Part shown: positions 1 to 64,000 of the stretch, in pieces
How positions within the stretch are numbered: position 1 is the stretch's first letter
How the letters are laid out: every line of letters begins with the position of its first letter
Source of the DNA: Stappia sp. WLB 29
Lineage (GTDB): Bacteria > Pseudomonadota > Alphaproteobacteria > Rhizobiales > Stappiaceae
Direction of reading: 5' to 3'
Length of the DNA stretch: 64,000 nt
Assembly: GCF_023507705.1 (NCBI RefSeq)
Contig: NZ_JALBGD010000005.1
Location: forward strand, 1-64,000
Position numbers and translations under genes: made by a program
Notes under the pieces: generated by a model
The model's database searches: none
What the model saw: the letters and a program-made list of their open reading frames with translations, nothing else
What the model was told of the DNA's origin: nothing

Positions 1-29
1 GATCCGGGGCCTATTGGTTCCCAGAGCGG
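1..29 (-). repeat. Edge-truncated copy of a second dispersed repeat
   Basis: Read on the minus strand, these bases match 28582-28607 closely (about 25 of 29 positions, starting CCGCTCTGG and ending CGGATC). The window edge cuts the element. The other copy lies in an intergenic inverted repeat downstream of tag. Function unknown; it looks like a REP-type intergenic element. Confidence 0.5.
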
Positions 30-68
30 TGACGAGGACACGCCGACGCGCGCCCATGCTCAGCGTGT

Positions 69-307
69 CGTCCCGGTTTCGGCGCAGCCGAAGACCGGGA
101 CCCAGTAACCCGAACGGTTCGAGTCGAGCCGGAGCGCAGCCACCGAAATGTCGGCGGCTGCCTTCCCGCCACCATCTGCCCCGGCGGATACTGGATACCT
201 GCCTTCGCAGGTATGACAGCCGAGAGTGGGGTGAGCGTCCTCCGCCTCACATCTGCCGAGGGTACCAATGGTTCCCGGGTCGCGGCTGCGCCTCGTCCGG
301 GAAGACG
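69..307 (-). repeat. Composite three-hairpin intergenic repeat, copy A
   Basis: On the minus strand this 240-bp stretch contains three hairpin units. Unit 1 (about 307-250) ends in a CCATTGG / CCCTCGGC block. Unit 2 (219-184) has arms ATACCTGC and GCAGGTAT, followed by TCCAGTATCCGC. Unit 3 (about 111-70) has CCCGGT...ACCGGG arms. The same units in the same order occur at 18681-18920 and 44615-44855. The element sits just past the 3' end of xseA and fills the gene-free stretch 1-324. Frame translations give the peptide VIPAKAGIQ, known from dispersed repeats in many proteobacterial genomes. It is not coding. Confidence 0.8.
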
Positions 308-324
308 CGGGACTTTGCATCCCC

Positions 325-1797
325 TCAGAACAGCGAGCCCTGTCCGCTCTCGCGCGGTTTGGCGGCCGGGCGCGGTTTTGCACGCGGTGCCGGCGCAGGT
401 CGTGCCGGTTCGCGTCCTCCGCCGCTTCCCCCGCTGCCGGCGGGATCGCCGTCGCCGGATGCGGTTGCGGCAAGCCGGCTCTCGTCGCCGAATTCGATAG
501 TGAGCGCATCGCCCGGCCGGACGCCATGGGCCGAGCGCAGCGGCTGCCCGTCCGCGTCGCGCACCAGGGCATAGCCGCGCGACAAGACGTTCTTGTAGGA
601 GAGGCTCTCCAGCAGCTTGGAGACGCCATCGAGCCGCGCCCGGTCGCGGGCAAGCTGCTGGCGATGCGCCCGCAGCGCCCGCGCCTCCAGCCCGCCGAGC
701 CGCTCGCGCGCGATCAGGACCGTGCGCGCCAGCGTGTGCGGCGACAGCCGCCCTGCGGCCATCATCTGCCGGCCGCGCTTGTCGCGAAGGCCAGTGCGCA
801 GCGCCGGGGCCAGCCGTTCCGCATAGGTGTCGAGCCGCTGCCGCGGCAGCGCCAGCAGGTCGCGCGGCGAGGGCAGGGCGGCGGAGGCCGCCCGCAATTC
901 CGTCCGCCGCCCGGCGATCAGCCGCAGCAGGCCGGAGATCTGCCGCCGCGCCAGCCCGTCGACGGTGGCCATCAGCTCGCCGCGCACCGGCACGGCGATC
1001 TCGGCCGCGCCCGTCGGCGTCGGGGCCCGCAGGTCGGCGGCATGGTCGATCAGGGTCCAGTCGGTCTCGTGGCCGACGGCGGAGATCAGCGGGATTTCGG
1101 ACGCGGCCGCCGCGCGCACCACGATCTCCTCGTTGAAGCCCCACAGGTCCTCGATGGAGCCGCCGCCGCGCGCCACGATGATCACGTCCGGGCGCGGGAT
1201 CGCACCTCCCGGCGCCAGGCGGTTGAAGCCCTCGATGCCGTTCGCCACCTCGCGCGCCGAGGTCTCGCCCTGCACCCGCACAGGCCAAACCAGCACATGC
1301 AGCGGAAACCGGTCGGAGATGCGGTGGAGAATGTCGCGGATCACCGCGCCGGTCGGCGAGGTGACGACGCCGATCACGCGCGGCAGGAAGGGAAGGCGCC
1401 GCTTGCGCTCCTCGGCGAACAGGCCCTCGGCGGCGAGCTTGCGCCGCCGCTCCTCCAAGAGCGCCATCAGCGCGCCGACGCCGGCCGGCTCCAGCGAATC
1501 GATCACCATCTGGTATTTCGACTGGCCCGGAAAGGTGGTGATCTTGCCGGTGGCGATCACCTCCAGCCCCTGTTCGGGCTGGATCTTCAGCCGGCTCGCC
1601 TGGCCGCGCCAGATGACGCCGGACAGCACCGACTGCGCGTCCTTGAGGTCCAGATAGATATGCCCGGAACCGGGCCGCGAGATGCGCCCGAGTTCGCCGC
1701 GCACGCGCACATAGCCGAAGGCGTCTTCCATCGTGCGCTTGATCGCGCCGGAAATCTCTGACACCGAGTATTCGGAAAGGTTGTCGCTGTCTGCCAA
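325..1797 (-). CDS. xseA: Exodeoxyribonuclease VII large subunit
   Basis: Catalytic subunit of exonuclease VII, which degrades single-stranded DNA from both ends and works in mismatch repair and recombination with several copies of the small subunit XseB. The 490-residue protein has the N-terminal OB-fold domain (about residues 8-105). The catalytic domain follows, with [13 protein letters not shown] (145-156), a glycine-rich stretch [13 protein letters not shown] (209-221) and GHETDWT (242-248). A long helical coiled region comes next and then a proline/glycine-rich C-terminal tail ending QGSLF. Length is a little above the usual 450 because of this tail. xseB is not in the window. It is divergent from rsmE, with 118 bp between them. 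Confidence 0.97.
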
Positions 1798-1915
1798 GGC
1801 GGGATCCGATTGGTGCTTTGCGTCCCGCGAGGGGACCGCACCTTGGGTCCCCCGTCAAGACCGCGCGCCCGCCGGTCCACGGCTCTCCCCTTCACGCGTC
1901 CCGGAAAACCCCGCC

Positions 1916-2668
1916 ATGCCCCGCTACGAATTCCGATTGCCGCGCCTCCATGTCGAAGAAGGCCTTGCCGCCGGCGCGCAGATCGCGCTCGACCGGGCCC
2001 AGTCCAATTATCTGCTCAACGTGTTGCGGATGAAGGACGGCGACGAGGTGCTGCTGTTCAACGGCCGCGACGGCGAGTGGCGTGCAGCGCTGCGCCAGGA
2101 GGGGCGCAAGCAGGCCTCGCTGGTGGCAGGCAGCATGACCCGCCCGCAAGCCCCGCTCCCCGATCTCCACTATCTCTTTGCCCCGCTCAAGCGCGCGCGT
2201 CTCGACTACATGGTGCAGAAGGCGGTGGAGATGGGCGCCGGCGCACTGCGCCCCGTCGTCACGCGCTACACGCAGTCCGGCCGCGTCAACCTGGAGCGTA
2301 TGCGCGCCAATGCCGTCGAAGCTTGCGAGCAATGCGGCGTCCTCGCCGTTCCTGCCATCGACGAGCCGGTGGCGCTGGAGGCGCTGCTCGCCGGTTGGCA
2401 GGCGAGCGAAGGCGCGCGCATCCTCGTCTTCTGCGACGAGGGCGAGGCCAGCCAGAACCCGCTTGCCGCGCTCGATAAGCTGTCGCAGGGCGTGCCGCTG
2501 GCCGTCCTCGTCGGACCGGAAGGGGGCTTCTCGGAAGAGGAGCGCGCGCTGCTGCGGGCGCAGCCCTTCGTGGTGCCGATGCCGCTCGGGCCCCGGGTGC
2601 TGCGCGCAGACACGGCGGCCGTCGCCGCTCTCGCGGTGGTTCAGGCGCGGCTCGGCGACTGGGTCTGA
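1916..2668 (+). CDS. rsmE: 16S rRNA m3U1498 methyltransferase RsmE
   Basis: Methylates N3 of U1498 of 16S rRNA in the assembled 30S subunit, using S-adenosylmethionine. The 250-residue product has an N-terminal PUA-like domain (about 1-75) and a C-terminal SPOUT domain. The trefoil-knot SAM-binding signatures are VGPEGGF (199-205) and [11 protein letters not shown] (224-234). The ATG at 1916 was chosen because the protein then begins [11 protein letters not shown], the usual N-terminus; the frame is open further upstream but overlaps xseA. gshA follows after 119 bp on the same strand, an order common in Rhizobiales. Confidence 0.96.
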
Positions 2669-2787
2669 GGCGGGGACTGCCGCCGTTTTCGCAGCATTCC
2701 GCCACTGGACTGGATCACGAAAAATCTCATTTGTTTTGGCAGGGGCGGCTGAGTATGGTGCGCGCCGACCACGCGAAGGGATACCCC

Positions 2788-4161
2788 ATGGCCCGCGATA
2801 CCATTGATTCCACCCCGGTCGCGGGGGTGGCCGACCTCGCTGCGACGCTTGAGGCCGGCTGCAAGCCGACGGACTCGTTCCGCATCGGCACGGAACACGA
2901 GAAGTTCGCCTTCCGCCTCGCCGACAATTCTCCGGTCCCCTACGAGGGGCCGGCCGGCATCGAAACCCTGCTGACGGGCATGGAAGGCCTGCTCGGCTGG
3001 GAGCGGATCGAAGACAACGGCCGCGTCATCGGCCTTGCCGATCCGGTCGGCGGCGGCGCGATCTCCATCGAGCCCGGCGGCCAGTTCGAGCTGTCCGGCG
3101 CGCCGCTGGAGAACCTGCACCAGACCTGCCGCGAGACCAACGCGCATCTGGCCCAGCTGCGCCAGATCGCCGAGCCGCTCGGCATCGGCTTCCTCGGCCT
3201 CGGCATGACGCCGGACTGGCGCCGCGAGGACGTGCCGGTGATGCCGAAGTCGCGCTACGAGATCATGACGCGCTACATGCCCAAGGTCGGCAGCCTCGGC
3301 CTCGACATGATGTACCGCACCTCGACCATCCAGGTGAATCTCGACTTCGCCTCGGAGGCCGACATGCGGGCCAAGATGCGCGTCGGCCTGGCGCTGCAGC
3401 CGGTCGCCACCGCGATCTTCGCCAACTCGCCCTTCACCGATGGCCAGCCGAACGGCTTCCGCTCGTTCCGCGCCGAGATCTGGAAGGACACGGACAACGA
3501 CCGCTCCGGCCCGCTGCCCATCGCCTTTAAGGACGGTTTCGGCTTCGAGAGCTATGTCGAATGGGCGCTCGACGTGCCGATGTATTTCGTCAAGCGCGGC
3601 GGCACCTATTACGACGTCACCGGCACCAGCTTCCGCGCCTTCATGGACGGCGCGCTGGAAGGCGTCGTGCCGGATGCCCGGCCGACCATCGGCGACTGGA
3701 ACAACCACCTGTCGACCCTGTTCCCGGACGTGCGGCTGAAGAAGTATCTGGAAATGCGCGGCGCCGACGGCGGTCCGTGGCGGCGCATCTGTGCTCTGCC
3801 GGCGCTCTGGGTGGGTCTGCTCTACGACGAGGGCATTCTCGATCAGGCCGGCGAGATGATCCGCGACTGGACGGAAGAAGAGCGCGTCGCCCTTCGCAAC
3901 GACGTGCCGCGCCTCGGCCTCGAGGCGCCGTTCCGCGGCGGCACGGTGCTGGATCTCGCCCGCGAGATGGTCGGTCTGTCCCGCGAGGGGCTGAAGCGCC
4001 GCGCCCGCCTCAACGACGGCGGTCAGGACGAGCGCGTGCATCTTGCCGCCGTCGAGGAGACGGTCGCGAGCGGCATGTCGCCGGCCGACGTCATGCTGCG
4101 CCGCTACAACGGCGACTGGCAGGGCGATCTCTCTCGGGTCTACACCGCTTACGCCTATTGA
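2788..4161 (+). CDS. gshA: Glutamate-cysteine ligase (proteobacterial/plant type)
   Basis: Catalyses ATP-dependent joining of L-glutamate and L-cysteine, the first step of glutathione synthesis in the cytoplasm. The 457-residue protein belongs to the alphaproteobacterial/plant class of GCL rather than the E. coli class. Typical blocks are FRIGTEHEKF near residue 31, SIEPGGQFELSG, a YRTSTIQVNLDF strand and a GTYYDVTG segment. The start at 2788 gives MARDTIDSTP. It is preceded by AAGGG about 10 bases upstream. It is probably co-transcribed with rsmE and possibly with the DUF937-like gene downstream, which is separated from it by a hairpin (4212-4240). Confidence 0.95.
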   Translation: MARDTIDSTPVAGVADLAATLEAGCKPTDSFRIGTEHEKFAFRLADNSPVPYEGPAGIETLLTGMEGLLGWERIEDNGRVIGLADPVGGGAISIEPGGQFELSGAPLENLHQTCRETNAHLAQLRQIAEPLGIGFLGLGMTPDWRREDVPVMPKSRYEIMTRYMPKVGSLGLDMMYRTSTIQVNLDFASEADMRAKMRVGLALQPVATAIFANSPFTDGQPNGFRSFRAEIWKDTDNDRSGPLPIAFKDGFGFESYVEWALDVPMYFVKRGGTYYDVTGTSFRAFMDGALEGVVPDARPTIGDWNNHLSTLFPDVRLKKYLEMRGADGGPWRRICALPALWVGLLYDEGILDQAGEMIRDWTEEERVALRNDVPRLGLEAPFRGGTVLDLAREMVGLSREGLKRRARLNDGGQDERVHLAAVEETVASGMSPADVMLRRYNGDWQGDLSRVYTAYAY

Positions 4162-4211
4162 GGATACGCGGCGGCGCAAGTCATTTGACCGCGCCGCCGC
4201 GACAGCGGAAG

Positions 4212-4240
4212 ATGCCTTTTCCTGAAAGTGGAAAAGGCAT
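4212..4240 (+). promoter_or_regulatory. Hairpin covering the ribosome binding site of the DUF937-like gene
   Basis: A perfect 11-bp inverted repeat: ATGCCTTTTCC at 4212-4222, a 7-base loop TGAAAGT, and GGAAAAGGCAT at 4230-4240. The right arm holds the only purine-rich ribosome-binding sequence (GGAAAAGG), and the ATG follows three bases later at 4244. No T-run follows, so it does not look like a normal terminator. It could act as a translation gate or an mRNA-processing site. Confidence 0.6.
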
Positions 4241-4243
4241 GCG

Positions 4244-5044
4244 ATGACCGAGAGCTTTCCTGCCCTGGGCGCCTTCGATCCGGCTGCGGTCGGCGAGGCG
4301 ATGCGTCGCCAGTTCGGTTGGGGCGAGAGCGAGGTCGCCCGCGCGGCCGAGGCCTTGATGCCGGCGGCGCTCGCCGGCATGCGCCGCTATGCCGCCTCTC
4401 CCTCCGCGCTCGAGGGCCTGCTCGCCCTGATGCCCGGTCCCGGCCGCGCCGCGGCTCTCCCCGACCCGTCCGCCCTGGTGGGCGAGCCGCTCGCCCTCAT
4501 CTTCGGCCCGTCCGAGGTGCAGCGCTCCATCGCCGAGTATGTCGCGCAGCAGACCGGGCTCGAGCTTCCGGGCGTCGAGACGATGATGCCGGTCGTTGCG
4601 ACGCTGGCGCTCGGCCAGGCGGCCCGGCGCTTCACCGTCGGTCCGGCGCGCGAATTGCTCGATGCCTTCCTTGCCGGCTATGCCCGCGGCCGGCCGAAGC
4701 CTGTGCCCAACCCGATGCGGGTGATGGCGCCCTATACGGAGGCGATGCGCTCGTTCTGGGATGGCTATCTCGGCCTTGTCGGTGCCGCCACCGCGACCGG
4801 CGCCTCGGCGCAGGAGCAGGAGGAGCCGCCGGTACCCGAAAAGGCACCCGAAGCCCCATCCGAACCCGAGCCCGAAGCCGAAGCCGTCGACGGACCTGCC
4901 GAGGAGACCGCGGCCGATGCCGGATCGGCCCTCGTCGACAGTTGGCTGTCGCTCGGCCGCGACATTCAGGAACGGCAGATCCGCAGCTTCGAGACCCTGT
5001 TCGAGCAGGCCTCTTCGGCGAAGAAGGCCGACTGGAACGACTGA
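4244..5044 (+). CDS. DUF937-like hypothetical protein with acidic proline-rich segment
   Basis: A 266-residue cytoplasmic protein of unknown function. Residues of about 85-130 (GEPLALIFGPSEVQRSIAEY, then a QQTG motif and MMPVVATLALG) resemble the helical DUF937 domain (QQTGL...LLPILAPIVLG). This is a similarity judged by eye. A low-complexity linker rich in Glu, Pro and Ala (about residues 186-222) separates this region from a C-terminal helix ending SAKKADWND. No signal peptide or membrane segment is visible. It lies 82 bp after gshA and may be in the same transcript. Confidence 0.7.
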   Translation: MTESFPALGAFDPAAVGEAMRRQFGWGESEVARAAEALMPAALAGMRRYAASPSALEGLLALMPGPGRAAALPDPSALVGEPLALIFGPSEVQRSIAEYVAQQTGLELPGVETMMPVVATLALGQAARRFTVGPARELLDAFLAGYARGRPKPVPNPMRVMAPYTEAMRSFWDGYLGLVGAATATGASAQEQEEPPVPEKAPEAPSEPEPEAEAVDGPAEETAADAGSALVDSWLSLGRDIQERQIRSFETLFEQASSAKKADWND

Positions 5045-5064
5045 GCCGCCGGCGGCCGACGCAC

Positions 5065-5094
5065 AAAAAAAGCCCGCCTCGGGGGGAGGCGGGC
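5065..5094 (-). terminator. Intrinsic terminator of the DUF1127 gene
   Basis: GCCCGCCTC (5072-5080) pairs with GAGGCGGGC (5086-5094). The seven A residues at 5065-5071 become the U-run on the minus strand. It lies 85 bp past the end of the DUF1127 gene and also separates it from the convergent DUF937-like gene. Confidence 0.85.
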
Positions 5095-5178
5095 AAGGTG
5101 AGTCGGCGAGGGGCCGACAGGGCCTCGGCACCGGGCGTAGGGAGAGGGTCTCGAGTGCCGCCCGGCGCGAAGAGGAGG

Positions 5179-5487
5179 TCAGGCGCCGCGCTTGCGGCGC
5201 CCGGAAAGGGTCGAGATGCGCCGCTCGTTCCGCAGGCGCGACAGTTGCATGCTCGGATCGACATAGTCGGTCGCGTAGAGCGAGGCGGCGACGTCGGAGC
5301 GCGTCACGCCGATATCGGCGAGCATGTAGTCGTCGAGATCGAGCAGGCCGGAGATCGCCTTGCGGTTCTGCCGGCGGCGCCATGCCGCGGCGGTAAGCGC
5401 GAGAAGCGAGGTCGCGGCGGTGCCGAGCGTTGCGAGAAGGGAAACGCGCGCCGGTCCGGCGATCGGGGTATTGCATACCTGCGTCAT
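5179..5487 (-). CDS. DUF1127 domain protein
   Basis: A 102-residue protein with an N-terminal hydrophobic stretch (about residues 15-35) followed by the arginine-rich DUF1127 core, WRRRQNRKAISGLLDLDDYM then LADIGVTRSD (about 36-65). The tail is basic and ends GRRKRGA. In Rhizobiales, small DUF1127 proteins are known targets of the VtlR/LsrB LysR regulator, and some bind RNA through the Arg-rich motif. The divergent neighbour here is an LsrB/VtlR-type gene, so control by it is likely (inference). Length is longer than the 47-residue minimal forms. Confidence 0.88.
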   Translation of the reverse strand: MTQVCNTPIAGPARVSLLATLGTAATSLLALTAAAWRRRQNRKAISGLLDLDDYMLADIGVTRSDVAASLYATDYVDPSMQLSRLRNERRISTLSGRRKRGA

Positions 5488-5584
5488 GGCAAGTCTCTCC
5501 TTTCCGGCGCCCCGGGGTGGCGCGCCTGGTATGTGCTGTGGCGGCGCTGCCGCCTCCGTCCGTTTCGTATGACAAGAGAATATG

Positions 5585-5640
5585 AAGCACAGATCGATTT
5601 AACAAACGAATGTTTTCGATGGATATCGATCTCGATCCGT
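5585..5640. promoter_or_regulatory. TCGAT-repeat region between DUF1127 and lsrB-like genes
   Basis: The 228-bp divergent intergenic region contains an AT-rich island with four copies of TCGAT, at 5594-5598, 5616-5620, 5626-5630 and 5632-5636. Two of these sit in GATATCGATCTCGAT. LysR regulators usually bind clustered, partly palindromic T-N11-A sites in such divergent promoters. The exact operator cannot be fixed by eye. Confidence 0.4.
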
Positions 5641-5715
5641 GATGTATTGAGGTCAGGACACAGTCAGCGCGGAACGCGGCCTTTTGGCGCGCTGCGCAAG
5701 CCGGAGGCGACAGCC

Positions 5716-6603
5716 ATGGCCCATGCTCTCGATATCGACCAGTTGCGCACCTTCCTTGCCATTGCCGAGCTCGGCAGTTTCACCAAGGCGGCGGACGCGG
5801 TGAACAAGACCCAGTCGGCGGTCTCCATGCAGATGAAACGGCTGGAGGACCGGCTGGAGCGGCCGATCTTCGTCAAGGACGGGCGCCAGTCTCGCCTGAC
5901 CGAAGACGGCCATCGCCTCATCGAGTTCGCCCAGAGGATGATCCGTCTCAACGACGAGACGGTGACGGCCTTTTCCGCTCCTTCCATCGTCGGCCGCGTC
6001 CGGCTCGGCCTGCCGGACGACTATGCCGAGCGGTTGCTGCCGCAGGTGCTGGCCGCCTTCGCCCGCCTCAACCCGGCTATCGAGATCGCCGTGCAATGCC
6101 AGGGCTCGATCTTCACCGGCGAGATGATCGAGCGCGGCGAGCTCGACCTTGCCATCGTCACTTCCGGCGATTGCGTCAAGGTTCAGGGCGAGGTGATCCG
6201 CCGCGAGCCGCTGCACTGGGTGGCGCCGGCCAACCAGTGCCTGCATTGCGAGGACGTGCTGCGTCTGGCGCTCGGCCCCACCACCTGTTCCTGGCGCAGC
6301 CAGGCGGTCTCCCTGCTCGACCGCATGAACCGCGCCCATTGCATCGCCTATACCTCCTCCAGCGCCGCGGCGCTGATCGGCGCCGTCCAGGCCGGCCTTG
6401 CCATCGCCGTCCTGCCCGAAAGCGCCGTGCGCGCCGGCATGCGCATCCTGGGCGAGAGCGACGGTTTCCCGATGCTGCCGCCCTGCGACATCACCATGGT
6501 CCGCGCCGCCGCGGCCACCGACCCGGTGCATGACGCGCTCTGCGCCCATATCCGCGCGGCCATCGGCAATGTCAGTTCCGAGATGTCGATCGCGGCCGAA
6601 TAG
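5716..6603 (+). CDS. lsrB: LysR-family regulator, LsrB/VtlR type
   Basis: A 295-residue transcription factor. The N-terminal winged helix-turn-helix (LDIDQLRTFLAIAELGSF, then AADAVNKTQSAVSMQMKRLE) is followed by the DDYAERLLPQVLAAF hinge and a co-inducer domain. The pattern closely resembles Rhizobium/Brucella LsrB/VtlR as I remember it: VRLGLPDDYAERLLP, IRREPLHWV, TSSSAAALIGAV. In those bacteria the protein controls small RNAs (AbcR2), DUF1127 genes, oxidative stress and envelope functions. It carries eight cysteines (128, 153, 175, 178, 191, 209, 257, 276), which is notable because LsrB is reported to sense redox through cysteines. The start gives MAHALDIDQL; the open frame continues upstream without homology. 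Confidence 0.85.
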   Translation: MAHALDIDQLRTFLAIAELGSFTKAADAVNKTQSAVSMQMKRLEDRLERPIFVKDGRQSRLTEDGHRLIEFAQRMIRLNDETVTAFSAPSIVGRVRLGLPDDYAERLLPQVLAAFARLNPAIEIAVQCQGSIFTGEMIERGELDLAIVTSGDCVKVQGEVIRREPLHWVAPANQCLHCEDVLRLALGPTTCSWRSQAVSLLDRMNRAHCIAYTSSSAAALIGAVQAGLAIAVLPESAVRAGMRILGESDGFPMLPPCDITMVRAAAATDPVHDALCAHIRAAIGNVSSEMSIAAE

Positions 6604-6609
6604 GCGCTC

Positions 6610-7551
6610 TCAGCTCTTGGCGCGGCCCGAGCGCAGCACCAGGAGGTTGCCGGCCAGCACGCAGACGAGGCCGGCGATGGCGTCCGGCCCCCAGTGGAAG
6701 CTCTCCAGCACGGTCGAGACCATCAGGGCGACGACCGGGAACATCACGGTCGAATAGCCGGCCCGGGCCGAGCCGATGCGCGCCAGCAGCGTCAGATAGC
6801 AGGCGAAGGCGACGACCGAGGCGATCACCGCCAGGTAGACCATCGCGCCGAGATAGGTCGGCGTCCATTCGATGGCGAAGGACGCCCCGCGCGCGGCCGC
6901 GAACAGGCCGAGCAGCACCGTGCCGTAGACCATGCCCCAGGCGGTGGCCGAGACCAGCGGGATGCCGCTCTTCTGGTTGGCGGTCGAGACCATGTTGCCG
7001 AGGCAGAAGGACAGCGTGCCGGCAACGCAGAGGCCGAGGCCGAGCAGGGCCGTTGCGTCGAGGCCGCTATCTGCCGCGCCCACGATCTGCGGGCGGAACA
7101 GCAGCGCCACGCCCGCGAAGCCGAGCAGCGCGCCCAGCAGCACCCGCCGGCTGATGCGCTGGCCGAAGATCGCAAAGCCCAGGATCATGTTGAACACCGA
7201 GGCGAGCGAGAACACGACCGACAAAAGGCCCGAGGGCACGTACTGGCCGCCGTAGTAGAACAGCGTGAAATTCGTCGAGAAGAGGAAGAGGCCGAGCCCG
7301 GCGAAGCGCAGATGCGTGCGCAGCGGGAAAGAGAGCTGCGCGCCGCGCGCCATCGCCCAGCCCATCATGATCGCCGAGGCCAGCACGAAGCGCCAGAACA
7401 CCGAGACTTCCGGCGGCACCACGCCGAGCTGCAGCTTCAGCGCGTACCAGGAAAAGCCCCAGGCAAGCACCGTGAGGCCGTAGAGCCCCATGTCGAGCGG
7501 GGAAAGGGCAGGGTCGTCGCGCAGGGCGGCGCCGGGAGCGAGCGTGGTCAT
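6610..7551 (-). CDS. EamA/DMT-family transporter
   Basis: A 313-residue inner-membrane protein of the drug/metabolite transporter superfamily with about ten predicted helices, built as two EamA repeats (about residues 20-150 and 170-305). Conserved features are the WGFSWYALK motif in helix 1 and the end-of-repeat LLGALLGFAGVALLF. It probably exports or imports a small metabolite; substrate unknown. The ATG at 7551 gives MTTLAPGAALR. It is convergent with lsrB, with six bases between the stop codons. Confidence 0.9.
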   Translation of the reverse strand: MTTLAPGAALRDDPALSPLDMGLYGLTVLAWGFSWYALKLQLGVVPPEVSVFWRFVLASAIMMGWAMARGAQLSFPLRTHLRFAGLGLFLFSTNFTLFYYGGQYVPSGLLSVVFSLASVFNMILGFAIFGQRISRRVLLGALLGFAGVALLFRPQIVGAADSGLDATALLGLGLCVAGTLSFCLGNMVSTANQKSGIPLVSATAWGMVYGTVLLGLFAAARGASFAIEWTPTYLGAMVYLAVIASVVAFACYLTLLARIGSARAGYSTVMFPVVALMVSTVLESFHWGPDAIAGLVCVLAGNLLVLRSGRAKS

Positions 7552-7671
7552 GGGATGCTTCTGGCAGGGAAAGGAAGGGCAATCATGCCCCATCCTGCGC
7601 CCCGCGACCAATCAGGATTGTTGACCCGATCGATGCATCCTGTTGATGGTTCGCGCGCGCCGCCACAACCT

Positions 7672-7929
7672 TTATGAGCGCCGCAGGCGCCAGCGGGCGC
7701 GCAGGCCTTCCGAAGTCAGGTAGACGAGGCCGAAGAGATACAGCCCCGTCATCGTCAGCATGGTGACGATCAGCACCGGATAGCCGTACCAGGCGACCGC
7801 CAGCAGCCACAGCGCCACGATGTTGAAGAAGAAGGCGAAGCGTTCGGCCTGGCCGCCGCGGCGCGCGCTGCGCAGCAGGGAGCCGAACACGGGGATATAG
7901 TCCAGAAGGCGGATGAGCCTGCTTGCCAT
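7672..7929 (-). CDS. Small two-helix membrane protein
   Basis: An 85-residue protein. A basic N-terminal segment (MASRLIRLLDYIPVFGSLLR) is followed by two hydrophobic helices (about 31-49 and 51-69) and an Arg-rich C-terminus (LRARWRLRRS). I do not recognise the family. Both ends are basic, suggesting cytoplasmic termini. The start at 7929 is the first ATG before the conserved-looking region. It may be expressed from its own promoter, as 126 bp separate it from the upstream gene. Confidence 0.6.
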   Translation of the reverse strand: MASRLIRLLDYIPVFGSLLRSARRGGQAERFAFFFNIVALWLLAVAWYGYPVLIVTMLTMTGLYLFGLVYLTSEGLRARWRLRRS

Positions 7930-8055
7930 GGGAAACCGTCCTGTTGTCGCAACGCCCGAACGGCCCCCTCGGGCCGCCCCCCTTGAGGGCGCGTTCCGGC
8001 AACAGATGCGCCAGCCGCGCGCGGTCGGGAATGCGGCGAGACGTCCCTGCGACAA

Positions 8056-8697
8056 TCAGGGCCCGTCGAGGTCTGCCGCGCTGTCGTGCCAGAGCGGGCG
8101 GAAGCCGGCGGCCAGCACCGCAACGCTTGCCGACGGCGTCAGCAGCTCTGCCCGTGTGTCTGCGGCGCGCGCAAGGGCCTCCGGCTCGGCCGGGCGGTAG
8201 CCTGTAAAGCTCCAGGTGAGCCACCGTCCCTCGCGCCGCGTCAGGATCGTCTCGCCCAGCCGCACCATCGCCCCGTCGGGCAGCATCTCCAGGTCGCCAA
8301 GGGCAAGAACCGGGCGTTCTCCCGTGCGTTCGCCATGCAGCTGCCGGTCCATTTCCGGCGCGCTGGGCGGGGAGCTGAGCCCTTGCGCCCGCTGCCAGGC
8401 CGCGCGATAGCGCAGGGCATCCGCCCGCCGGCACTCGAAGCAGGGCCGGTGCCCGGCGGCGAGCGCGGTCGCTTCGTCGAGGAAGAACAGCTCGGTATAG
8501 CCCGCGCCCATCACCTTTCGCCTGCGGCCGCGAAACTCCAGCACGCAGCAGATCCAGGCGCGCGAGCGCCAGCGCGCCCGCCCGAGCGTCTGCGTCTGCG
8601 GATCGTGCAGCCGCCCGCCGCGATTGCCCATCATCGTGCCGCGCGCGGCGACCGCATGCAGGCCGCCGTCGGCGGACACCCGGTTGGTCAGCGGCAT
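8056..8697 (-). CDS. Conserved hypothetical protein with HRPCFEC motif
   Basis: A 213-residue protein of a family I have seen only as uncharacterised in Alphaproteobacteria. The best conserved region runs from MMGNRGGRLHDP (22-33) through a Trp/Cys-rich patch (RAWICCVLEF, 46-55) to GHRPCFECRRADA (82-94). The CxxC (86, 89) with His83 looks like a small metal site. The C-terminal half has a strand-rich segment (LTWSFTGYRP). It ends up seven bases from the stop of the thioredoxin gene upstream on the same strand, so the two are probably co-transcribed. No signal peptide is seen. Confidence 0.72.
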   Translation of the reverse strand: MPLTNRVSADGGLHAVAARGTMMGNRGGRLHDPQTQTLGRARWRSRAWICCVLEFRGRRRKVMGAGYTELFFLDEATALAAGHRPCFECRRADALRYRAAWQRAQGLSSPPSAPEMDRQLHGERTGERPVLALGDLEMLPDGAMVRLGETILTRREGRWLTWSFTGYRPAEPEALARAADTRAELLTPSASVAVLAAGFRPLWHDSAADLDGP

Positions 8698-8704
8698 GGC
8701 ATCC

Positions 8705-9337
8705 TCAACCGAGCCGCCAGTCTTCCGTCTCCACGCCCTGGTCGCGCAACTGGTTGACCCGGTCGTTGGCGTAGCGCTGGAAGCCTTCGCTCTGGTAGGC
8801 GCCGCTGCGCACCCATTCGAAGAAATGGTAGAAATAGAAAGGCGGCAGGTAACCCTGGATGCGGGCGATCTCCGCCTCGCGGCCGGTCTTGCCGGCGACC
8901 CCTTCGGCATCGGGCGGGAAGAACAGGATCGTCGGGGTGAAGTTGACCAGCCAGCGCCGGCCGAGCGCGCGCTCCTCCATCGCCTCGCCGTCGAAGTCGG
9001 TCGTCTCGCGCGCGCCGAACAGGTCGAGCTGCAGGATCGCGAAATTCTCCTTCATCCAGGGCAGGTAGTCCTCGCGCGCAAGGTTCACCTCGTGGGTCTT
9101 GCGGCAGAACGGGCAGCCGCCCTGTTCGAACATCACCACGAAATGCTTGCCCGCCGCCTGCGCCTCGGCCAGGTCCTCGCCAAGGTCGAGGAAGCTCTCG
9201 ACGAACCAGTCCTGCTTGTAGAGCCCGTCGTCGCCCAGCGTCGCCGCGCTTGCCGCGCCCGGCCGGACGAGCGGCAGGCTCGCCCCCGCGGCACCGGCCG
9301 CCAGCGCTGCCAGCGAAAAGTCGCGTCTCGTGATCAT
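8705..9337 (-). CDS. Tat-exported thioredoxin-like protein (SoxW type)
   Basis: A 210-residue periplasmic thioredoxin-fold protein. The N-terminus MITRRDFSLAALAAGAAGAS is a twin-arginine signal (RRDFS), and cleavage probably falls near the ASA at 29-31. The mature part has the redox motif CPFC (75-78) in FEQGGCPFCRKTHEVN and a cis-proline segment NFTPTILFF. Family members act in periplasmic thiol or sulfur redox chemistry; SoxW-like proteins accompany sulfur oxidation genes. The ATG at 9337 has a strong GGGAGGAAAC binding site. A palindrome (9354-9373) lies directly upstream. The next gene follows after seven bases. Confidence 0.85.
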   Translation of the reverse strand: MITRRDFSLAALAAGAAGASLPLVRPGAASAATLGDDGLYKQDWFVESFLDLGEDLAEAQAAGKHFVVMFEQGGCPFCRKTHEVNLAREDYLPWMKENFAILQLDLFGARETTDFDGEAMEERALGRRWLVNFTPTILFFPPDAEGVAGKTGREAEIARIQGYLPPFYFYHFFEWVRSGAYQSEGFQRYANDRVNQLRDQGVETEDWRLG

Positions 9338-9353
9338 GCTGTTTCCTCCCGAC

Positions 9354-9373
9354 ACATTCCTTTCTCGGAATGT
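9354..9373 (-). promoter_or_regulatory. ATTC-N8-GAAT palindrome before the thioredoxin gene
   Basis: ACATTCC (9354-9360), six bases, GGAATGT (9367-9373) form a perfect palindrome 16 bp upstream of the start codon. It contains ATTC-N8-GAAT, the pattern I associate with persulfide-responsive ArsR-family repressors (SqrR/BigR). No such regulator is in the window. Confidence 0.5.
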
Positions 9374-9424
9374 ATCAGCTCGCAGCACGCCTTGCATCCG
9401 CAATGCGGGGAGGGGACGAGGAAA

Positions 9425-10105
9425 TCAGGCCTCGCCCACCACCACGATATGCAGCGCCCGCGGCCCGTGCGCGCCGAGCAGCAATGTCTGCTCGATGTCG
9501 GCCGAGCGCGAGGGGCCGGTGATCATGTTCACCGTGCGCGGCATCGTGCCCTTGCCGTGGATCCCGCGGATCCGCTCCCACAGGCTCTCGTAGTCGCCGG
9601 CGATATCGGCCGCCGACAGCACGACGATATGATGCTCGGGCAGGAAGTTCAGCGTCGTCGGATTGTCCGGGCCCGAGGTCAGCATCAAGGTGCCGGTCTC
9701 GGCGATGCCGCCGAAGGCGTGGGAGACGGTGGCGAGATCCGCATTCTCGGCCCGGCCGCGGTCGACTTCCAGGTTCGCCTGCGCTGCCCAGGGCATCGCG
9801 GCGAGCCGCGCGTCCTCGCCGAAGCGCACCCGCGCCGGCAGGTTTTTCGACTTCAGATAGTCGGTCACCGCCTGCGGCACCTCGGCCGGGCTCGCCACCC
9901 GGGCGATGCTCGCCTGCACCTTTTCCGCCATCTGGCAGAACAGGGCGACCCGCGCCGCCGGGTCCAGCTGGCCGCGCGCCGGGATCAGGCCCTTCGGCGC
10001 GCGCTGCAGCCGGTCGGTCACCGCCGCGCGGCGCATCGTGTCGTCGCCCTTGCGCCCCATGGCCGAGCGCATCTTGGCCAGGATCGAGGCTTTTGCGTCG
10101 CTCAT
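9425..10105 (-). CDS. lutC: Lactate utilisation protein LutC
   Basis: A 226-residue protein of the LutC/YkgG (LUD domain) family, a subunit of the iron-sulfur L-lactate dehydrogenase complex LutABC that oxidises lactate to pyruvate. The family's glycine-rich core is visible in IAETGTLMLTSG (about 142-153), followed by the HHIVVL strand and ITGPSRSADIEQTLLLGAHGP. Its ATG overlaps the lutB stop by four bases, showing translational coupling. It is the last gene of the regulator-lutA-lutB-lutC operon. Confidence 0.93.
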   Translation of the reverse strand: MSDAKASILAKMRSAMGRKGDDTMRRAAVTDRLQRAPKGLIPARGQLDPAARVALFCQMAEKVQASIARVASPAEVPQAVTDYLKSKNLPARVRFGEDARLAAMPWAAQANLEVDRGRAENADLATVSHAFGGIAETGTLMLTSGPDNPTTLNFLPEHHIVVLSAADIAGDYESLWERIRGIHGKGTMPRTVNMITGPSRSADIEQTLLLGAHGPRALHIVVVGEA

Positions 10106-11556
10106 GCCGAGACCCTTTCGCCGTTTCCGCCCGTTTTCCGCGCGTCCTTTGCCTTCGCCCATTGCGCCTGGAACGTGCCGCCCTCGGGCGCCGGCAGGTC
10201 GCGGTGCCGGGTCCAGCCGCCGGCCAGCGGCAGGAAGGAGAAGCGCCCGCGCGCCCGGCCCATCAGGCCGAGCGTCGTCATCGCAACGCGCGTCGCCATC
10301 TGGTACAGCGCCGGCCGCTTGGCGAAGAAGGCCCACATCGCCAGCCCGTAGCGGGCGGCCGCCGGGTTGAGGTTGCGCGAGAACTCGCGCTCGCGCCAAT
10401 GGCGCATCATCTTCGGCAGCGGAATGCGCATCGGGCACACGCTCTCGCAGCGCCCGCAGAAGGTCGAGGCGTTGGGCAGGTGGCCCGACTGGTCGACGCC
10501 GATCAGCGAGGGCGTCAGCACCGCGCCCATCGGGCCGGGATAGACCCAGCCATAGGCGTGGCCGCCGACCGCGTGATAGACCGGGCAGTGGTTCATGCAG
10601 GCGCCGCAGCGGATGCAGCGCAGCATGTCCTGGAACTCGGTGCCCAGCATCGACGAGCGGCCGTTGTCGAGCAGCACCACGTGGTACTCCTCCGGCCCGT
10701 CGGGATCGCCCGCGCGCTTCGGCCCGGTCGAGACGGTCGTGTAGACCGACATGTCCTGGCCCGTCGCCGAGCGCGCCAGCACCCGCAGGATCTGCGACAC
10801 GTCCTCCAGCGTCGGCACGATCTTCTCGATCGAGGCCACCACCACATGCGTCTTCGGCAGGATCTGCGTCAGGTCGCCGTTGCCCTCGTTGGTGACGATG
10901 ATCGAGCTGCCGGTCTCCGCCACCAGGAAGTTGGCGCCGGTGATGCCGATATCCGCCTGGAAATACTTGTCGCGCAGCACCGCGCGCGCCTCGCCGAGCA
11001 GCGTCGTCGGCTCTTCCAGGTTGCGGTCCGGGTCGAGATGGGTATGCACGCGGCGGAAATCCGCCTCGACCTGGTCCTTGTTCACATGCACCGCCGGGGC
11101 GATGATGTGGCTCGGGTGCTCGCCGCGCAGCTGGATGATGTATTCGCCCAGATCCGTTTCCACCGGCGCGACCGAGTGCTCCTCGAGAAAGGCGTTGAGG
11201 CCGATCTCCTCGGTGATCATCGACTTGCCCTTGGTCACCGTCCGGGCGCCGCGCTTGCGGCAGATGTCGAGGATGATGGCCCGCGCGTCCTCGGCCGTCT
11301 CGGCCCAGTGCACGTGGCCGCCGGCCGCTTCCACCTTCTCGGCATAGGCCTCCAGGTACAGGTCCAGATGGGCCAGCACATGGTCCTTGATGTCGCGCGC
11401 ATTGTCGCGCAGCCGGTCGAATTCCGGCAGCGCGGCGGCGGCCGTCGCGCGCTTGGTGATGAAGCCCGAGCGCACATGGCCGAGCGCGCGCTGCAGCGGC
11501 GCATCGTCCAGCGCGTGGCGCGCGTTGCTCTTGAACTGAGGCGAGGTGATCTGCAT
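10102..11556 (-). CDS. lutB: Lactate utilisation iron-sulfur protein LutB
   Basis: A 484-residue subunit of LutABC. The N-terminal LUD-like region contains VTKGKSMITEEIGLN (107-121) and ETGSSIIVTNEGNGDL (214-229). Two 4Fe-4S clusters follow in the ferredoxin-like part: cysteines 314, 317, 320 and 324 (CIRCGACMNHCP) and 367, 370 and 374 (CGRCESVCP). The start at 11556 gives MQITSPQFKSNARHAL, the usual N-terminus. It lies 41 bp downstream of lutA and overlaps lutC by four bases. The complex should pass electrons from lactate into the respiratory chain. Confidence 0.95.
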   Translation of the reverse strand: MQITSPQFKSNARHALDDAPLQRALGHVRSGFITKRATAAAALPEFDRLRDNARDIKDHVLAHLDLYLEAYAEKVEAAGGHVHWAETAEDARAIILDICRKRGARTVTKGKSMITEEIGLNAFLEEHSVAPVETDLGEYIIQLRGEHPSHIIAPAVHVNKDQVEADFRRVHTHLDPDRNLEEPTTLLGEARAVLRDKYFQADIGITGANFLVAETGSSIIVTNEGNGDLTQILPKTHVVVASIEKIVPTLEDVSQILRVLARSATGQDMSVYTTVSTGPKRAGDPDGPEEYHVVLLDNGRSSMLGTEFQDMLRCIRCGACMNHCPVYHAVGGHAYGWVYPGPMGAVLTPSLIGVDQSGHLPNASTFCGRCESVCPMRIPLPKMMRHWREREFSRNLNPAAARYGLAMWAFFAKRPALYQMATRVAMTTLGLMGRARGRFSFLPLAGGWTRHRDLPAPEGGTFQAQWAKAKDARKTGGNGERVSA

Positions 11557-11597
11557 GTGAGGCTGGCTCCCGTGCGCTTGCCCGTGACCGGTACCGG

Positions 11598-12416
11598 TCA
11601 GCGCGTCCGCTTTTCGCCGATGGCCGGCTGGTCGATCATGCCCGCCAGCACCTCGGCGACGTGGCGGACCTCGATGGCCGACCCCTCGCGCTTGAGCTTT
11701 CCGGCCATGTTCATCAGGCAACCGAGATCGCCGGCAAGCAGCATCCCCGCGCCGCTCTCGCGGATGGTCTTGGTCTTTTCCTCGACGATCTTGTTGGAGA
11801 TGTCGGGATATTTGACGCAGAACGTGCCGCCGAAGCCGCAGCACACGTCCGGGTCGCGCATTTCCTTCAGCTCCAGCCCCTCGACGGAGGCGAGAAGCTT
11901 GCGCGGCTGCCGGGAAATGCCGAGTTCGCGCAGGCCCGAGCAGCTGTCGTGATAGGTGGCGCTGCCGTTGAAGGTCGCATCGACCCCGGCGATGCCCAGC
12001 ACGTCGGTGAGGAAGCTGACCAGCTCGAACACCTTGGCGGAAAAGGCCGTGGCCCGCTCCTGCGCGGCCGTGTCGCCCTCGAACAGCTCCTCGTAGTGCT
12101 TCTTCAGCATGCCGGCGCAGGAGCCCGACGGCGCGACGACGTAATCGTAGCCCTCGAAGGCGCGAATCACCTGCTCCGCGATGGCGCGCGCGTCCGCCCG
12201 GTCGCCGGAGTTGAAGGCCGGCTGGCCGCAGCAGGTCTGTGCCGCCGGCACCTCGACGAGGCAGCCCGCATCCTCCATCAGCTTCACCGCGGCGAAGCCG
12301 ACGCTCGGGCGGAACAGGTCGACGAGGCATGTCACGAAAAGACCGACGCGCGGGGCGGTTTTCGGCGTCTGCGGTGTCTCGTTCGGCTGCGCGCCGGTTT
12401 GCGCGGTGGCTGTCAT
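11598..12416 (-). CDS. lutA: Lactate utilisation protein LutA (CCG-domain protein)
   Basis: A 272-residue protein of the LutA/YkgE family with two cysteine-rich CCG domains: the first around LFVTCLVDL...TCCGQPAFNSGD, the second around YHDSCSGLRELG...VCCGFGGTFCVKYP. Such domains bind an iron-sulfur cluster and resemble heterodisulfide reductase HdrB and GlcF. With LutB and LutC it forms the lactate oxidation complex. The N-terminal 25 residues are a disordered Thr/Pro/Gln tail. The start overlaps the stop of the GntR-family gene by four bases, so regulator and enzyme genes are in one operon. Confidence 0.94.
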   Translation of the reverse strand: MTATAQTGAQPNETPQTPKTAPRVGLFVTCLVDLFRPSVGFAAVKLMEDAGCLVEVPAAQTCCGQPAFNSGDRADARAIAEQVIRAFEGYDYVVAPSGSCAGMLKKHYEELFEGDTAAQERATAFSAKVFELVSFLTDVLGIAGVDATFNGSATYHDSCSGLRELGISRQPRKLLASVEGLELKEMRDPDVCCGFGGTFCVKYPDISNKIVEEKTKTIRESGAGMLLAGDLGCLMNMAGKLKREGSAIEVRHVAEVLAGMIDQPAIGEKRTR

Positions 12417-13243
12417 TGCGTCCCTGCTTCTTCTGTCGGGCGGCGGGGAGCCCGCCGTCGCTTGCTGTCGTCCTGCTCGCTCTCCAGGCGTTGCGCCAGC
12501 CGCAGCTCGGAGACGATACTCCAGCTGCCCGAGCGTGCCATGGCGTAGGCGACCTGCTCGACAAAGTCGATATGCGAACTGGCCGCATCGCCCGCCCGGC
12601 CCGCATCGCCTGCCATTACGGCCTCGTAGATTTCCCGGTGCTGCTCCAGCAGCTTCTCCCGCGATCCGGGATAGCGATAGAGCTGGACGCGGCTGTAGAA
12701 CACCCCGTCGGCCAGCAGCCGGTAGCACGAGCGCAGCGTGTGCAGCAGCACGATGTTGTGCGCGCTCTCGCCGATCGCCTGGTGGAATTCCACGTCGAGT
12801 TCGGCTTCCCGCCCGAAGTCCTCGCCGTTATGGGCGGCCTCCATGGCGCGGAAGATCCGGGTGATGATCTCGCGGTCCGCATCGGTTGCCCGCTGCGCCG
12901 CCAGCCGGGCGGTGGTCCGCTCGATCTCGCGGCGATACTCCAGGTAGTCGGCAATCGCCGGCGGGTGGCGCCGGACCAACTCGACGATGGCCTCGGAGAA
13001 CACGGTTCCGATGACGTCGGCGATGAAGGTGCCGCCGCCGTGACGGGTTACCAGCAGGCCCCGTTCCTCGAGAGTCTTGATGGCATCGCGCAGGATGGGG
13101 CGCGAGACGTCAACTTTCTTTGCCAGATCACGTTCGGCCGGCAGCCGGTCGCCGGGGCGCAGAACCCCCTGCAGGATCAGTTCCTCCACCTGATCGACAA
13201 CGGAATCTGCCGTCCGGTTGTGATGGATCTTCTGGAATACCAT
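12413..13243 (-). CDS. GntR-family (FadR/LldR subgroup) regulator of the lut operon
   Basis: A 276-residue regulator. The N-terminal GntR winged helix-turn-helix (LQGVLRPGDRLPAERDLAKK, then DVSRPILRDAIKTLEERGLL) is followed by a helical FCD ligand-binding domain. The metal/ligand residues are plausible in LDVEFHQAIGESAHN and YEAVMAGDAGRAGDAASSHID. LldR and PdhR relatives sense lactate or pyruvate. The overlap with lutA and the divergent TRAP operon make lactate the likely effector (inference). The ATG at 13243 gives MVFQKIHHNRTADSVVDQ. Repeated GCAACGC half-sites lie just upstream. Confidence 0.88.
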   Translation of the reverse strand: MVFQKIHHNRTADSVVDQVEELILQGVLRPGDRLPAERDLAKKVDVSRPILRDAIKTLEERGLLVTRHGGGTFIADVIGTVFSEAIVELVRRHPPAIADYLEYRREIERTTARLAAQRATDADREIITRIFRAMEAAHNGEDFGREAELDVEFHQAIGESAHNIVLLHTLRSCYRLLADGVFYSRVQLYRYPGSREKLLEQHREIYEAVMAGDAGRAGDAASSHIDFVEQVAYAMARSGSWSIVSELRLAQRLESEQDDSKRRRAPRRPTEEAGTQ

Positions 13244-13260
13244 CGTCCCGATCTTGTTTA

Positions 13261-13345
13261 TTGCAACGCAGCGGAAACTCATCGCAACGCAATAAGTTTC
13301 TTCGCGTTGAAGTAGGTTGGGGCAATTTATTCCGTATTGCGTTGA
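13261..13345. promoter_or_regulatory. Repeated GCAACGC/GCGTTGA half-sites in the lut/TRAP divergent region
   Basis: The 362-bp gap between the regulator and dctP contains GCAACGC at 13263-13269 and 13284-13290, and the reverse form GCGTTGA at 13304-13310 and 13339-13345. CAACGCAATA (13285-13294) and TATTGCGTTG (13335-13344) form a perfect 10-bp inverted repeat. This is a plausible operator for the GntR-family protein governing both directions. The remainder of the gap up to 13590 shows no other clear signal. Confidence 0.5.
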
Positions 13346-13605
13346 GTGGTCAATATTGTTATCCAATTAGCGTGGGTTGGTTTTCTCCGGTTGGGAGGCC
13401 GGTTTCCGACCCGCGGGAGATGGGCGTGGATGTTGCCCGGCCAGGTTGTGCGGCGACAATCTGCCGGCAAAGGCAGGCATCCGTGTCCGTCCTGTTGCGC
13501 GATGGGGAGCGCTCGACGTCGGGGCATTGCCGGGCATTGCGTCCGCTGTGTTGTCGTCGGTGTCCGGTCCCTGGAGCGCACAATGTTCCTAGGGAGGACC
13601 TGAAC

Positions 13606-14655
13606 GTGAAATCTTTCATTTCTGCAGTTGCCGTAACAGCGTCTCTTGCGATCGGTGCGACATCGCCGGCCGTCGCGCTGGACAAGCTGGACTGGGATCT
13701 TCAGTCGACCTATCCGGGCTCGCTGACGCAGCTCGGCACGCTCGGAAAGCTCGTGTCCGAGCGCCTTGCCGCGGTTTCCGGCGGTGAGATCAACCTCAAG
13801 TTCCAGGAGCCGGGTGCCATCGTTCCGGCGCTGGAGGCCTTCGACGCCGTGGCGTCGGGCGCCGTGCAGGCGGCCTGGTCGACCCCGGGCTACTGGACCG
13901 GCAAGGACAGCTCGCTCGCGCTCTTCGCGGCCGTGCCGTTCGGCCCGAGCGCTCCGGAATATGTCGCGTGGCTGAAGTTCGGCGGCGGCCAGGAGCTGCT
14001 CGACGAGATCTACGGCGCCTACGGCATCAAGTCGCTGATCTGTGCGGTCATCGCGCCCGAGGCTGCCGGCTGGTTCCGCAAGGAGATCAACACCGTCGAC
14101 GATCTCAAGGGCCTGAAGATGCGCTTCTTCGGCCTCGGCGCCAAGGTCATGCAGAAGCTCGGCGTGTCGACGCAGCTGCTCGCCGGCGGCGACATCTTCC
14201 CGGCGCTCGAACTCGGCACCATCGACGGCACCGAGTTCTCCATGCCGGCGATTGACCTGAAGCTCGGCTTCTACCAGGTGGCGAAGTACTACTACTTCCC
14301 GGGCTGGCATCAGCAGTCGACCATGTTCGACCTGATGATGAACAAGGCCGAGTGGGACGCACTGGACGACCAGACCAAGGCCATCTTCGAGACCGTCTGC
14401 GAAGCCAACATGATCTACGGCATTGCCGAGGGCGAGGCCATCCAGGCTTCGGCGCTCGCCGAACTGGAGAAGCAGGGCGTCAACCTCAAGACGTTCGATC
14501 CGGCGATCCTGGAGTCTCTCGAGGCAGCCTGGAACGAGGTCGTCGAGGAAGAGAAGGCCGCGAACCCGAACTTCGTGAAGGCTTGGGAGTCGCTCTCCAA
14601 GTTCCGCGAGGAATACACGATCTGGTCCGACATCGGTTACCTCAAGAAGAAGTAA
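13606..14655 (+). CDS. dctP: TRAP transporter substrate-binding protein (TakP-type)
   Basis: Periplasmic solute receptor, 349 residues, with a cleavable signal peptide (1-25, ending AVA). The GTG start at 13606 follows a strong AGGGAGGA ribosome site seven bases upstream. The segment MRFFGLGAKVMQKLG and the GGDIFPALELGTIDGTEF stretch match the TakP/TTHA0766 subgroup, which binds 2-oxoacids or calcium-lactate. Placement opposite lutABC makes lactate (or pyruvate) the best guess. A strong hairpin separates it from dctQ, as expected for a binding protein made in excess over permease. Confidence 0.93.
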   Translation: MKSFISAVAVTASLAIGATSPAVALDKLDWDLQSTYPGSLTQLGTLGKLVSERLAAVSGGEINLKFQEPGAIVPALEAFDAVASGAVQAAWSTPGYWTGKDSSLALFAAVPFGPSAPEYVAWLKFGGGQELLDEIYGAYGIKSLICAVIAPEAAGWFRKEINTVDDLKGLKMRFFGLGAKVMQKLGVSTQLLAGGDIFPALELGTIDGTEFSMPAIDLKLGFYQVAKYYYFPGWHQQSTMFDLMMNKAEWDALDDQTKAIFETVCEANMIYGIAEGEAIQASALAELEKQGVNLKTFDPAILESLEAAWNEVVEEEKAANPNFVKAWESLSKFREEYTIWSDIGYLKKK

Positions 14656-14674
14656 CCCGGATCGCCTGACAGGG

Positions 14675-14710
14675 CGGGTCCGCACCGTCTGAACCGGTGG
14701 TGCGGACCCG
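14675..14710 (+). promoter_or_regulatory. Stabilising or attenuating hairpin between dctP and dctQ
   Basis: A perfect 12-bp stem: CGGGTCCGCACC (14675-14686) with GGTGCGGACCCG (14699-14710), 12-base loop, no strong T-run. It probably protects the dctP message or partly ends transcription before the permease genes. The second TRAP operon has the same arrangement. Confidence 0.7.
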
Positions 14711-14815
14711 TCGTTTGCGCGAGTGGCCGACAAGGTCGCCGCGCCCGACGGCGAGCCGGACGCCGACCGCGCAGCCGTACGGTCCACCGATTACCCGGTC
14801 GGGGAGAGAGTTCCC

Positions 14816-15817
14816 ATGTCAACGCTGATCAGCCTTGCCGGCATCGCGGCTTCACTCGTCGCGGCGTTTGAGCTTGGCATTCCTGCCTATATGGTAGAGC
14901 TAGGCATTCCTGCCTATACCTCTACCTCTATCCTGTGCGCTGCGGGCTTCGTGCTCGGCATCCTCGGCGGTTTTCTCGGGGGGCGCGTGTCGCTCGCCGT
15001 CGCCGCCATGGTTCTGGCCGCCTTCGTCTTTGCGGTCACCGACAGCGGAATGACGGCCGTCCTCACCTCGCTGGACGTCAATCCGCTCGGCTTCTTCCGC
15101 AAATACGACGGCCTTTCGGGCCTCATCGGATCGCTGGCGATCCTGACGATCACCCTGCTCATCTTTCGTACCCGCGCGCCGCGGGCCTACGAGACCATGC
15201 TCGACACGTCCGACGACTTCGACCGCGTGGTCGTGGGCGCCGGCAAGCTGGCCTCCTGGCTCTTCGTGCCCTTGATGCTGATCATCTTCTACGATGTCAG
15301 CCAGCGTAAGTGGCTCGACTTCGACACGTCGATCATGGACACGTCGTTCTATGTCGACAGCACCAAGCTGCAGGAAATGGAGTGGCATCTGCATGCGACG
15401 CTGTTCCTGCTCTGCCTCGGCTTCGCCTACCGGGCCGACGGGCATGTGCGCATCGAACTGATCCGCGACCGGCTGTCCCAGCGCGCCCGGGTGTGGATGG
15501 AACTGGCGGGCATCCTCCTGTTCCTGCTCACCTACTGCTACCTCATCGTCGAGTTCGGCTGGATGTATGCCAGCAAGTCCTACGAGATCGGCGAGGTCTC
15601 GGCCGCCCAGACGGGCCTGAGCCATCGCTGGATCATCAAGGGCATGCTGCCTCTCGGCTTCGCATTGCTGTTCACCGCCGGCGTCTCCGCTGCGCTGCGT
15701 TGCGTCGTCTATCTCTTCGGCCCGTCCTACCTGAACGAGCGCTCCGGCGATTATGCCGGCACGCATCACGCGGACCTGCCGAAGGATGTGGTCACCAACG
15801 GGCCGATTACGGACTGA
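14816..15817 (+). CDS. dctQ: TRAP small permease with extra N-terminal membrane domain
   Basis: Membrane subunit of the TRAP transporter, 333 residues. The usual DctQ is about 160-200 residues with four helices. Here that part is the C-terminal half (about residues 145-315, including HLHATLFLLCLGFAYRADGHVRIELIRDR). The N-terminal half adds about four more helices. The ATG at 14816 is preceded by GGGGAGAGAG. A tandem 27-bp duplication (14870-14896 and 14897-14923) gives the repeated peptide ELGIPAY early in the protein. dctM follows after 16 bp. Confidence 0.88.
   Translation: MSTLISLAGIAASLVAAFELGIPAYMVELGIPAYTSTSILCAAGFVLGILGGFLGGRVSLAVAAMVLAAFVFAVTDSGMTAVLTSLDVNPLGFFRKYDGLSGLIGSLAILTITLLIFRTRAPRAYETMLDTSDDFDRVVVGAGKLASWLFVPLMLIIFYDVSQRKWLDFDTSIMDTSFYVDSTKLQEMEWHLHATLFLLCLGFAYRADGHVRIELIRDRLSQRARVWMELAGILLFLLTYCYLIVEFGWMYASKSYEIGEVSAAQTGLSHRWIIKGMLPLGFALLFTAGVSAALRCVVYLFGPSYLNERSGDYAGTHHADLPKDVVTNGPITD
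14870..14923 (+). repeat. 27-bp tandem duplication inside dctQ
   Basis: GAGCTTGGCATTCCTGCCTA starts at 14870, and the same sequence with one change (T to A at its sixth base) starts at 14897. The unit is 27 bp, so the frame is kept and nine residues are added (ELGIPAYMV, ELGIPAYTS) at the end of the first membrane helix. Confidence 0.85.
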
Positions 15818-15833
15818 TCGGAGAGCTCGAAAC

Positions 15834-17216
15834 ATGACTTTCGTGGAACTTTTGCCGATCTACATGTTCGTGGCGCTCGCGCTGCTGCTGTTCACCGGCT
15901 TTCCCGTCGCCTTCATCCTCGGCGGTGTCGGCCTCGGCTTCGCATTCCTGGCCCAGGAACTGGGCGCCTTCAACGTCGCCCGCCTCGTTATCCTGCCCAG
16001 CCGCATCTTCGGCAGCACCATGGAAAACCCGGTGCTGGTGGCCATTCCCATGTTCACCTTCATGGGCACGATGCTGGAAAAATCCGGCGTCGCGAAGGAC
16101 CTGCTGCAATGCCTGCAGGTGCTGACGCGGCGGGTGCCGGGCGGCCTTGCCCTGTCGGTGACGCTGATGGGCACGATCATGGCCGCGACGACGGGCATCA
16201 TCGGCGCCTCGGTGGTGATGATCACCCTGCTGGCGCTGCCCGTGATGCTGGAGCGCAACTACAACATCCCGCTGGCGACCGGTACCATCGCCGCCTCCGG
16301 CACGCTCGGCATCCTGATCCCGCCGTCGATCATGCTGGTGATCATGTCGGACCTGATGTCGATCCCGGTCGGCACCGTGTTCGTCGCGGCCATCGTTCCG
16401 GGCCTGCTGCTGTCGGCGCTCTACACGATCTACATCATCGTGCTGTGCCGCATCCGACCGCAGCTCGCCCCGCCGCTGCCCGACGACATCGGCCCGTCCA
16501 CCCGGGGCGAATTCTGGACGATGATCCTGAGGAGCTTCATCCCGCCGGTCTTCCTGATCGTCGTGGTGCTCGGCTCGATCTTCGCCGGTCTCGCCACTCC
16601 GACGGAGGCCGCCGGCGTCGGCGCCCTCGGCTCCACGCTGCTCGCCTTCCTCAACCGCCAGCTCACCTTCCAGGTGATGAAGGATGTCTGCTACCGCTCG
16701 GCGCTCACCGGCGCCATGCTGTTCGGCATCTTCCTCGGCGCCACCTGCTTCTCGCTGGTGTTCCGCTGGCTCGGCGGCGATGCGCTGATCGACGAGTTCA
16801 TCGCCTGGGCAGGCGTCGGCCCCTGGGGGATCCTCTTCGTGCTGATGGGGATGGTGTTCTTCCTCGGCTTCTTCTTCGACTGGGTCGAGATCACCCTGAT
16901 CGTGCTGCCGGTCTTCGGACCGATCGTCGCCGGCCTCGACTTCGGCGACCATCTGGCCGGGTTCGAGGGCGTCGGCGAGGTGGCGCTGATCTGGTTCACG
17001 ATCCTCGTGTCGACGAACCTGCAGACATCGTTCCTGACCCCACCCTTCGGCTTCGCGCTCTTCTACATGAAGGGCGTGGCGCCTCCGGGCGTGACGATCC
17101 AGCACATCTACAGGGGCATCATTCCCTTCGTGATGCTGCAGCTCATGGGTCTTGCGCTGTGCATGCTCTTCCCGGGCATCGTCCTGTGGCTACCTAACGC
17201 ATTGCTCGGCAACTGA
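15834..17216 (+). CDS. dctM: TRAP large permease
   Basis: Channel subunit of the TRAP transporter, 460 residues and about 12-13 helices, using the sodium or proton gradient to move the solute delivered by DctP. Typical DctM signatures are the TGFPVAFILGGVGLGFA start, ATTGIIGASVVMITLLALP, TIAASGTLGILIPPSIMLV and the TPTEAAGVGALG motif in the second half. The ATG at 15834 follows GGAGAG. It is the last gene of dctPQM, and a strong terminator follows. Confidence 0.96.
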   Translation: MTFVELLPIYMFVALALLLFTGFPVAFILGGVGLGFAFLAQELGAFNVARLVILPSRIFGSTMENPVLVAIPMFTFMGTMLEKSGVAKDLLQCLQVLTRRVPGGLALSVTLMGTIMAATTGIIGASVVMITLLALPVMLERNYNIPLATGTIAASGTLGILIPPSIMLVIMSDLMSIPVGTVFVAAIVPGLLLSALYTIYIIVLCRIRPQLAPPLPDDIGPSTRGEFWTMILRSFIPPVFLIVVVLGSIFAGLATPTEAAGVGALGSTLLAFLNRQLTFQVMKDVCYRSALTGAMLFGIFLGATCFSLVFRWLGGDALIDEFIAWAGVGPWGILFVLMGMVFFLGFFFDWVEITLIVLPVFGPIVAGLDFGDHLAGFEGVGEVALIWFTILVSTNLQTSFLTPPFGFALFYMKGVAPPGVTIQHIYRGIIPFVMLQLMGLALCMLFPGIVLWLPNALLGN

Positions 17217-17234
17217 CGTCTGTGGCCTAATGCT

Positions 17235-17275
17235 GCCCCGCCCGCGCGTTTACCCGCGCGGGCGGGGCATTTCTT
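17235..17275 (+). terminator. Terminator of the first TRAP operon
   Basis: A perfect 14-bp stem, GCCCCGCCCGCGCG (17235-17248) with CGCGCGGGCGGGGC (17255-17268), 6-base loop, followed by ATTTCTTT. Confidence 0.85.
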
Positions 17276-17311
17276 TGCGCGGACGGGATTTCGGCAAGCG
17301 GGGGGCTGGGC

Positions 17312-18655
17312 ATGGCGGACAGCGACAGCAACGGGCAGCCGCCTGTGGGCGAGCCGCATCTTCCCGGCTTTGCGCCCCATCCCGCCCGCGATCTCGTCCT
17401 CGGCGAGCTGCACGCCCGCCCGTTCCGGCCGCTCGTCGGGCCGCGCGTCTTCCTGCGCTACGGCTTCACCGTCGACGATGCGGGCGTGGAGGCGGACCGC
17501 GACTGGTTCGCCGGCTATTGCCGCTCCCTCGGCCTGCAGGGGCCGGGCGAGGCCGAACGGCATCATCTGGTGGAGATCGGCGAGGGGGTGCTGCGCCGCG
17601 AGCGGCACGGCGAGTTCCTCACCTATACATGGGACGGGCCGCTCGATGCCGCCGCTCCGGCCGAGGCGGCGCCCGCCGGCCATCCCTTCGGCGCCCGCTT
17701 CCGCGCGCCCGGCCCGATGATGGTCGCCGTGCGCTGCGACGTGGTGCCGGCGGACGGGGAGGCCTTTTCCCGGCGCTTCGCCCTGTTCGACCGCACCAGC
17801 CTGTGCGTCTCGCAGACCGGCGGCGGCGCCTCGCTCATCGCCACCGACTTCCGCCAGGACCGCGACGGCCTCACCCGCATCCTCGTCGGCGACCGCTCGC
17901 TGTCGCCCGTGCAGGCCGGCGCCCAGTGCCAGCGGCTGCTGGAGCTGGAGACCTACCGCCTCTTCGCCATGCTCGGCCTTGCCGAGGCGCAGCGCCAGAT
18001 GCCGCGCGTCTCGGCCATCGAGGATGCGCTGCTGGCGCTGGCCGAGCGCATGCGCACCAGCGACGGGCTGGAGGCCAACCGCGCCCTGCTCGGCGAGCTG
18101 ATGCGCCTTGCCGCCGACCTGGAGGCGAGCGCGGCCGAGAGCGCCTATCGCTTCGGCGCCAGCCGGGCCTATTACGGCATCGTCCGCCAGCGGCTGGAAA
18201 CCTTCGGCGAGGACCAGCAGGACGGCTATTTCACCTTCACCCAGTTCCTGTCGCGACGGCTGGCACCCGCCATGCGCACCTGCGAGACGCTCGAGGAGCG
18301 CCAGGTCAAGCTGTCGGAAAAGCTCGCCCGTGCCGCCACCTTGCTGCGCACCCGCGTCGACGTCGAGCTGCAGGAGCACAACCGCTCGCAGCTCGCCGCC
18401 ATGAACCGCCGCGCCCGGCTGCAGCTGCGCCTGCAACAGACGGTCGAGGGCCTCTCGGTCGCCGCCGTCAGCTACTACGTGGTCGGGCTGATCGCCTATC
18501 TCGCCAAGGGCGCCAAGACCGGGCCGCTGGCAGCCATGCTGCCCTCGCCCGAGCTGATGACCGGCCTTGCCGTGCCGGTGGTGCTCGCCGCCGTCTTCCT
18601 CACCGTCCGCCGCATCCGCCGCCACCACAGCGAGGAAGACCACGGCGAGGGGTGA
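17312..18655 (+). CDS. DUF3422 membrane-anchored protein
   Basis: A 447-residue protein of the DUF3422 family, widespread in Alphaproteobacteria and of unknown function. It begins with the usual HPARDLVLGELHARPF segment (residues 23-38). The large N-terminal soluble part has charged helices (around 300-370, with ERQVKLSEKLARAATLLRTR likely coiled). Two C-terminal helices (VAAVSYYVVGLIAYLA and LMTGLAVPVVLAAVFLTV) anchor it in the membrane, leaving a short charged tail. It stands alone between two transcription stops and has a GGGGG-rich leader before the ATG at 17312. Confidence 0.9.
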   Translation: MADSDSNGQPPVGEPHLPGFAPHPARDLVLGELHARPFRPLVGPRVFLRYGFTVDDAGVEADRDWFAGYCRSLGLQGPGEAERHHLVEIGEGVLRRERHGEFLTYTWDGPLDAAAPAEAAPAGHPFGARFRAPGPMMVAVRCDVVPADGEAFSRRFALFDRTSLCVSQTGGGASLIATDFRQDRDGLTRILVGDRSLSPVQAGAQCQRLLELETYRLFAMLGLAEAQRQMPRVSAIEDALLALAERMRTSDGLEANRALLGELMRLAADLEASAAESAYRFGASRAYYGIVRQRLETFGEDQQDGYFTFTQFLSRRLAPAMRTCETLEERQVKLSEKLARAATLLRTRVDVELQEHNRSQLAAMNRRARLQLRLQQTVEGLSVAAVSYYVVGLIAYLAKGAKTGPLAAMLPSPELMTGLAVPVVLAAVFLTVRRIRRHHSEEDHGEG

Positions 18656-18677
18656 GGAGGAGGGGGCGCCACCTCCA

Positions 18678-18920
18678 CGGCCGTCATCCCGGCCGCGCGC
18701 AAGCGCAGAGCCGGGAACCATTGGCACCCTCGGCAAGCATGAGGCGGCAGCGCATCACCACCTCCACCGCTGTCATACCTGCGAAGGCAGGTATCCAGTA
18801 TCCGCTGGGGCGGATGGTGGCGCGAAGGCAGCCGCCACCGGCGTTCCGGAGCGCTACCACAAGCGCCCTCGGCTCGCCGGTCCCGGCTCGCGCTTCACTT
18901 GCCCGGGAGGACGCCAGAGA
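18678..18920 (+). repeat. Composite three-hairpin intergenic repeat, copy B
   Basis: Same element as at 69-307 but in plus orientation. Unit 1 is at about 18681-18735 (CCGTCATCCCGG...CCGGGA, CCATTGGCACCCTCGGC). Unit 2 at 18770-18805 is identical over 36 bases to copy A. A diverged unit 3 (GGTCCCGG...CCGGGAGGAC) ends about 18915. The gene-free stretch 18656-19040 holds only this repeat and the cytochrome c terminator. Confidence 0.8.
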
Positions 18921-18950
18921 GTCAGGCGCCCTCTCCCGCGCTCCAAAAAC

Positions 18951-18980
18951 AAAAAAGAGAGCCGCTCGGGGGAACGGCTC
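18951..18980 (-). terminator. Terminator of the cytochrome c gene
   Basis: GAGCCG (18959-18964) pairs with CGGCTC (18975-18980). The six As at 18951-18956, with more further left, form the U-run on the minus strand. Confidence 0.75.
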
Positions 18981-19040
18981 CCTTCAAACTCTCATGTCGC
19001 TGATGCGCGCGTCATGCGCTCCCGCCCGCGGCGGGGCGGG

Positions 19041-19439
19041 TCACTTCTTGCTGCCGTCGGCGGCGAACTGCGCCAGATAGGCGATCACGTTGGCGCGCTC
19101 GTCTTCCTTCTTCAGGCCGGCAAACGCCATCTTGCCCTTCGGGATGACCTTCTTCGGCGCTTCGAGATAGGCCGACAGCGTCTCGGCATCCCAGGTCTTG
19201 CCCGCTTCCTTGCCTTCCAGCAGCGCCGGCGAATACTTGTAGTCCTCGATATGGCCCCAGGCCGCGTCGACGACGCCGTTCAGCTGCGGGCCGACCTTGT
19301 TCTTGGCGCCCTCGCCGACGGCATGGCAGGCCATGCACTTGCGGAACACCTTCTCACCTGCAGCGGCATCGCCCTCGGCCTGGGCGCTCGCGGAGAATGC
19401 GAGCACGGCGGCGCCGGCCAGCAACACAAGACGTTTCAT
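19041..19439 (-). CDS. Periplasmic class I cytochrome c
   Basis: A 132-residue exported cytochrome with a signal peptide (1-21, ending AQA), one haem c site CMACH (about 35-39), and the distal Met ligand in IPKGKMAFAGL. The size and pattern (GPQLNGVV, KYSPALL) match the cytochrome c2/c550 family that shuttles electrons between the bc1 complex and an oxidase. Monocistronic; the ATG at 19439 is preceded by GGGAGAAAG. Confidence 0.92.
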   Translation of the reverse strand: MKRLVLLAGAAVLAFSASAQAEGDAAAGEKVFRKCMACHAVGEGAKNKVGPQLNGVVDAAWGHIEDYKYSPALLEGKEAGKTWDAETLSAYLEAPKKVIPKGKMAFAGLKKEDERANVIAYLAQFAADGSKK

Positions 19440-19661
19440 AGACTTTCTCCCAAGACTTCTCTTCGAACGGTCGGACGCTGGTCCGTCTTTCGCCTGGCTT
19501 GCAGACGGCGGGAACACTAGCACGATACCGCCGCGCGTCATCCTGCCCCTGCCGAGGCAACATGTCGCATTTTTTCGAAACGAGAGTCCCTTTCGGCCAA
19601 TTCGAAGTCAATTCTGCTTCTCGATTGGGGCAGCGGGCGCCGCCGCGTGTGATGGTCCGTC

Positions 19662-20621
19662 TCAGCCGTCGGCCAGCGCCTCTGCCACGCTTTTCTCGGG
19701 CTGGGCCAGCCACTGGTCCAGCCCGTCGTCCCAATAGGGGGAGGGGCCGTAGAGCTTCGCCATGAAGTCGATGAACACCCGCACCTTGGCCGGCAGGAAG
19801 CGGCGGCTGGGGTAGACCGCATGCAGGCCGACATTCTTGGAGGCGCGATAGTGCGGCAGCACGATGCGCAGCTTGCCCTCGCGCAGCTCCGGGCCGATGT
19901 CCCAGGTCGAGCGCAGCGCGATGCCGAGCCCGGCCAGCAGCGCCTCGCGCACCACCTCGCTGGAATTGGTGCGGATCGGCCCGCCCGTGCGCACGATCTC
20001 GATGCCCTGCGGCCCGGCCAGTCGCCAGGTCTCCTGCTGGGTGGTTGAGATGCAGGCATGCCGGTTCTGCAGCTGCTCGATGGTCTGCGGCGCGCCGCAG
20101 CGCTCCAGATAGGACGGGGCGGCGCACAGCACCCGGTGCACCGGCGCCAGCCGCCGGGCGACGAGGCTGGAATCCTCCAGCTCGGCGATGCGGATGGCGA
20201 GGTCGTAGCCTTCGCCGACGATGTCGATGAACTCGTCGGACAGGTCCAGATTGAACGACAGGTCCGGATTGTCGGCGAGGAACGCACCAAGATGCGGGGC
20301 GATATGCATGCGGCCGAAAGCGGTCGGCGCGCTGACCTTCAGCGTGCCGCGCGCCAGCGCCGAGCGGCGGGTGACGAAGGTCTCCGCCTCCTCGATCGAG
20401 GCGAGGATCGCCACCACCCGCTTGTAGTAGCCCTGTCCCGCCTCCGTCAGCGCCAGCTGGCGGGTCGTGCGTTGCAGCAGCCTTGTGCCCAGCCGGTCTT
20501 CCAGCCGGCGCAGCCGTTTCGACACCACGGCGGGAGACAGGCCCATTTCGCGCCCGGCGGCGGACATGCTGCCGGCAGCCACCACCCTGGCGAAGATTTC
20601 CATGTCGGGAAAATCGGTCAT
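19662..20621 (-). CDS. LysR-family regulator divergent from glcDEF
   Basis: A 319-residue regulator of the common LysR group with N-terminal helix-turn-helix (FARVVAAGSMSAAGREMGLS, then PAVVSKRLRRLEDRLGTRLL) and the substrate-binding domain SAPTAFGRMHIAPHLGAFL. The ATG at 20621 was preferred; an in-frame TTG two codons upstream is possible. Divergent placement 183 bp from glcD suggests it controls glycolate oxidation genes, by neighbourhood only. No paired operator was obvious to me in the gap. Confidence 0.85.
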   Translation of the reverse strand: MTDFPDMEIFARVVAAGSMSAAGREMGLSPAVVSKRLRRLEDRLGTRLLQRTTRQLALTEAGQGYYKRVVAILASIEEAETFVTRRSALARGTLKVSAPTAFGRMHIAPHLGAFLADNPDLSFNLDLSDEFIDIVGEGYDLAIRIAELEDSSLVARRLAPVHRVLCAAPSYLERCGAPQTIEQLQNRHACISTTQQETWRLAGPQGIEIVRTGGPIRTNSSEVVREALLAGLGIALRSTWDIGPELREGKLRIVLPHYRASKNVGLHAVYPSRRFLPAKVRVFIDFMAKLYGPSPYWDDGLDQWLAQPEKSVAEALADG

Positions 20622-20804
20622 TTTCAACGCACCGGACTTGGTTCTTGTAAATCTTCAACGCTTTATAACGGACAAGCCGTCTGGCATGTTTCGCGGGGTG
20701 CCGTTGCCGTCCGGCATCGCAAAACTGTCTCAACCTTGATATTACGCGGGATGACGCCCGCCGGATCTAAAAAGCGGCGCGATTGTGTCGAGGGAGGAAA
20801 CGAC

Positions 20805-22301
20805 ATGAGCGGCATTGCCATGCCACGGCCGGACGAGGCCGTCCTGTCGCGTCGCGAGGAGATCGTGCGTGCCCTGAAGGAGATGGTGCCGGGCGAGGGC
20901 GTCATCGACACCGACATCGGCATGCGGGTCTACGAGACCGACGGCTTCAACGCCTATCGCCAGATGCCGATGGTCGTGGTCCTGCCGGAAACCGTCGAGC
21001 AGGTCTCGGCCGTGCTGCGCTATTGCCACGAGAACGGCGTCAAGGTCGTCCCGCGCGGCGCCGGCACCTCGCTGTCGGGCGGCGCCCTGCCGCTCGGCGA
21101 CGGCGTGCTCATGTCGATGATGAAGTTCAACAAGGTGCTGGACATCGATGCCGCCAACCGCGCCGTCGTCGCCCAGCCCGGCGTCACCAATCTCGGCATC
21201 ACCCGCGCGGTCGAGCATCTCGGCTTCTACTACGCGCCCGATCCCTCCTCGCAGATCGCCTGCTCCATCGGCGGCAACATCGCGGAAAATTCCGGCGGCG
21301 TGCACTCGCTGAAATACGGGCTGACCACCAACAACGTGCTCGGCCTGGAAATGGTGCTGATCACCGGCGAGGTGATCCGCCTCGGCGGTAAGCATCTCGA
21401 TTCGGAAGGCTACGACCTGCTTGCGCTGATGACCGGGTCGGAAGGCCTGCTCGGCGTCGTCACCGAGGTCACCGTGCGCATCCTGCAGAAGCCGGAGACG
21501 GCGCGAGCCGCGCTCGTCGGCTTCCCCTCCAGCGAGGCCGGCGGCCAGTGCGTCGCCGAGATCATCGGCGCCGGCATCATTCCCGGCGGCATGGAGATGA
21601 TGGACGAGCTTGCCATCAACTTCGCCGAGGACTTCGTCAATGTCGGCTACCCGCGCGAGGCCGGCGCGCTGCTGATCGTCGAGCTCGACGGGCCCGAGGC
21701 CGAGGTCGACCATCTGCTTTCCGAGGTCGAGGCCATCGCCCGGCGCAACGGCGCCAGTTCCTTGCGCGTCTCCACCTCGGAGGAGGAGCGTCTCGCCTTC
21801 TGGGCCGGGCGCAAGTCGGCCTTTCCGGCGGTGGGGCGCATCTCGCCCGACTATCTGTGCATGGACGGCACCATTCCCCGCCGCGCCCTGCCGCAGGTCC
21901 TCGCCCGCATGCGCGAGCTCTCCGAAAAGCACGGGCTGCGCTGCGCCAACGTCTTCCATGCCGGCGACGGCAACCTGCATCCGCTCATCCTCTACGATGC
22001 CAACAAGCCGGGCGAGCTGGAGCGGGCGGAGGATTTCGGCGCCGACATCCTGCGGCTGTGCGTCGAGGTCGGCGGCGTCTTGACCGGGGAGCACGGCGTC
22101 GGCATCGAGAAGCGCGACCTGATGCCGGTGATGTTCTCCGAGGACGACCTCAAGCAGCAGCAGCGGGTCAAGTGCGCCTTCGACCCCAAGCAGCTGCTCA
22201 ATCCGGGCAAGGTGTTCCCGGAGTTGCACCGCTGCGCGGAGCTCGGACGCATGCATGTCAGCAAGGGGCAGCTGCCCTTCCCGGACATTCCGCGCTTCTG
22301 A
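20805..22301 (+). CDS. glcD: Glycolate oxidase FAD subunit GlcD
   Basis: A 498-residue FAD-linked dehydrogenase that oxidises glycolate (and often D-lactate) to the 2-oxoacid. FAD_binding_4 signatures are VVPRGAGTSLSGGALPL and PSSQIACSIGGNIAENSGG. The C-terminal FAD-oxidase domain carries NVFHAGDGNLHP and TGEHGVGIEKRDLM, and ends FDPKQLLNPGKVFPE. The ATG at 20805 follows AGGGAGGA. It is first in glcDEF, with glcE 61 bp downstream. Confidence 0.96.
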   Translation: MSGIAMPRPDEAVLSRREEIVRALKEMVPGEGVIDTDIGMRVYETDGFNAYRQMPMVVVLPETVEQVSAVLRYCHENGVKVVPRGAGTSLSGGALPLGDGVLMSMMKFNKVLDIDAANRAVVAQPGVTNLGITRAVEHLGFYYAPDPSSQIACSIGGNIAENSGGVHSLKYGLTTNNVLGLEMVLITGEVIRLGGKHLDSEGYDLLALMTGSEGLLGVVTEVTVRILQKPETARAALVGFPSSEAGGQCVAEIIGAGIIPGGMEMMDELAINFAEDFVNVGYPREAGALLIVELDGPEAEVDHLLSEVEAIARRNGASSLRVSTSEEERLAFWAGRKSAFPAVGRISPDYLCMDGTIPRRALPQVLARMRELSEKHGLRCANVFHAGDGNLHPLILYDANKPGELERAEDFGADILRLCVEVGGVLTGEHGVGIEKRDLMPVMFSEDDLKQQQRVKCAFDPKQLLNPGKVFPELHRCAELGRMHVSKGQLPFPDIPRF

Positions 22302-22362
22302 CAGTTCGCGCTTCCGAAGAAGCGCCAATCTCGAACCCGCAAGCCAGGACGAGAAGATCAAG

Positions 22363-23580
22363 ATGCCCGACACGTTCAAGCCGCGCACGGCGGAGGAGGC
22401 CCGCGACGTCGTCCGCTGGGCGGCGGCCGAGCGCGAGCCGCTGGAAATCGTCGGCCAGGCCTCCAAGCGCGCCCTCGGGCGCCCGGTGCAGGCCGGCCAC
22501 GTGCTCGATATGTCCGGCCTTGCCGGCATCGAGCTCTACGAGCCGGAGGAACTGGTCCTCACCGCGCTGCCCGGCACGCCGATCGCCGAGATCGAGGCGG
22601 CGCTGGCGGCGAAGAATCAGGAGCTTGCCTTCGATCCGCTGGACTACGGGCCGCTGCTCGGCAACCCGGCGGGGCAGGGCACGCTCGGCGGCGTCATCGC
22701 CGCCAACCTTGCCGGCTCCAAGCGGCTGAAGCACGGGGCAGCGCGTGATCATGTGCTCGGCATGGACGCGGTCTCCGGGCGCGGCGAGATCTTCCATTCC
22801 GGCGGCCGGGTGGTGAAGAACGTCACCGGCTACGACCTGCCGCGCGCCCTGACCGGCTCCTGGGGCACGCTGGCGGTTGCCACCCGCATCACGCTGAAGG
22901 TGCTGCCGCGGGCGCAGACCGAGGCGACATTCCTGCTCTCCGGCCTCGGCGATGCCGAGGCGGCCACGGCGATGACCGCCGCCATGGGCTCCTCGGCCGA
23001 GGTCTCGGCCGCCGCCCATCTGCCCGCGGCCGCCGCGCAGGATCTTGCCGCGCGCGGCCATACGCTCTCCGGTCCCTCGACCCTGTTGCGGCTGGAGGGC
23101 TTCGGCCCCTCCGTCGACTACCGCTTCGAGCAGCTGCGCGCCCTGCTCGGCGCCGACCGGCCGGTCGTGCGGGTGGAGGCGGACGCCTCCCGCGCCCTGT
23201 GGCGGGCGGTGCGCGACGCAGAGGCCTTCGCCGGCACGGACGATCTCGTCTGGCGGCTCTCCGTCGCTCCGACCGCCGGTGCCGCCGTCGTCGCGCAGCT
23301 TGCCGGTCGGTTCGCCTGCAAGGCGTTCTACGACTGGTCGGGCGGCCTCGTCTGGCTCGCCGTGCCGGGCACTGATGCCCGCGCCGAGGCGATCCGCGCC
23401 GCCATCGCCGCTTGCGGCGGCGGCCATGCGACCCTGGTGCGCGCGCCTGCACCGCTGCGCTCTTCCATCCCCGTGTTCCAGCCCCAGCCGGCCCCGCTTG
23501 CCGCCCTTTCGGCCCGGCTCAAGGAGCAGTTCGACCCACACGGCATCCTCAACCCGGGCCGCATGACGGCGGGACACTGA
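22363..23580 (+). CDS. glcE: Glycolate oxidase FAD-binding subunit GlcE
   Basis: A 405-residue second flavin subunit. It contains the FAD_binding_4 half-domain (DPLDYGPLLGNPAGQGTLGG, then VIAANLAGSKRLKHGAARDH) and the strand HSGGRVVKNVTGYDLPRALT, typical of GlcE. It ends with FDPHGILNPGRM, as in GlcD-like proteins. The start at 22363 gives MPDTFKPRTAEEARDVV. The stop is followed two bases later by the glcF start. Confidence 0.95.
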   Translation: MPDTFKPRTAEEARDVVRWAAAEREPLEIVGQASKRALGRPVQAGHVLDMSGLAGIELYEPEELVLTALPGTPIAEIEAALAAKNQELAFDPLDYGPLLGNPAGQGTLGGVIAANLAGSKRLKHGAARDHVLGMDAVSGRGEIFHSGGRVVKNVTGYDLPRALTGSWGTLAVATRITLKVLPRAQTEATFLLSGLGDAEAATAMTAAMGSSAEVSAAAHLPAAAAQDLAARGHTLSGPSTLLRLEGFGPSVDYRFEQLRALLGADRPVVRVEADASRALWRAVRDAEAFAGTDDLVWRLSVAPTAGAAVVAQLAGRFACKAFYDWSGGLVWLAVPGTDARAEAIRAAIAACGGGHATLVRAPAPLRSSIPVFQPQPAPLAALSARLKEQFDPHGILNPGRMTAGH

Positions 23581-23581
23581 C

Positions 23582-24916
23582 ATGCAGACCAGTTTCTCCA
23601 TCCATCAGCTTGCCGACCCGCACATGGCGGAGTCGGAAAAGATCCTGCGCAAGTGCGTCCATTGCGGCTTCTGCACGGCGACCTGCCCGACCTTCGCCCT
23701 GCTCGGCGACGAGCTCGACAGCCCGCGCGGCCGCATCTACCTCATCAAGGAGATGCTGGAGAACGACCGGCCGGCCGATGCGCGCACCGTGCGCCATATC
23801 GACCGCTGCCTGTCCTGCCTCTCCTGCATGACGACCTGCCCCTCGGGCGTGCACTACATGCACCTGGTCGACCATGCCCGCGCCCATATCGAGAAGACCT
23901 ATCGCCGCCCGCTCGGCAACCGGATGGTGCGCTCGCTGCTGGCCTTCGTGCTGCCGCATCCCGGCCGCTTCCGCCTGTCGCTGGCCGCCGCCTTCTACGC
24001 CCGACCCTTCGCCGGCGTGCTGCGGGCGATGGGAGGCCCGTTCAAATCGCTGGGCGCGATGCTTTCGCTGGCGCCCATGAAGGCCCCCTCGCCGTCCTCG
24101 CTGAAGCCGGGGAGCGCCTATCCGCCCGCCGCTGCCGCCGCGCGCAAGGGCCGCGTCGCGCTTCTGACCGGCTGCGCCCAGCCGGTGCTGGCGCCGGAAA
24201 TCAACGAGGCGACCGTCCGCCTGCTCAACCGCGCCGGCGTCGAGGTGGTGCTACCCAGGGGCGAGGGCTGCTGCGGCGCGCTCGTCCATCACATGGGCCG
24301 CGAGGACGAGGCGCTCACCGACGCCCGCCGCAATGTCGATGCCTGGACGCGTGAGATCGAGGGCGAGGGGCTCGATGCCATCCTGATCACCGCGTCCGGC
24401 TGCGGCACGACGATCAAGGATTACGGCTTCATGCTGAAGGACGATCCGGCCTATGCGGAAAAGGCCGCCAGGGTCTCCGCGCTGGCCAAGGACGTCACCG
24501 AGTACTTGACCGGCCTCGACCTCGGCGCGCCGGTGCGCAAGACGGGTCTGACGGTCGCCTACCACTCGGCCTGCTCCATGCAGCACGGGCAGAAGATCAC
24601 CCGCCAGCCGAAGCAGCTGCTCACGGCGGCCGGCTTCGCCGTGCGCGACGTGCCGGAGGGGCATCTGTGCTGCGGCTCGGCCGGCACCTACAACATCCTG
24701 CAGCCGGACATCGCCCGGCGCCTGCGCGACCGCAAGGTCGCCAATATCGAGAAGACCGCGCCCGATCTCGTCGCCACCGGCAATGTCGGCTGCATCACCC
24801 AGATCGGCAGCGGGACGCAGCTGCCGGTGCTGCACACGGTGCTGCTGCTCGACTGGGCCTATGGCGGCCCGGAGCCGGCGCTCCTGGGCGAGGCCGGGCT
24901 GATGGCTTCCGCCTGA
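23582..24916 (+). CDS. glcF: Glycolate oxidase iron-sulfur subunit GlcF
   Basis: A 444-residue electron-transfer subunit of glycolate oxidase. Two 4Fe-4S motifs lie near the N-terminus (CVHCGFCTATCP and CLSCLSCMTTCPSG). Two CCG domains follow (GEGCCGALVHHMG and GHLCCGSAGTYNI), which hold a further cluster. It passes electrons from the flavin subunits to the quinone pool. It starts two bases after glcE and ends before a bidirectional terminator. Confidence 0.96.
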   Translation: MQTSFSIHQLADPHMAESEKILRKCVHCGFCTATCPTFALLGDELDSPRGRIYLIKEMLENDRPADARTVRHIDRCLSCLSCMTTCPSGVHYMHLVDHARAHIEKTYRRPLGNRMVRSLLAFVLPHPGRFRLSLAAAFYARPFAGVLRAMGGPFKSLGAMLSLAPMKAPSPSSLKPGSAYPPAAAAARKGRVALLTGCAQPVLAPEINEATVRLLNRAGVEVVLPRGEGCCGALVHHMGREDEALTDARRNVDAWTREIEGEGLDAILITASGCGTTIKDYGFMLKDDPAYAEKAARVSALAKDVTEYLTGLDLGAPVRKTGLTVAYHSACSMQHGQKITRQPKQLLTAAGFAVRDVPEGHLCCGSAGTYNILQPDIARRLRDRKVANIEKTAPDLVATGNVGCITQIGSGTQLPVLHTVLLLDWAYGGPEPALLGEAGLMASA

Positions 24917-24946
24917 GGCGGCATTTGCCGGACCGACAAACGAAAA

Positions 24947-24975
24947 ACCCCCGGGCGGCGGAACCGTCCGGGGGT
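24947..24975. terminator. Bidirectional terminator between glcF and the L,D-transpeptidase gene
   Basis: ACCCCCGGGCGG (24947-24958) pairs with CCGTCCGGGGGT (24964-24975), one G-U pair. An A-run lies on the left and TCTTGCTT on the right, so it can stop transcripts from both convergent genes. Confidence 0.85.
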
Positions 24976-25007
24976 CTTGCTTGCGGGGAACTTGCAGCAA
25001 AGCGGGT

Positions 25008-25733
25008 TCAGAGAACGTGCACCTTCGCGCCGACCGGCACCCGGTCGTACAGGTCGATCACGTCCTCGTTGCGCATGCGGATGCAGCCGGAGGAGACGGC
25101 CCGGCCGATGGTCCAGGGTTCGTTCGAGCCGTGGATGCGGTAGAGCGTCGAGCCGAGATAGAGGGCGCGCGCGCCGAGCGGGTTCTTCGGGCCGCCGGCC
25201 ATGTGCACCGGCAGGTTCGGCTGGCGCTTGCGCATTTCCGCCGGCGGGCGCCAGTCCGGCCACTCGGCCTTGCGCGTCACCTTGTGCGTGCCGGCCCATT
25301 CGAAGCCCGGACGGCCGACGCCGACGCCGTAGCGGCGGGCGAAGCCGCCCTTCTCGATGAGGTAGAGATAGCGCGCCTCGGTGTCGATGACGATGTCGCC
25401 GGGCTTGTGCTTGCCGTCATAGGCGACGGTGGTCGGCAGGAAGCGCGGGTCGACCTGGCGCTGCACCTTTTGTTGCGGGGCCGCGCCGGGGGCGACGCCC
25501 ATGTGGCGCACCCGCTCCATGCGCTGCGGCTGGCGCATCACCGGCCGGGTGGTCACCTGCGCCCGCATCTGCCGGCGATGGGGCTGCAGCTGCAGCACCC
25601 AGGGCTCGGTCAGGTCCGGGCTGAGCAGAAGCGGCGGCGCGCCGGCGCCGCTGCGATAGTCGGCCTCGGCAGGGGACAGCGCCATCGCGCCGGCCAGCAT
25701 CGCCGCGGCAAGTAGGAATCCTGTTCGCTGCAT
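25008..25733 (-). CDS. L,D-transpeptidase (YkuD domain)
   Basis: A 241-residue exported enzyme that makes 3-3 peptidoglycan cross-links or attaches proteins to peptidoglycan. Signal peptide residues are 1-24 (ending AEA). A Gln/Arg/Pro-rich linker (about 45-95) leads to the YkuD catalytic domain (about 110-241), with the active-site sequence HGSNEPWTIGRAVSSGCIRM holding the His and the nucleophilic Cys. Cell-envelope role at the periplasmic face. Transcribed alone. Confidence 0.94.
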   Translation of the reverse strand: MQRTGFLLAAAMLAGAMALSPAEADYRSGAGAPPLLLSPDLTEPWVLQLQPHRRQMRAQVTTRPVMRQPQRMERVRHMGVAPGAAPQQKVQRQVDPRFLPTTVAYDGKHKPGDIVIDTEARYLYLIEKGGFARRYGVGVGRPGFEWAGTHKVTRKAEWPDWRPPAEMRKRQPNLPVHMAGGPKNPLGARALYLGSTLYRIHGSNEPWTIGRAVSSGCIRMRNEDVIDLYDRVPVGAKVHVL

Positions 25734-25944
25734 CGACGTACTCGCAACCTCTTCGTCGCACCACGGGCACCGCCGGGGCGGCAGGGCACGGGCGGTTCGT
25801 TCGAAACTAGCGGCTGCGCGGCAGTCAATCGTAAACCTTGCGGCAAGACGGGCCGCTTTCTCTCCGCTTGGTTAGCGCACCGTTGAAGGACATGGTCAAC
25901 GCCCGGTGAATCGGGGGCGCTTGCCGGTTAACGCCGGCCTTGCC

Positions 25945-26679
25945 TCAGTTCACCAGCGGGCGCACCTGGCGCACGATCGCCGGCAGCAGGGGCCGGACCT
26001 GCTCCAGGCTCATGCCCGGCTTGATGCTGGGATGGTAGAGCATGTTGAGCAGCAGCCGGTCGAACGTGGTGAAGCGGCTGTGGCGCGAGCGGTCGTTGAA
26101 CACCGAATGCGACAGCGAGGTGTCGTCGTTCATCGGGCCCAGGCCCTGCAGCAGCTCCTCCACCAGGCAGCGGCGGAACAGGAAGTCGCCCTCGTCGGAG
26201 ACGATCACCGCCGCCGATTGCGAGATGCCGCGCCGGTCGGAGACGACCCGCACCAGGCAACGGCCCGGCACGTCGGCGGTCGGATCCTTGTAGATGTGCC
26301 GGCGGACCACGTCGCGATACTGGCCCCGGTCGACCACATAGACGTGGAAATTCGCTTCCGCCGGCGTCGGTACGACGATCGTCGACAGCCCGCGAATCCC
26401 TTTGCCCATCTGCTCGATGAACCGGTAGACGATCGGCCTGCGGTTTCGGGTTGCCATGTTGTGGACGTAGAAGCGCACCGGTCCGGCATATTTCTTGACG
26501 AGATAGGGCTGCCAGCTCCACGAGCGGTATTCCAGACCGAAGACCGTCTTCATGAAGCCGTCGATCAGTTCCTCGGTGGAGAAGGTGTGCGGCGCGGCCG
26601 ACGACGATGCCGTGCTGCCGGAAAAGGCCGGTAGGGCAAGGCAGAGCAGCAGGATCAGTCTCGACAGCGGTCGGCGCAA
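25945..26679 (-). CDS. DUF2927 exported protein
   Basis: A 244-residue protein of the DUF2927 family (function unknown; some call it a predicted zinc-dependent protease fold). Core features are VDRGQYRDVVRRHIYKDP, CLVRVVSD, and the conserved CLVEELLQGLGPMND with its EE pair. A hydrophobic signal sequence (LSRLILLLCLALPAFSGST) begins just after the TTG at 26679, chosen because no ATG precedes the conserved part. An upstream TTG at 26784 would add 35 residues. The start is therefore uncertain. Confidence 0.78.
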   Translation of the reverse strand: MRRPLSRLILLLCLALPAFSGSTASSSAAPHTFSTEELIDGFMKTVFGLEYRSWSWQPYLVKKYAGPVRFYVHNMATRNRRPIVYRFIEQMGKGIRGLSTIVVPTPAEANFHVYVVDRGQYRDVVRRHIYKDPTADVPGRCLVRVVSDRRGISQSAAVIVSDEGDFLFRRCLVEELLQGLGPMNDDTSLSHSVFNDRSRHSRFTTFDRLLLNMLYHPSIKPGMSLEQVRPLLPAIVRQVRPLVN

Positions 26680-26896
26680 GATCGCGATTCCGGTACGGCA
26701 TTTCAGGTCAGGCGTCGGCCGCCGGGGTCGAGCATACAGAACCGGGCAGGGGATCGGAACGCAAAATCGCGCTGCGGCAGGCAATTGCCGTCGCGGCAGA
26801 GGCGCCGGAACAATTCCTTAAATCTCTGCGGCTATACGTATTTCCGACGCCCCCCCGGTACAACCTGCCCTGGAAGACGTGGAGACAAGCCCCACC

Positions 26897-27616
26897 ATGA
26901 TGGCCACAAGAAGAGCCTTTAGAGCCGAGAGCCTCTTGCAGCAGCCGAGCGCTGGCGGGGCGGCGGCTCAGGGGCCGGGTATCCAGTACCATGCCCTGAT
27001 GGCGGAGATTTCCGCGATCAAGGCGATGATTCGCCCGGCCGAGGAGGTCGGCAACCAGGTCCTGGAGCAGTTCAAGAAGGAGCTGGGCGAGGCGGTCAAG
27101 CTCAAGGCCGAGCTCGATTCGATCTACGAGGCGATCGCCAAGACCAAGCGCGAGATCGCCACCCTGCACCACACGACCGGGCAGGACAGCCACGAGATGA
27201 GCCGGGTCACCAACGAGCTCGACGCGGTTGTCAGCGGGACGGAAGGGGCGACCGAGGGCATCCTGTCTGCGGCCGAATTCATCGACGAGACCGCCAACAC
27301 GCTGGCGGCGCGCCTGCGCGGCCAGGACGCGGAGCTTGCCCACGACATCCAGGAGAAGGTCGTCCAGATCTTCGAATCCTGCAACTTCCAGGACCTCACC
27401 GGCCAGCGCATCACCAAGGTCATCAACACGCTGCGCTTCATCGAGGACCGCATCATCCGCATGATGGAGATCTGGGGCGGCATCGAGAGCTTCAAGTCGA
27501 TCTCCCCGGAAGAGCAGCCGACCCGCGAGGGCGACGCGGCCCTGCTCAACGGCCCGGCGCTGGAGACCGACGAAGGCCTCGCCAGCCAGGACGATATCGA
27601 CGCGCTGTTCGCCTGA
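26897..27616 (+). CDS. cheZ: Chemotaxis phosphatase CheZ
   Basis: A 239-residue, almost wholly helical protein that removes phosphate from CheY-P. The key signature is FESCNFQDLTGQRITKVINT (about residues 157-176), with the catalytic Gln/Asp region. The C-terminal tail ASQDDIDALFA is the usual CheY-docking peptide. Start: tandem ATGs at 26897 and 26900; the first is given. It stands apart from other chemotaxis genes; a cheY begins at 63922, about 36 kb away. Confidence 0.92.
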   Translation: MMATRRAFRAESLLQQPSAGGAAAQGPGIQYHALMAEISAIKAMIRPAEEVGNQVLEQFKKELGEAVKLKAELDSIYEAIAKTKREIATLHHTTGQDSHEMSRVTNELDAVVSGTEGATEGILSAAEFIDETANTLAARLRGQDAELAHDIQEKVVQIFESCNFQDLTGQRITKVINTLRFIEDRIIRMMEIWGGIESFKSISPEEQPTREGDAALLNGPALETDEGLASQDDIDALFA

Positions 27617-27865
27617 GCGCGTCCACGTCCCCCGTCATCCCTTGCCTCCGTCGCCATCGCGGCGGCGGGCTTCGGACGGTGGAGGCGAGCGGAGAACCCG
27701 CGAGCCGGAACGAGCCCGCGACCGCGGCCCGGGCTTTCGCCCGCCCCCGCGGAGCCGGAGCCCGGCGCGAGCGAAAAAGTGGCATCGCTTCACAAGCCTT
27801 GCCGTTCCTGCTATTCGAACAAAAAGTGAACGATCTGGCGTACGGGTGCGCCGAAAGGAGAGACG

Positions 27866-28546
27866 ATGGGCGAGGCGATAGATGGCATGGGCGGCGAGGC
27901 CTCGGTGCAGGACGACCTGCCGCCGGGCCTGCTGCGCGGCGAGGACGGCCGCCACCGCTGTTGGTGGCACGGCAACAAGCAGGACTATCTCGTCTATCAC
28001 GATCATGAATGGGGTCGTCCCGTCACCGACGACCGGCGCCTGTTCGAGAAGATCTGCCTGGAGGGGTTTCAGTCGGGCCTGTCCTGGCTGACCATCCTGC
28101 GCAAGCGGGAGAGCTTCCGCGCCGGTTTCGCCGGCTTCGACTTCGAGGCGGTGGCGCGCTTCGGCGATGCCGATGTGGAACGGCTGCTGCAGGATGCCGG
28201 CATCGTCCGCCATCGCGGCAAGATCGTCTCGACCATCAACAATGCCCGCCGCGCCTGCGATCTTGCCGCCGAGCGCGGCTCGCTCGCCGCCTATTTCTGG
28301 AGCTTCGAGCCAGGGCCCCAGGACCGGCCCGCGCGCTGCGACCATGCCTCGGTCTCGGTGTTGGCGCAGACGCCGGCCTCCCGCGCGCTGTCGAAGGACC
28401 TCAAGAAGCGCGGCTGGAGCTTCGTCGGTCCCACCACGGTCTACGCCTTCATGCAGGCCATGGGCCTGGTCAACGACCATCTCGAGGGCTGCTGCGTGCG
28501 CGAGGAGGCGGAGCGGCAGCGGCAGGCGCTGGTCCGCCCGACCTGA
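27866..28546 (+). CDS. tag: DNA-3-methyladenine glycosylase I
   Basis: A 226-residue base-excision repair enzyme removing 3-methyladenine. The zinc site is complete: Cys32 (RCWWHG), His45 (VYHDHEWG), His205 and Cys209 (NDHLEGCC). The helix LEGFQSGLSW carries the catalytic Glu66 and the base-stacking Trp. The N-terminal 27 residues are an extra acidic tail. The AAAGGAG site before the ATG at 27866 is good. The 249 bp before it are very GC-rich and show no gene. Confidence 0.94.
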   Translation: MGEAIDGMGGEASVQDDLPPGLLRGEDGRHRCWWHGNKQDYLVYHDHEWGRPVTDDRRLFEKICLEGFQSGLSWLTILRKRESFRAGFAGFDFEAVARFGDADVERLLQDAGIVRHRGKIVSTINNARRACDLAAERGSLAAYFWSFEPGPQDRPARCDHASVSVLAQTPASRALSKDLKKRGWSFVGPTTVYAFMQAMGLVNDHLEGCCVREEAERQRQALVRPT

Positions 28547-28562
28547 AGACGAGGCCTTTCCT

Positions 28563-28650
28563 CCCTCGCAGCCCCTCAGCCGCTCTGGCAACCAATAGCC
28601 TTCGGATCTCGCGATACTCGTCCGGGGTTGCGGCTGAGGGAATGCGAGGG
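28563..28650 (+). repeat. Long imperfect inverted repeat downstream of tag
   Basis: Paired arms: CCCTCGCA (28563-28570) with TGCGAGGG (28643-28650); CCCTCAGCCG (28573-28582) with CGGCTGAGGG (28631-28640); CAACC (28589-28593) with GGTTG (28626-28630). In total about 23 bp pair around a 32-base loop. Part of it recurs at the left edge of the window (1-29). The frame translation gives NSLRISRYSSG. No T-run, so not a simple terminator. Confidence 0.6.
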
Positions 28651-28683
28651 CAGAGGAGAACGCGACGGCGGTGCCTCACCCTC

Positions 28684-28745
28684 AGGCCGTCATCCCGGCC
28701 GCAGGCGAAGCCGGAGAGCAGGGATCCATTGGCGCCCTCGGCCAG
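28684..28745 (+). repeat. Partial copy D of the composite intergenic repeat
   Basis: Only unit 1 of the three-hairpin element is present (CCGTCATCCCGGCCG, then CCATTGGCGCCCTCGGCC). Together with the inverted repeat just upstream and the palindrome TGGCATTTGCCA at 28890-28901, this is what fills the 500-bp gap 28547-29046. Confidence 0.65.
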
Positions 28746-29046
28746 CGTTTGTCGCTCCAGCCTTCCTTTAGCGTCTTCCCGGCGCGACGCCGCACCGTCC
28801 GCCGCTGCCCTCGCGGTTTCTCCTCAGGTTCAGTTGCCCCGGCAGGCACATGGAGGTTGCGCGGCCTCCGCGCTTGGGCTTAGCTGACATGGCATTTGCC
28901 ACGAGGGGGCGCCAGGAAGCGACCGGGAAGGGCGGGGACGGGTCCCGTCTTCCGTCGGTTCCGCAGCGGTCTCCTTGTCGGAACGACAGGCGCCGGCAAA
29001 CGGCGTCGCTTGGGGCGCGCAACGCGCTGCCCACGGGAGGACTGAC

Positions 29047-30045
29047 ATGAAATTCGCACGCTATGCCATCGGCCTTGCCGCCGGCCTTGCGATGACCGCC
29101 TCCGCGGCCTTCGCCGACACCACCACCTTGCGCATCACGCTGCAGCTGCCGCTCAAGAGCCATCTCGGCGAGAACGTGACCCTGTTCAAGCAGAAGGTCG
29201 AGGAGATCTCCGGTGGCGACATCAAGGTCGAGATCTACGACTCGGCCCAGCTCTACAAGGACAACGAGGTGCCGCAGGCCGTCGGCTCCGGCGCCATCGA
29301 GATGGGCGTCGCCTCGCTGACCCGCTATGTCGGCGACGTGCCGGCGGTCGACGTCTTCTACATGCCGTTCCTGCTCAACAGCGAGGACCTGGTGCGCAAG
29401 GCGGTTGCTCCGGGCAGCCCGGTGCGTGGCCCGCTCGACGAGGCGATTCTCGAGACCGGCGCCCGTGTCGTGTGGTGGCAGGCCTATGGCGGCTCCGTGC
29501 TGCTGTCGAAGGGCGAGCCGATCCGAACCCCGGCCGACCTGAAGGGCAAGAAGGTCCGCGTGTTCGGCAAGACGCTCGGCGAGTGGATCAAGGCTGCCGG
29601 CGGCGCGCCGACCCTGGTCTCCGGCTCGGAGCAGTACATCGCCTACCAGCGCGGCACCGTCGATGTCGGCATGACCGGCGTGTCCGGCGTCGACAGCCGT
29701 CGCCTGTGGGAGGTCATGGACACGATCACCGTGACCAACAACGCCGACATCGAGTTCATCGTCGTCGTGAACGAGCAGTTCTGGCAGGGCCTGCCGGAGC
29801 AGCACCGCGCCTGGATCACCGAGGCGGCCCTGTTCGCCGAGAAGGACGTGCGCGACCGTATGTCGAGCATCGAGGCCGCCTCCTACCAGGCCGCTCGGGA
29901 GAACGGCATGACCATCTACGAGCCGACCGCCGAGGAAATCGCTGCCTGGGAAGCCGCCGCGCAGCCGGTTTACGACCAGTTCCTCGCCGATTCGGGCGAA
30001 CTCGGCGCCAAGGTCCTCGAGGCCGCCCGCGCCCTTAAGAACTGA
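29047..30045 (+). CDS. dctP: TRAP transporter substrate-binding protein (second system)
   Basis: A 332-residue periplasmic solute receptor with a signal peptide (1-23, ending AFA). DctP-family landmarks are FKQKVEEISGGDIKVEIYDS, ADLKGKKVRVFGKTLGEW and the QRGTVDVGMTG segment. The arginine in KVRVFG is the usual carboxylate anchor, so an organic acid is expected. It is followed by a strong hairpin, then dctQ, the insertion, dctM and an isocitrate-lyase-superfamily gene. The ATG at 29047 follows GGGAGGA. Confidence 0.93.
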   Translation: MKFARYAIGLAAGLAMTASAAFADTTTLRITLQLPLKSHLGENVTLFKQKVEEISGGDIKVEIYDSAQLYKDNEVPQAVGSGAIEMGVASLTRYVGDVPAVDVFYMPFLLNSEDLVRKAVAPGSPVRGPLDEAILETGARVVWWQAYGGSVLLSKGEPIRTPADLKGKKVRVFGKTLGEWIKAAGGAPTLVSGSEQYIAYQRGTVDVGMTGVSGVDSRRLWEVMDTITVTNNADIEFIVVVNEQFWQGLPEQHRAWITEAALFAEKDVRDRMSSIEAASYQAARENGMTIYEPTAEEIAAWEAAAQPVYDQFLADSGELGAKVLEAARALKN

Positions 30046-30062
30046 TCCCCTTTTCGGGATGA

Positions 30063-30092
30063 GCGCCGGGGCGGCCCGTTTCGCCCCGGCGC
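30063..30092 (+). promoter_or_regulatory. Hairpin between dctP and dctQ of the second TRAP operon
   Basis: A perfect 11-bp stem, GCGCCGGGGCG (30063-30073) with CGCCCCGGCGC (30082-30092), 8-base loop. It has the same position as the hairpin in the first TRAP operon and probably separates dctP message levels from permease levels. Confidence 0.7.
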
Positions 30093-30128
30093 ACCCGGAC
30101 CTTCCGCAATCAAGCTGGGATTGACCCG

Positions 30129-30635
30129 ATGCTGCGTGTGATCGACGCCGTGTCCCGACTGGCCGGGACGGTGGCGGGCTGGGCCTATTTCGCCACCGCC
30201 CTGATGCTCGGCTACGAGGTGGTGATGCGTTATGTCTTCATCGCCCCGACCATCTGGGCCGAGGAACTGGCGCGCATGCTGCTGGTCTGGGCCACCTTCG
30301 GCGGCGCGGCGATCCTGCTGCACCGGCGCCAGCACATCGCCATCACCCTCTTGACCGATCACCTCTCGCCCCGCCTGCGGCAGGTGCAGGAAGTGTTCGT
30401 CCTGCTCTTCATTGCCGGGCTTGCCGCCGTCATCGTCCATGACGGCGCCGGCATCGCCTACGATTCCTTCCATCGCGGCCGCACCACCGGCTCCATGCTC
30501 GACCTGCCGGCCTGGTGGTCGCAGGTTTCGCTTCCGGCCTGCTTCGCGCTGCTCGGCTTGCAGGCGCTCGTCGAGGCGCTGCGCGTCGCCATCGGCGGGG
30601 TCGACGACCTGCCGCGCGGCTCCGTGGAGCACTAG
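30129..30635 (+). CDS. dctQ: TRAP small permease (second system)
   Basis: A 168-residue membrane subunit of normal DctQ size with four helices. It has the conserved TIWAEELARMLLVWATFGGA motif (about 40-59) and the HIAITLL stretch. It ends SVEH at a TAG stop that forms part of the CTAG flanking the 161-bp inserted element. Without the element its stop would be immediately followed by the dctM ATG. Confidence 0.94.
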   Translation: MLRVIDAVSRLAGTVAGWAYFATALMLGYEVVMRYVFIAPTIWAEELARMLLVWATFGGAAILLHRRQHIAITLLTDHLSPRLRQVQEVFVLLFIAGLAAVIVHDGAGIAYDSFHRGRTTGSMLDLPAWWSQVSLPACFALLGLQALVEALRVAIGGVDDLPRGSVEH

Positions 30636-30796
30636 GTCGTGAACTCACAATTCTGGCCTACCCGAAGGGCGCCGTTCGAGCATCTCACTGCGGCGTCGGA
30701 TCGCTCGGCCGGGGGACCTGCCCCGGCCATCGCGCTCCTCCTGGCATATCATTGCCCGAACGGACGCCGTTTCCGGCACAATTGTGAGTCCACGAC
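30636..30796. mobile_element. 161-bp MITE-like element between dctQ and dctM
   Basis: Terminal inverted repeats: GTCGTGAACTCACAATT (30636-30652) and AATTGTGAGTCCACGAC (30780-30796), 16 of 17 matching. CTAG stands on both sides (30632-30635 and 30797-30800), consistent with a target duplication of CTAG or TA. Subterminal sequences are also related (GGCGCCGTTCG on the left, CGAACGGACGCC on the right). The centre has a perfect hairpin, GGCCGGGG/CCCCGGCC (30707-30714 and 30721-30728). There is no coding capacity, so it is a non-autonomous element. Confidence 0.82.
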
Positions 30797-30800
30797 CTAG

Positions 30801-32075
30801 ATGACCACCATCCTCATCCTCCTGGCGCTCTTCGCCCTGCTGCTGGTCGGCGTGCCGGTCGCCTTCACCATGACCGGCCTCGGCTTCGGCCTGCTCTATT
30901 TCGGCGGCTTCTCGCCGCTCATGGTGCCGCAAGGGCTGCTGTCGGCGGCCGACAGCTTCGTGCTGATCGCCGTGCCGCTGTTCCTCCTGATGTCCAACGT
31001 GCTGCTGAAGGGCGGCGTCGGGCGCGATCTCTTCGCTGCCGTGCAGGCCTGGGTCGGCCACTGGCCGGGCGGCCTTGCCATTGCCACCATCCTGTCCTGC
31101 GGCATCTTCGCGGCGATCTCCGGCTCCTCCGTGGCCACGGCCGCGACCATCGGCACCGTGGCGATCCCGGAGATGACCTCGCGCGGCTATCCCCGCCGCT
31201 TCGTGCTCGGCCTTCTGGCCGCCGGCGGCACGCTCGGCATTCTCATTCCGCCCTCGATCCCGATGATCGTCTACGGCGTCATCACCGAGGAATCGATCAT
31301 CGCCCTGTTCCTGGCCGGCGTCGGTCCGGGCCTGCTGCTGATGGTGCTGTTCATCGCCTGGTCGGTGCTCTATGCGAGCTTTGCCGCCGACTATCAGCCG
31401 AGCCCGCGCGCCACCTGGGACGAGCGCCGGCGCACCGCCATCCGCGCCTTCCCGACCGTGCTGCTCGCCGCCTTCGTCATCGCCGGCATTTACATGGGCA
31501 TCTTCACACCCACCGAGGCGGCGGCCATCGGCTTCCTCGGCTCGCTGATCGTCGTCGGGCCGGTGCTGCGCACCCTCGACTGGCCGAAGTTCCGCGACGC
31601 GGTCGCCGAGGCCATGACCACCACCGTGGCGATCCTGCTGATCGTCGCCGGCGCCAAGGTCTTCGGCAAGGCGATCACCCTCTACCGCATTCCCCAGGAC
31701 ATCTCGCTGTTCCTGTCGGAACACATCGCGACCGCCGGCATGTTCGTGCTGGTCGTCGCCCTCGTCCTGCTGGTCATGGGCCTGTTCCTGGAATCCCTGT
31801 CGATGATCCTGATCATGGTGCCGGTGCTCTCCGGTGCGCTGATGGCGCTCGGCATCGATCCGATCTGGTTCGGCGTCTTCTTCGTCATCATGATCGAATG
31901 CGCCCTGATCACCCCGCCTGTCGGTCTCAATCTCTATGTGATACAGGCGGTCGGAAAGGCGAGCATGGGCGAGGTCGCGACCGGCGTCCTGCCGTTCCTC
32001 GTGATCATGTTGGCCAGCGCCGCCATCATCTTCTGGTGGCCCGCCGTCGCGCTCTACATCCCCTTCCGGCTGTAG
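30801..32075 (+). CDS. dctM: TRAP large permease (second system)
   Basis: A 424-residue channel subunit, about 12 helices, starting LILLALFALLLVGVPVAFTMT and holding FAAISGSSVATAATIGTVAI, LLAAGGTLGILIPPSIPM and the FTPTEAAAIGFLG motif. Its ATG directly follows the right-hand CTAG of the inserted element. The bases just upstream (CACGACCTAG) contain no good ribosome site, so translation may have suffered from the insertion. The coding frame is intact. Confidence 0.95.
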   Translation: MTTILILLALFALLLVGVPVAFTMTGLGFGLLYFGGFSPLMVPQGLLSAADSFVLIAVPLFLLMSNVLLKGGVGRDLFAAVQAWVGHWPGGLAIATILSCGIFAAISGSSVATAATIGTVAIPEMTSRGYPRRFVLGLLAAGGTLGILIPPSIPMIVYGVITEESIIALFLAGVGPGLLLMVLFIAWSVLYASFAADYQPSPRATWDERRRTAIRAFPTVLLAAFVIAGIYMGIFTPTEAAAIGFLGSLIVVGPVLRTLDWPKFRDAVAEAMTTTVAILLIVAGAKVFGKAITLYRIPQDISLFLSEHIATAGMFVLVVALVLLVMGLFLESLSMILIMVPVLSGALMALGIDPIWFGVFFVIMIECALITPPVGLNLYVIQAVGKASMGEVATGVLPFLVIMLASAAIIFWWPAVALYIPFRL

Positions 32076-32115
32076 GCGCGCGCCGCCGCCCGGTTTCCAG
32101 CGAAAAGGCAAGCTC

Positions 32116-32985
32116 ATGTCCTCTCCCGCCGCGCGTCTTCGTGCCCATCTCGCCGCGACCCCGCTCACGGTCATGCCCTGCTGCTTCGACGGCCTGTCGG
32201 CCAAGCTGATCGGCGACGCCGGCTTTCCCGTCACCTTCATGTCGGGCTTTGCCGTCTCGGCGGCCCGCATCGGCGCGCCCGACACCGGCCTCATCTCCTA
32301 TGGCGAGATGGTCGATACCGGCCGCAACGTCTGCGCGGCGACCGGCGCAATGGTCATCGGCGACGGCGACACCGGCTACGGCAATGCCCTCAACGTCAAG
32401 CGCACGGTGCGCGGCTACGCCCAGGCCGGTTTTGCCGCGATCATGATCGAGGACCAGGTCGCGCCCAAGCGCTGCGGCCACACCCGCGGCAAGCTGGTCG
32501 TCGACCGCGCGGAGGCCGTCAACCGCATCAAGGCGGCGGTCGATGCCCGCGAGGAGGGGGCCGACATTCTCATCCTCGCCCGCACCGACGCCCGCCACGG
32601 CCACGGGCTCGACGAGGCGCTGGAGCGTGCGGCCGCCTTCCGCGATGCCGGGGCCGACCTGCTCTTCGTCGAGGCGCCGCAGTCCGTCGAGGAGATGGTG
32701 CGGATCTGCCGCGAGGTGCCCGGCATCCACATGGCCAATCTCGTCGAGGGCGGCGCCACGCCGCTCCTGCCCCATGCCGAGCTGCAGCGCATCGGCTACC
32801 GGCTCGCCGCCTATCCCTTGACCCTGCTCTCCGCCGTCACGCGCGCCATGCAGGAGGCGCTGCAGGTGATCAAGGCAGGCCGCCATCCCGACGAGGCGCT
32901 GCTCGACTTCCCCTCCCTGCGCAAGGCGGTTGGCTTCGACGCCTATTACGAGGAAGAGGCGAACTACGCCGACCGTCGCGATTGA
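32116..32985 (+). CDS. Isocitrate lyase/PEP mutase superfamily lyase
   Basis: A 289-residue TIM-barrel enzyme of the 2-methylisocitrate lyase/2,3-dimethylmalate lyase/oxaloacetate decarboxylase group. Metal-binding GDGDTGYGN is at 82-90. The KRCGH motif (118-122), with its catalytic cysteine, marks true lyases rather than mutases. RTDARHGHGLDEALERA is also conserved. The exact substrate cannot be read from sequence. Position 40 bp after a TRAP operon suggests it cleaves the imported hydroxy-di- or tri-carboxylate (inference). Confidence 0.88.
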   Translation: MSSPAARLRAHLAATPLTVMPCCFDGLSAKLIGDAGFPVTFMSGFAVSAARIGAPDTGLISYGEMVDTGRNVCAATGAMVIGDGDTGYGNALNVKRTVRGYAQAGFAAIMIEDQVAPKRCGHTRGKLVVDRAEAVNRIKAAVDAREEGADILILARTDARHGHGLDEALERAAAFRDAGADLLFVEAPQSVEEMVRICREVPGIHMANLVEGGATPLLPHAELQRIGYRLAAYPLTLLSAVTRAMQEALQVIKAGRHPDEALLDFPSLRKAVGFDAYYEEEANYADRRD

Positions 32986-33088
32986 CACTATCTCACAGGG
33001 ACGGCAGGCGGGGATAAGCCGTTTGCCGTCCGTGCCGCTCGGCGGGGATAAGGGCTCGATGGCGGCCGAAATCCGCGCCGTGCCCCGA

Positions 33089-33175
33089 TTTCGAGAAAAT
33101 TGAGACGGGTTTGGATCGGAAAACGCAAAATTTCTCGAAATTTTGCAAAATTCATCTCGAAAATTCTCGAAACTG
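33089..33175. promoter_or_regulatory. AT-rich palindromic cluster of TTCTCGAAA motifs
   Basis: This island is strongly AT-rich within GC-rich DNA. It holds a 22-base perfect palindrome, GCAAAATTTC-TC-GAAATTTTGC (33126-33147). TTTCGAGAAA lies near 33090 in one orientation, and TCTCGAAAA and TTCTCGAAA at 33155-33172 in the other. It looks like an operator/promoter region for whatever is transcribed rightwards from about 33190. Confidence 0.5.
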
Positions 33176-33189
33176 ATTTCTCTTTATCT

Positions 33190-33390
33190 TCAAAGACTTG
33201 AGTGAGATCGCATGGCGAAGTCGCTCCGCTGTGATCTATCGCCGTGAGCCCTGCGTAATTTCGCCGAGACCCAAGGTGCGACGGCTTTCCCGATCCGCCG
33301 CTCGACCAACGCTTTCGGTCTCAGCCGGAACGCCTACCCGATCGGCTTGCCGGCCAGGAGGCCGCTCTCCCCCGGAGCGGCCTCCTTTTT
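33190..33390 (+). ncRNA. Possible structured small RNA gene
   Basis: No credible protein is encoded between 32986 and 33393, yet a textbook terminator ends the stretch. Before it, GATCGCA (33206-33212) pairs with TGTGATC (33230-33236), and GAGACC (33266-33271) pairs with GGTCTC (33317-33322) around further pairing. With the AT-rich promoter-like region upstream, a transcript of about 150-200 nt is plausible. I could not match it to a known family. Alternatively the terminator belongs to a long 3' tail of the lyase mRNA. Confidence 0.4.
33356..33390 (+). terminator. Strong intrinsic terminator
   Basis: A perfect 12-bp stem, AGGAGGCCGCTC (33356-33367) with GAGCGGCCTCCT (33375-33386), 7-base loop, followed by a T-run to 33390. 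It works rightwards, facing the convergent amidase gene that ends three bases later. Confidence 0.9.
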
Positions 33391-33393
33391 CGT

Positions 33394-34827
33394 TCAAAGC
33401 GCCGGCTTGCGCGCCAGCCAGTCGGTCGCCTGTTCATAGGCCTTTGCCGCCTGCAGGACGCCGAGATCGTCGCGCGGCCGGCCGATGATCTGGATGCCGG
33501 CCGGCAGTCCTTCAGCCGAGAAACCGGCCGGAACCGCGACCACTGGCAGGCCCAGAAGGCTTGCCGGAACAACGACTTCCATCCAGCGGTGGTAGGTGTC
33601 CATCGCCCGGCCGCCGACCTCCTCGGGCCAGTCCAGATCGACGTCGAAGGGAAACACCTGCGCCGTCGGCAGGATCAGGATGTCGACCTGGTCGAACAGC
33701 CGCAGCACCGCCCGGTGGAAGGCGCTGCGCACCACGCTGGCCTCTTCCAGCCGCGCCGGCGTCAGCACGCGGCCGCGCTCGATTTCCCAGATTGCCGCCG
33801 GTTTCAGCTTGTCGCGGGTCGCCGCCGCCTCATAGAGGCCGCCGAGCTTTCCGGCAACCCGCCAGCTCCGCAGATCCGCCCAGGCCTGAAACACCCGCTC
33901 CGCATCGAAGCCCGGCGCCGGCTCCTCGACCCGGCAGCCGAGCCCGGCGAAGACGTCGACCGCCGCCCGGCACAGCTCGAGCAGTCCCGGCTCGAATGGC
34001 AGATGGCCGCCAAGATCGCCGAGCCAGCCGACCCGAAGGCCGGCGATGTCGGAGCGGATCGGCGGCACGAATTCGGACCCGTCGCCCGGCAGCGATTGCG
34101 GCGCGCGCGGGTCGTACCCGGCCTGCACCGACAGCAGCAGCGCCAGGTCGTCGACACTGCGCGCCATCGGCCCTTCCGTCGCCATCCCGTCGAAGAAGCT
34201 CTCCGGGCCCGGCCCCGACGGCACGCGGCCGTAGCTCGGCCGCATGCCCAGCACGTTGCAGAAACCGGCCGGATTGCGCAGCGAGCCCATCATGTCGCTG
34301 CCGTCGGCCACCACCAGCATGCGCGCGGCCAGCGCCGCCGCCGCGCCGCCGCTGGAGCCGCCGGCGCTGCGCGTCCTGTCGTACGGGTTGCGCGTCGGCC
34401 CGAACAGCGGGTTGTAGGTATGCGAGCCGAGGCCGAATTCCGGCACGTTGGTCTTGCCGATGATGAGGCCCCCGGCCGCCCGGATGCGCGCCACCTGGAT
34501 GCCGTCCTCCTCCGGCACCTGGCGGGCGAAGACCGGCGAACCCATGGTCGTCGGGATGCCGGCGGTCATCGCCAGGTCCTTGATCGCCTGCGGAATTCCG
34601 TGCAGCGGCCCGCGCGAGCGCCCGGCGGCGAGCTCTTCGTCCGCAGCATTGGCCTCGGCCAGCAGCGCGTCGCCGTCGCGCAGCGAGACGATGGCGTTGA
34701 TCGTCGGATTGACTGCGTCGATCCGCGCGAGCGTCGCCTCCATCACTTCGCGGGCCGATACCTCGCGGCCATGGATCTTGCGCGAAAGCTCGATGGCGGA
34801 CAGCTCGAGCAGCTCTTGTGACGACAT
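33394..34827 (-). CDS. Amidase of the amidase-signature family
   Basis: A 477-residue hydrolase splitting amides with a Ser-cisSer-Lys triad: Lys83 (GIPQAIKDLA), cis-Ser in the GGSSGG loop (156-161) and nucleophile Ser182 in SDMMGSLRNPA. The last motif normally reads with two glycines where Met-Met stands, a mild departure. Substrate unknown. The ATG at 34827 gives MSSQELLELSAIELSRKI. A palindrome GTGAC-N7-GTCAC lies about 105 bp upstream, near the end of the Crp-family gene. It is probably a single-gene unit. Confidence 0.9.
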   Translation of the reverse strand: MSSQELLELSAIELSRKIHGREVSAREVMEATLARIDAVNPTINAIVSLRDGDALLAEANAADEELAAGRSRGPLHGIPQAIKDLAMTAGIPTTMGSPVFARQVPEEDGIQVARIRAAGGLIIGKTNVPEFGLGSHTYNPLFGPTRNPYDRTRSAGGSSGGAAAALAARMLVVADGSDMMGSLRNPAGFCNVLGMRPSYGRVPSGPGPESFFDGMATEGPMARSVDDLALLLSVQAGYDPRAPQSLPGDGSEFVPPIRSDIAGLRVGWLGDLGGHLPFEPGLLELCRAAVDVFAGLGCRVEEPAPGFDAERVFQAWADLRSWRVAGKLGGLYEAAATRDKLKPAAIWEIERGRVLTPARLEEASVVRSAFHRAVLRLFDQVDILILPTAQVFPFDVDLDWPEEVGGRAMDTYHRWMEVVVPASLLGLPVVAVPAGFSAEGLPAGIQIIGRPRDDLGVLQAAKAYEQATDWLARKPAL

Positions 34828-34932
34828 GAACGGGACCCTTCGGGCTGGAACTGCCGGCTGTCGGCACGCGACGACCGACAGCGGCAAACGGGGCGGGCAA
34901 GCGCGCGGGAGACAAGAGCCTCCCTCGCGCCA

Positions 34933-34949
34933 GTGACTTGAAATGTCAC
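34933..34949. promoter_or_regulatory. GTGAC-N7-GTCAC palindrome upstream of the amidase
   Basis: The arms GTGAC (34933-34937) and GTCAC (34945-34949) are perfect. It could bind the neighbouring Crp-family protein, but the spacing is not that of a standard CRP site. Confidence 0.35.
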
Positions 34950-34998
34950 ATGTTCCGCGGCGAATGCCAAGGGCGGGCCGGCTGAAAGGGGCCAGCTC

Positions 34999-35688
34999 CT
35001 ACAGCGCCGAGGCGCGGCGCAGCCAGTCCGGATTTTCCAGGCAGTAGTAGCCGGAGATCCGGCTGATCGTGCCCGCGCGCTTCCAGTCGTTGAGGACGCG
35101 GCTGACATTCTCGCGCGCCGCCCCGGCCATGTTGGCGATGTCGGCCTGCGACAGCTTGTAGTGGATCAGGATGCGGTCCTTGTCGACCGGCTTGCCGAAC
35201 GTGTCGGCGAGCTGCAGCAGGGTCTGGGCGACACGGCCGGGCAGGGGCAGGAACGAGCGCGCGGCCAATACGTCGTTGGCCTGGCGCAGCCGCTGGCCGA
35301 CGATGTAGAGCATGTGGCGGTAGAGCGCCGGGTTCTCGTCGGCGAACCGCTCGAACGCGTGCTTTTCGATGAAGGCGAGGCGGGTTGGCTTCAGCGCGGT
35401 GACGGTGGCCGAACGCGCCCGCCCGTCGAGCAGCGCCAGTTCGCCGACGATGGCGCCGGGGCCGAGCACGGCCAGCAGCTGCTCGTCGCCCTCGACGCTG
35501 ACGATCGAGACCTTCAGCGAACCTTCGAGGATCGCATAGCAGCCGTTGCCGGGATCGCCGGCCTCGAACAGGATGGCGCCCGGCTTCACCGACATCGGCC
35601 GCGCCAGCGCGGCCAAGCCGGAGGCCAGGCTGCAGTCCAGCCCCTCCATGGAGAAGCTGTTCTCGAGGAAGTTCCTCAGTTCCACCAT
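34999..35688 (-). CDS. Crp/Fnr-family transcription regulator
   Basis: A 229-residue regulator. The N-terminal cyclic-nucleotide-binding fold (about 20-140) has LFEAGDPGNGCYAILEGSLKV and GAIVGELALLDGRARSATV. The C-terminal winged helix-turn-helix has YKLSQADIANMAGAARENVSRVLNDWKR (about 180-207). No Fnr-type cysteine cluster is present. Whether it binds cAMP is open: the phosphate-binding cassette GELALLDGRARSA is close to the CRP form (GELGLF...RSA). A TGTGA-N6-TCACT site lies 167 bp upstream of its start. Confidence 0.88.
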   Translation of the reverse strand: MVELRNFLENSFSMEGLDCSLASGLAALARPMSVKPGAILFEAGDPGNGCYAILEGSLKVSIVSVEGDEQLLAVLGPGAIVGELALLDGRARSATVTALKPTRLAFIEKHAFERFADENPALYRHMLYIVGQRLRQANDVLAARSFLPLPGRVAQTLLQLADTFGKPVDKDRILIHYKLSQADIANMAGAARENVSRVLNDWKRAGTISRISGYYCLENPDWLRRASAL

Positions 35689-35854
35689 CTACCCTGCCTC
35701 GATTCTTCGTCCCCTGGGACGCGCATTCTCGGGGCCGGCGCATGAATGCCGCATGAACTGGAAGGATGCGCCGGCACGACTGCCCCGTCGCGCCGGGCCG
35801 GATTGGCCCCGTCCGGCCATATTACGGCGGTTTCGCTCGCAGCAAAGCGGATTG

Positions 35855-35870
35855 TGTGACCGTCGTCACT
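35855..35870. promoter_or_regulatory. CRP-like site TGTGA-N6-TCACT
   Basis: In the 318-bp gap between the Crp-family gene and the ChbG-like gene, this 16-mer differs from the CRP consensus half-site pair by one base. It could serve autoregulation. The rest of the gap holds only the terminator at 35944-35979. Confidence 0.45.
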
Positions 35871-35943
35871 GTAACCGGACGTGGCGGCCCCTATATCAGG
35901 AACAACAGGCGCTGCTCTCCTGACCTGGCAGCGCCCCTCCCGA

Positions 35944-35979
35944 AAAACCGGTCCCCCATCCCCGCGGGGGGCCGGTTTT
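35944..35979. terminator. Terminator of the glycosyltransferase/ChbG-like operon
   Basis: AAAACCGGTCCCCC (35944-35957) pairs with GGGGGGCCGGTTTT (35966-35979), one G-T pair. On the minus strand it ends with a U-run, just past the ChbG-like gene. Confidence 0.85.
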
Positions 35980-36006
35980 CGCGTTTTCCGGCGCTGTAAG
36001 TCGCTG

Positions 36007-36795
36007 TCAGTACAGGAAAATATCCTTTTCCATCAGCAGCAGCGGAAAGGTATCCCCGCGGAAGAACGCCAATTGGGCGCTGCGCGTGTCGAGGCGCGCG
36101 CGCGGCTCGACACGCCGCAGCCGGTCGTCGATTTCGCCGGGCTGGCAGAAGACGACGGTCCGGTCGGAAAGCCCGTCCATCCCGCGGCGCAGATGCTGAA
36201 CATGGGTCGCTTCGTCGATTGCCTCGGGAAAGTCGGGTCCGCGCTCCAGCACCTTGACGCCGAAATTCTGCGCCATACGGACGAACCTGGCCGCCGCGCG
36301 CGGGCTGAGCTGCGGCATCACGATGCGCGGGGGCCAGCGGCGCAGGCCGGCCTGCTTCAGCACCACACGGGCGAGCGCCGGCACGGCCAGCAGATCCTCC
36401 GCCACATGCAGGAAGTCGGCCGGGCGCTGGTAGAACTCCTCGAAACAGGTGATCTGTGCCTCCACCTCTTCGGCCAGCATCTCGTCGGGCAGCAGGCGCA
36501 GCGCGCCCCGCAGACGCCACCAGCGCGCCTTGGGAAAGCCGTTGCCGAACTGGCCGCGCGCCCGCACCGACAGCGGCGCGAAGGGGCGGGTGAGCGTCAG
36601 CGTCAGCCCGACCAGCGTGCGATGGCGGACGTTGTCGACCGTGTCGCGCAGCGGCAGGTACTCGCGCGACCACAGGTCGGAGACGACGAGACACCCGACG
36701 GCGGAGAGCGCGCCGGCCGAGATCAGCTCGCGCAGGGCCCGGTCGACGCCGAAGGCCAGCCCATAATCCGCTGACGTGAGGAGGATCCGTTTCAT
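36007..36795 (-). CDS. ChbG/HpnK-like deacetylase-fold protein lacking metal ligands
   Basis: A 262-residue protein of the YdjC/ChbG carbohydrate deacetylase fold. The start KRILLTSADYGLAFGVDRAL resembles the family opening (ADDFGLS), with only one of two Asp kept. The family GLHL motif reads VGLTLTLT (His replaced by Thr). The second metal region, normally DSHQHVH, reads HVAEDLL. Loss of the usual metal ligands suggests it binds rather than deacetylates a sugar, or uses another chemistry. It is last in an operon with a GT83-type and a GT2-GtrA transferase, pointing to lipid-linked sugar processing. Confidence 0.75.
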   Translation of the reverse strand: MKRILLTSADYGLAFGVDRALRELISAGALSAVGCLVVSDLWSREYLPLRDTVDNVRHRTLVGLTLTLTRPFAPLSVRARGQFGNGFPKARWWRLRGALRLLPDEMLAEEVEAQITCFEEFYQRPADFLHVAEDLLAVPALARVVLKQAGLRRWPPRIVMPQLSPRAAARFVRMAQNFGVKVLERGPDFPEAIDEATHVQHLRRGMDGLSDRTVVFCQPGEIDDRLRRVEPRARLDTRSAQLAFFRGDTFPLLLMEKDIFLY

Positions 36796-36878
36796 GCCGG
36801 AATTCTATGCAGGGACCGGCGCGTTGGCGCCAGTGTCAATTTTCTCTGCCGAATTTGTCTGGCCGAGCCCTGGCGAGG

Positions 36879-38426
36879 TTACGGCAGCGGGTAGACCGGG
36901 TCGAGAGGTCCACCCGCATGCGGTTCGGCGACCCGATAGACGACGAGGTTCTCGATCGGCGTGCCGCGCGAACTGCGGGTCAGCACGGCAACCCGCTCTA
37001 CCTCGGCAAAGCGGGCCGAGAGGCGCTCCAGGCCGGGATCGCGCCGCTCCTCGGCAACGAACAACGCCGGCTGCGCCAGCGTGCCGGCGTCCGGCTCGGG
37101 CCGCATCGCGTAGCGAATGCGCTGGTCGACCTGCTCCACCGGCATCACATTGTCGAGCTGCCAGGAGAGCTGGGCGTTGAGGCTGTAGGCGTTGGTGGCG
37201 ATCCATGCCGCGCCCTGTTCGCGCGCAAGTGCCTGCAGCGCCGTGCCGATCTCCTCCCAGCCGCGGGTCTGGTGCGTCGGATCCTTGCGCGCGAAGGCGC
37301 CGGTCAGCGGCGCGACCGCATGAACGTAGACGACCGCCGACACGGCAAGCCCGAGCGCCACGGCAACGGCGGAGAACCGGTGCCAGAACCTTGGGCCCGG
37401 CCGTAGCGGCGGGTTTGCTGCGACCAGCGCGGCGGTAAGGGCGATGGCCGGAAACAGCGGCGCCGGCCAGTTGCCCTGCACGCGCGAATGCAGCGAATGC
37501 GCCAGCAGGTAAATGAGGAAGGGCAGGCTGGTCCACAGCAGCAGGCCGCCCGCCGCCTCGCCCCGCAGGGCGGCACGGGCGATGCGCACCACGCCGATGC
37601 CGGCAAGCACCGCGACCAGCGGGTTGGCAAGGCCGACCAGCGCGCCCAGGAATTCCGGAAGGTAGCGCGCGCTCCAGCCCTCCGGCACGGCGCGGCCGAA
37701 CTGCTTGGTGAAGGACGCCCATTCGTGCGCCGCGTTCCAGCCGATGACCGGAGCTACCAGGAGGGCGGCGAGCAGCCCGCCGGCCCAGAGCTGCCAGGCG
37801 CCCCACCAGCGGCGCGCCTGCGGCACGAAGACGAGATAGAGCACGATGCCGGCGCCGAGAAACAGCACCGAATACTTGGCGTTGAGCCCCAGTCCGGCGA
37901 ACAGGCCGACCGCCAGCCACCACCAGGGGTTCTCGCTCGCCGTCAGCTCCGCCAGCGCCCAGATGGCAAGACCCCAGAACAGCACGGAAGGCGCATCGGG
38001 CGTTGCCAGCAGGCTGCCGACGCCGATCAGCAGGCTGGCATTGAGAAAGAGCACCGCAAGGCCGGCGACGCGCGCACCGTAGAGCAACTGCCCGGTGCGC
38101 CACAGCGCGGCCGAGCCGATGGCGGCCGACAGCACCGACATGAACCGCAGGCCGAGCGCGGTGTCGCCGAACAGCGACTGGCCGAGGAAGGCGAACCAGG
38201 CGACCATCGGCGGATGGTCGTAGTAGCCGGCGGCGGGAGAAAGACCCCAGAGCCTGTAATAGGCCTCGTCTTCGGCAAGGCCGGCATCGGCGGCGACCAG
38301 CAGCCGCAGCACGGCGAGGGCGGCGACCAGCAGCGCGAGGGGCAGGGGGCGCAACCACAGGGGCAGGGCCTCCGCTTCCGTGCTGCTTGGTCCGAGCGCC
38401 TCGCTCTTGGGTGCGTGTCCCGCCAT
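36879..38426 (-). CDS. ArnT/GT83-like polyprenyl-phosphate sugar transferase
   Basis: A 515-residue membrane glycosyltransferase of the GT39/GT83 class with about 11-12 helices. The signature EDEAYYRLWGLSPAAGYYDHPP (first periplasmic loop, starting about residue 52) carries the catalytic acidic residue as in ArnT. Such enzymes move a sugar from a polyprenyl-phosphate carrier to a lipid or protein on the periplasmic side. The C-terminal soluble part (about 380-515) has the RYAMRPEP and VAEERRDPGLERL segments. It follows the GT2-GtrA gene, which would supply the lipid-linked sugar. Confidence 0.88.
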   Translation of the reverse strand: MAGHAPKSEALGPSSTEAEALPLWLRPLPLALLVAALAVLRLLVAADAGLAEDEAYYRLWGLSPAAGYYDHPPMVAWFAFLGQSLFGDTALGLRFMSVLSAAIGSAALWRTGQLLYGARVAGLAVLFLNASLLIGVGSLLATPDAPSVLFWGLAIWALAELTASENPWWWLAVGLFAGLGLNAKYSVLFLGAGIVLYLVFVPQARRWWGAWQLWAGGLLAALLVAPVIGWNAAHEWASFTKQFGRAVPEGWSARYLPEFLGALVGLANPLVAVLAGIGVVRIARAALRGEAAGGLLLWTSLPFLIYLLAHSLHSRVQGNWPAPLFPAIALTAALVAANPPLRPGPRFWHRFSAVAVALGLAVSAVVYVHAVAPLTGAFARKDPTHQTRGWEEIGTALQALAREQGAAWIATNAYSLNAQLSWQLDNVMPVEQVDQRIRYAMRPEPDAGTLAQPALFVAEERRDPGLERLSARFAEVERVAVLTRSSRGTPIENLVVYRVAEPHAGGPLDPVYPLP

Positions 38427-38465
38427 CTCGTCGTCCTTGTCGCGCCGCGAAGGCCTGCTGAGGCT

Positions 38466-39617
38466 TCAGGCCTTGCGCCAGGTCAGCACCGAGCTTGCGG
38501 CATAGTTCCACACCGCGCCCATGACCGCACCGGCAAGGCCGGCAAGCCCGATCAGGATGCGCCCGGCATCCTCCTGGTAGACCAGCGAGGCGACGCCGAC
38601 ATTGGCGACGACACCGACGCTGCACACCACGTAGAAGGTGAAGAGACCGCGCAGGGCTGCGAAGCCGCGCAGACGGCGGTCGCGATAGGTCAGGCGGTTG
38701 TTGAGCCAGAAATTGGTGGTCATGGCGACGAAGGTTGCCGCCGTCTGCGCCACCGGGAAGGACAGGCCGCCGATCTCCATCATGGCAAACAGCGCCGCCA
38801 TGTGGACGACGACGCCGGACGCGCCGACCAGCATGAACATCAGGAAGCGGATCGAGACCAGGTCTCCGACGAGCTTGGACAAGATGAGCCCCAGAAAGTC
38901 GAGCGCCACCAGCGTGTCGAGCTTGCTCTCGCCATGCAGGCGCTCTCGGAAGACGAAGGGAAGCTCGACGATGCGCAAGGAGCCGCGCGCGGTGGCGACG
39001 ATGTCGAGCAGGATCTTGAAGCCCTGCGACGAGAGTCCGGGTGCCAGCCGCTCGACCTCGGAGCGGCGGATCATGAAGAAGCCGCTCATCGGGTCGGACA
39101 GGGTCACCTTCAGCAGCACCCGCGCCAGCCGGTTGGCAAGGCCGGAGCCGGAGGCGCGCACGCCGGACAGGCCGGTGCCGACGTCGCCGCCTTCCACATG
39201 GCGGCTGGCCACCGCAAGGTCGGCCGCGCCGTTGGACAGGGCTGCCAGCATCTTCGGCAGCAGGGTCTCGTCGTGCTGCAGGTCGGCATCCATCACCGCC
39301 ACATAGTCGGCGGATGAGGCCAGCATGCCCTCGACGCAGGCGCCCGACAGGCCGCGCCGTCCGACACGGCGGATGACACGCACCCGCGGGTCGCGCGCGG
39401 CGATGGCGCGGGCGACGTCTGCGGTGCCGTCGGGCGAGTTGTCGTCGACGACGATCGCCTCCCAGGCGATGCCGGCGAGCGCGGCGTCGAGCCGGTCGAT
39501 CAGGACAGGCAGGTTGTCGCGTTCGTTATAGGTCGGCAGCACGACCGAAAGCCGTGCTGCGCCAAGCGGCGCCGTGCCGTCGGCCTCGCCCGTCTGCTGA
39601 ATGCCGTCGCCCGGCAT
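38466..39617 (-). CDS. GT2 polyprenyl-phosphate glycosyltransferase fused to GtrA domain
   Basis: A 383-residue protein. The N-terminal GT2 domain (about 20-240) resembles dolichol-phosphate mannosyltransferase: SVVLPTYNERDNLP, IVVDDNSPDGT, VMDADLQHDETLLPKM and SGFFMIRR. A C-terminal GtrA-like domain with four helices (about 255-380) may help flip the sugar-lipid. The start at 39617 was chosen because GGAG lies five bases upstream; an ATG at 39632 is also possible. It is first in the three-gene lipid-glycosylation operon. Confidence 0.9.
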   Translation of the reverse strand: MPGDGIQQTGEADGTAPLGAARLSVVLPTYNERDNLPVLIDRLDAALAGIAWEAIVVDDNSPDGTADVARAIAARDPRVRVIRRVGRRGLSGACVEGMLASSADYVAVMDADLQHDETLLPKMLAALSNGAADLAVASRHVEGGDVGTGLSGVRASGSGLANRLARVLLKVTLSDPMSGFFMIRRSEVERLAPGLSSQGFKILLDIVATARGSLRIVELPFVFRERLHGESKLDTLVALDFLGLILSKLVGDLVSIRFLMFMLVGASGVVVHMAALFAMMEIGGLSFPVAQTAATFVAMTTNFWLNNRLTYRDRRLRGFAALRGLFTFYVVCSVGVVANVGVASLVYQEDAGRILIGLAGLAGAVMGAVWNYAASSVLTWRKA

Positions 39618-39878
39618 GGGAACTCCGAACATCAAGGGGATCCGGTCTGTCTTGATCGCCCGCGACCCGAGGGCCTGCAAGGCGGAACCGCGCGGGACCA
39701 TAGTCGGAACGCCCCCGATTGCAAGCGCCGATCCGCCGCAGCGTCCGGCGCGCCCCGGGCTTCAATCTCGGAAGTGGTCTGGAAACGGGTCGTGGGCAGC
39801 GAGTGCGGTCGATACGCAGACACGACAGCGGCATTGAACTGAATGCTGTTTGGCCAAACCGGCAAAGAGGACCTCCCG

Positions 39879-40313
39879 ATGAATTCCCGACCAAGCAACG
39901 ACAAGACTGCGATGCAACTTCTGGCGAAGATGTTCGAGGTGGAAATGGCTTACATGGCGTCTACAGACAAGGACGCGAGTATTCTTGCGCAAGCATTTCA
40001 CCCTGATGTGGTGGTGCGCGAGCCTCGCTCGCTTCCTTATGCCGGCGATTGGCAGGGATACGACGGGTTGCAGGCGCTGTTTCGCCTGATGAGTGACGCC
40101 TGGAGCGACATGCAGGTGCTCGGAATGACGGCGGCCCGTGAGAACGACAAGGTCTTTATGACGTGTACTCTGCGTCTGACCGTGAGAGCGAACGGCCGGA
40201 TTATCGAGCAGCCCTTTGCAGAGGCATTGACGTTCCGAGATGGGCTTGTTGCCGACGCGACGCCTTTCTACCACGACACTCACGCGATAGTGGCGAGCCT
40301 TCAGGGCGTGTGA
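39879..40313 (+). CDS. SnoaL-like (NTF2-fold) protein
   Basis: A 144-residue small protein with the SnoaL/NTF2 alpha-beta barrel pattern: [20 protein letters not shown], the [14 protein letters not shown] helix, and [13 protein letters not shown]-like strands ending with [15 protein letters not shown]. Such folds serve as cyclases, isomerases or unknown small-molecule proteins; function not assigned. G+C is about 50-57% in the parts I counted, lower than its neighbours, suggesting recent gain. The start at 39879 follows GAGGACC. Confidence 0.78.
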
Positions 40314-40378
40314 TCCGTCAGTCGGCTCCCACCCGTCGCGGACGGGCTTCGGACGCAGACCACCGCAGGCACGACAGC

Positions 40379-40412
40379 GGGCAAGGGTGCCGTTCCCCCG
40401 GCGTCCTTGCCC
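40379..40412 (+). promoter_or_regulatory. First hairpin in the hisS leader
   Basis: GGGCAAGGGTGCCG (40379-40392) pairs with CGGCGTCCTTGCCC (40399-40412), 12 of 14. It has a six-base loop and no T-run. It may be a weak stop for the SnoaL-like gene or part of a hisS leader. Confidence 0.5.
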
Positions 40413-40453
40413 GCGCGGTCCGTTTCGTCTAGGAAACCGGCAACTGCAAGAAC

Positions 40454-40492
40454 GCGCGCGTCTTTTGAGCCATGAGCAAAAAAGATGCGCGC
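40454..40492 (+). promoter_or_regulatory. Second hairpin directly before the hisS start
   Basis: GCGCGCGTCTTTT (40454-40466) pairs with AAAAGATGCGCGC (40480-40492), one G-U pair, 13-base loop. It ends six bases before the hisS ATG. The loop contains an out-of-frame ATG (40472) that opens a 23-codon reading frame overlapping the hisS start. Confidence 0.6.
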
Positions 40493-40497
40493 CCGCG

Positions 40498-42108
40498 ATG
40501 GATTCCGATACGCCGATGGCCAAGAACAAACCGTCCAAGCTGAAGGCCCGCCTGCCGCGGGGCTTCGTCGACCGCTCGGCCGCCGACATCCGCGCCACCG
40601 AGGCGATGCTGGCGAAGATCCGCGAGGTCTACGAGCGCTACGGCTTCGATCCGGTCGAGACGCCGGCCTTCGAATATACCGACTGTCTCGGCAAGTTCCT
40701 GCCCGACACCGACCGGCCGAATGCCGGCGTGTTCTCGGTGCAGGACGACGACGAGCAGTGGATGAGCCTGCGCTACGATCTCACCGCGCCGCTCGCCCGG
40801 CACGTGGCGGAGAACATCAACGAGATCCAGCTGCCGTTCCGCAGCTACCGCGCCGGCTGGGTGTTCCGCAACGAGAAGCCGGGGCCGGGCCGTTTCCGCC
40901 AGTTCATGCAGTTCGATGCCGACAGCGTCGGCGCGCCGGGCGTCCAGGCGGATGCCGAGATGTGCATGATGATGGCCGACACGATGGAGGCCCTCGGCAT
41001 TCCGCGCGGGTCCTATGTCATCCGCGTCAACAACCGCAAGGTGCTCGACGGCGTGATGGAGGCCATCGGCCTGGGCGGCGAGGAGAATGCCGAGCGCCGG
41101 CTGACCGTGCTGCGCGCCATCGACAAGCTCGACAAGTTCGGCATCGAGGGCGTTGAGCAATTGCTGGGCGAGGGCCGGAAGGACGAGAGCGGCGACTTCA
41201 CCAAGGGCGCGGGGCTGAGCGACGAGCAGATTGAGCGGATTGTGGCTTTTGTCATTCAATCTCTGAAGATTTCACAACTAGCGAAAACCTATGCTCGCAA
41301 TACTGGTTATAGTGGTAATCCGAAATTGGTTTCTGCGGCTATAGGAGAGCTTTCAAATTATGTTCTGCCGCAAAGCTCTGGAGCTGAGGGCGTAGACGAG
41401 CTTGAGACAATAGCGGAGCTAGTATCTGCGGCGGATTATGACAACGGTCGGGTAGCTATCGATCCCTCCGTCGTTCGCGGCCTCGAATACTATACCGGCC
41501 CGGTCTACGAGGCCGAGCTGCTGTTCGACGTCACCAATGAGAAGGGCGAGGTCGTGCAGTTCGGCTCCGTCGGCGGCGGCGGGCGCTATGACGGTCTGGT
41601 CAAGCGCTTCACCGGTCGCGACGTGCCGGCGACCGGCTTTTCCATCGGCGTCTCGCGCCTGATGACGGCGCTGAAGAATCTCAAGAAGCTTCAGGCCGAC
41701 GAGGTCGTGGCCCCTGTACTGGTCACCGTGATGGACGGCGATACGGCGAGCCTTGCCCGCTACCAGAAGATGACGCAGGAGCTGCGCGCTGCCGGCATCC
41801 GCGCCGAGATGTACCAGGGCAACTGGAAGAAGTTCGGCAACCAGCTGAAATATGCGGACCGCCGCGGCTGCCCGCTCGCCATCATCCAGGGCGGCGACGA
41901 GCGCGCCGAGGGCACCGTCCAGATCAAGGATCTGATCGAGGGCGCCCGCCTTGCCGGCGAGATCGAGGACAATGTGACCTGGCGCGAGAGCCGCCCGGCG
42001 CAGGTCAGCTGCCCCGAGGCCGACATCGTCGCCACCGTGCGGCGGATGCTGGCCGAGCAGGCCGAGGACCGCGCGCGGCAGGACGGCGAAGCGGGGGCCT
42101 CCCAGTGA
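40498..42108 (+). CDS. hisS: Histidyl-tRNA synthetase
   Basis: Charges tRNA-His with histidine. The 536-residue class II synthetase starts [20 protein letters not shown] and has motif 2 ([27 protein letters not shown]), the HisA region [17 protein letters not shown] and GGGGRYDGL. It then carries the C-terminal anticodon-binding domain. It is of the divergent alphaproteobacterial type with the [15 protein letters not shown] insert. Codons 41221-41460 (about residues 242-321) are only 47% G+C by my count, against 72% just before, although the frame is intact. An ATG at 40516 (MAKNKPSK) is an alternative start. The stop overlaps hisZ by four bases. Confidence 0.95.
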
Positions 42109-43232
42109 GCCCCGCCAAGACCCCCGCCGGGCCGCAGGCCGCGCGCTACGCGGCCCTGACCGCCCTGTTCGAGACCGCCGGCTTTCCCGCTGTCGAGCCG
42201 GCGATCCTGCAGCCGACCAGCCTGTTTCTCGATCTGATCGGCGAAGACATCCGCGGCCGCATGTACCTGACGTCCGATGTGGCCGGCGAGGAGCTGTGCC
42301 TGCGTCCGGACTACACCATCCCGGTCTGCCGCGCCCATCTCGACGGGCCCGGCGCGACCACCCCGGCGCGCTACTCCTATTGCGGCCCGGTGTTCCGCCA
42401 GCGCCGCGAGGGCGCGGGCGAGTTCATGCAGGCCGGCGTCGAATGCTTCGGCCGGCCGGACGAGGCCGAGGCCGACGCGCATGTTCTGGCGCTGGCGCTG
42501 GAGAGCCTTTCAACGCTCGGCGTCGACGATGCGACGATCCAGATCGGTGACGAGGCGCTGTTCCGCGCCGTGCTCGACGGGCTGGACCTTGCGCCCGTGT
42601 GGCACCGCCGTCTCGGCGAGCTGTTCGGCGAGCGCGACCGGCTGGACGCGGCCATCGCCGCCATGACCGGCGGCGTGCCGGACGGTGCGATGCCGGCGCC
42701 CGCCTTGATGCGGGCGCTCGACGGCGTCGACCCCGCGACGGCGCAGCAGGCCGTTGCCGAGCTGCTGCGGCTGTCGGGCCTGCGTCCGATTGCCGGCCGC
42801 AGCGCTGCCGACATTGCCGGCCGGCTGCTGGAGCAGGCGGCGCTCGCCACCCATGACAGCGGCACCGACCGGGCGGCCGAGTTGCTCTCCGCGTTCCTGT
42901 CGATCCGCGGGCGTCCGCGCGAGGCGGTGACGGCGCTGGAAGCCTTTGCGGCCCGCTCCGGGCTGGACCTGGCCTCGGCGCTTGCCGGCTTCACCGCCCG
43001 GCTGGACGCGCTGGAGGCGGCCGGCGTCGAGGTGGCGAACCTCGAGTTCTCCGCCGATTTCGGCCGCCGGCTCGACTATTACACGGGCTTCGTCTTCGAA
43101 ATTCATTCGGCCTCGCGCAAGGATGCGGGCCAGATCGTCGGCGGTGGCCGCTACGACCGCCTGCTCGCCCTGCTCGGCGCCGAGACCCACATCCCGGCGA
43201 CCGGCTTTTCCATCTGGCTCGACCGGATCTGA
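42105..43232 (+). CDS. hisZ: ATP phosphoribosyltransferase regulatory subunit HisZ
   Basis: A 375-residue paralogue of the HisRS catalytic domain that has lost tRNA charging and forms the hetero-octameric HisG-HisZ complex in the first step of histidine synthesis. The N-terminal class II fold shows [35 protein letters not shown] and [22 protein letters not shown]. The end [29 protein letters not shown] is retained. The GTG start sits in the GTGA overlap with hisS. Confidence 0.93.
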
Positions 43233-43243
43233 GGCGCATTGTC

Positions 43244-44242
43244 ATGACCCATTCGCCGGAAACCGCTGCCCAGCCGCTGATCATCGCGGTGCCCTCCAAG
43301 GGACGGCTGCAGGACAACACCCACGACTTCTTCGCCCGCGCCGGCCTGCCGGTCGGCCGTCCGGGCGGGGCGCGCAATTATCGCGGCCGCCTCGGCCGCT
43401 TTGCCGCCTCCGAGGTCGAGATCGCCTTCCTGTCGGCCTCCGAGATCGCCCGCGAACTCAGCACCGGGCAGGCGCATCTGGGCGTCACCGGCCTCGATCT
43501 CGTGCACGAGACGATCTCGCAGCCCGAGGAGCTGGTGCATGTGGTGACGCCGCTCGGCTTCGGCTTCGCCGATGTGGTCGTGGCCGCGCCCGATGCCTGG
43601 ATCGACGTGTCGACTATGGCCGATCTCGTCGACGTCGCCTCGCATTTCCGTGCCCGCAGCGGCGGGCGGCTGCGGGTCGCCACCAAGTATGTGGCGCTGA
43701 CGCGGGCCTTCTTCGCGCAGCACGGCCTGTCCGACTACCGCATCGTCGAAAGCGCCGGCGCGACCGAGGGCGCCCCGGCCGCGGGCACGGCGGAGCTCGT
43801 CGTCGACATCACCACCACCGGCTCGACGCTCACGGCCAACAATCTCAAGGTGCTGGACGACGGCGTCATCCTGAAGAGCCAGGCGCATCTCGTCGCCTCG
43901 CTGAAGGCCGAGTGGACGCCAGAGCAGCTTGCCGCAGCAAGGGTCATTCTCGACCGGATCGCGGCGGAGGAGCGGGCCCGCTCGCACCGCGAGATCCGCG
44001 CGCTGGTGCAGGCGCCGGAACTGACGGCCCGTACGGCGGCCGAGCAGTTCGGCGCGGTTGCGCCCTTCGGCACCCAGGTCGGCCAGCCCCTGCTGCTGCA
44101 CTGCCCGGCGGATCGCGCCGCCGACTGCGCGACGCTGCTGCGCGACCATGGCGCGCCGCATGTCAGCATCACCACGTTGGATTATGTCTTCGGCACGCAG
44201 AACCCGCTCTACGAGCCCCTCGCGGCCCGCGTCGGCGGCTGA
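43244..44242 (+). CDS. hisG: ATP phosphoribosyltransferase HisG
   Basis: Condenses ATP and PRPP in the first step of histidine synthesis. The protein is 332 residues: PSKGRLQDNTHDFFARAGL at the start, GVTGLDLVHE, RVATKYVALTRAFF and the PRPP-binding loop ELVVDITTTGSTLTANNLKVLDDG. Short HisG proteins partnered with HisZ usually have about 210-230 residues. This one has a further 100-residue C-terminal part (AEQFGAVAPFGTQVGQPLLL to the end), as in some Bradyrhizobium-like species. It starts 11 bp after hisZ. Confidence 0.93.
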   Translation: MTHSPETAAQPLIIAVPSKGRLQDNTHDFFARAGLPVGRPGGARNYRGRLGRFAASEVEIAFLSASEIARELSTGQAHLGVTGLDLVHETISQPEELVHVVTPLGFGFADVVVAAPDAWIDVSTMADLVDVASHFRARSGGRLRVATKYVALTRAFFAQHGLSDYRIVESAGATEGAPAAGTAELVVDITTTGSTLTANNLKVLDDGVILKSQAHLVASLKAEWTPEQLAAARVILDRIAAEERARSHREIRALVQAPELTARTAAEQFGAVAPFGTQVGQPLLLHCPADRAADCATLLRDHGAPHVSITTLDYVFGTQNPLYEPLAARVGG

Positions 44243-44269
44243 TCCAACACGAGGAACGCGCGCCGCTGC

Positions 44270-44482
44270 TCAGTAGTGCGGCGGCTTGGTCACCGGCACG
44301 CTGCCGGCGGCCGCGTCTTCCAGTTCCTCGACATGCTCGACCAGCGCCGCCAGACGGCGGTTCAGCGCGTCGATCTGGTCGGCCTGGCGGGTCACCACCT
44401 CGTTCAGATCCTCGACGGTGCGCGTCTGGAAGGCGAGCTGCTCTTCCAGCCGCTCGATGCGGGCTAGCGTTTCGCGGTCCAT
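44270..44482 (-). CDS. slyX: SlyX family protein
   Basis: A 70-residue protein predicted to be one long coiled coil (ARIERLEEQLAFQTRTVEDL, then NEVVTRQADQIDALNRRLAALV), ending in the family's invariant KPPHY. Function unknown. The start at 44482 matches the short family length; the frame continues upstream into repeat DNA. Confidence 0.88.
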   Translation of the reverse strand: MDRETLARIERLEEQLAFQTRTVEDLNEVVTRQADQIDALNRRLAALVEHVEELEDAAAGSVPVTKPPHY

Positions 44483-44614
44483 TGCACTTTTCCTCAGGTC
44501 TTCTCGTCGGTTCTCTCTCGCCGGCCTTTCCGGGCGGCTCTCCGGCCTCGCCATACCCTTTGCCCGCGCGGCTGTCCATGCGGGTGAGGTTGTGAGGCGG
44601 TGCCACCCACCCAG

Positions 44615-44855
44615 GCTGTCACGCCGGGCAAGGCGAAGCCGCGACCCGGTGCCCATTGACACCCCGGCCGGCGTGAGGCGGGAAGGCATTCGTCACCTTC
44701 TCGGCTGTCATGCCTGCGACAGGCAGGCATCCAGTATCCGCCGGGCGCGGTTGTGGCGCTCACGCCGCAGCTCCGGCGCCGCGACCTGAGTCGTATCTCC
44801 TGTGGTTACTGGTTCCCGGTCTCCAGCTTCGCTGGAACCGGGAGGATACCCCTTG
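44615..44855 (+). repeat. Composite three-hairpin intergenic repeat, copy C
   Basis: Unit 1 is at about 44617-44680. Unit 2 at 44705-44741 has arms ATGCCTGC/GCAGGCAT where copies A and B have ATACCTGC/GCAGGTAT, so pairing is kept. Unit 3 is at about 44808-44852, with CCCGGT...CCAGC-TTC-GCTGG...ACCGGG where copy A has TTCGGC-TGC-GCCGAA. The gene-free stretch 44483-45038 contains this and the groEL terminator; nothing else is recognised. Confidence 0.82.
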
Positions 44856-44988
44856 CACGCAAAATCGGGCGAGGTGCTTTTAACTCCCCTCGTGCGAAAG
44901 ATCGGGGCCGTCTTCAAGACGGGAATGAGGGACCAACTCGCCGACATGAGCTGATGACGGCTGTGGGATGCAGCCCCCATAAACGGAA

Positions 44989-45012
44989 ATGGGCGGCCCG
45001 AGGGCCGCCCAT
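44989..45012 (-). terminator. Terminator of groESL
   Basis: A perfect 11-bp inverted repeat, ATGGGCGGCCC/GGGCCGCCCAT, followed on the minus strand by TTCCGTTT. It lies 27 bp past the groEL stop codon. Confidence 0.75.
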
Positions 45013-45038
45013 TCGTTGTTTCTGGCTTTATGGACTTC

Positions 45039-46700
<1,662 letters not shown>

Positions 46701-46780
46701 TCATCGCGGTATCGCGCCTGCGGCCTGAAGGAGGCCTGCGGCTGGCGACCGCGAAAAGGACGGGAAAAGCGCGGTGCGGC

Positions 46781-47068
46781 TTAGCCGACCACGCCCATGA
46801 TGTCGCTTTCCTTCATGATCAGGACGTCCTGACCATCGATCTTGACCTCGGTGCCGGACCACTTGCCGAACAGCACGCGATCACCGGCCTTGACGTCCAG
46901 CGCGATCAGCTCGCCGTTCTCCTTGCGGCCGCCCGGGCCGACGGCGACGACTTCGCCTTCCTGCGGCTTTTCCTTGGCGGTGTCCGGAATGATGATGCCA
47001 CCGGCGGTCTTCTCCTCGGAGTCGACGCGGCGCACAACAACGCGATCATGCAGAGGACGGAACTTCAT
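46781..47068 (-). CDS. groES: Co-chaperonin GroES
   Basis: The 95-residue lid of the GroEL chamber: [20 protein letters not shown] at the start, the mobile loop [27 protein letters not shown] and the YVIGKE-type end [14 protein letters not shown]. The start at 47068 follows AAAGGAAAGAG. It is the first gene of groESL. Confidence 0.98.
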
Positions 47069-47151
47069 GTCGTGCTCTTTCCTTTTGGGGCCAGCGTGGT
47101 ACTTGTCGCGCCGGCGCCCCTCCGTCGGGGTCGCCCGGATCGCCGACCACG

Positions 47152-47178
47152 TTGGCACTCTGTGAATGAGAGTGCTAA
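47152..47178 (-). promoter_or_regulatory. CIRCE operator (HrcA site)
   Basis: TTGGCACTC (47152-47160), nine bases, GAGTGCTAA (47170-47178). This is CIRCE with one departure from the consensus TTAGCACTC-N9-GAGTGCTAA. It lies 84 bp upstream of groES, where HrcA represses the heat-shock operon. Confidence 0.93.
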
Positions 47179-47366
47179 CAGCGCGTTTGATGTAGGCGCC
47201 TCTCCCGCACCTGTCAATGGTCTGCTGACACGCTTTTTTCACGTCGCCGCAGCCATGCTGTCGGTCCCCCGGACATGTCGTGCCGTTTGATCGGAAAGTT
47301 AAGGTTTTCGAGCCGTTAACGATCTTCGAAAAGAGTTTGGCAAGGGCTGACGACTAAGATGCTGCC

Positions 47367-48995
47367 ATGATCAGGATCCAGCACCTCGCCAGACGTTTCG
47401 TCTCCGACCGCCGCGGCAGCATCGTCGTGCCGCTCGCGATCTGCACCGGCGTCTGCCTCATGGTGACGGGCGCGGCGATCGACTACACGCGGGCCTTCAA
47501 CGCCAAGGTCGACCTGCAGGCTGCCGTGGATGCGACCGCCCTTGCCGCCAACTACGACAGCCAGGGCCTGTCGGAGGACAAGGTCAAGGCCAACGCCGAA
47601 GGCTACTTCAAGGCGATCTATCCGGGCGACATCAACGAAGTCGAACTCGACGTCTCGGTGGTGAAGGGGACGGTGACGGTGACTGCCGGCAAGCCGGTCA
47701 ACACCGTGCTCGGTAGTCTCATGAACAAGCCGCAGATCGACGTGCGCGTCATGTCGCAGACGGTGGTCGGCAAGGCGACCTTCGATGTGGTGATGGTGCT
47801 CGACAATTCCGGATCCATGGCCGGCAGCCGCATGTCGACGCTGAAGAAGGCCGCCAAGGACCTCACCGAGACGCTGTTCAAGATCAACGAGGACGGCGAC
47901 AGGAAGGACCGGGTGCAGATCGGCCTCGTGCCCTTCACCTCTTTCGTCAACGTCGGTGCCGACAAGGCCACCGCGTCCTGGATGGACCAGGAAGGCGCCT
48001 CGCCGATCCACTGGAAGAATTTCGAGACCCGCTCCAACGGCAAGCCGGACCCGGCGGAGTTCGACAGCAAGCATCTGACCAACGGCAAGCCGAGCCGCTT
48101 CACCCTGTTCAAACAGCTCAAGCATACGGATTGGCTGGGCTGCGTCGAAGCGCGGCCGATGCCCTACGACGTCGACGACACGCCGGCGTCGAGCTCCAAC
48201 CCGGCGACGCTCTTCGTGCCGCAATTCGCCCCCGACGAGCCGTCGAACGCCAACAAGAAATGGGGCGACAGCTACTACAACAACTATCTGGACGACGACC
48301 GTGGCGCCTGCCGGACCTCTTCGAAGAAGGCCGCCCGCTCTTCGGGAATGGACCGCTGGGAATATGCCCAGAAGCGGCTGTGCAAGTACAAGGACCAGCC
48401 GCGGGCGCTCGGCAACACGACCGTCTACGGGCCGAACTACTGGTGCAAGACCCAGCCGATCACCGATCTGACCAACGACAAGTCGCAGGTGCTGCGCGAC
48501 ATCCAGACGATGAAGGCGGACGGCCACACCAACATTCACCAGGGTGCGGTCTGGGGATGGCGGGTCTTGTCGCCCTCCGAGCCGTTCACCAAGGGGCGCG
48601 AGCCGAAGAAGAACGAGGAAGAAGAGCACGTGCGGGTGATGATCGTCATGACCGATGGCGAGAACACCTACCAAGGCCAGAACTCGTTCAACAAGACGCG
48701 CATCAACGCCTATGGCTACGGCACAGAAGAGCGGCTGGGCAACGGCGTCGACACCTACTGGGAAATTCAGGACAAGATGGACGACCGACTGCTGCAGACC
48801 TGTTCCAACGCCAAGAAGGGCGGCGTGCAAGTCTATACGGTGGCCTTCCAGATCTCGAGCAGCAGCACCATCAACATGATGAAGAACTGCGCGACGACCC
48901 CTGCCATGGCCTTCGACGCGAAGTCCAACAGCGCGCTGGTCGATGCGTTCGAGCGCATTGCCGAGGAAATCACCAAGCTGCGGCTGCAGATGTGA
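47367..48995 (+). CDS. TadG-like protein with von Willebrand factor A domain
   Basis: A 542-residue protein. The basic N-terminus and hydrophobic helix (RRGSIVVPLAICTGVCLMVT, then GAAIDYTRAFNAKVDLQAAVDATALAA) match the TadE/TadG pilin-like leader. A VWA domain begins at about residue 145, with the metal-ion site VLDNSGSM and a later MIVMTDGENT strand, and has a long insertion (about 200-390) containing most of the cysteines. It ends with FERIAEEITKLRLQM, as in other TadG proteins. It is probably exported through or anchored in the inner membrane in Flp-pilus or surface functions. No other tad genes are nearby. Confidence 0.85.
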   Translation: MIRIQHLARRFVSDRRGSIVVPLAICTGVCLMVTGAAIDYTRAFNAKVDLQAAVDATALAANYDSQGLSEDKVKANAEGYFKAIYPGDINEVELDVSVVKGTVTVTAGKPVNTVLGSLMNKPQIDVRVMSQTVVGKATFDVVMVLDNSGSMAGSRMSTLKKAAKDLTETLFKINEDGDRKDRVQIGLVPFTSFVNVGADKATASWMDQEGASPIHWKNFETRSNGKPDPAEFDSKHLTNGKPSRFTLFKQLKHTDWLGCVEARPMPYDVDDTPASSSNPATLFVPQFAPDEPSNANKKWGDSYYNNYLDDDRGACRTSSKKAARSSGMDRWEYAQKRLCKYKDQPRALGNTTVYGPNYWCKTQPITDLTNDKSQVLRDIQTMKADGHTNIHQGAVWGWRVLSPSEPFTKGREPKKNEEEEHVRVMIVMTDGENTYQGQNSFNKTRINAYGYGTEERLGNGVDTYWEIQDKMDDRLLQTCSNAKKGGVQVYTVAFQISSSSTINMMKNCATTPAMAFDAKSNSALVDAFERIAEEITKLRLQM

Positions 48996-49023
48996 GGAGG
49001 CAACGCCGCCCCGTTTGCTGCCG

Positions 49024-49644
49024 TCAGTCCGAGGCGCGGATCGTGAAGGGAAGCTCGCCGGAGGCCGTCTTTCCGCTCACCGTGTCGGTGAGCGTCGTCA
49101 CCAGCCGGTAGTCGCCGGGCCGCAGTCCTTCGAAGGCGAAGCTGAGCGTTGCATGAAACTCGCGCAAGCGATTGCGACTGTCGGCGCGCAGGTCGGCAAA
49201 TCCGGTCTGCTCGGCCAGCACCTGGCCGGACGTGTTCAGCAGTTCGAATCCGGCTGTCAGCCGTACGCCGTACCCCTCGGCCGTCGCTTCATGGCCGAAG
49301 CCGACCGGCTCGGCATAGACGGTCAGCGTGTCGCCGGCGGCAAAGACCGCGTCTGCCCGCGGGGTGTAGCGGCCGTAGCCGGTCGAAGGTCCGTCGGTGA
49401 AGGCAAGGGCGGCGAAGGAGAGGGGAGCCTGCTGCCAGGCGGCATCCAGCGCTTGATAGGCGCTGGAAAGACCCTCGGGGAGCGAAGCCTGCTGCGCAAA
49501 GGCCCCTGCGGGAAGCACTGCAAGACCTGCAGCAAGCGACAGAGCCCTTGCCAAGGAGGCGGGACGCGCCCCGCGCGCCCCGAAACCGACAGCTAGTGCC
49601 TGCCCGACAAAAGTGCCGAAGCGACCCGACTTGCCCCTGATCAT
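49024..49644 (-). CDS. Hypothetical exported protein
   Basis: A 206-residue protein. A long basic N-terminal stretch precedes a hydrophobic signal (SLARALSLAAGLAVLPAGAF, cleavage probably after AFA near residue 49). The mature part is strand-rich (DTLTVYAEPVGF, YGVRLTAGFELLNTSG, GDYRLVTTLTDTVSGKTAS), suggesting an immunoglobulin-like or beta-sandwich fold. I do not recognise the family. The ATG at 49644 follows GGGGCTTGG. It converges with the TadG-like gene and lies 79 bp downstream of the sigma-54 activator on the same strand. Confidence 0.65.
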   Translation of the reverse strand: MIRGKSGRFGTFVGQALAVGFGARGARPASLARALSLAAGLAVLPAGAFAQQASLPEGLSSAYQALDAAWQQAPLSFAALAFTDGPSTGYGRYTPRADAVFAAGDTLTVYAEPVGFGHEATAEGYGVRLTAGFELLNTSGQVLAEQTGFADLRADSRNRLREFHATLSFAFEGLRPGDYRLVTTLTDTVSGKTASGELPFTIRASD

Positions 49645-49723
49645 CCAAGCCCCGCCCTGTTGAAGCCCCGCAATGCGCATTTTGCGGCGCACCGTATAGA
49701 ACGGGGCGCGGAAAACAACAAGA

Positions 49724-51298
<1,575 letters not shown>

Positions 51299-51305
51299 GG
51301 TAAAC

Positions 51306-51337
51306 AAACTGTTTCCGAAGCCGGCCTGTGAAACAGG
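51306..51337. promoter_or_regulatory. Overlapping palindromes in the divergent ABC/NtrC-like region
   Basis: CTGTTTC (51309-51315) and GAAACAG (51330-51336) form an inverted repeat. AAAC-T-GTTT (51306-51314) and CCTGT-GAA-ACAGG (51325-51337) are palindromes in their own right. It lies eight bases upstream of the regulator's start codon and could be its operator. Confidence 0.45.
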
Positions 51338-51488
51338 TGGCGCAGCCGGCCGGCCGCGATCCACAGCCGAGCGGGCGTGCCGCGGCGGATGGACCCACGA
51401 ATTTCTGCGGATAGGTCGAGCCCGATGCGGGTGATAGGGTCGCCGGGATGCGGTCACAGACTGCAAGGCGCCGGCAAGGACCAGCCGC

Positions 51489-52508
51489 ATGAAACGTATC
51501 GTGATCCTGTTTGCGATCCTGGCAGCCGTTGCCGCCGCCTGGGGCGGCTTCGTATGGTGGCGGGACCGGCCGGTGCCGGTCATCGTCGTCACGCCGCATA
51601 TGGGACGGGCGGCCGACGTGGTCTACGCCACCGGCGTGGTCGAGCCGGTGCGCTGGGCGAAGGTCACCAGCGTGCTGCGGGAACGCATCGTCGAGCTGTG
51701 CAGTTGCGAGGGCGAGACCGTGGAGGCGGGGCAGGTGATCGGCCGGCTCGATTCCACGGCGGCCCGTGCGACGCTTGCAGAGCTGGAGGCCCGTGCCCGC
51801 CTGTCGGAACAGGAGCTCGAGCGGGCCGCAGGGCTGCTGGAGCGCCGCGTCGTCTCGCAGCAGGCCTTCGAAAAGGCCGAGAACGACCACTCCCGCAATG
51901 TCGCTCTGGTCGCTGCGCAGGCGGCGAGGCTCGGCGACTACGAGCTGCGCGCGCCGATGGACGGCCAGGTTCTGCGCCGAGACGGCGAGGTCGGCGAGGT
52001 GGCCGAGCCCGGTGCCGTGCTCTTCTGGGTCGGGCAGGACCGGCCCCTGCAGATCGTTGCCGACGTCAACGAGGAGGACATCCCGCTGGTGCGCCGCGGC
52101 CAGACGGCAGTTGTGCGCGCCGACGCCTTTCCCGACAGCAGCTTCGAGGCCAGGGTCGAGCGGATCACCCCCAAGGGCGACCCGGTGCTCAAGACCTATC
52201 GGGTCTATCTCGCCTTTCCGCAGGAAACCCCGCTGATGATCGGCATGACCAGCGACGTCAACATCGTCGTGCGCGAGGTCGAGAACGCCATGTTGATCCC
52301 GCTCGCCGCCCTCGACGAGGACCGGGTTCTGGTGCTGGAGGAGAATGGCCGGCTGACGGCGCGGCGGATCTCCGTCGGCATTCGGGGGATCGAGGAGGTG
52401 GAGGTGCTGGAGGGGCTGGAAATCGGCGAGCGCGTCGTCTCGCCCTGGGCAGAAGGGCTTGCTCCCGGCATGGCGGCAACACCCGCAGCCGCTGCGAGCG
52501 GAGACTGA
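51489..52508 (+). CDS. HlyD-family periplasmic adaptor of an ABC exporter
   Basis: A 339-residue adaptor anchored by one N-terminal helix (IVILFAILAAVAAAWGGFVWW). The biotinyl-lipoyl halves are VTSVLRERIVELCSCEGETV and YELRAPMDGQVLRRDGEVGE, with a coiled-coil hairpin between (about 98-150). The beta-barrel and membrane-proximal parts follow. With the FtsX-like permease and LolD-like ATPase it forms a DevBCA/MacAB-like export or envelope-transport system. The next gene starts four bases after its stop. Confidence 0.9.
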   Translation: MKRIVILFAILAAVAAAWGGFVWWRDRPVPVIVVTPHMGRAADVVYATGVVEPVRWAKVTSVLRERIVELCSCEGETVEAGQVIGRLDSTAARATLAELEARARLSEQELERAAGLLERRVVSQQAFEKAENDHSRNVALVAAQAARLGDYELRAPMDGQVLRRDGEVGEVAEPGAVLFWVGQDRPLQIVADVNEEDIPLVRRGQTAVVRADAFPDSSFEARVERITPKGDPVLKTYRVYLAFPQETPLMIGMTSDVNIVVREVENAMLIPLAALDEDRVLVLEENGRLTARRISVGIRGIEEVEVLEGLEIGERVVSPWAEGLAPGMAATPAAAASGD

Positions 52509-52512
52509 GACT

Positions 52513-53751
52513 GTGCCCCTCATCCTGTCCATCGCCCTCACCCATGTGAGGGGACGTCTCCGCCAAAGCATCGTGTCGGTGCTGGGCGTGATGCTCGGTG
52601 TCGGGTTCTCCATCGCCATGGCGGCCCTGATGCAGGGATCGCAGGAAGATTTCATCGCCACGCTGGTCGATGCGATGCCGCACGTGGAGGTGAGCGACGA
52701 GGCGCGCGATCCCGCCCCGCCGCCGGCCGCGCGCTTCTTCGATGCGGTCAACGTGATCGGCGCGCGCCCCGACGACGACACGCGCGGCCTGCGCAATCCG
52801 GCAAGGCTGCGGGCGATGCTGGACAGCTGGCTGCCGGGCAGGATGACCATGACGCTGGCGGGCCAGGCGGTGCTGCGCTACGGAGGGCGCGATGTGGCCG
52901 TGTCGCTGACGGGTATCGATCCGGCCGGCTATCTCAGGGTTTCGAACATCGGCGACGACATGCGCGCCGGCTCTTTCGAGGAGCTTGCCGCCAATCTCAA
53001 CGGCATCGTCGTCGGCGACGGGGTGGCGGAAAAGCTCGGTGCACGGCTGGGCGATACGATCGCGGTGTCCACGTCCGCCGAGGCGGTGCGGCGGCTGAAG
53101 ATCGTCGGGCTGTACCACACGGGCGTCACCCAGGCGGACGACGCCACGGCCTATGCGATGCTGAAGACGGCGCAAGTGCTCTTCGCCCGGCCCGATGTCG
53201 TAAATCGGATTTCGGTGAAGCTGGACGACATCAACGCGGCGCGCGCCGTCGCCGCGCGTATCGAGCGTATGACCGGCTACCGCTCCACCTCCTGGCAGGA
53301 GGCGAACGAGAGCCTGATGGAGGTGCTCGTGGTGCGCAACGTCATCATGTACACGGTGGTCGGCGCCATCCTGCTGGTCGCCGGCTTCGGCATCTTCACC
53401 ATCGTCTCGACCATCGTCCACGAAAAGGCCCGCGATATCGCCATCCTCAAGTCGCTCGGCTTCGGGCAAGGCGACATCCGGCGCATCTTCCTGATCGAGG
53501 GGTTGGTGATCGGCGCCGCCGGCTCCGTGCTCGGCTCGGTGCTCGGCTACCTGATCACGCTGGGGCTCGATTCGGTGACCTTCGAGGTGCGGACGAATGT
53601 CGAGATGACCTCGCTGCCGCTGACTTACAGCCCGCTGCACTATCTGATCGCCAGCGGTTTCGCGTTGCTGTCGGCCGGTATCGCCGGCTACCTGCCGGCG
53701 CGGCGCGCCGCCAAGCTCAATCCGGTCGAGATCATCCGGGGGGCATCGTGA
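52513..53751 (+). CDS. FtsX/MacB-type ABC transporter permease
   Basis: A 412-residue membrane protein: an N-terminal helix (QSIVSVLGVMLGVGFSIAMAAL), a large periplasmic domain (about 45-265) and three C-terminal helices (MYTVVGAILLVAGFGIFTIV; IEGLVIGAAGSVLGSVLGYL; LIASGFALLSAGIAGYLPA). It ends PARRAAKLNPVEIIRG, the hallmark of LolC/E-FtsX permeases. The GTG start at 52513 is inferred from spacing to the upstream stop. Its stop overlaps the ATPase gene by four bases. Confidence 0.9.
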   Translation: MPLILSIALTHVRGRLRQSIVSVLGVMLGVGFSIAMAALMQGSQEDFIATLVDAMPHVEVSDEARDPAPPPAARFFDAVNVIGARPDDDTRGLRNPARLRAMLDSWLPGRMTMTLAGQAVLRYGGRDVAVSLTGIDPAGYLRVSNIGDDMRAGSFEELAANLNGIVVGDGVAEKLGARLGDTIAVSTSAEAVRRLKIVGLYHTGVTQADDATAYAMLKTAQVLFARPDVVNRISVKLDDINAARAVAARIERMTGYRSTSWQEANESLMEVLVVRNVIMYTVVGAILLVAGFGIFTIVSTIVHEKARDIAILKSLGFGQGDIRRIFLIEGLVIGAAGSVLGSVLGYLITLGLDSVTFEVRTNVEMTSLPLTYSPLHYLIASGFALLSAGIAGYLPARRAAKLNPVEIIRGAS

Positions 53752-54473
53752 GCGCTATCGCGGAAGAGGCTGCCGACGCCGTCGCCGGAGCGGGTGCCCC
53801 GCCTTTGATCGAGGCGCGGCGCCTGACCCGCATACTGCCCGGCACCGTGCCGGTGACCTTGGTGCGCGAGATCGACCTGACGATCCGCGCCGGCGAGTTC
53901 GTGGCGATCACCGGGCCGTCCGGCTCGGGCAAGTCGTCGCTGCTCTATCTGCTGGGCCTGCTCGACAGCCCGACCGAGGGCGAAGTGCTGATCGAGGGCG
54001 AGCCGACGCATCTCCTGTCCGAACGCCGGCGGGCGGCGACCCGCCTGTCGACGCTGGGCTTCGTCTTCCAGTTCCATTTCCTGCTGCCGGAATTCTCAGT
54101 CACCGACAACGTGATGATCCCCATGCGCAAACTCGGCCGGCTGCCCGCGCGCGAGATGCGCGAGCGGGCAAGGGGGCTGCTGGCCGATCTCGGCCTCGGC
54201 GATCATCTGGACAAGCGGCCGGACCAACTGTCCGGCGGCCAGCGCCAGCGGGTGGCGGTGGCGCGCGCACTGGCCAACGAGCCGCCTGCGATCCTGGCCG
54301 ACGAGCCGACCGGCAGCCTCGACAGCCGCTCGTCGGACCAGGTCTTCGACATCCTGCGGGCGCTGGTCGACGACCACGGCAAGACGGTCATCGCCGTCAC
54401 TCACGATCTCGACATGGCGGCACGCATGGACCGCCGGCTGCACCTAGTGGACGGGATGCTTGCCGACCCGTGA
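53748..54473 (+). CDS. LolD/MacB-type ABC ATPase
   Basis: A 241-residue ATPase with Walker [10 protein letters not shown] (about 56-64), Q-loop [21 protein letters not shown], signature [15 protein letters not shown], Walker [13 protein letters not shown] and the switch His in VTHD. The PEFSV Q-loop and MIPM segment are typical of the LolD/MacB/FtsE mechanotransmission group. The GTG start overlaps the permease stop (GTGA). It ends the three-gene operon. Confidence 0.94.
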
Positions 54474-54479
54474 GGAGGC

Positions 54480-54683
54480 TCAGCCGGCGACGACGTCGTA
54501 GCCCGCCGCCTCGATCGTCTCCACGATCCGCTCGCGGGGCAGTAGCGTCTCGATGCGGGCCGTGCCGCTGGCTAGGTCGATCTCGGCGCTGGCTGCCGGG
54601 TCCGCAGCCGCGAGCGCCTTCTTCACCGAGGCGACGCAGCCGTTGCAGGTCATGCCGTCGATCTTCACTTCGATCATGGTCAT
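54480..54683 (-). CDS. Heavy-metal-associated (CopZ-like) domain protein
   Basis: A 67-residue HMA-domain copper chaperone. The metal-binding motif is GMTCNGCVASVKKAL, and the fold ends IVETIEAAGYDVVAG. The start at 54683 (MTMIEVK) is preceded by AGGAAAG; an ATG two codons further in is also possible. No copper-exporting ATPase gene is next to it. Confidence 0.9.
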   Translation of the reverse strand: MTMIEVKIDGMTCNGCVASVKKALAAADPAASAEIDLASGTARIETLLPRERIVETIEAAGYDVVAG

Positions 54684-54716
54684 CCGCTTTCCTTCCTGCC
54701 GCCGATGGCGGACGTG

Positions 54717-54750
54717 ACTGTCATTCCCCGGAAGAATGGGGTTTCCAGTA
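54717..54750 (+). repeat. Degenerate copy E of repeat unit 2
   Basis: CTGTCATTCCCCGGAAGAAT then GGGGTTTCCAGTA follows the unit-2 pattern CTGTCAT-CC...GG-TCCAGTA with different stem bases (CCCC/GGGG). It lies in the gap between the CopZ-like and TipF-like genes. Confidence 0.45.
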
Positions 54751-54919
54751 AGGGGAAGGTCAAGGGGGAGTTTGCCGGCCGAAAGCTGCCTGGCAGCGAC
54801 ACTTTCCTCGCTCCTCCGGGGGCTTGGGGCTGGAGACTCGGAAGAATCGTCGTATTCAGTTGCTATTCGAGGTAGGTTTGATTCGGCTTCGGCGGAAGCA
54901 CGGACTTGGCCGGACGAGC

Positions 54920-56452
54920 ATGGCACGCGCGACAAGCATTTTCATTTTCCTCTGTATGGGGGTGATCGCGGCCTCCGTCGCTGCGATCATGATGTTCCAG
55001 TTCGCTCGCCCCGTGGGCGAGGCGGTGACGCTTGGCCTGTCGCTCCTTTGCACCATGATCGTCGTTCATCTCGTCTTTGCCCGCCAGCGCGACCGCGGCG
55101 ACATGGCCGAGAAGGTCGCGGCGCTCGAGGAGCGCGTGCTCGAGGTCGATGAGGACGTCAGCAACATCGAGGGCCGGCTGACCGGCATGGAGAGCAATCT
55201 GCCGCGCCGCACCCGCGAGGAGATCGATCCGCTCTTCGCCGAGGTGGAGGTGCTGGGCAGCCTCATCAAGCAGATGGCCGAGGCCATGGCCGGCATGGAA
55301 GACCGCATCGACCAGCAGGACGCGCGCCAGATCGCGCCGCCTCCGCCGCAGGAGCGCTTCGCCGCCTACGAGGAGCCGCGCGCGCTCGGCTACAGCCAGC
55401 CGACCGGCGCCGGGCATGCGGCACAGTCGGGCGCGGCCTATGCGGCTCAGGCTCCCGATCGCATCCCCGCCTACGGTCATGGCCAGGCAGGCCATGGACA
55501 GACAGGCCCGGCCCAGGCACCGCACGGCTATGCGCAGCCGCAGCACGGCGGCGATGCCCCGGCGGTGCGCGGTCCCGCGCCCGGCGAGGGGCCGCTCGGC
55601 AGCCGCGCCCAGGAGAGCCAGCGTTCGCCGGCCATGGCACGCGCGCGGGAAGACGCAAGGCCCGATCCCGAGCTGCGCCGGGTCATCCAGGACGCGCTCG
55701 ACAACAACCGGGTCGATCTGTTCCTGCAGCCCATCGTGACGCTGCCGCAGCGCCAGGTCCGCGATTACGAGGCGCTGACCCGGATTCGCGATGCGCAAAA
55801 CAACTATCTCGAGCCGGTCGACTTCATCGCCGAGGCGACGCGTGCCCGCATGATGCCGGCCATCGACAACCTGATGCTGTTCCGCGCCATCCAGGTGCTG
55901 CGCCGGCTGTCGAGCCGGAACCGCCGCTCCGGTCTCTTCGTCAACCTGTCGATCCAGACTCTTGTGGACGAGCGTTTCTTCCCCGGCTTCCTCGATTTCC
56001 TGCGCGCCAACGAGGGCTTTTCGGGCCTCCTTACGTTCGAGTTCACCCAGAGCGACGTCAACGAAATGGGCGCGCTGGAGCTGGAGAGCCTCGCCGCGCT
56101 GCACGAGCTCGGCTACCGCTTCTCCATGGACCGGGTCCGCGACCTGAAGATGGACTTCAAGGTTCTGTCGGATCGCGGCTTCCGCTACCTGAAGCTGCAT
56201 GCCAGCCGGCTGATCGGCAACGAGCACATGCCGGCCAGCCACATTCACCCGGCCGATCTCGGCGACCTGCTGCGCCGCTATGCGATGGAACTGATCGTCG
56301 ACCATGTGGAGACCGAGGCCCAGGTGCTGGAGGTGCTCGACTACGACGCCCGCATCGGCCAGGGCTATCTGTTCTCGCCGCCGCGCCCGGTGCGTCCGGA
56401 AGTGCTGCAGGCGCGCCCGCCGCAACGCGGCTTGCGCCGCGCCGCCGAGTAG
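54920..56452 (+). CDS. tipF: TipF-like EAL-domain membrane protein
   Basis: A 510-residue protein with two N-terminal helices (about 5-27 and 33-54), a coiled coil (about 60-150), a Pro/Gln/His-rich linker (about 160-265) and a C-terminal EAL domain. The EAL core reads DYEALTRI. The later catalytic segment, normally DDFGTG, reads MDRVRDLK, and ELTES reads EFTQSD, so phosphodiesterase activity is doubtful. This architecture matches Caulobacter TipF, a c-di-GMP receptor placing flagella. The ATG at 54920 gives MARATSIFIFL. A terminator follows. Confidence 0.8.
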   Translation: MARATSIFIFLCMGVIAASVAAIMMFQFARPVGEAVTLGLSLLCTMIVVHLVFARQRDRGDMAEKVAALEERVLEVDEDVSNIEGRLTGMESNLPRRTREEIDPLFAEVEVLGSLIKQMAEAMAGMEDRIDQQDARQIAPPPPQERFAAYEEPRALGYSQPTGAGHAAQSGAAYAAQAPDRIPAYGHGQAGHGQTGPAQAPHGYAQPQHGGDAPAVRGPAPGEGPLGSRAQESQRSPAMARAREDARPDPELRRVIQDALDNNRVDLFLQPIVTLPQRQVRDYEALTRIRDAQNNYLEPVDFIAEATRARMMPAIDNLMLFRAIQVLRRLSSRNRRSGLFVNLSIQTLVDERFFPGFLDFLRANEGFSGLLTFEFTQSDVNEMGALELESLAALHELGYRFSMDRVRDLKMDFKVLSDRGFRYLKLHASRLIGNEHMPASHIHPADLGDLLRRYAMELIVDHVETEAQVLEVLDYDARIGQGYLFSPPRPVRPEVLQARPPQRGLRRAAE

Positions 56453-56482
56453 GACGGCTCTCTTTTCGCTCCGTCAAAAAAG

Positions 56483-56519
56483 AAAAGGCCCCGCCGGAAC
56501 CGATCCGGCGGGGCCTTTT
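56483..56519. terminator. Bidirectional terminator between tipF and the M16 peptidase genes
   Basis: GGCCCCGCCGGA (56487-56498) pairs perfectly with TCCGGCGGGGCC (56504-56515). AAAA before and TTTT after extend the stem and give U-runs in both directions. Confidence 0.92.
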
Positions 56520-56551
56520 CAAGTCTTGCAAAAGAGGACGAGACTGCTGTC

Positions 56552-57928
56552 TCAGCTCTTCTCAGGGCCGACCGTGACCACCAGCGGGTCGAAGCCCTTG
56601 AGCATGCGGGCGGCGACGGCGCGCACCTGCTCCAGCGTCACCGCCTCGATCAAGGTGTTGCGCTCGTCGATGTAGTCGCGGCCGAGCCCTTCGACCTGCA
56701 GGCCCAGCAACTGGTCGGCGATCTTGTCCGAAGTGTCGAAGCGCAGCGCATAGGAACCGGTGAGATAGGCCTTGGCCTTGGCCAATTCCTCCGCGCTCGG
56801 TCCCTTGTCGGCCATCCGCGCCATCTGCGCGCGGATCACCTCGATGGATTCGTCGGCGCGGTCGGAGCGGGTTCCGGTCACGGCCATCCACATGCCGGCG
56901 TGCTGGTAGGGCACCAGATAGGAGCCGACGGAATAGGCAAGGCCGCGCTTCTCGCGCACTTCCTCGAACAGCCAGGACGAAAACACGCCGCCGCCCAGGA
57001 TGTGGTTCATCACGAAGGCTGGGATGAAGTCCGGGTCGTCGCGTTTCAGGCCCGGCAGGCCGATACGGATGGCGGTCTGTGGCACGTCGAGCGCCACATG
57101 CTCCATCTTGCCGGTCGCCATGGTGACATCAGGCACCTGGGTCAGCGTGCCGGTCTCCGGCAGCGCGCCGAAGACGCTGTCGAGCAGCGGCGCCAGACGC
57201 TCGGCGTCGATGGCGCCGACGACGGCGATCTTCAGCCCCTTGCGGGCGAAGATGTTGCCATGCAGCTGCCTCAGGTCCTGCGGCGAAAGCGCGGCAACGC
57301 TCTCCTCCGTGCCGCGCGCCGCCCGGCCGTATGTGTGATCCGGATAGGCGAGTTCGGCCCAGCGGCGGCCGGCGATCGCGTCCGGATCCTTGGCTTCGCT
57401 GCGCAGGCCGGCAATGATCTGCCGCTTCATCCGTGCCACGGGCTCCTCGTCGAAACGCGGGGAAGAGACCGCAAGACGCAGCAGTTCGAATGCGTCGTCG
57501 ACATTCGGCGTCAGCGTGCGCATCGAGCCGTAGAAATTGTCGCGCCCGGCATCGAAGCCAATGCGCACCGACAGGTCCTCCAGACGGGTCTGGAAGGCTT
57601 GCGAATCCAGCTCGCCCGCTCCTTCGTCGAGGGTGGAGGAGAGCAGGTTGGCGAGCCCCTCCTGCCCCTGGGGGTCCTGCGAGGCGCCGCCTTCGAAGGC
57701 GAACTTGATGGCGACGATCGGCACCGTGTCGTCTTCCACCAGCCAGGCGGTCAGCCCGCCGGGCGTGGTGATCTCCTGGATCTCCATCGCAGCGAGCGGG
57801 CGCGGGGTGGCGGCAACGGCGGAGACGACGAGGGCGAAGGCGACAAGCCCGCGGCCGAGGGCGGTAAGCAGGGTCAAGGGCGAGGTTCCGTGCGAAGATG
57901 CGGGAGCGGCGGCTAGACGGCGGCTCAT
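56552..57928 (-). CDS. M16-family peptidase subunit lacking the zinc motif
   Basis: A 458-residue exported M16 protein with signal sequence LGRGLVAFALVVSAVAATPR. The place where HxxEH should stand reads LANLLSSTLDEG, so it cannot bind zinc there. The later family segments GLPGLKRDDPDF and HILGGGVFSSWLFEEVREKRGLAYSV are intact. In M16B pairs such a subunit complexes with the catalytic one encoded next door; the genes overlap by four bases. It ends VVTVGPEKS. Confidence 0.9.
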   Translation of the reverse strand: MSRRLAAAPASSHGTSPLTLLTALGRGLVAFALVVSAVAATPRPLAAMEIQEITTPGGLTAWLVEDDTVPIVAIKFAFEGGASQDPQGQEGLANLLSSTLDEGAGELDSQAFQTRLEDLSVRIGFDAGRDNFYGSMRTLTPNVDDAFELLRLAVSSPRFDEEPVARMKRQIIAGLRSEAKDPDAIAGRRWAELAYPDHTYGRAARGTEESVAALSPQDLRQLHGNIFARKGLKIAVVGAIDAERLAPLLDSVFGALPETGTLTQVPDVTMATGKMEHVALDVPQTAIRIGLPGLKRDDPDFIPAFVMNHILGGGVFSSWLFEEVREKRGLAYSVGSYLVPYQHAGMWMAVTGTRSDRADESIEVIRAQMARMADKGPSAEELAKAKAYLTGSYALRFDTSDKIADQLLGLQVEGLGRDYIDERNTLIEAVTLEQVRAVAARMLKGFDPLVVTVGPEKS

Positions 57929-59442
57929 TGCTGCACCTCCTGCGCGGCTGCCGGCTCCTGAGGGGTGCTGTCGGCGGGTGCGGCTGCAGCCTGCTGGGGC
58001 CCGCGCAGATAGGCGGTCACGGGCAGGGAGGCCAGATGCGCGGCAGCGGCCGCCTTCACGTCCTCGGCCGTGATGGCGGCGATGGTCGAGGGCCACTTGC
58101 GGATTTCCTCGATGGTGCCGCCGGTGGTCAGCGAGGCACCGAAGATCCGCGCCAGCGTCGACTGGCTGTCCTGGGCATAGAGCGCGGAGGACAGGAGACT
58201 CCTCTTCGCCCGTTCCAGCTCTTCGGCGGTGATGCCTTCGCTCGCCACGCGCTGCAGCACGTCGAGCGAGGCTTTGCCCAGATCCTCAAGACCGGTGCCG
58301 TCCGTCGGTACCGCGTAGATCATGAAAGTGCTGTCGTCGAGCGCGCCGGAATTGTACCAGCTGCCGGCCGCGGAGGCGACGCCCCGGTCGATCACCAGCT
58401 CGCGGTAAAGGCGGCTCGTGCTGCCGCCGCCGAGCACTTCCGACAGGAGCTGCAGCGCGGCAGCCTCATTGTCATCGGCGGTGTTGTAGCTCGGCACGAC
58501 CCAGGCCTTGCGCATGTTCGGCTGGTTGACGCGCGGATCCGAATAGGAGACCTCGCGCGAGCCGGGTAGGACCTGCGCCTTGGCGCGCTCGCGTGCGCCC
58601 GGCTCGGCGCGCCGCGGCACCTTGCCGTAGGTCTCCTCGGCAAGCTTGCGCACTTCGTCGGCGGTCACGTCGCCGGCAACGACCAGGATGGCGTTGTTCG
58701 GTGTGTAGAAGCGGTCGTAGAAGGCGATGGCGTCCTGGCGGTCGAGCGCCGAGATCTCGTCCGGCCAGCCGATCACCGGTGTGCCGTAGGGGTGGTTGAT
58801 GAACAGCATGCTGTCCAGCGTCTCGCTCAGCATGGAGCCGGGATCGCTGTCGACGCGTTGGCGGCGCTCTTCCAGCACGACGTCGCGCTCCGGCAGAACG
58901 ACCTCGTCGCTAAGCACGAGATTCTGCATGCGGTCGGCTTCCATCTCCATCATCTCGCCGAGATGCTCGCGGGCCACGCGCTGGAAATAGGCGGTGTAGT
59001 CCTGCGAGGTGAAGGCGTTCTCCTGGCCGCCGATCTCGGCAATGCGCCGGGAGAACGTGTTGCCCGGATATGCCTTGGTGCCCTTGAACATCAGGTGCTC
59101 GAGGAAATGGGCGATGCCTGACATGCCCTCCGGCTCGTCGGCGGCACCAACCTTGTACCAGACCATGTGGGTGACCACCGGCGCGCGGCGGTCGGGGATC
59201 ACCACCACTTCCAGCCCGTTGTCGAGGGTGAAGGCGCTCATGTCTCCGCCGATGCGGATATCGGCGAAGGCGGCGGCATCGGCGGCCTGCGTGGCCTCGG
59301 CCCTCGCGCCGACAAGCGGGGCCGAGGCAAGCATGACGGCCACGGCAAGCGTACCGGCGCACAGCGAGACGCCGCGCAGCAGGCGGCGTGCCAGCCGGGT
59401 GTCTTGCAGGATATGGCGGGTTTGTCCTGAGAGAGGCGACAA
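57925..59442 (-). CDS. M16-family zinc peptidase, catalytic subunit
   Basis: A 505-residue exported metallopeptidase. The zinc site is HFLEH (His112, Glu115 catalytic, His116) plus Glu192, exactly 76 residues after the second His as the family requires. The signal region is SLCAGTLAVAVMLASAPLVGARA. The C-terminal tail is Ala/Pro/Gln-rich. It starts at a TTG (59442) with CGGAGA nine bases upstream; no earlier ATG exists before the hydrophobic segment. It probably degrades peptides or processes proteins in the periplasm with its non-catalytic partner. Confidence 0.92.
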   Translation of the reverse strand: MSPLSGQTRHILQDTRLARRLLRGVSLCAGTLAVAVMLASAPLVGARAEATQAADAAAFADIRIGGDMSAFTLDNGLEVVVIPDRRAPVVTHMVWYKVGAADEPEGMSGIAHFLEHLMFKGTKAYPGNTFSRRIAEIGGQENAFTSQDYTAYFQRVAREHLGEMMEMEADRMQNLVLSDEVVLPERDVVLEERRQRVDSDPGSMLSETLDSMLFINHPYGTPVIGWPDEISALDRQDAIAFYDRFYTPNNAILVVAGDVTADEVRKLAEETYGKVPRRAEPGARERAKAQVLPGSREVSYSDPRVNQPNMRKAWVVPSYNTADDNEAAALQLLSEVLGGGSTSRLYRELVIDRGVASAAGSWYNSGALDDSTFMIYAVPTDGTGLEDLGKASLDVLQRVASEGITAEELERAKRSLLSSALYAQDSQSTLARIFGASLTTGGTIEEIRKWPSTIAAITAEDVKAAAAAHLASLPVTAYLRGPQQAAAAPADSTPQEPAAAQEVQQ

Positions 59443-59603
59443 GGTTCGATCTCCGGAAAGGTTTCTCCCTGCCGATCACTTATAGGCAGGCCGGCCGCAA
59501 AGGACCCGTGAACTTTTCGTAAGGTCCGCCAAAGGCGACGGGGGCAGAGATAGCGCATGCGCGTGCGGCGACAACAAGGCCGCCTGCCGGTGCAGGCAGC
59601 AAA

Positions 59604-59632
59604 AAGGCCGGAGCAGCAGTGCCCCCGGCCTT
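59604..59632 (-). terminator. Terminator after the lipoprotein gene
   Basis: AAGGCCGG (59604-59611) pairs with CCGGCCTT (59625-59632). The As at 59601-59605 give the U-run on the minus strand. It separates the lipoprotein gene from the peptidase genes. Confidence 0.75.
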
Positions 59633-59662
59633 GCAAAATCTCTTGTCGTCGTCGCCTGGGGA

Positions 59663-60382
59663 TCAGCGCAGCGTACGCGCCGACTGGCCGTTCATGACGC
59701 GCTCCACGTCGGAGAGTTTCGGCTGATCGTCGACCTTGCCGACTTGCGGCAGCGGTGCACCGGCGGCCGGGGTCGAGAAGGCAACCGGCGGCTCGATCAG
59801 GTAGCGGCGCACCGGGTTGCCGTTCTCGTCGAGCACGGCGGTCTCCTTGCGGGCGACGCCGACGCGCTGGTTGAGCTCGTTCGGCTTCAGGCGCGCGTTC
59901 TCGAGTCGGTTTTCCAACTGGATTTCCTGCCGGATGTCGCGGTTCTGGCCGCCGGTGGCGAGTTCCTTGATGCCGCGCGACTGATAGATGTCGCTGCGGC
60001 CCTGCCGGTCGATGTCGCGCGTGTCGCGATAGGCCTGCTGGATGCGCTGGAGATCGGTCTCGCCCTGCTCGGGCCAGTTGGCGATCTCTTTTTTCTCTTC
60101 CGGCTGCGGCAACTCGGTCATCTTGGTCGGCATGGCCAGAGGTGCGCGCGGAGCGTACTCGATCTTCTGCTCCGATCGGGCGTCGACCGCGCCGAGGCCT
60201 TCCATCAACTTGCGGACCATCGCCACATCGGGCGCCTCGTCGTTGGTCGAGCCGTCGTTGAAGCCGTCGGCGCCGTGCTGGCAGCCGGCAAGCACGAGGG
60301 CCGCGGCGCTGGCGAGCAGCAGGGCACGGCCGCGCCGGCCGGCATGACGAAGGGTGGTTGCGGTCAAGGGTCGACGCGACAC
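59663..60382 (-). CDS. Lipoprotein, possibly DUF3035-like
   Basis: A 239-residue predicted lipoprotein: the signal ends LVLAGC, with lipidated Cys34. The segment EAPDVAMVRKLMEGLGAVDA then YAPRAPLAMPTKMTELPQPE recalls DUF3035 proteins (APLSMPPDF...LP-P), but I am not certain. The rest is charged and probably disordered or helical. It starts at GTG 60382 with AAGGAT upstream. It lies between lspA and the M16 genes, all on the minus strand. Gram-negative outer- or inner-membrane lipoprotein of unknown role. Confidence 0.72.
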   Translation of the reverse strand: MSRRPLTATTLRHAGRRGRALLLASAAALVLAGCQHGADGFNDGSTNDEAPDVAMVRKLMEGLGAVDARSEQKIEYAPRAPLAMPTKMTELPQPEEKKEIANWPEQGETDLQRIQQAYRDTRDIDRQGRSDIYQSRGIKELATGGQNRDIRQEIQLENRLENARLKPNELNQRVGVARKETAVLDENGNPVRRYLIEPPVAFSTPAAGAPLPQVGKVDDQPKLSDVERVMNGQSARTLR

Positions 60383-60571
60383 GTCAGCTATCCTTCAAGG
60401 CTCTTGCGCGGAAAACCCGCGTCCCGGTGGGCGAAAACGCCTCTCCGGCAGTTCGGACCCGGACTGTCCGGGTGGGGACTGGCCGGGTCGGGCGGTCTTG
60501 CCGGTGCGGTCGTCCTTGGGACAACCTGCGTCGGCTTGGGTCCGGGCAAGCCGACGCATCAGATGCTGCGG

Positions 60572-61087
60572 CTACTCAGACGGGGTTTTTGCGGCATCAT
60601 TAGGGCCACCGACGAAACTGTCATACAGCAGAGCCGCCACCCCGGCAACGATCCAGACATCGGCGAGGTTGAACACGTACCAGGAGAAGTCGCCGACATG
60701 GAAGTGGAAGAAGTCGGCAACGGCGCCGTAGGCGATGCGGTCGATGCCGTTCCCGACCGCTCCGGCGATCACCAGCGCGAAGCCCGCCGCCTGCAGCCGG
60801 CGCGTTGCCTGCGCCCCCCAGATCCAGAACACGACGGTGATGACGAGCGTGACGCCCACCAGCAGCCATCGGCCTAGACCGGCCTCCTGCTGCAGCAGCC
60901 CGTAAGAAATGCCGTAGTTCCACACCATCACCAGGTCGAGGAAAGGCGTGAGGGCGACACGGCCGCGCGCGGCGATGTCGAAGCCGAAGAGCATCCACAG
61001 CTTGAACCCCTGGTCGAGCGCCATACCGATGGCGGCAATGGCGAGGATCTGGGCGCTGGAGGGGCCCCACAGGCGGCGTTTTGTCAT
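60572..61087 (-). CDS. lspA: Lipoprotein signal peptidase
   Basis: A 171-residue inner-membrane aspartic peptidase that removes signal peptides from prolipoproteins. It has four helices, with the two catalytic Asp in NGIDRIAYGAVADFFHF and FNLADVWIVAG. The WNYGISYGLL loop is the usual NxGxxFGLL-like motif. It is preceded by the EamA transporter gene (16 bp) and ribF, suggesting one operon, ribF-eamA-lspA. The ribF-ileS-lspA grouping is common; here ileS is absent. Confidence 0.95.
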   Translation of the reverse strand: MTKRRLWGPSSAQILAIAAIGMALDQGFKLWMLFGFDIAARGRVALTPFLDLVMVWNYGISYGLLQQEAGLGRWLLVGVTLVITVVFWIWGAQATRRLQAAGFALVIAGAVGNGIDRIAYGAVADFFHFHVGDFSWYVFNLADVWIVAGVAALLYDSFVGGPNDAAKTPSE

Positions 61088-61103
61088 CTGGCTCTCGTCT
61101 TGC

Positions 61104-62057
61104 TCAGTCTGGCGGGCCGGTACGGTTGATGCGGGCGGCCAGTTCCTCCTGGCTGCGGCGGTTCTCGCGATGGGCGATATAGATGCCGCTGCCGACGATC
61201 AGGGCAATGCCGATCCAGGTCGGTCCGTCGGGAAAATCGCCGAAGACCAGATAGCCGAACACGGTCGCACTGACGATCTCCAGGTAATTGAACGGCGCCA
61301 GGACGGAGGCGGGCGCGGCCGCAAAAGCCTGGACGATCAGCCCATGCGCGAAGAAGGACAGCGCGCCGACCAGGGCGAGCAGGCCCCAGCCGGGCAGGTC
61401 GGGCATCACCGCCTCGGCCGGCTCGTAGCCCGCGGTATTGGCGGCGACGAACAGGACGCCGAGCAGCATCACCCCGCCGAGCCCGGCGGTGAACTGGACG
61501 CAGAGCATGCCGCCCTCGCCGGACAGCTTGCGGGTGATCACGAGATACAGCGCAAAGAGCAGGGCGGCGCATAGCGGCAGCAGCGCAGTAAGACCGAAAG
61601 TCTCGAAGCCCGGACGGATGATGATCGCGGCTCCGGCAAGACCGACGAGCACGGCGATCCAGCGGCGCGGACCGACCTGTTCCTTCAGCACCAGCGCCGA
61701 CAGGACGGTCAGGATCATCGGCTCGACGAAAAAGATCGCGATGGCGTCGGCCACGGGCATCGTCGCAACCGCGGTGAAGAAGCAGACCGTCGCACCGGAG
61801 AGGAAGAAACCGCGCAGCAGATGCGGCCATAGGCGCCGGGCCCGCAGCACCGAAAGGCCAGGGCCGATGGCGGCGGTCAGCAGCGCGAACACCATCTGGA
61901 AGGCGAAGCGGGCAAGCGCGATCTGCAGCGGCGGCTGGGTCTCCGTCAGATACTTGGCCGTGACGTCCATCATCGGCACCAGCAGCATGGCGACGCTCAT
62001 CAGGGCGATGCCGCGCATGACCTCGGCGGCCGGCACGCTGCCTGCGCTGTCGCTCAT
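61104..62057 (-). CDS. EamA/DMT-family transporter
   Basis: A 317-residue protein with ten predicted helices and two EamA repeats, starting GIALMSVAMLLVPMMDVTAK, with ATMPVADAIAIFFVEPMILT (repeat 1) and APFNYLEIVSATVFGYLVFG (repeat 2). It resembles the RhaT/YdcZ-like carriers next to ribF/lspA in other Alphaproteobacteria. Substrate unknown. It overlaps ribF by four bases (ATGA), so translation is coupled. Confidence 0.9.
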   Translation of the reverse strand: MSDSAGSVPAAEVMRGIALMSVAMLLVPMMDVTAKYLTETQPPLQIALARFAFQMVFALLTAAIGPGLSVLRARRLWPHLLRGFFLSGATVCFFTAVATMPVADAIAIFFVEPMILTVLSALVLKEQVGPRRWIAVLVGLAGAAIIIRPGFETFGLTALLPLCAALLFALYLVITRKLSGEGGMLCVQFTAGLGGVMLLGVLFVAANTAGYEPAEAVMPDLPGWGLLALVGALSFFAHGLIVQAFAAAPASVLAPFNYLEIVSATVFGYLVFGDFPDGPTWIGIALIVGSGIYIAHRENRRSQEELAARINRTGPPD

Positions 62058-63055
62058 CTGGGCGGGCCGTTCACGGCCAAATCGATGGTGCCGAGCGGGA
62101 CAAGGCTGGCCAGCACGGCCCGTGCCTCGGCGCTGTCCCGGTCCATCTGCGCGATCAGCGCCTCGATGCTGTCGAAGCGCTCCTCCGCGCGCAGCCGCGC
62201 GGCAAGCATCACCTGGAGCCTATGCCCATAAAGATCGCCGGAAAAGTCGAAGAGGAAGACTTCCAGCAGCGGCGCGCCATTGTCGAAGGTCGGCCGGCGG
62301 CCGAAGCTGGCGACGCCGTCGATCCACTCGCCGCTATTGGCGCGCGCGCGCACTGCATAGATGCCGTGGGCCAGTTCGGTCTCGGCCGGCAGCGCCAGGT
62401 TGGCCGTCGGATACCCGAGATCGCGGCCGCGCTTCTCGCCGTGGCGCACTTCTGCCTCCACCGACCAGCGGTAGCCGAGCAAGGCGTTTGCCAGCACCAC
62501 ATCGCCGGCAGCAAGCGCTGCGCGCACGCGGCTGGAGGACACGGCCTCGCCCGCCTCGTCCGTCGCAGCCGTGACGATGGTGACGCCGAAGCCGTCGGAG
62601 CGGCCGGCAGCACGCAGGAAGTCCGGCGTGCCGCGCCGGCCCCGGCCGAAATGGAAGTCGTATCCGGTCACCGCGTGGCGGATATGCAGCTTATCCCTCA
62701 GGATCTCGTGGACGAAGGCTTCGGCCTCGAGCCCGGCAAAGGCGCGGGTGAAGGGCAGGCTGACCATGCCGTCGAGCCCGGTCGCCGCCATCACGCGTGC
62801 CTTCATCGGCTCCGGGGTCAGGCGGAAGACCGGCTTGTCCGGATTGAACACGGTGCGCGGATGCGGCTCGAAGGTCAGCGCGAAGGCCGGCACCGACTGG
62901 GCGCGGGCGATCTCCAGCGCCTCGCCCAGCACGGCCTGGTGACCGCGATGCACGCCGTCGAAATTGCCGATCGCCACGACGCCGTCGGCAAGGGCCGCCG
63001 GGAACTCCGCCAGATCGCTGACGAGGGGAAAGGCAGTGGAGACGAGATCGGTCAT
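62054..63055 (-). CDS. ribF: Riboflavin kinase/FAD synthetase
   Basis: A bifunctional 333-residue enzyme making FMN and then FAD. The N-terminal nucleotidyltransferase domain has GNFDGVHRGHQAVL and FEPHPRTVFNPDKP and the GYDFHFGRGRRGTPDFL segment. The C-terminal riboflavin kinase domain has GRDLGYPTANLAL and VEVFLFDF-like strands. The ATG at 63055 gives MTDLVSTAFPLVSDLAE. Cytoplasmic. It heads a likely operon with the EamA transporter and lspA. Confidence 0.96.
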   Translation of the reverse strand: MTDLVSTAFPLVSDLAEFPAALADGVVAIGNFDGVHRGHQAVLGEALEIARAQSVPAFALTFEPHPRTVFNPDKPVFRLTPEPMKARVMAATGLDGMVSLPFTRAFAGLEAEAFVHEILRDKLHIRHAVTGYDFHFGRGRRGTPDFLRAAGRSDGFGVTIVTAATDEAGEAVSSSRVRAALAAGDVVLANALLGYRWSVEAEVRHGEKRGRDLGYPTANLALPAETELAHGIYAVRARANSGEWIDGVASFGRRPTFDNGAPLLEVFLFDFSGDLYGHRLQVMLAARLRAEERFDSIEALIAQMDRDSAEARAVLASLVPLGTIDLAVNGPPR

Positions 63056-63224
63056 CGGCGTCGAGGGCTTGCCGGACACGCTGGATGGCGCGCGGTCTGA
63101 GGCTGAATGGGCGCACCGCCTGCATGCGGCACGAAACTGCCGGCGGACCCTGCCCATTCGCCCGAAAAAGGTCAAGCGCTGCGAGCGCTCCGCCAGGTCT
63201 CGGCGTGTTGGTCGGCGTGTCGGC

Positions 63225-63680
63225 TCAGCCGCGCGGGTCGCCGGCCTCCTGCTCGGTGCGGCTTGGCACCTTGACCACGGCCTCGCCCTCCAGGACGACC
63301 GTGTCGCCGACGGTGCAGCGGCAGTCGAGCCGGGCCCGGTTGCCCTTCTCCATCAGTTCGCTGACGGTGACCGTTACCGTCACCTCGTCGCCGATTCGCA
63401 CCGGAGCGCGGAAATTCAGCGTCTGCGAGAGGTAGATCGCCCCAGGTCCGGGCAGCCGTGTCCCCAGCACTGCCGAGATCAGGCTGGCGGTGTACAGCCC
63501 ATGGGCGATACGCGTGCGGAATGGCGTGCGCGCGGCGAAGTGCTCCGACAGGTGGATCGGATTGCGGTCGCCGGAAACCTCCGCGAAGCCAATGACATCG
63601 GAAGAGCTTACAGTTTTCGTCAGGGTTTCGCTGAGCCCTGGTGCGAGATCTTCGTAATAGAGCGTCTGCAACGCCAGCAT
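63225..63680 (-). CDS. MaoC-like hot-dog dehydratase
   Basis: A 151-residue hot-dog-fold protein of the (R)-specific enoyl-CoA hydratase group. The catalytic signature is SGDRNPIHLSEHFA (Asp, His), followed by RIAHGLYTASLISAVLG. It probably hydrates enoyl-CoA in fatty-acid or polyhydroxyalkanoate metabolism, although MaoC relatives have many substrates. It is 169 bp upstream of ribF on the same strand and divergent from cheY. Confidence 0.9.
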   Translation of the reverse strand: MLALQTLYYEDLAPGLSETLTKTVSSSDVIGFAEVSGDRNPIHLSEHFAARTPFRTRIAHGLYTASLISAVLGTRLPGPGAIYLSQTLNFRAPVRIGDEVTVTVTVSELMEKGNRARLDCRCTVGDTVVLEGEAVVKVPSRTEQEAGDPRG

Positions 63681-63921
63681 CGGTCTCCTCCGTCCTTGCT
63701 CCTTCGGCAGGAGGAGACGCTAGACCCTCGCGGTGGGCGCGGCAATTAAGCTTTCGTGTCAGATGTAGCAGGGCGCATTAACGGAGTTTTCAGGGGAGCC
63801 GGGTAGTGTGGCAAGGCGTGGGGAGGCGGGGACACGGCCAAGTGTCTTCCTCCTGGAGATTTGAAGAAGCATCAGACGCCCGCTCAAGCGGGTCGGGCAG
63901 ATTGACAGTATGGAGTAGACA

Positions 63922-64000
63922 ATGGCCCTGGATGTTCAGATGCCGGTCCTCGTGGTGGACGACTACAAGACCATGATCCGCATCATCCGCAACCTGCTCA
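63922..64000 (+). CDS. cheY: Chemotaxis response regulator CheY (cut by window edge)
   Basis: The first 26 residues are visible: MALDVQMPVLVVDDYKTMIR then IIRNLL. VVDDY with its Asp pair and the helix KTMIRIIRNLL are typical of alphaproteobacterial CheY that controls the flagellar motor. The remainder, with the phosphorylated Asp, lies beyond the window. The ATG at 63922 follows TGGAG. The 241-bp region upstream is shared with the divergent MaoC gene. Confidence 0.85.
   Translation, partial: MALDVQMPVLVVDDYKTMIRIIRNLL

Follow-up and report, generated by a model that had tools for sequence, protein, structure and literature searches.

A non-coding element inserted at the dctQ-dctM junction of Stappia sp. 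WLB 29 and its folded relatives across the Alphaproteobacteria

The window analyzed here, 64,000 nucleotides of Stappia sp. WLB 29 (contig NZ_JALBGD010000005.1, positions 1 to 64,000), encodes the small and large permeases of a TRAP transporter, and the two genes are separated by CTAG...CTAG, 169 bases counting both CTAGs (Table 1). An earlier note, made from the letters alone, had placed a mobile element in the gap that runs from the end of dctQ to the ATG of dctM, and the sequence bears out that position. The element had been described as 161 bp with 17-bp terminal inverted repeats (16 of 17 matching); the ends are indeed inverted, but they extend over 24 nt including CTAG, 22 of 24 complementary, and the unit, counted inside the duplicated TAs, measures 163 bp. 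The dctQ stop TAG (30633-30635) is made up of the left target TA and the first G of the element. Sequence resembling the element's ends was expected 0.05 times in the window and was found twice, with none beyond the element's own two ends. The only GANTC of the copy lies at 30786, inside closing stem P1. The unit folds at z = -8.8 and -92.6 kcal/mol, and neither a terminator nor a sigma-70 promoter was found within it. Compared with the full unit, about 101 bp comprising arm A (P2) are missing, with the joint between TTCTGGC and TTCCGGC; arm A of the window copy was lost between short direct repeats.

Table 1. The element in the dctQ-dctM interval, its parts and the flanking genes (positions in the window)
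Feature	Coordinates	Strand	Basis
dctQ, TRAP small permease; CTAG at its stop is the target	30129..30635	+	PF04290 (Pfam DctQ)
Left TA of duplicated target	30633..30634	.	Sequence and empty sites in relatives
Element, deletion copy of 264-bp family	30635..30797 (163 bp)	+, family sense orientation	Covariance model R2, E 1.5e-26, exact bounds
Left terminal inverted repeat, 5' half of closing stem P1	30635..30655	+	
Deletion joint, arm A (P2) gone	30653..30660	.	Comparison with L013, L014
Mini-hairpin P3, CCC-GAA-GGG	30661..30669	+	Family structure
Arm B (P4)	30667..30768	+	Outer stem 30667-30681 with 30754-30768
Inner GC-rich hairpin of arm B	30707-30714 with 30721-30728	+	
Right terminal inverted repeat, 3' half of closing stem P1	30777..30797	-	
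Right TA of duplicated target	30798..30799	.	Sequence and empty sites in relatives
dctM, TRAP large permease, begins straight after element	30801..32075	+	PF06808 (Pfam DctM), TIGR00786

The insertion is real, with C^TA^G in the stop codon of dctQ as its target. Comparison of the junction in close relatives, as the note had proposed, showed that the insert is absent from all 13 other Stappia-type genomes of the genus and that three of the 13 (G002, G008 and G012) carry the exact empty site, GTGGAGCACTAG followed directly by ATGACC or ATGACG (CACTAG and then ATG). The direct TAG-ATG junction that had been predicted upon removal of the element with one CTAG is therefore the very sequence of these three relatives. 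The dctQ stop was restored as TAG because the first base of the element is G. Conservation of the insert here in distant species, which the note had held to count against its reading, was not seen, and the insert is not fixed at this junction. CTAG is present on both sides as claimed, but the duplication across the family is that of TA within YTAR, with CTAG the commonest target.

Searching for the ends and the body revealed about 10 related places elsewhere in the same genome, as well as copies in congeners. Most aligned copies from this genome and the genus are 263-265 bp long, and two (C36b and C32a) lack arm B instead of arm A, with the joint at CGCCGTT. The closed genome G002 contains at least 24 full copies, and four more genus genomes contain a few each. 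Close copies occur in one genus only, and insertion sites are common to different species in only a few cases. We note four individual loci in the WLB 29 genome. A full 264-bp copy sits in the TAG stop codon of a second TRAP dctM (G000:C36:107551-109085, L015). A 232-bp copy with two right-type ends (G000:C32:46298-46535, L005) is apparently a chimera or a rearranged copy, while the copy at G000:C8:3762-4247 (L019) is followed by a partial repeat of copy and flank with N between, which looks like an assembly fault. Finally, a subthreshold match to the Rfam anti-hemB family (RF02837; 35.3 bits, cut-off 49.5) lies beside one copy on the minus strand of L014:1827-1909 (G000:C37).

Placement exactly in a stop codon is frequent. 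Of 45 Stappia-type copies, a simple gene caller put 25 exactly at a stop codon, and the count rises to 27 when the dctQ copy and the second dctM copy (contig C36), both miscalled by the script, are included. Background YTAR sites are distributed 8 in stop codons to 38 intergenic (odds ratio 9, p = 7e-6), and background CTAG sites alone are distributed 5 to 11 (odds ratio 4, p = 0.03). The bias also appears in other genera, where 11 of 34 copies but 9 of 206 YTAR sites coincide with a stop codon (p = 7e-6). There is no clear orientation bias, with 13 sense and 16 antisense copies in a hand count that includes the two miscalled ones. Thus, the exact placement at the dctQ-dctM junction is a habit of the family and no peculiarity of this operon. 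The simplest reading is that preference for the rare YTAR, together with survival of the harmless insertions, explains the stop-codon placement.

How far the family extends was approached through a copy on a Phyllobacterium plasmid, 66% identical over the full length, which served as an entry point to wider relatives. Plain DNA search gave matches in 29 of 397 genomes of the order. A covariance model built on 22 diverse copies, with the five best candidates per genome scored, found relatives in 92 of the 397 (55 of 141 genera) and in 33 of 385 genomes (31 of 277 genera) of the class Alphaproteobacteria, the weakest class-level matches (E 1e-5 to 1e-8) being possible fragments or errors. The length is constant, at 260-273 bp in 67 representative diverse copies. 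An artifact of a model that recognizes the fold only is ruled out, as a sequence-only profile trained on copies of the order picks up 22 of the 28 copies of other orders and none in shuffled or control DNA, and as the window element is the sole covariance-model match in 163 kb (window plus RNase P loci). A coding interior is likewise rejected, since fully open frames are scattered over all six frames and the length modulo 3 varies. No Rfam 15 family gave a covariance-model match over the element, and no such family was found in the literature, in a search that covered subscription papers thinly and lay outside ISfinder. One full copy lies on an IMG/VR contig classed as viral (L330:8317-8582), a possible vehicle for spread. 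We are nearly certain that the element is an IS427-type MITE and that its family is class-wide. The reading that we prefer as a whole, to which we give a probability of roughly 0.72, is that of an old, Alphaproteobacteria-wide non-autonomous transposable element with a fixed length of about 265 bp when intact. The earlier note had the non-autonomous nature, the inverted ends and the CTAG/TA insertion right, but it did not foresee the origin of the copy by deletion from a 264-bp unit, the class-wide family, the conserved fold, the switching of ends or the family's habit of stop-codon placement.

Across the family, TA within YTAR is duplicated and each copy carries its own matched pair of ends. 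The identity between the left and right ends of a copy averages 0.95 over 20 nt, versus 0.48 to the ends of other lineages. In genome G707, copies have interiors that are 80-81% identical and ends that are 40-60% identical, and in genome G024 the corresponding values are 76-81% and 53-62%. On these alignments, the ends have been renewed while the interior persisted. The ends resemble those of IS5-family, IS427-type insertion sequences of about 820-850 bp that are flanked by TA, and the resemblance is confined to the ends. At L077, the right end matches in 18 of 18 positions and the transposase is an IS5-family DDE enzyme (NF033580, DUF4096, DDE_Tnp_1). Plasmid insertion sequences of Paracoccus (L184, 832 bp) and Geminicoccaceae (L185, 826 bp) match in 14-17 of 18 positions and are TA flanked. 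The insertion sequences are bounded by CTA..TAG, which amounts to TA duplication at YTAR. Related copies and transposons with such ends thus exist, and the lack of either was the second finding that the note had said would speak against it.

Which transposase serves the Stappia-type ends is a narrower question. The note had called the element non-autonomous with its parent outside the window, and we agree; no end-matched transposase element occurs in the window, and no mobilizer with a Stappia-type end pair and a transposase between was found in 14 genus genomes. The insertion sequences of the genus carry ends used by other branches of the family, as at L135, whose left end is GGGTCAGGACCCATTAAT. 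Outside the Rhizobiales, no mobilizer emerged for ends such as GAGC... or GCCCGC... among the few insertion sequences compared, and the end comparison as a whole covered few of them. IS630, which also targets TA, was considered as a mobilizer and rejected, as no DDE_3 transposase was found in the genome. Exact end matches in Gluconacetobacter (L080) and in a Bacteroidia MAG (L082) each lack a second end close by and seem fortuitous. Separately, an 849-bp IS5-family element in the genus (L116, G009:C19) has CTAG flanks and ends GGTCGTGTTGACAAAGTG, 17 of 18 paired, the first seven bases of which are the same as in the window element and differ beyond. Moreover, in G002 an 821-bp IS5-family insertion sequence (ends AGGCCTGTGGGGATTCA) is found in the terminal CTAG of the element (L122, L128 and L134), which accounts for three of its five sites in that genome. 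Thus, the ends of the element also act as landing sites.

The interior is conserved as a structure. The family consensus is predicted to form a closed four-way junction composed of P1, which pairs the ends, arm A (P2), mini-hairpin P3 and arm B (P4). Changes on both sides compensate one another in 76 of 90 pairs. Paired cells amount to 91.2%, versus 73.2% in shuffles and 33-45% in slid structures; the prediction used this very alignment, which biases the contrasts in its favor, but a bias of that kind should produce a much smaller effect than the one seen. We conclude from the statistics that compensatory change keeps the predicted closed four-way-junction fold and does so symmetrically on both strands. 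When pairs were defined from Watson-Crick matches only, a strand-neutral choice, there were 257 G.T and 226 A.C combinations over 85 pairs, versus 145 and 26 over 61 pairs in RNase P of the same class under the same treatment. G.T and A.C are thus nearly balanced, unlike in RNase P, and therefore the pairing is not kept as an RNA of one strand. An RNA function on one strand only is disfavored by these counts. Rather, the symmetry suggests a constraint at the DNA level or on both strands, and copying between the arms fits it as well. In a separate observation, the closing positions of arms A and B (alignment columns 32, 127, 137 and 234) switch in step, T-A with C-G giving way to C-G with T-A, as though there were two versions of the junction.

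A rival reading has the fold serving the host as RNA. A large number of copies, in either orientation, sit right at the 3' end of a gene, such that RNA of both strands would be made and the strand symmetry would also be explained. There, a long hairpin could block exonucleases, end transcription or be cut by RNase III, and the interior would be conserved for that purpose, a mode that has been described for NEMIS and REP-type repeats and that the -92.6 kcal/mol of the window copy would suit. The window copy, however, has no terminator signature, and the stop-codon placement is already explained by the YTAR target and the survival of harmless insertions. Moreover, the position itself is not conserved, as sites are rarely common to species. 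We regard such a host function as unlikely, though not negligible.

Pairing might also be maintained without any function. If one arm were copied from the other during replication, by template switching at imperfect palindromes, then the stems would stay matched, strand symmetry would follow, and stems would change quickly and in concert, as they do among copies of one genome and in the ends. Copying between arms should erase bulges and internal loops, however, and these are kept, as are an invariant G.A and a mismatch that covaries between A.G and C.A. The non-Watson-Crick pair beside the invariant G.A changes from A.G (35 copies) to C.A (20 copies) in many families, a change beyond what copying between arms would produce. 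Constant length and loop sequences conserved throughout the class are left unexplained as well. Neutral pairing seems to us a rather unlikely account of the fold. A role at the DNA level is a possibility that we place a little short of even.

How the folded element spreads may be pictured as follows. On our preferred reading, IS5-family transposases of the IS427 type move it in trans into YTAR, with duplication of TA. In the window, the site of entry was the CTAG at the end of dctQ, where TAG was re-formed as the stop codon. We speculate that a folded single strand, present on the lagging strand or in an extruded cruciform, helps the element's own mobilization, perhaps by holding the ends together, and that the interior is kept for this reason. 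Renewal of the ends may then let the element exploit a succession of IS427-type transposases. On this tentative proposal, which we hold at somewhat less than even odds, the element consists solely of a conserved folded core found throughout the class, its four-way-junction DNA fold is under selection, and it outlives its transposases by exchange of ends while settling in stop codons, where the harm is slight.

The insertion may also affect dctM. The best anti-Shine-Dalgarno duplex upstream of dctM is -5.6 kcal/mol in the reconstructed empty site and -7.4 kcal/mol in relatives, and it falls to -3.9 kcal/mol with the element present. In addition, the -92.6 kcal/mol hairpin now stands between the dctQ stop and the dctM start. 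The element would uncouple dctM from the translation of dctQ and put more than 160 bases between the GGAG ribosome site and the dctM start, and dctM output would therefore probably be lowered. DctM synthesis is likely reduced or uncoupled, to judge by the sequence. Alternatively, the hairpin might bridge the junction. The ends of the element pair fully, so the GGAG at the end of dctQ and the AUG of dctM flank the base of the stem, and the modeled fold could set one beside the other and leave dctM translation little affected. Phage T4 offers known examples of hairpins that place a ribosome site close to its start. A translating ribosome would open the stem, however, and initiation beside a very stable stem is usually poor. 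We find bridging improbable and favor reduced or uncoupled synthesis of DctM.

By anatomy, the element is a MITE, as it is short and non-coding and has inverted repeats, TA duplication with empty sites, dispersed copies and an end-matched insertion sequence. Known prokaryotic MITEs include RUP with IS630-Spn1, Correia/NEMIS and ERIC (reviewed in PMC2229807 and PMC10969869). Like these, the element is short, non-coding and multicopy, has inverted ends with a terminal TA, is mostly intergenic and is presumed to be moved in trans. Those MITEs, however, have been reported, each with ends of its own, from a single genus or a few, whereas the present family spans a class at constant length and retains a conserved interior of two arms, although the ends vary from lineage to lineage and even among copies of one genome. 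One might take the element for nothing more than a young MITE of the usual sort, left over when a single insertion sequence of the genus underwent internal deletion. Its close copies within a single genus, its non-coding interior, its inverted ends and its TA duplication would fit that view, but the view is very improbable given relatives of the same length and fold across the order and class and an interior without significant match in insertion sequences that have like ends.

The insertion sequences nearest to the element are IS427 and, in Brucella, IS711/IS6501 (IS5 family, IS427 type), which share its kinds of ends, its YTAR target and its TA duplication. They encode a transposase in about 820-850 bp, however, whereas the element encodes nothing and has an unrelated interior. 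Bru-RS1 and Bru-RS2 of Brucella are about 103-105 bp in size. Both are palindromic repeats that attract IS711, which duplicates the TA of YTAR (PMC2266754), and by description the element is comparable in that its terminal CTAG receives an IS5-family insertion sequence in G002. The nearest named alphaproteobacterial family is CIR, the CcrM-associated intergenic repeats of Caulobacter and Brucella, from which the element is set apart by description. As summarized in a review, CIR are about 110 bp, with two arms and a linker, unpaired ends and GANTC at the terminal loop (Chen and Shapiro 2003, via PMC2229807). To the extent of that summary, both are alphaproteobacterial, conserved between species, two armed, intergenic and terminated by TA, but the present family is 260-273 bp with paired ends, and GANTC, in the window copy that was checked for it, lies in the closing stem instead of the terminal loop.

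The common view of bacterial MITEs is that they arise by deletion from a single insertion sequence and do not last long. In this family, the interior has been conserved throughout a class despite changing ends, and thus the enduring unit looks to be the core and not the ends. Two questions become testable: what a non-coding element requires in addition to its ends, and whether transposition is aided by folded DNA. For annotators, there is now a family, absent from Rfam 15, to be recognized in stop codons and inside operons.
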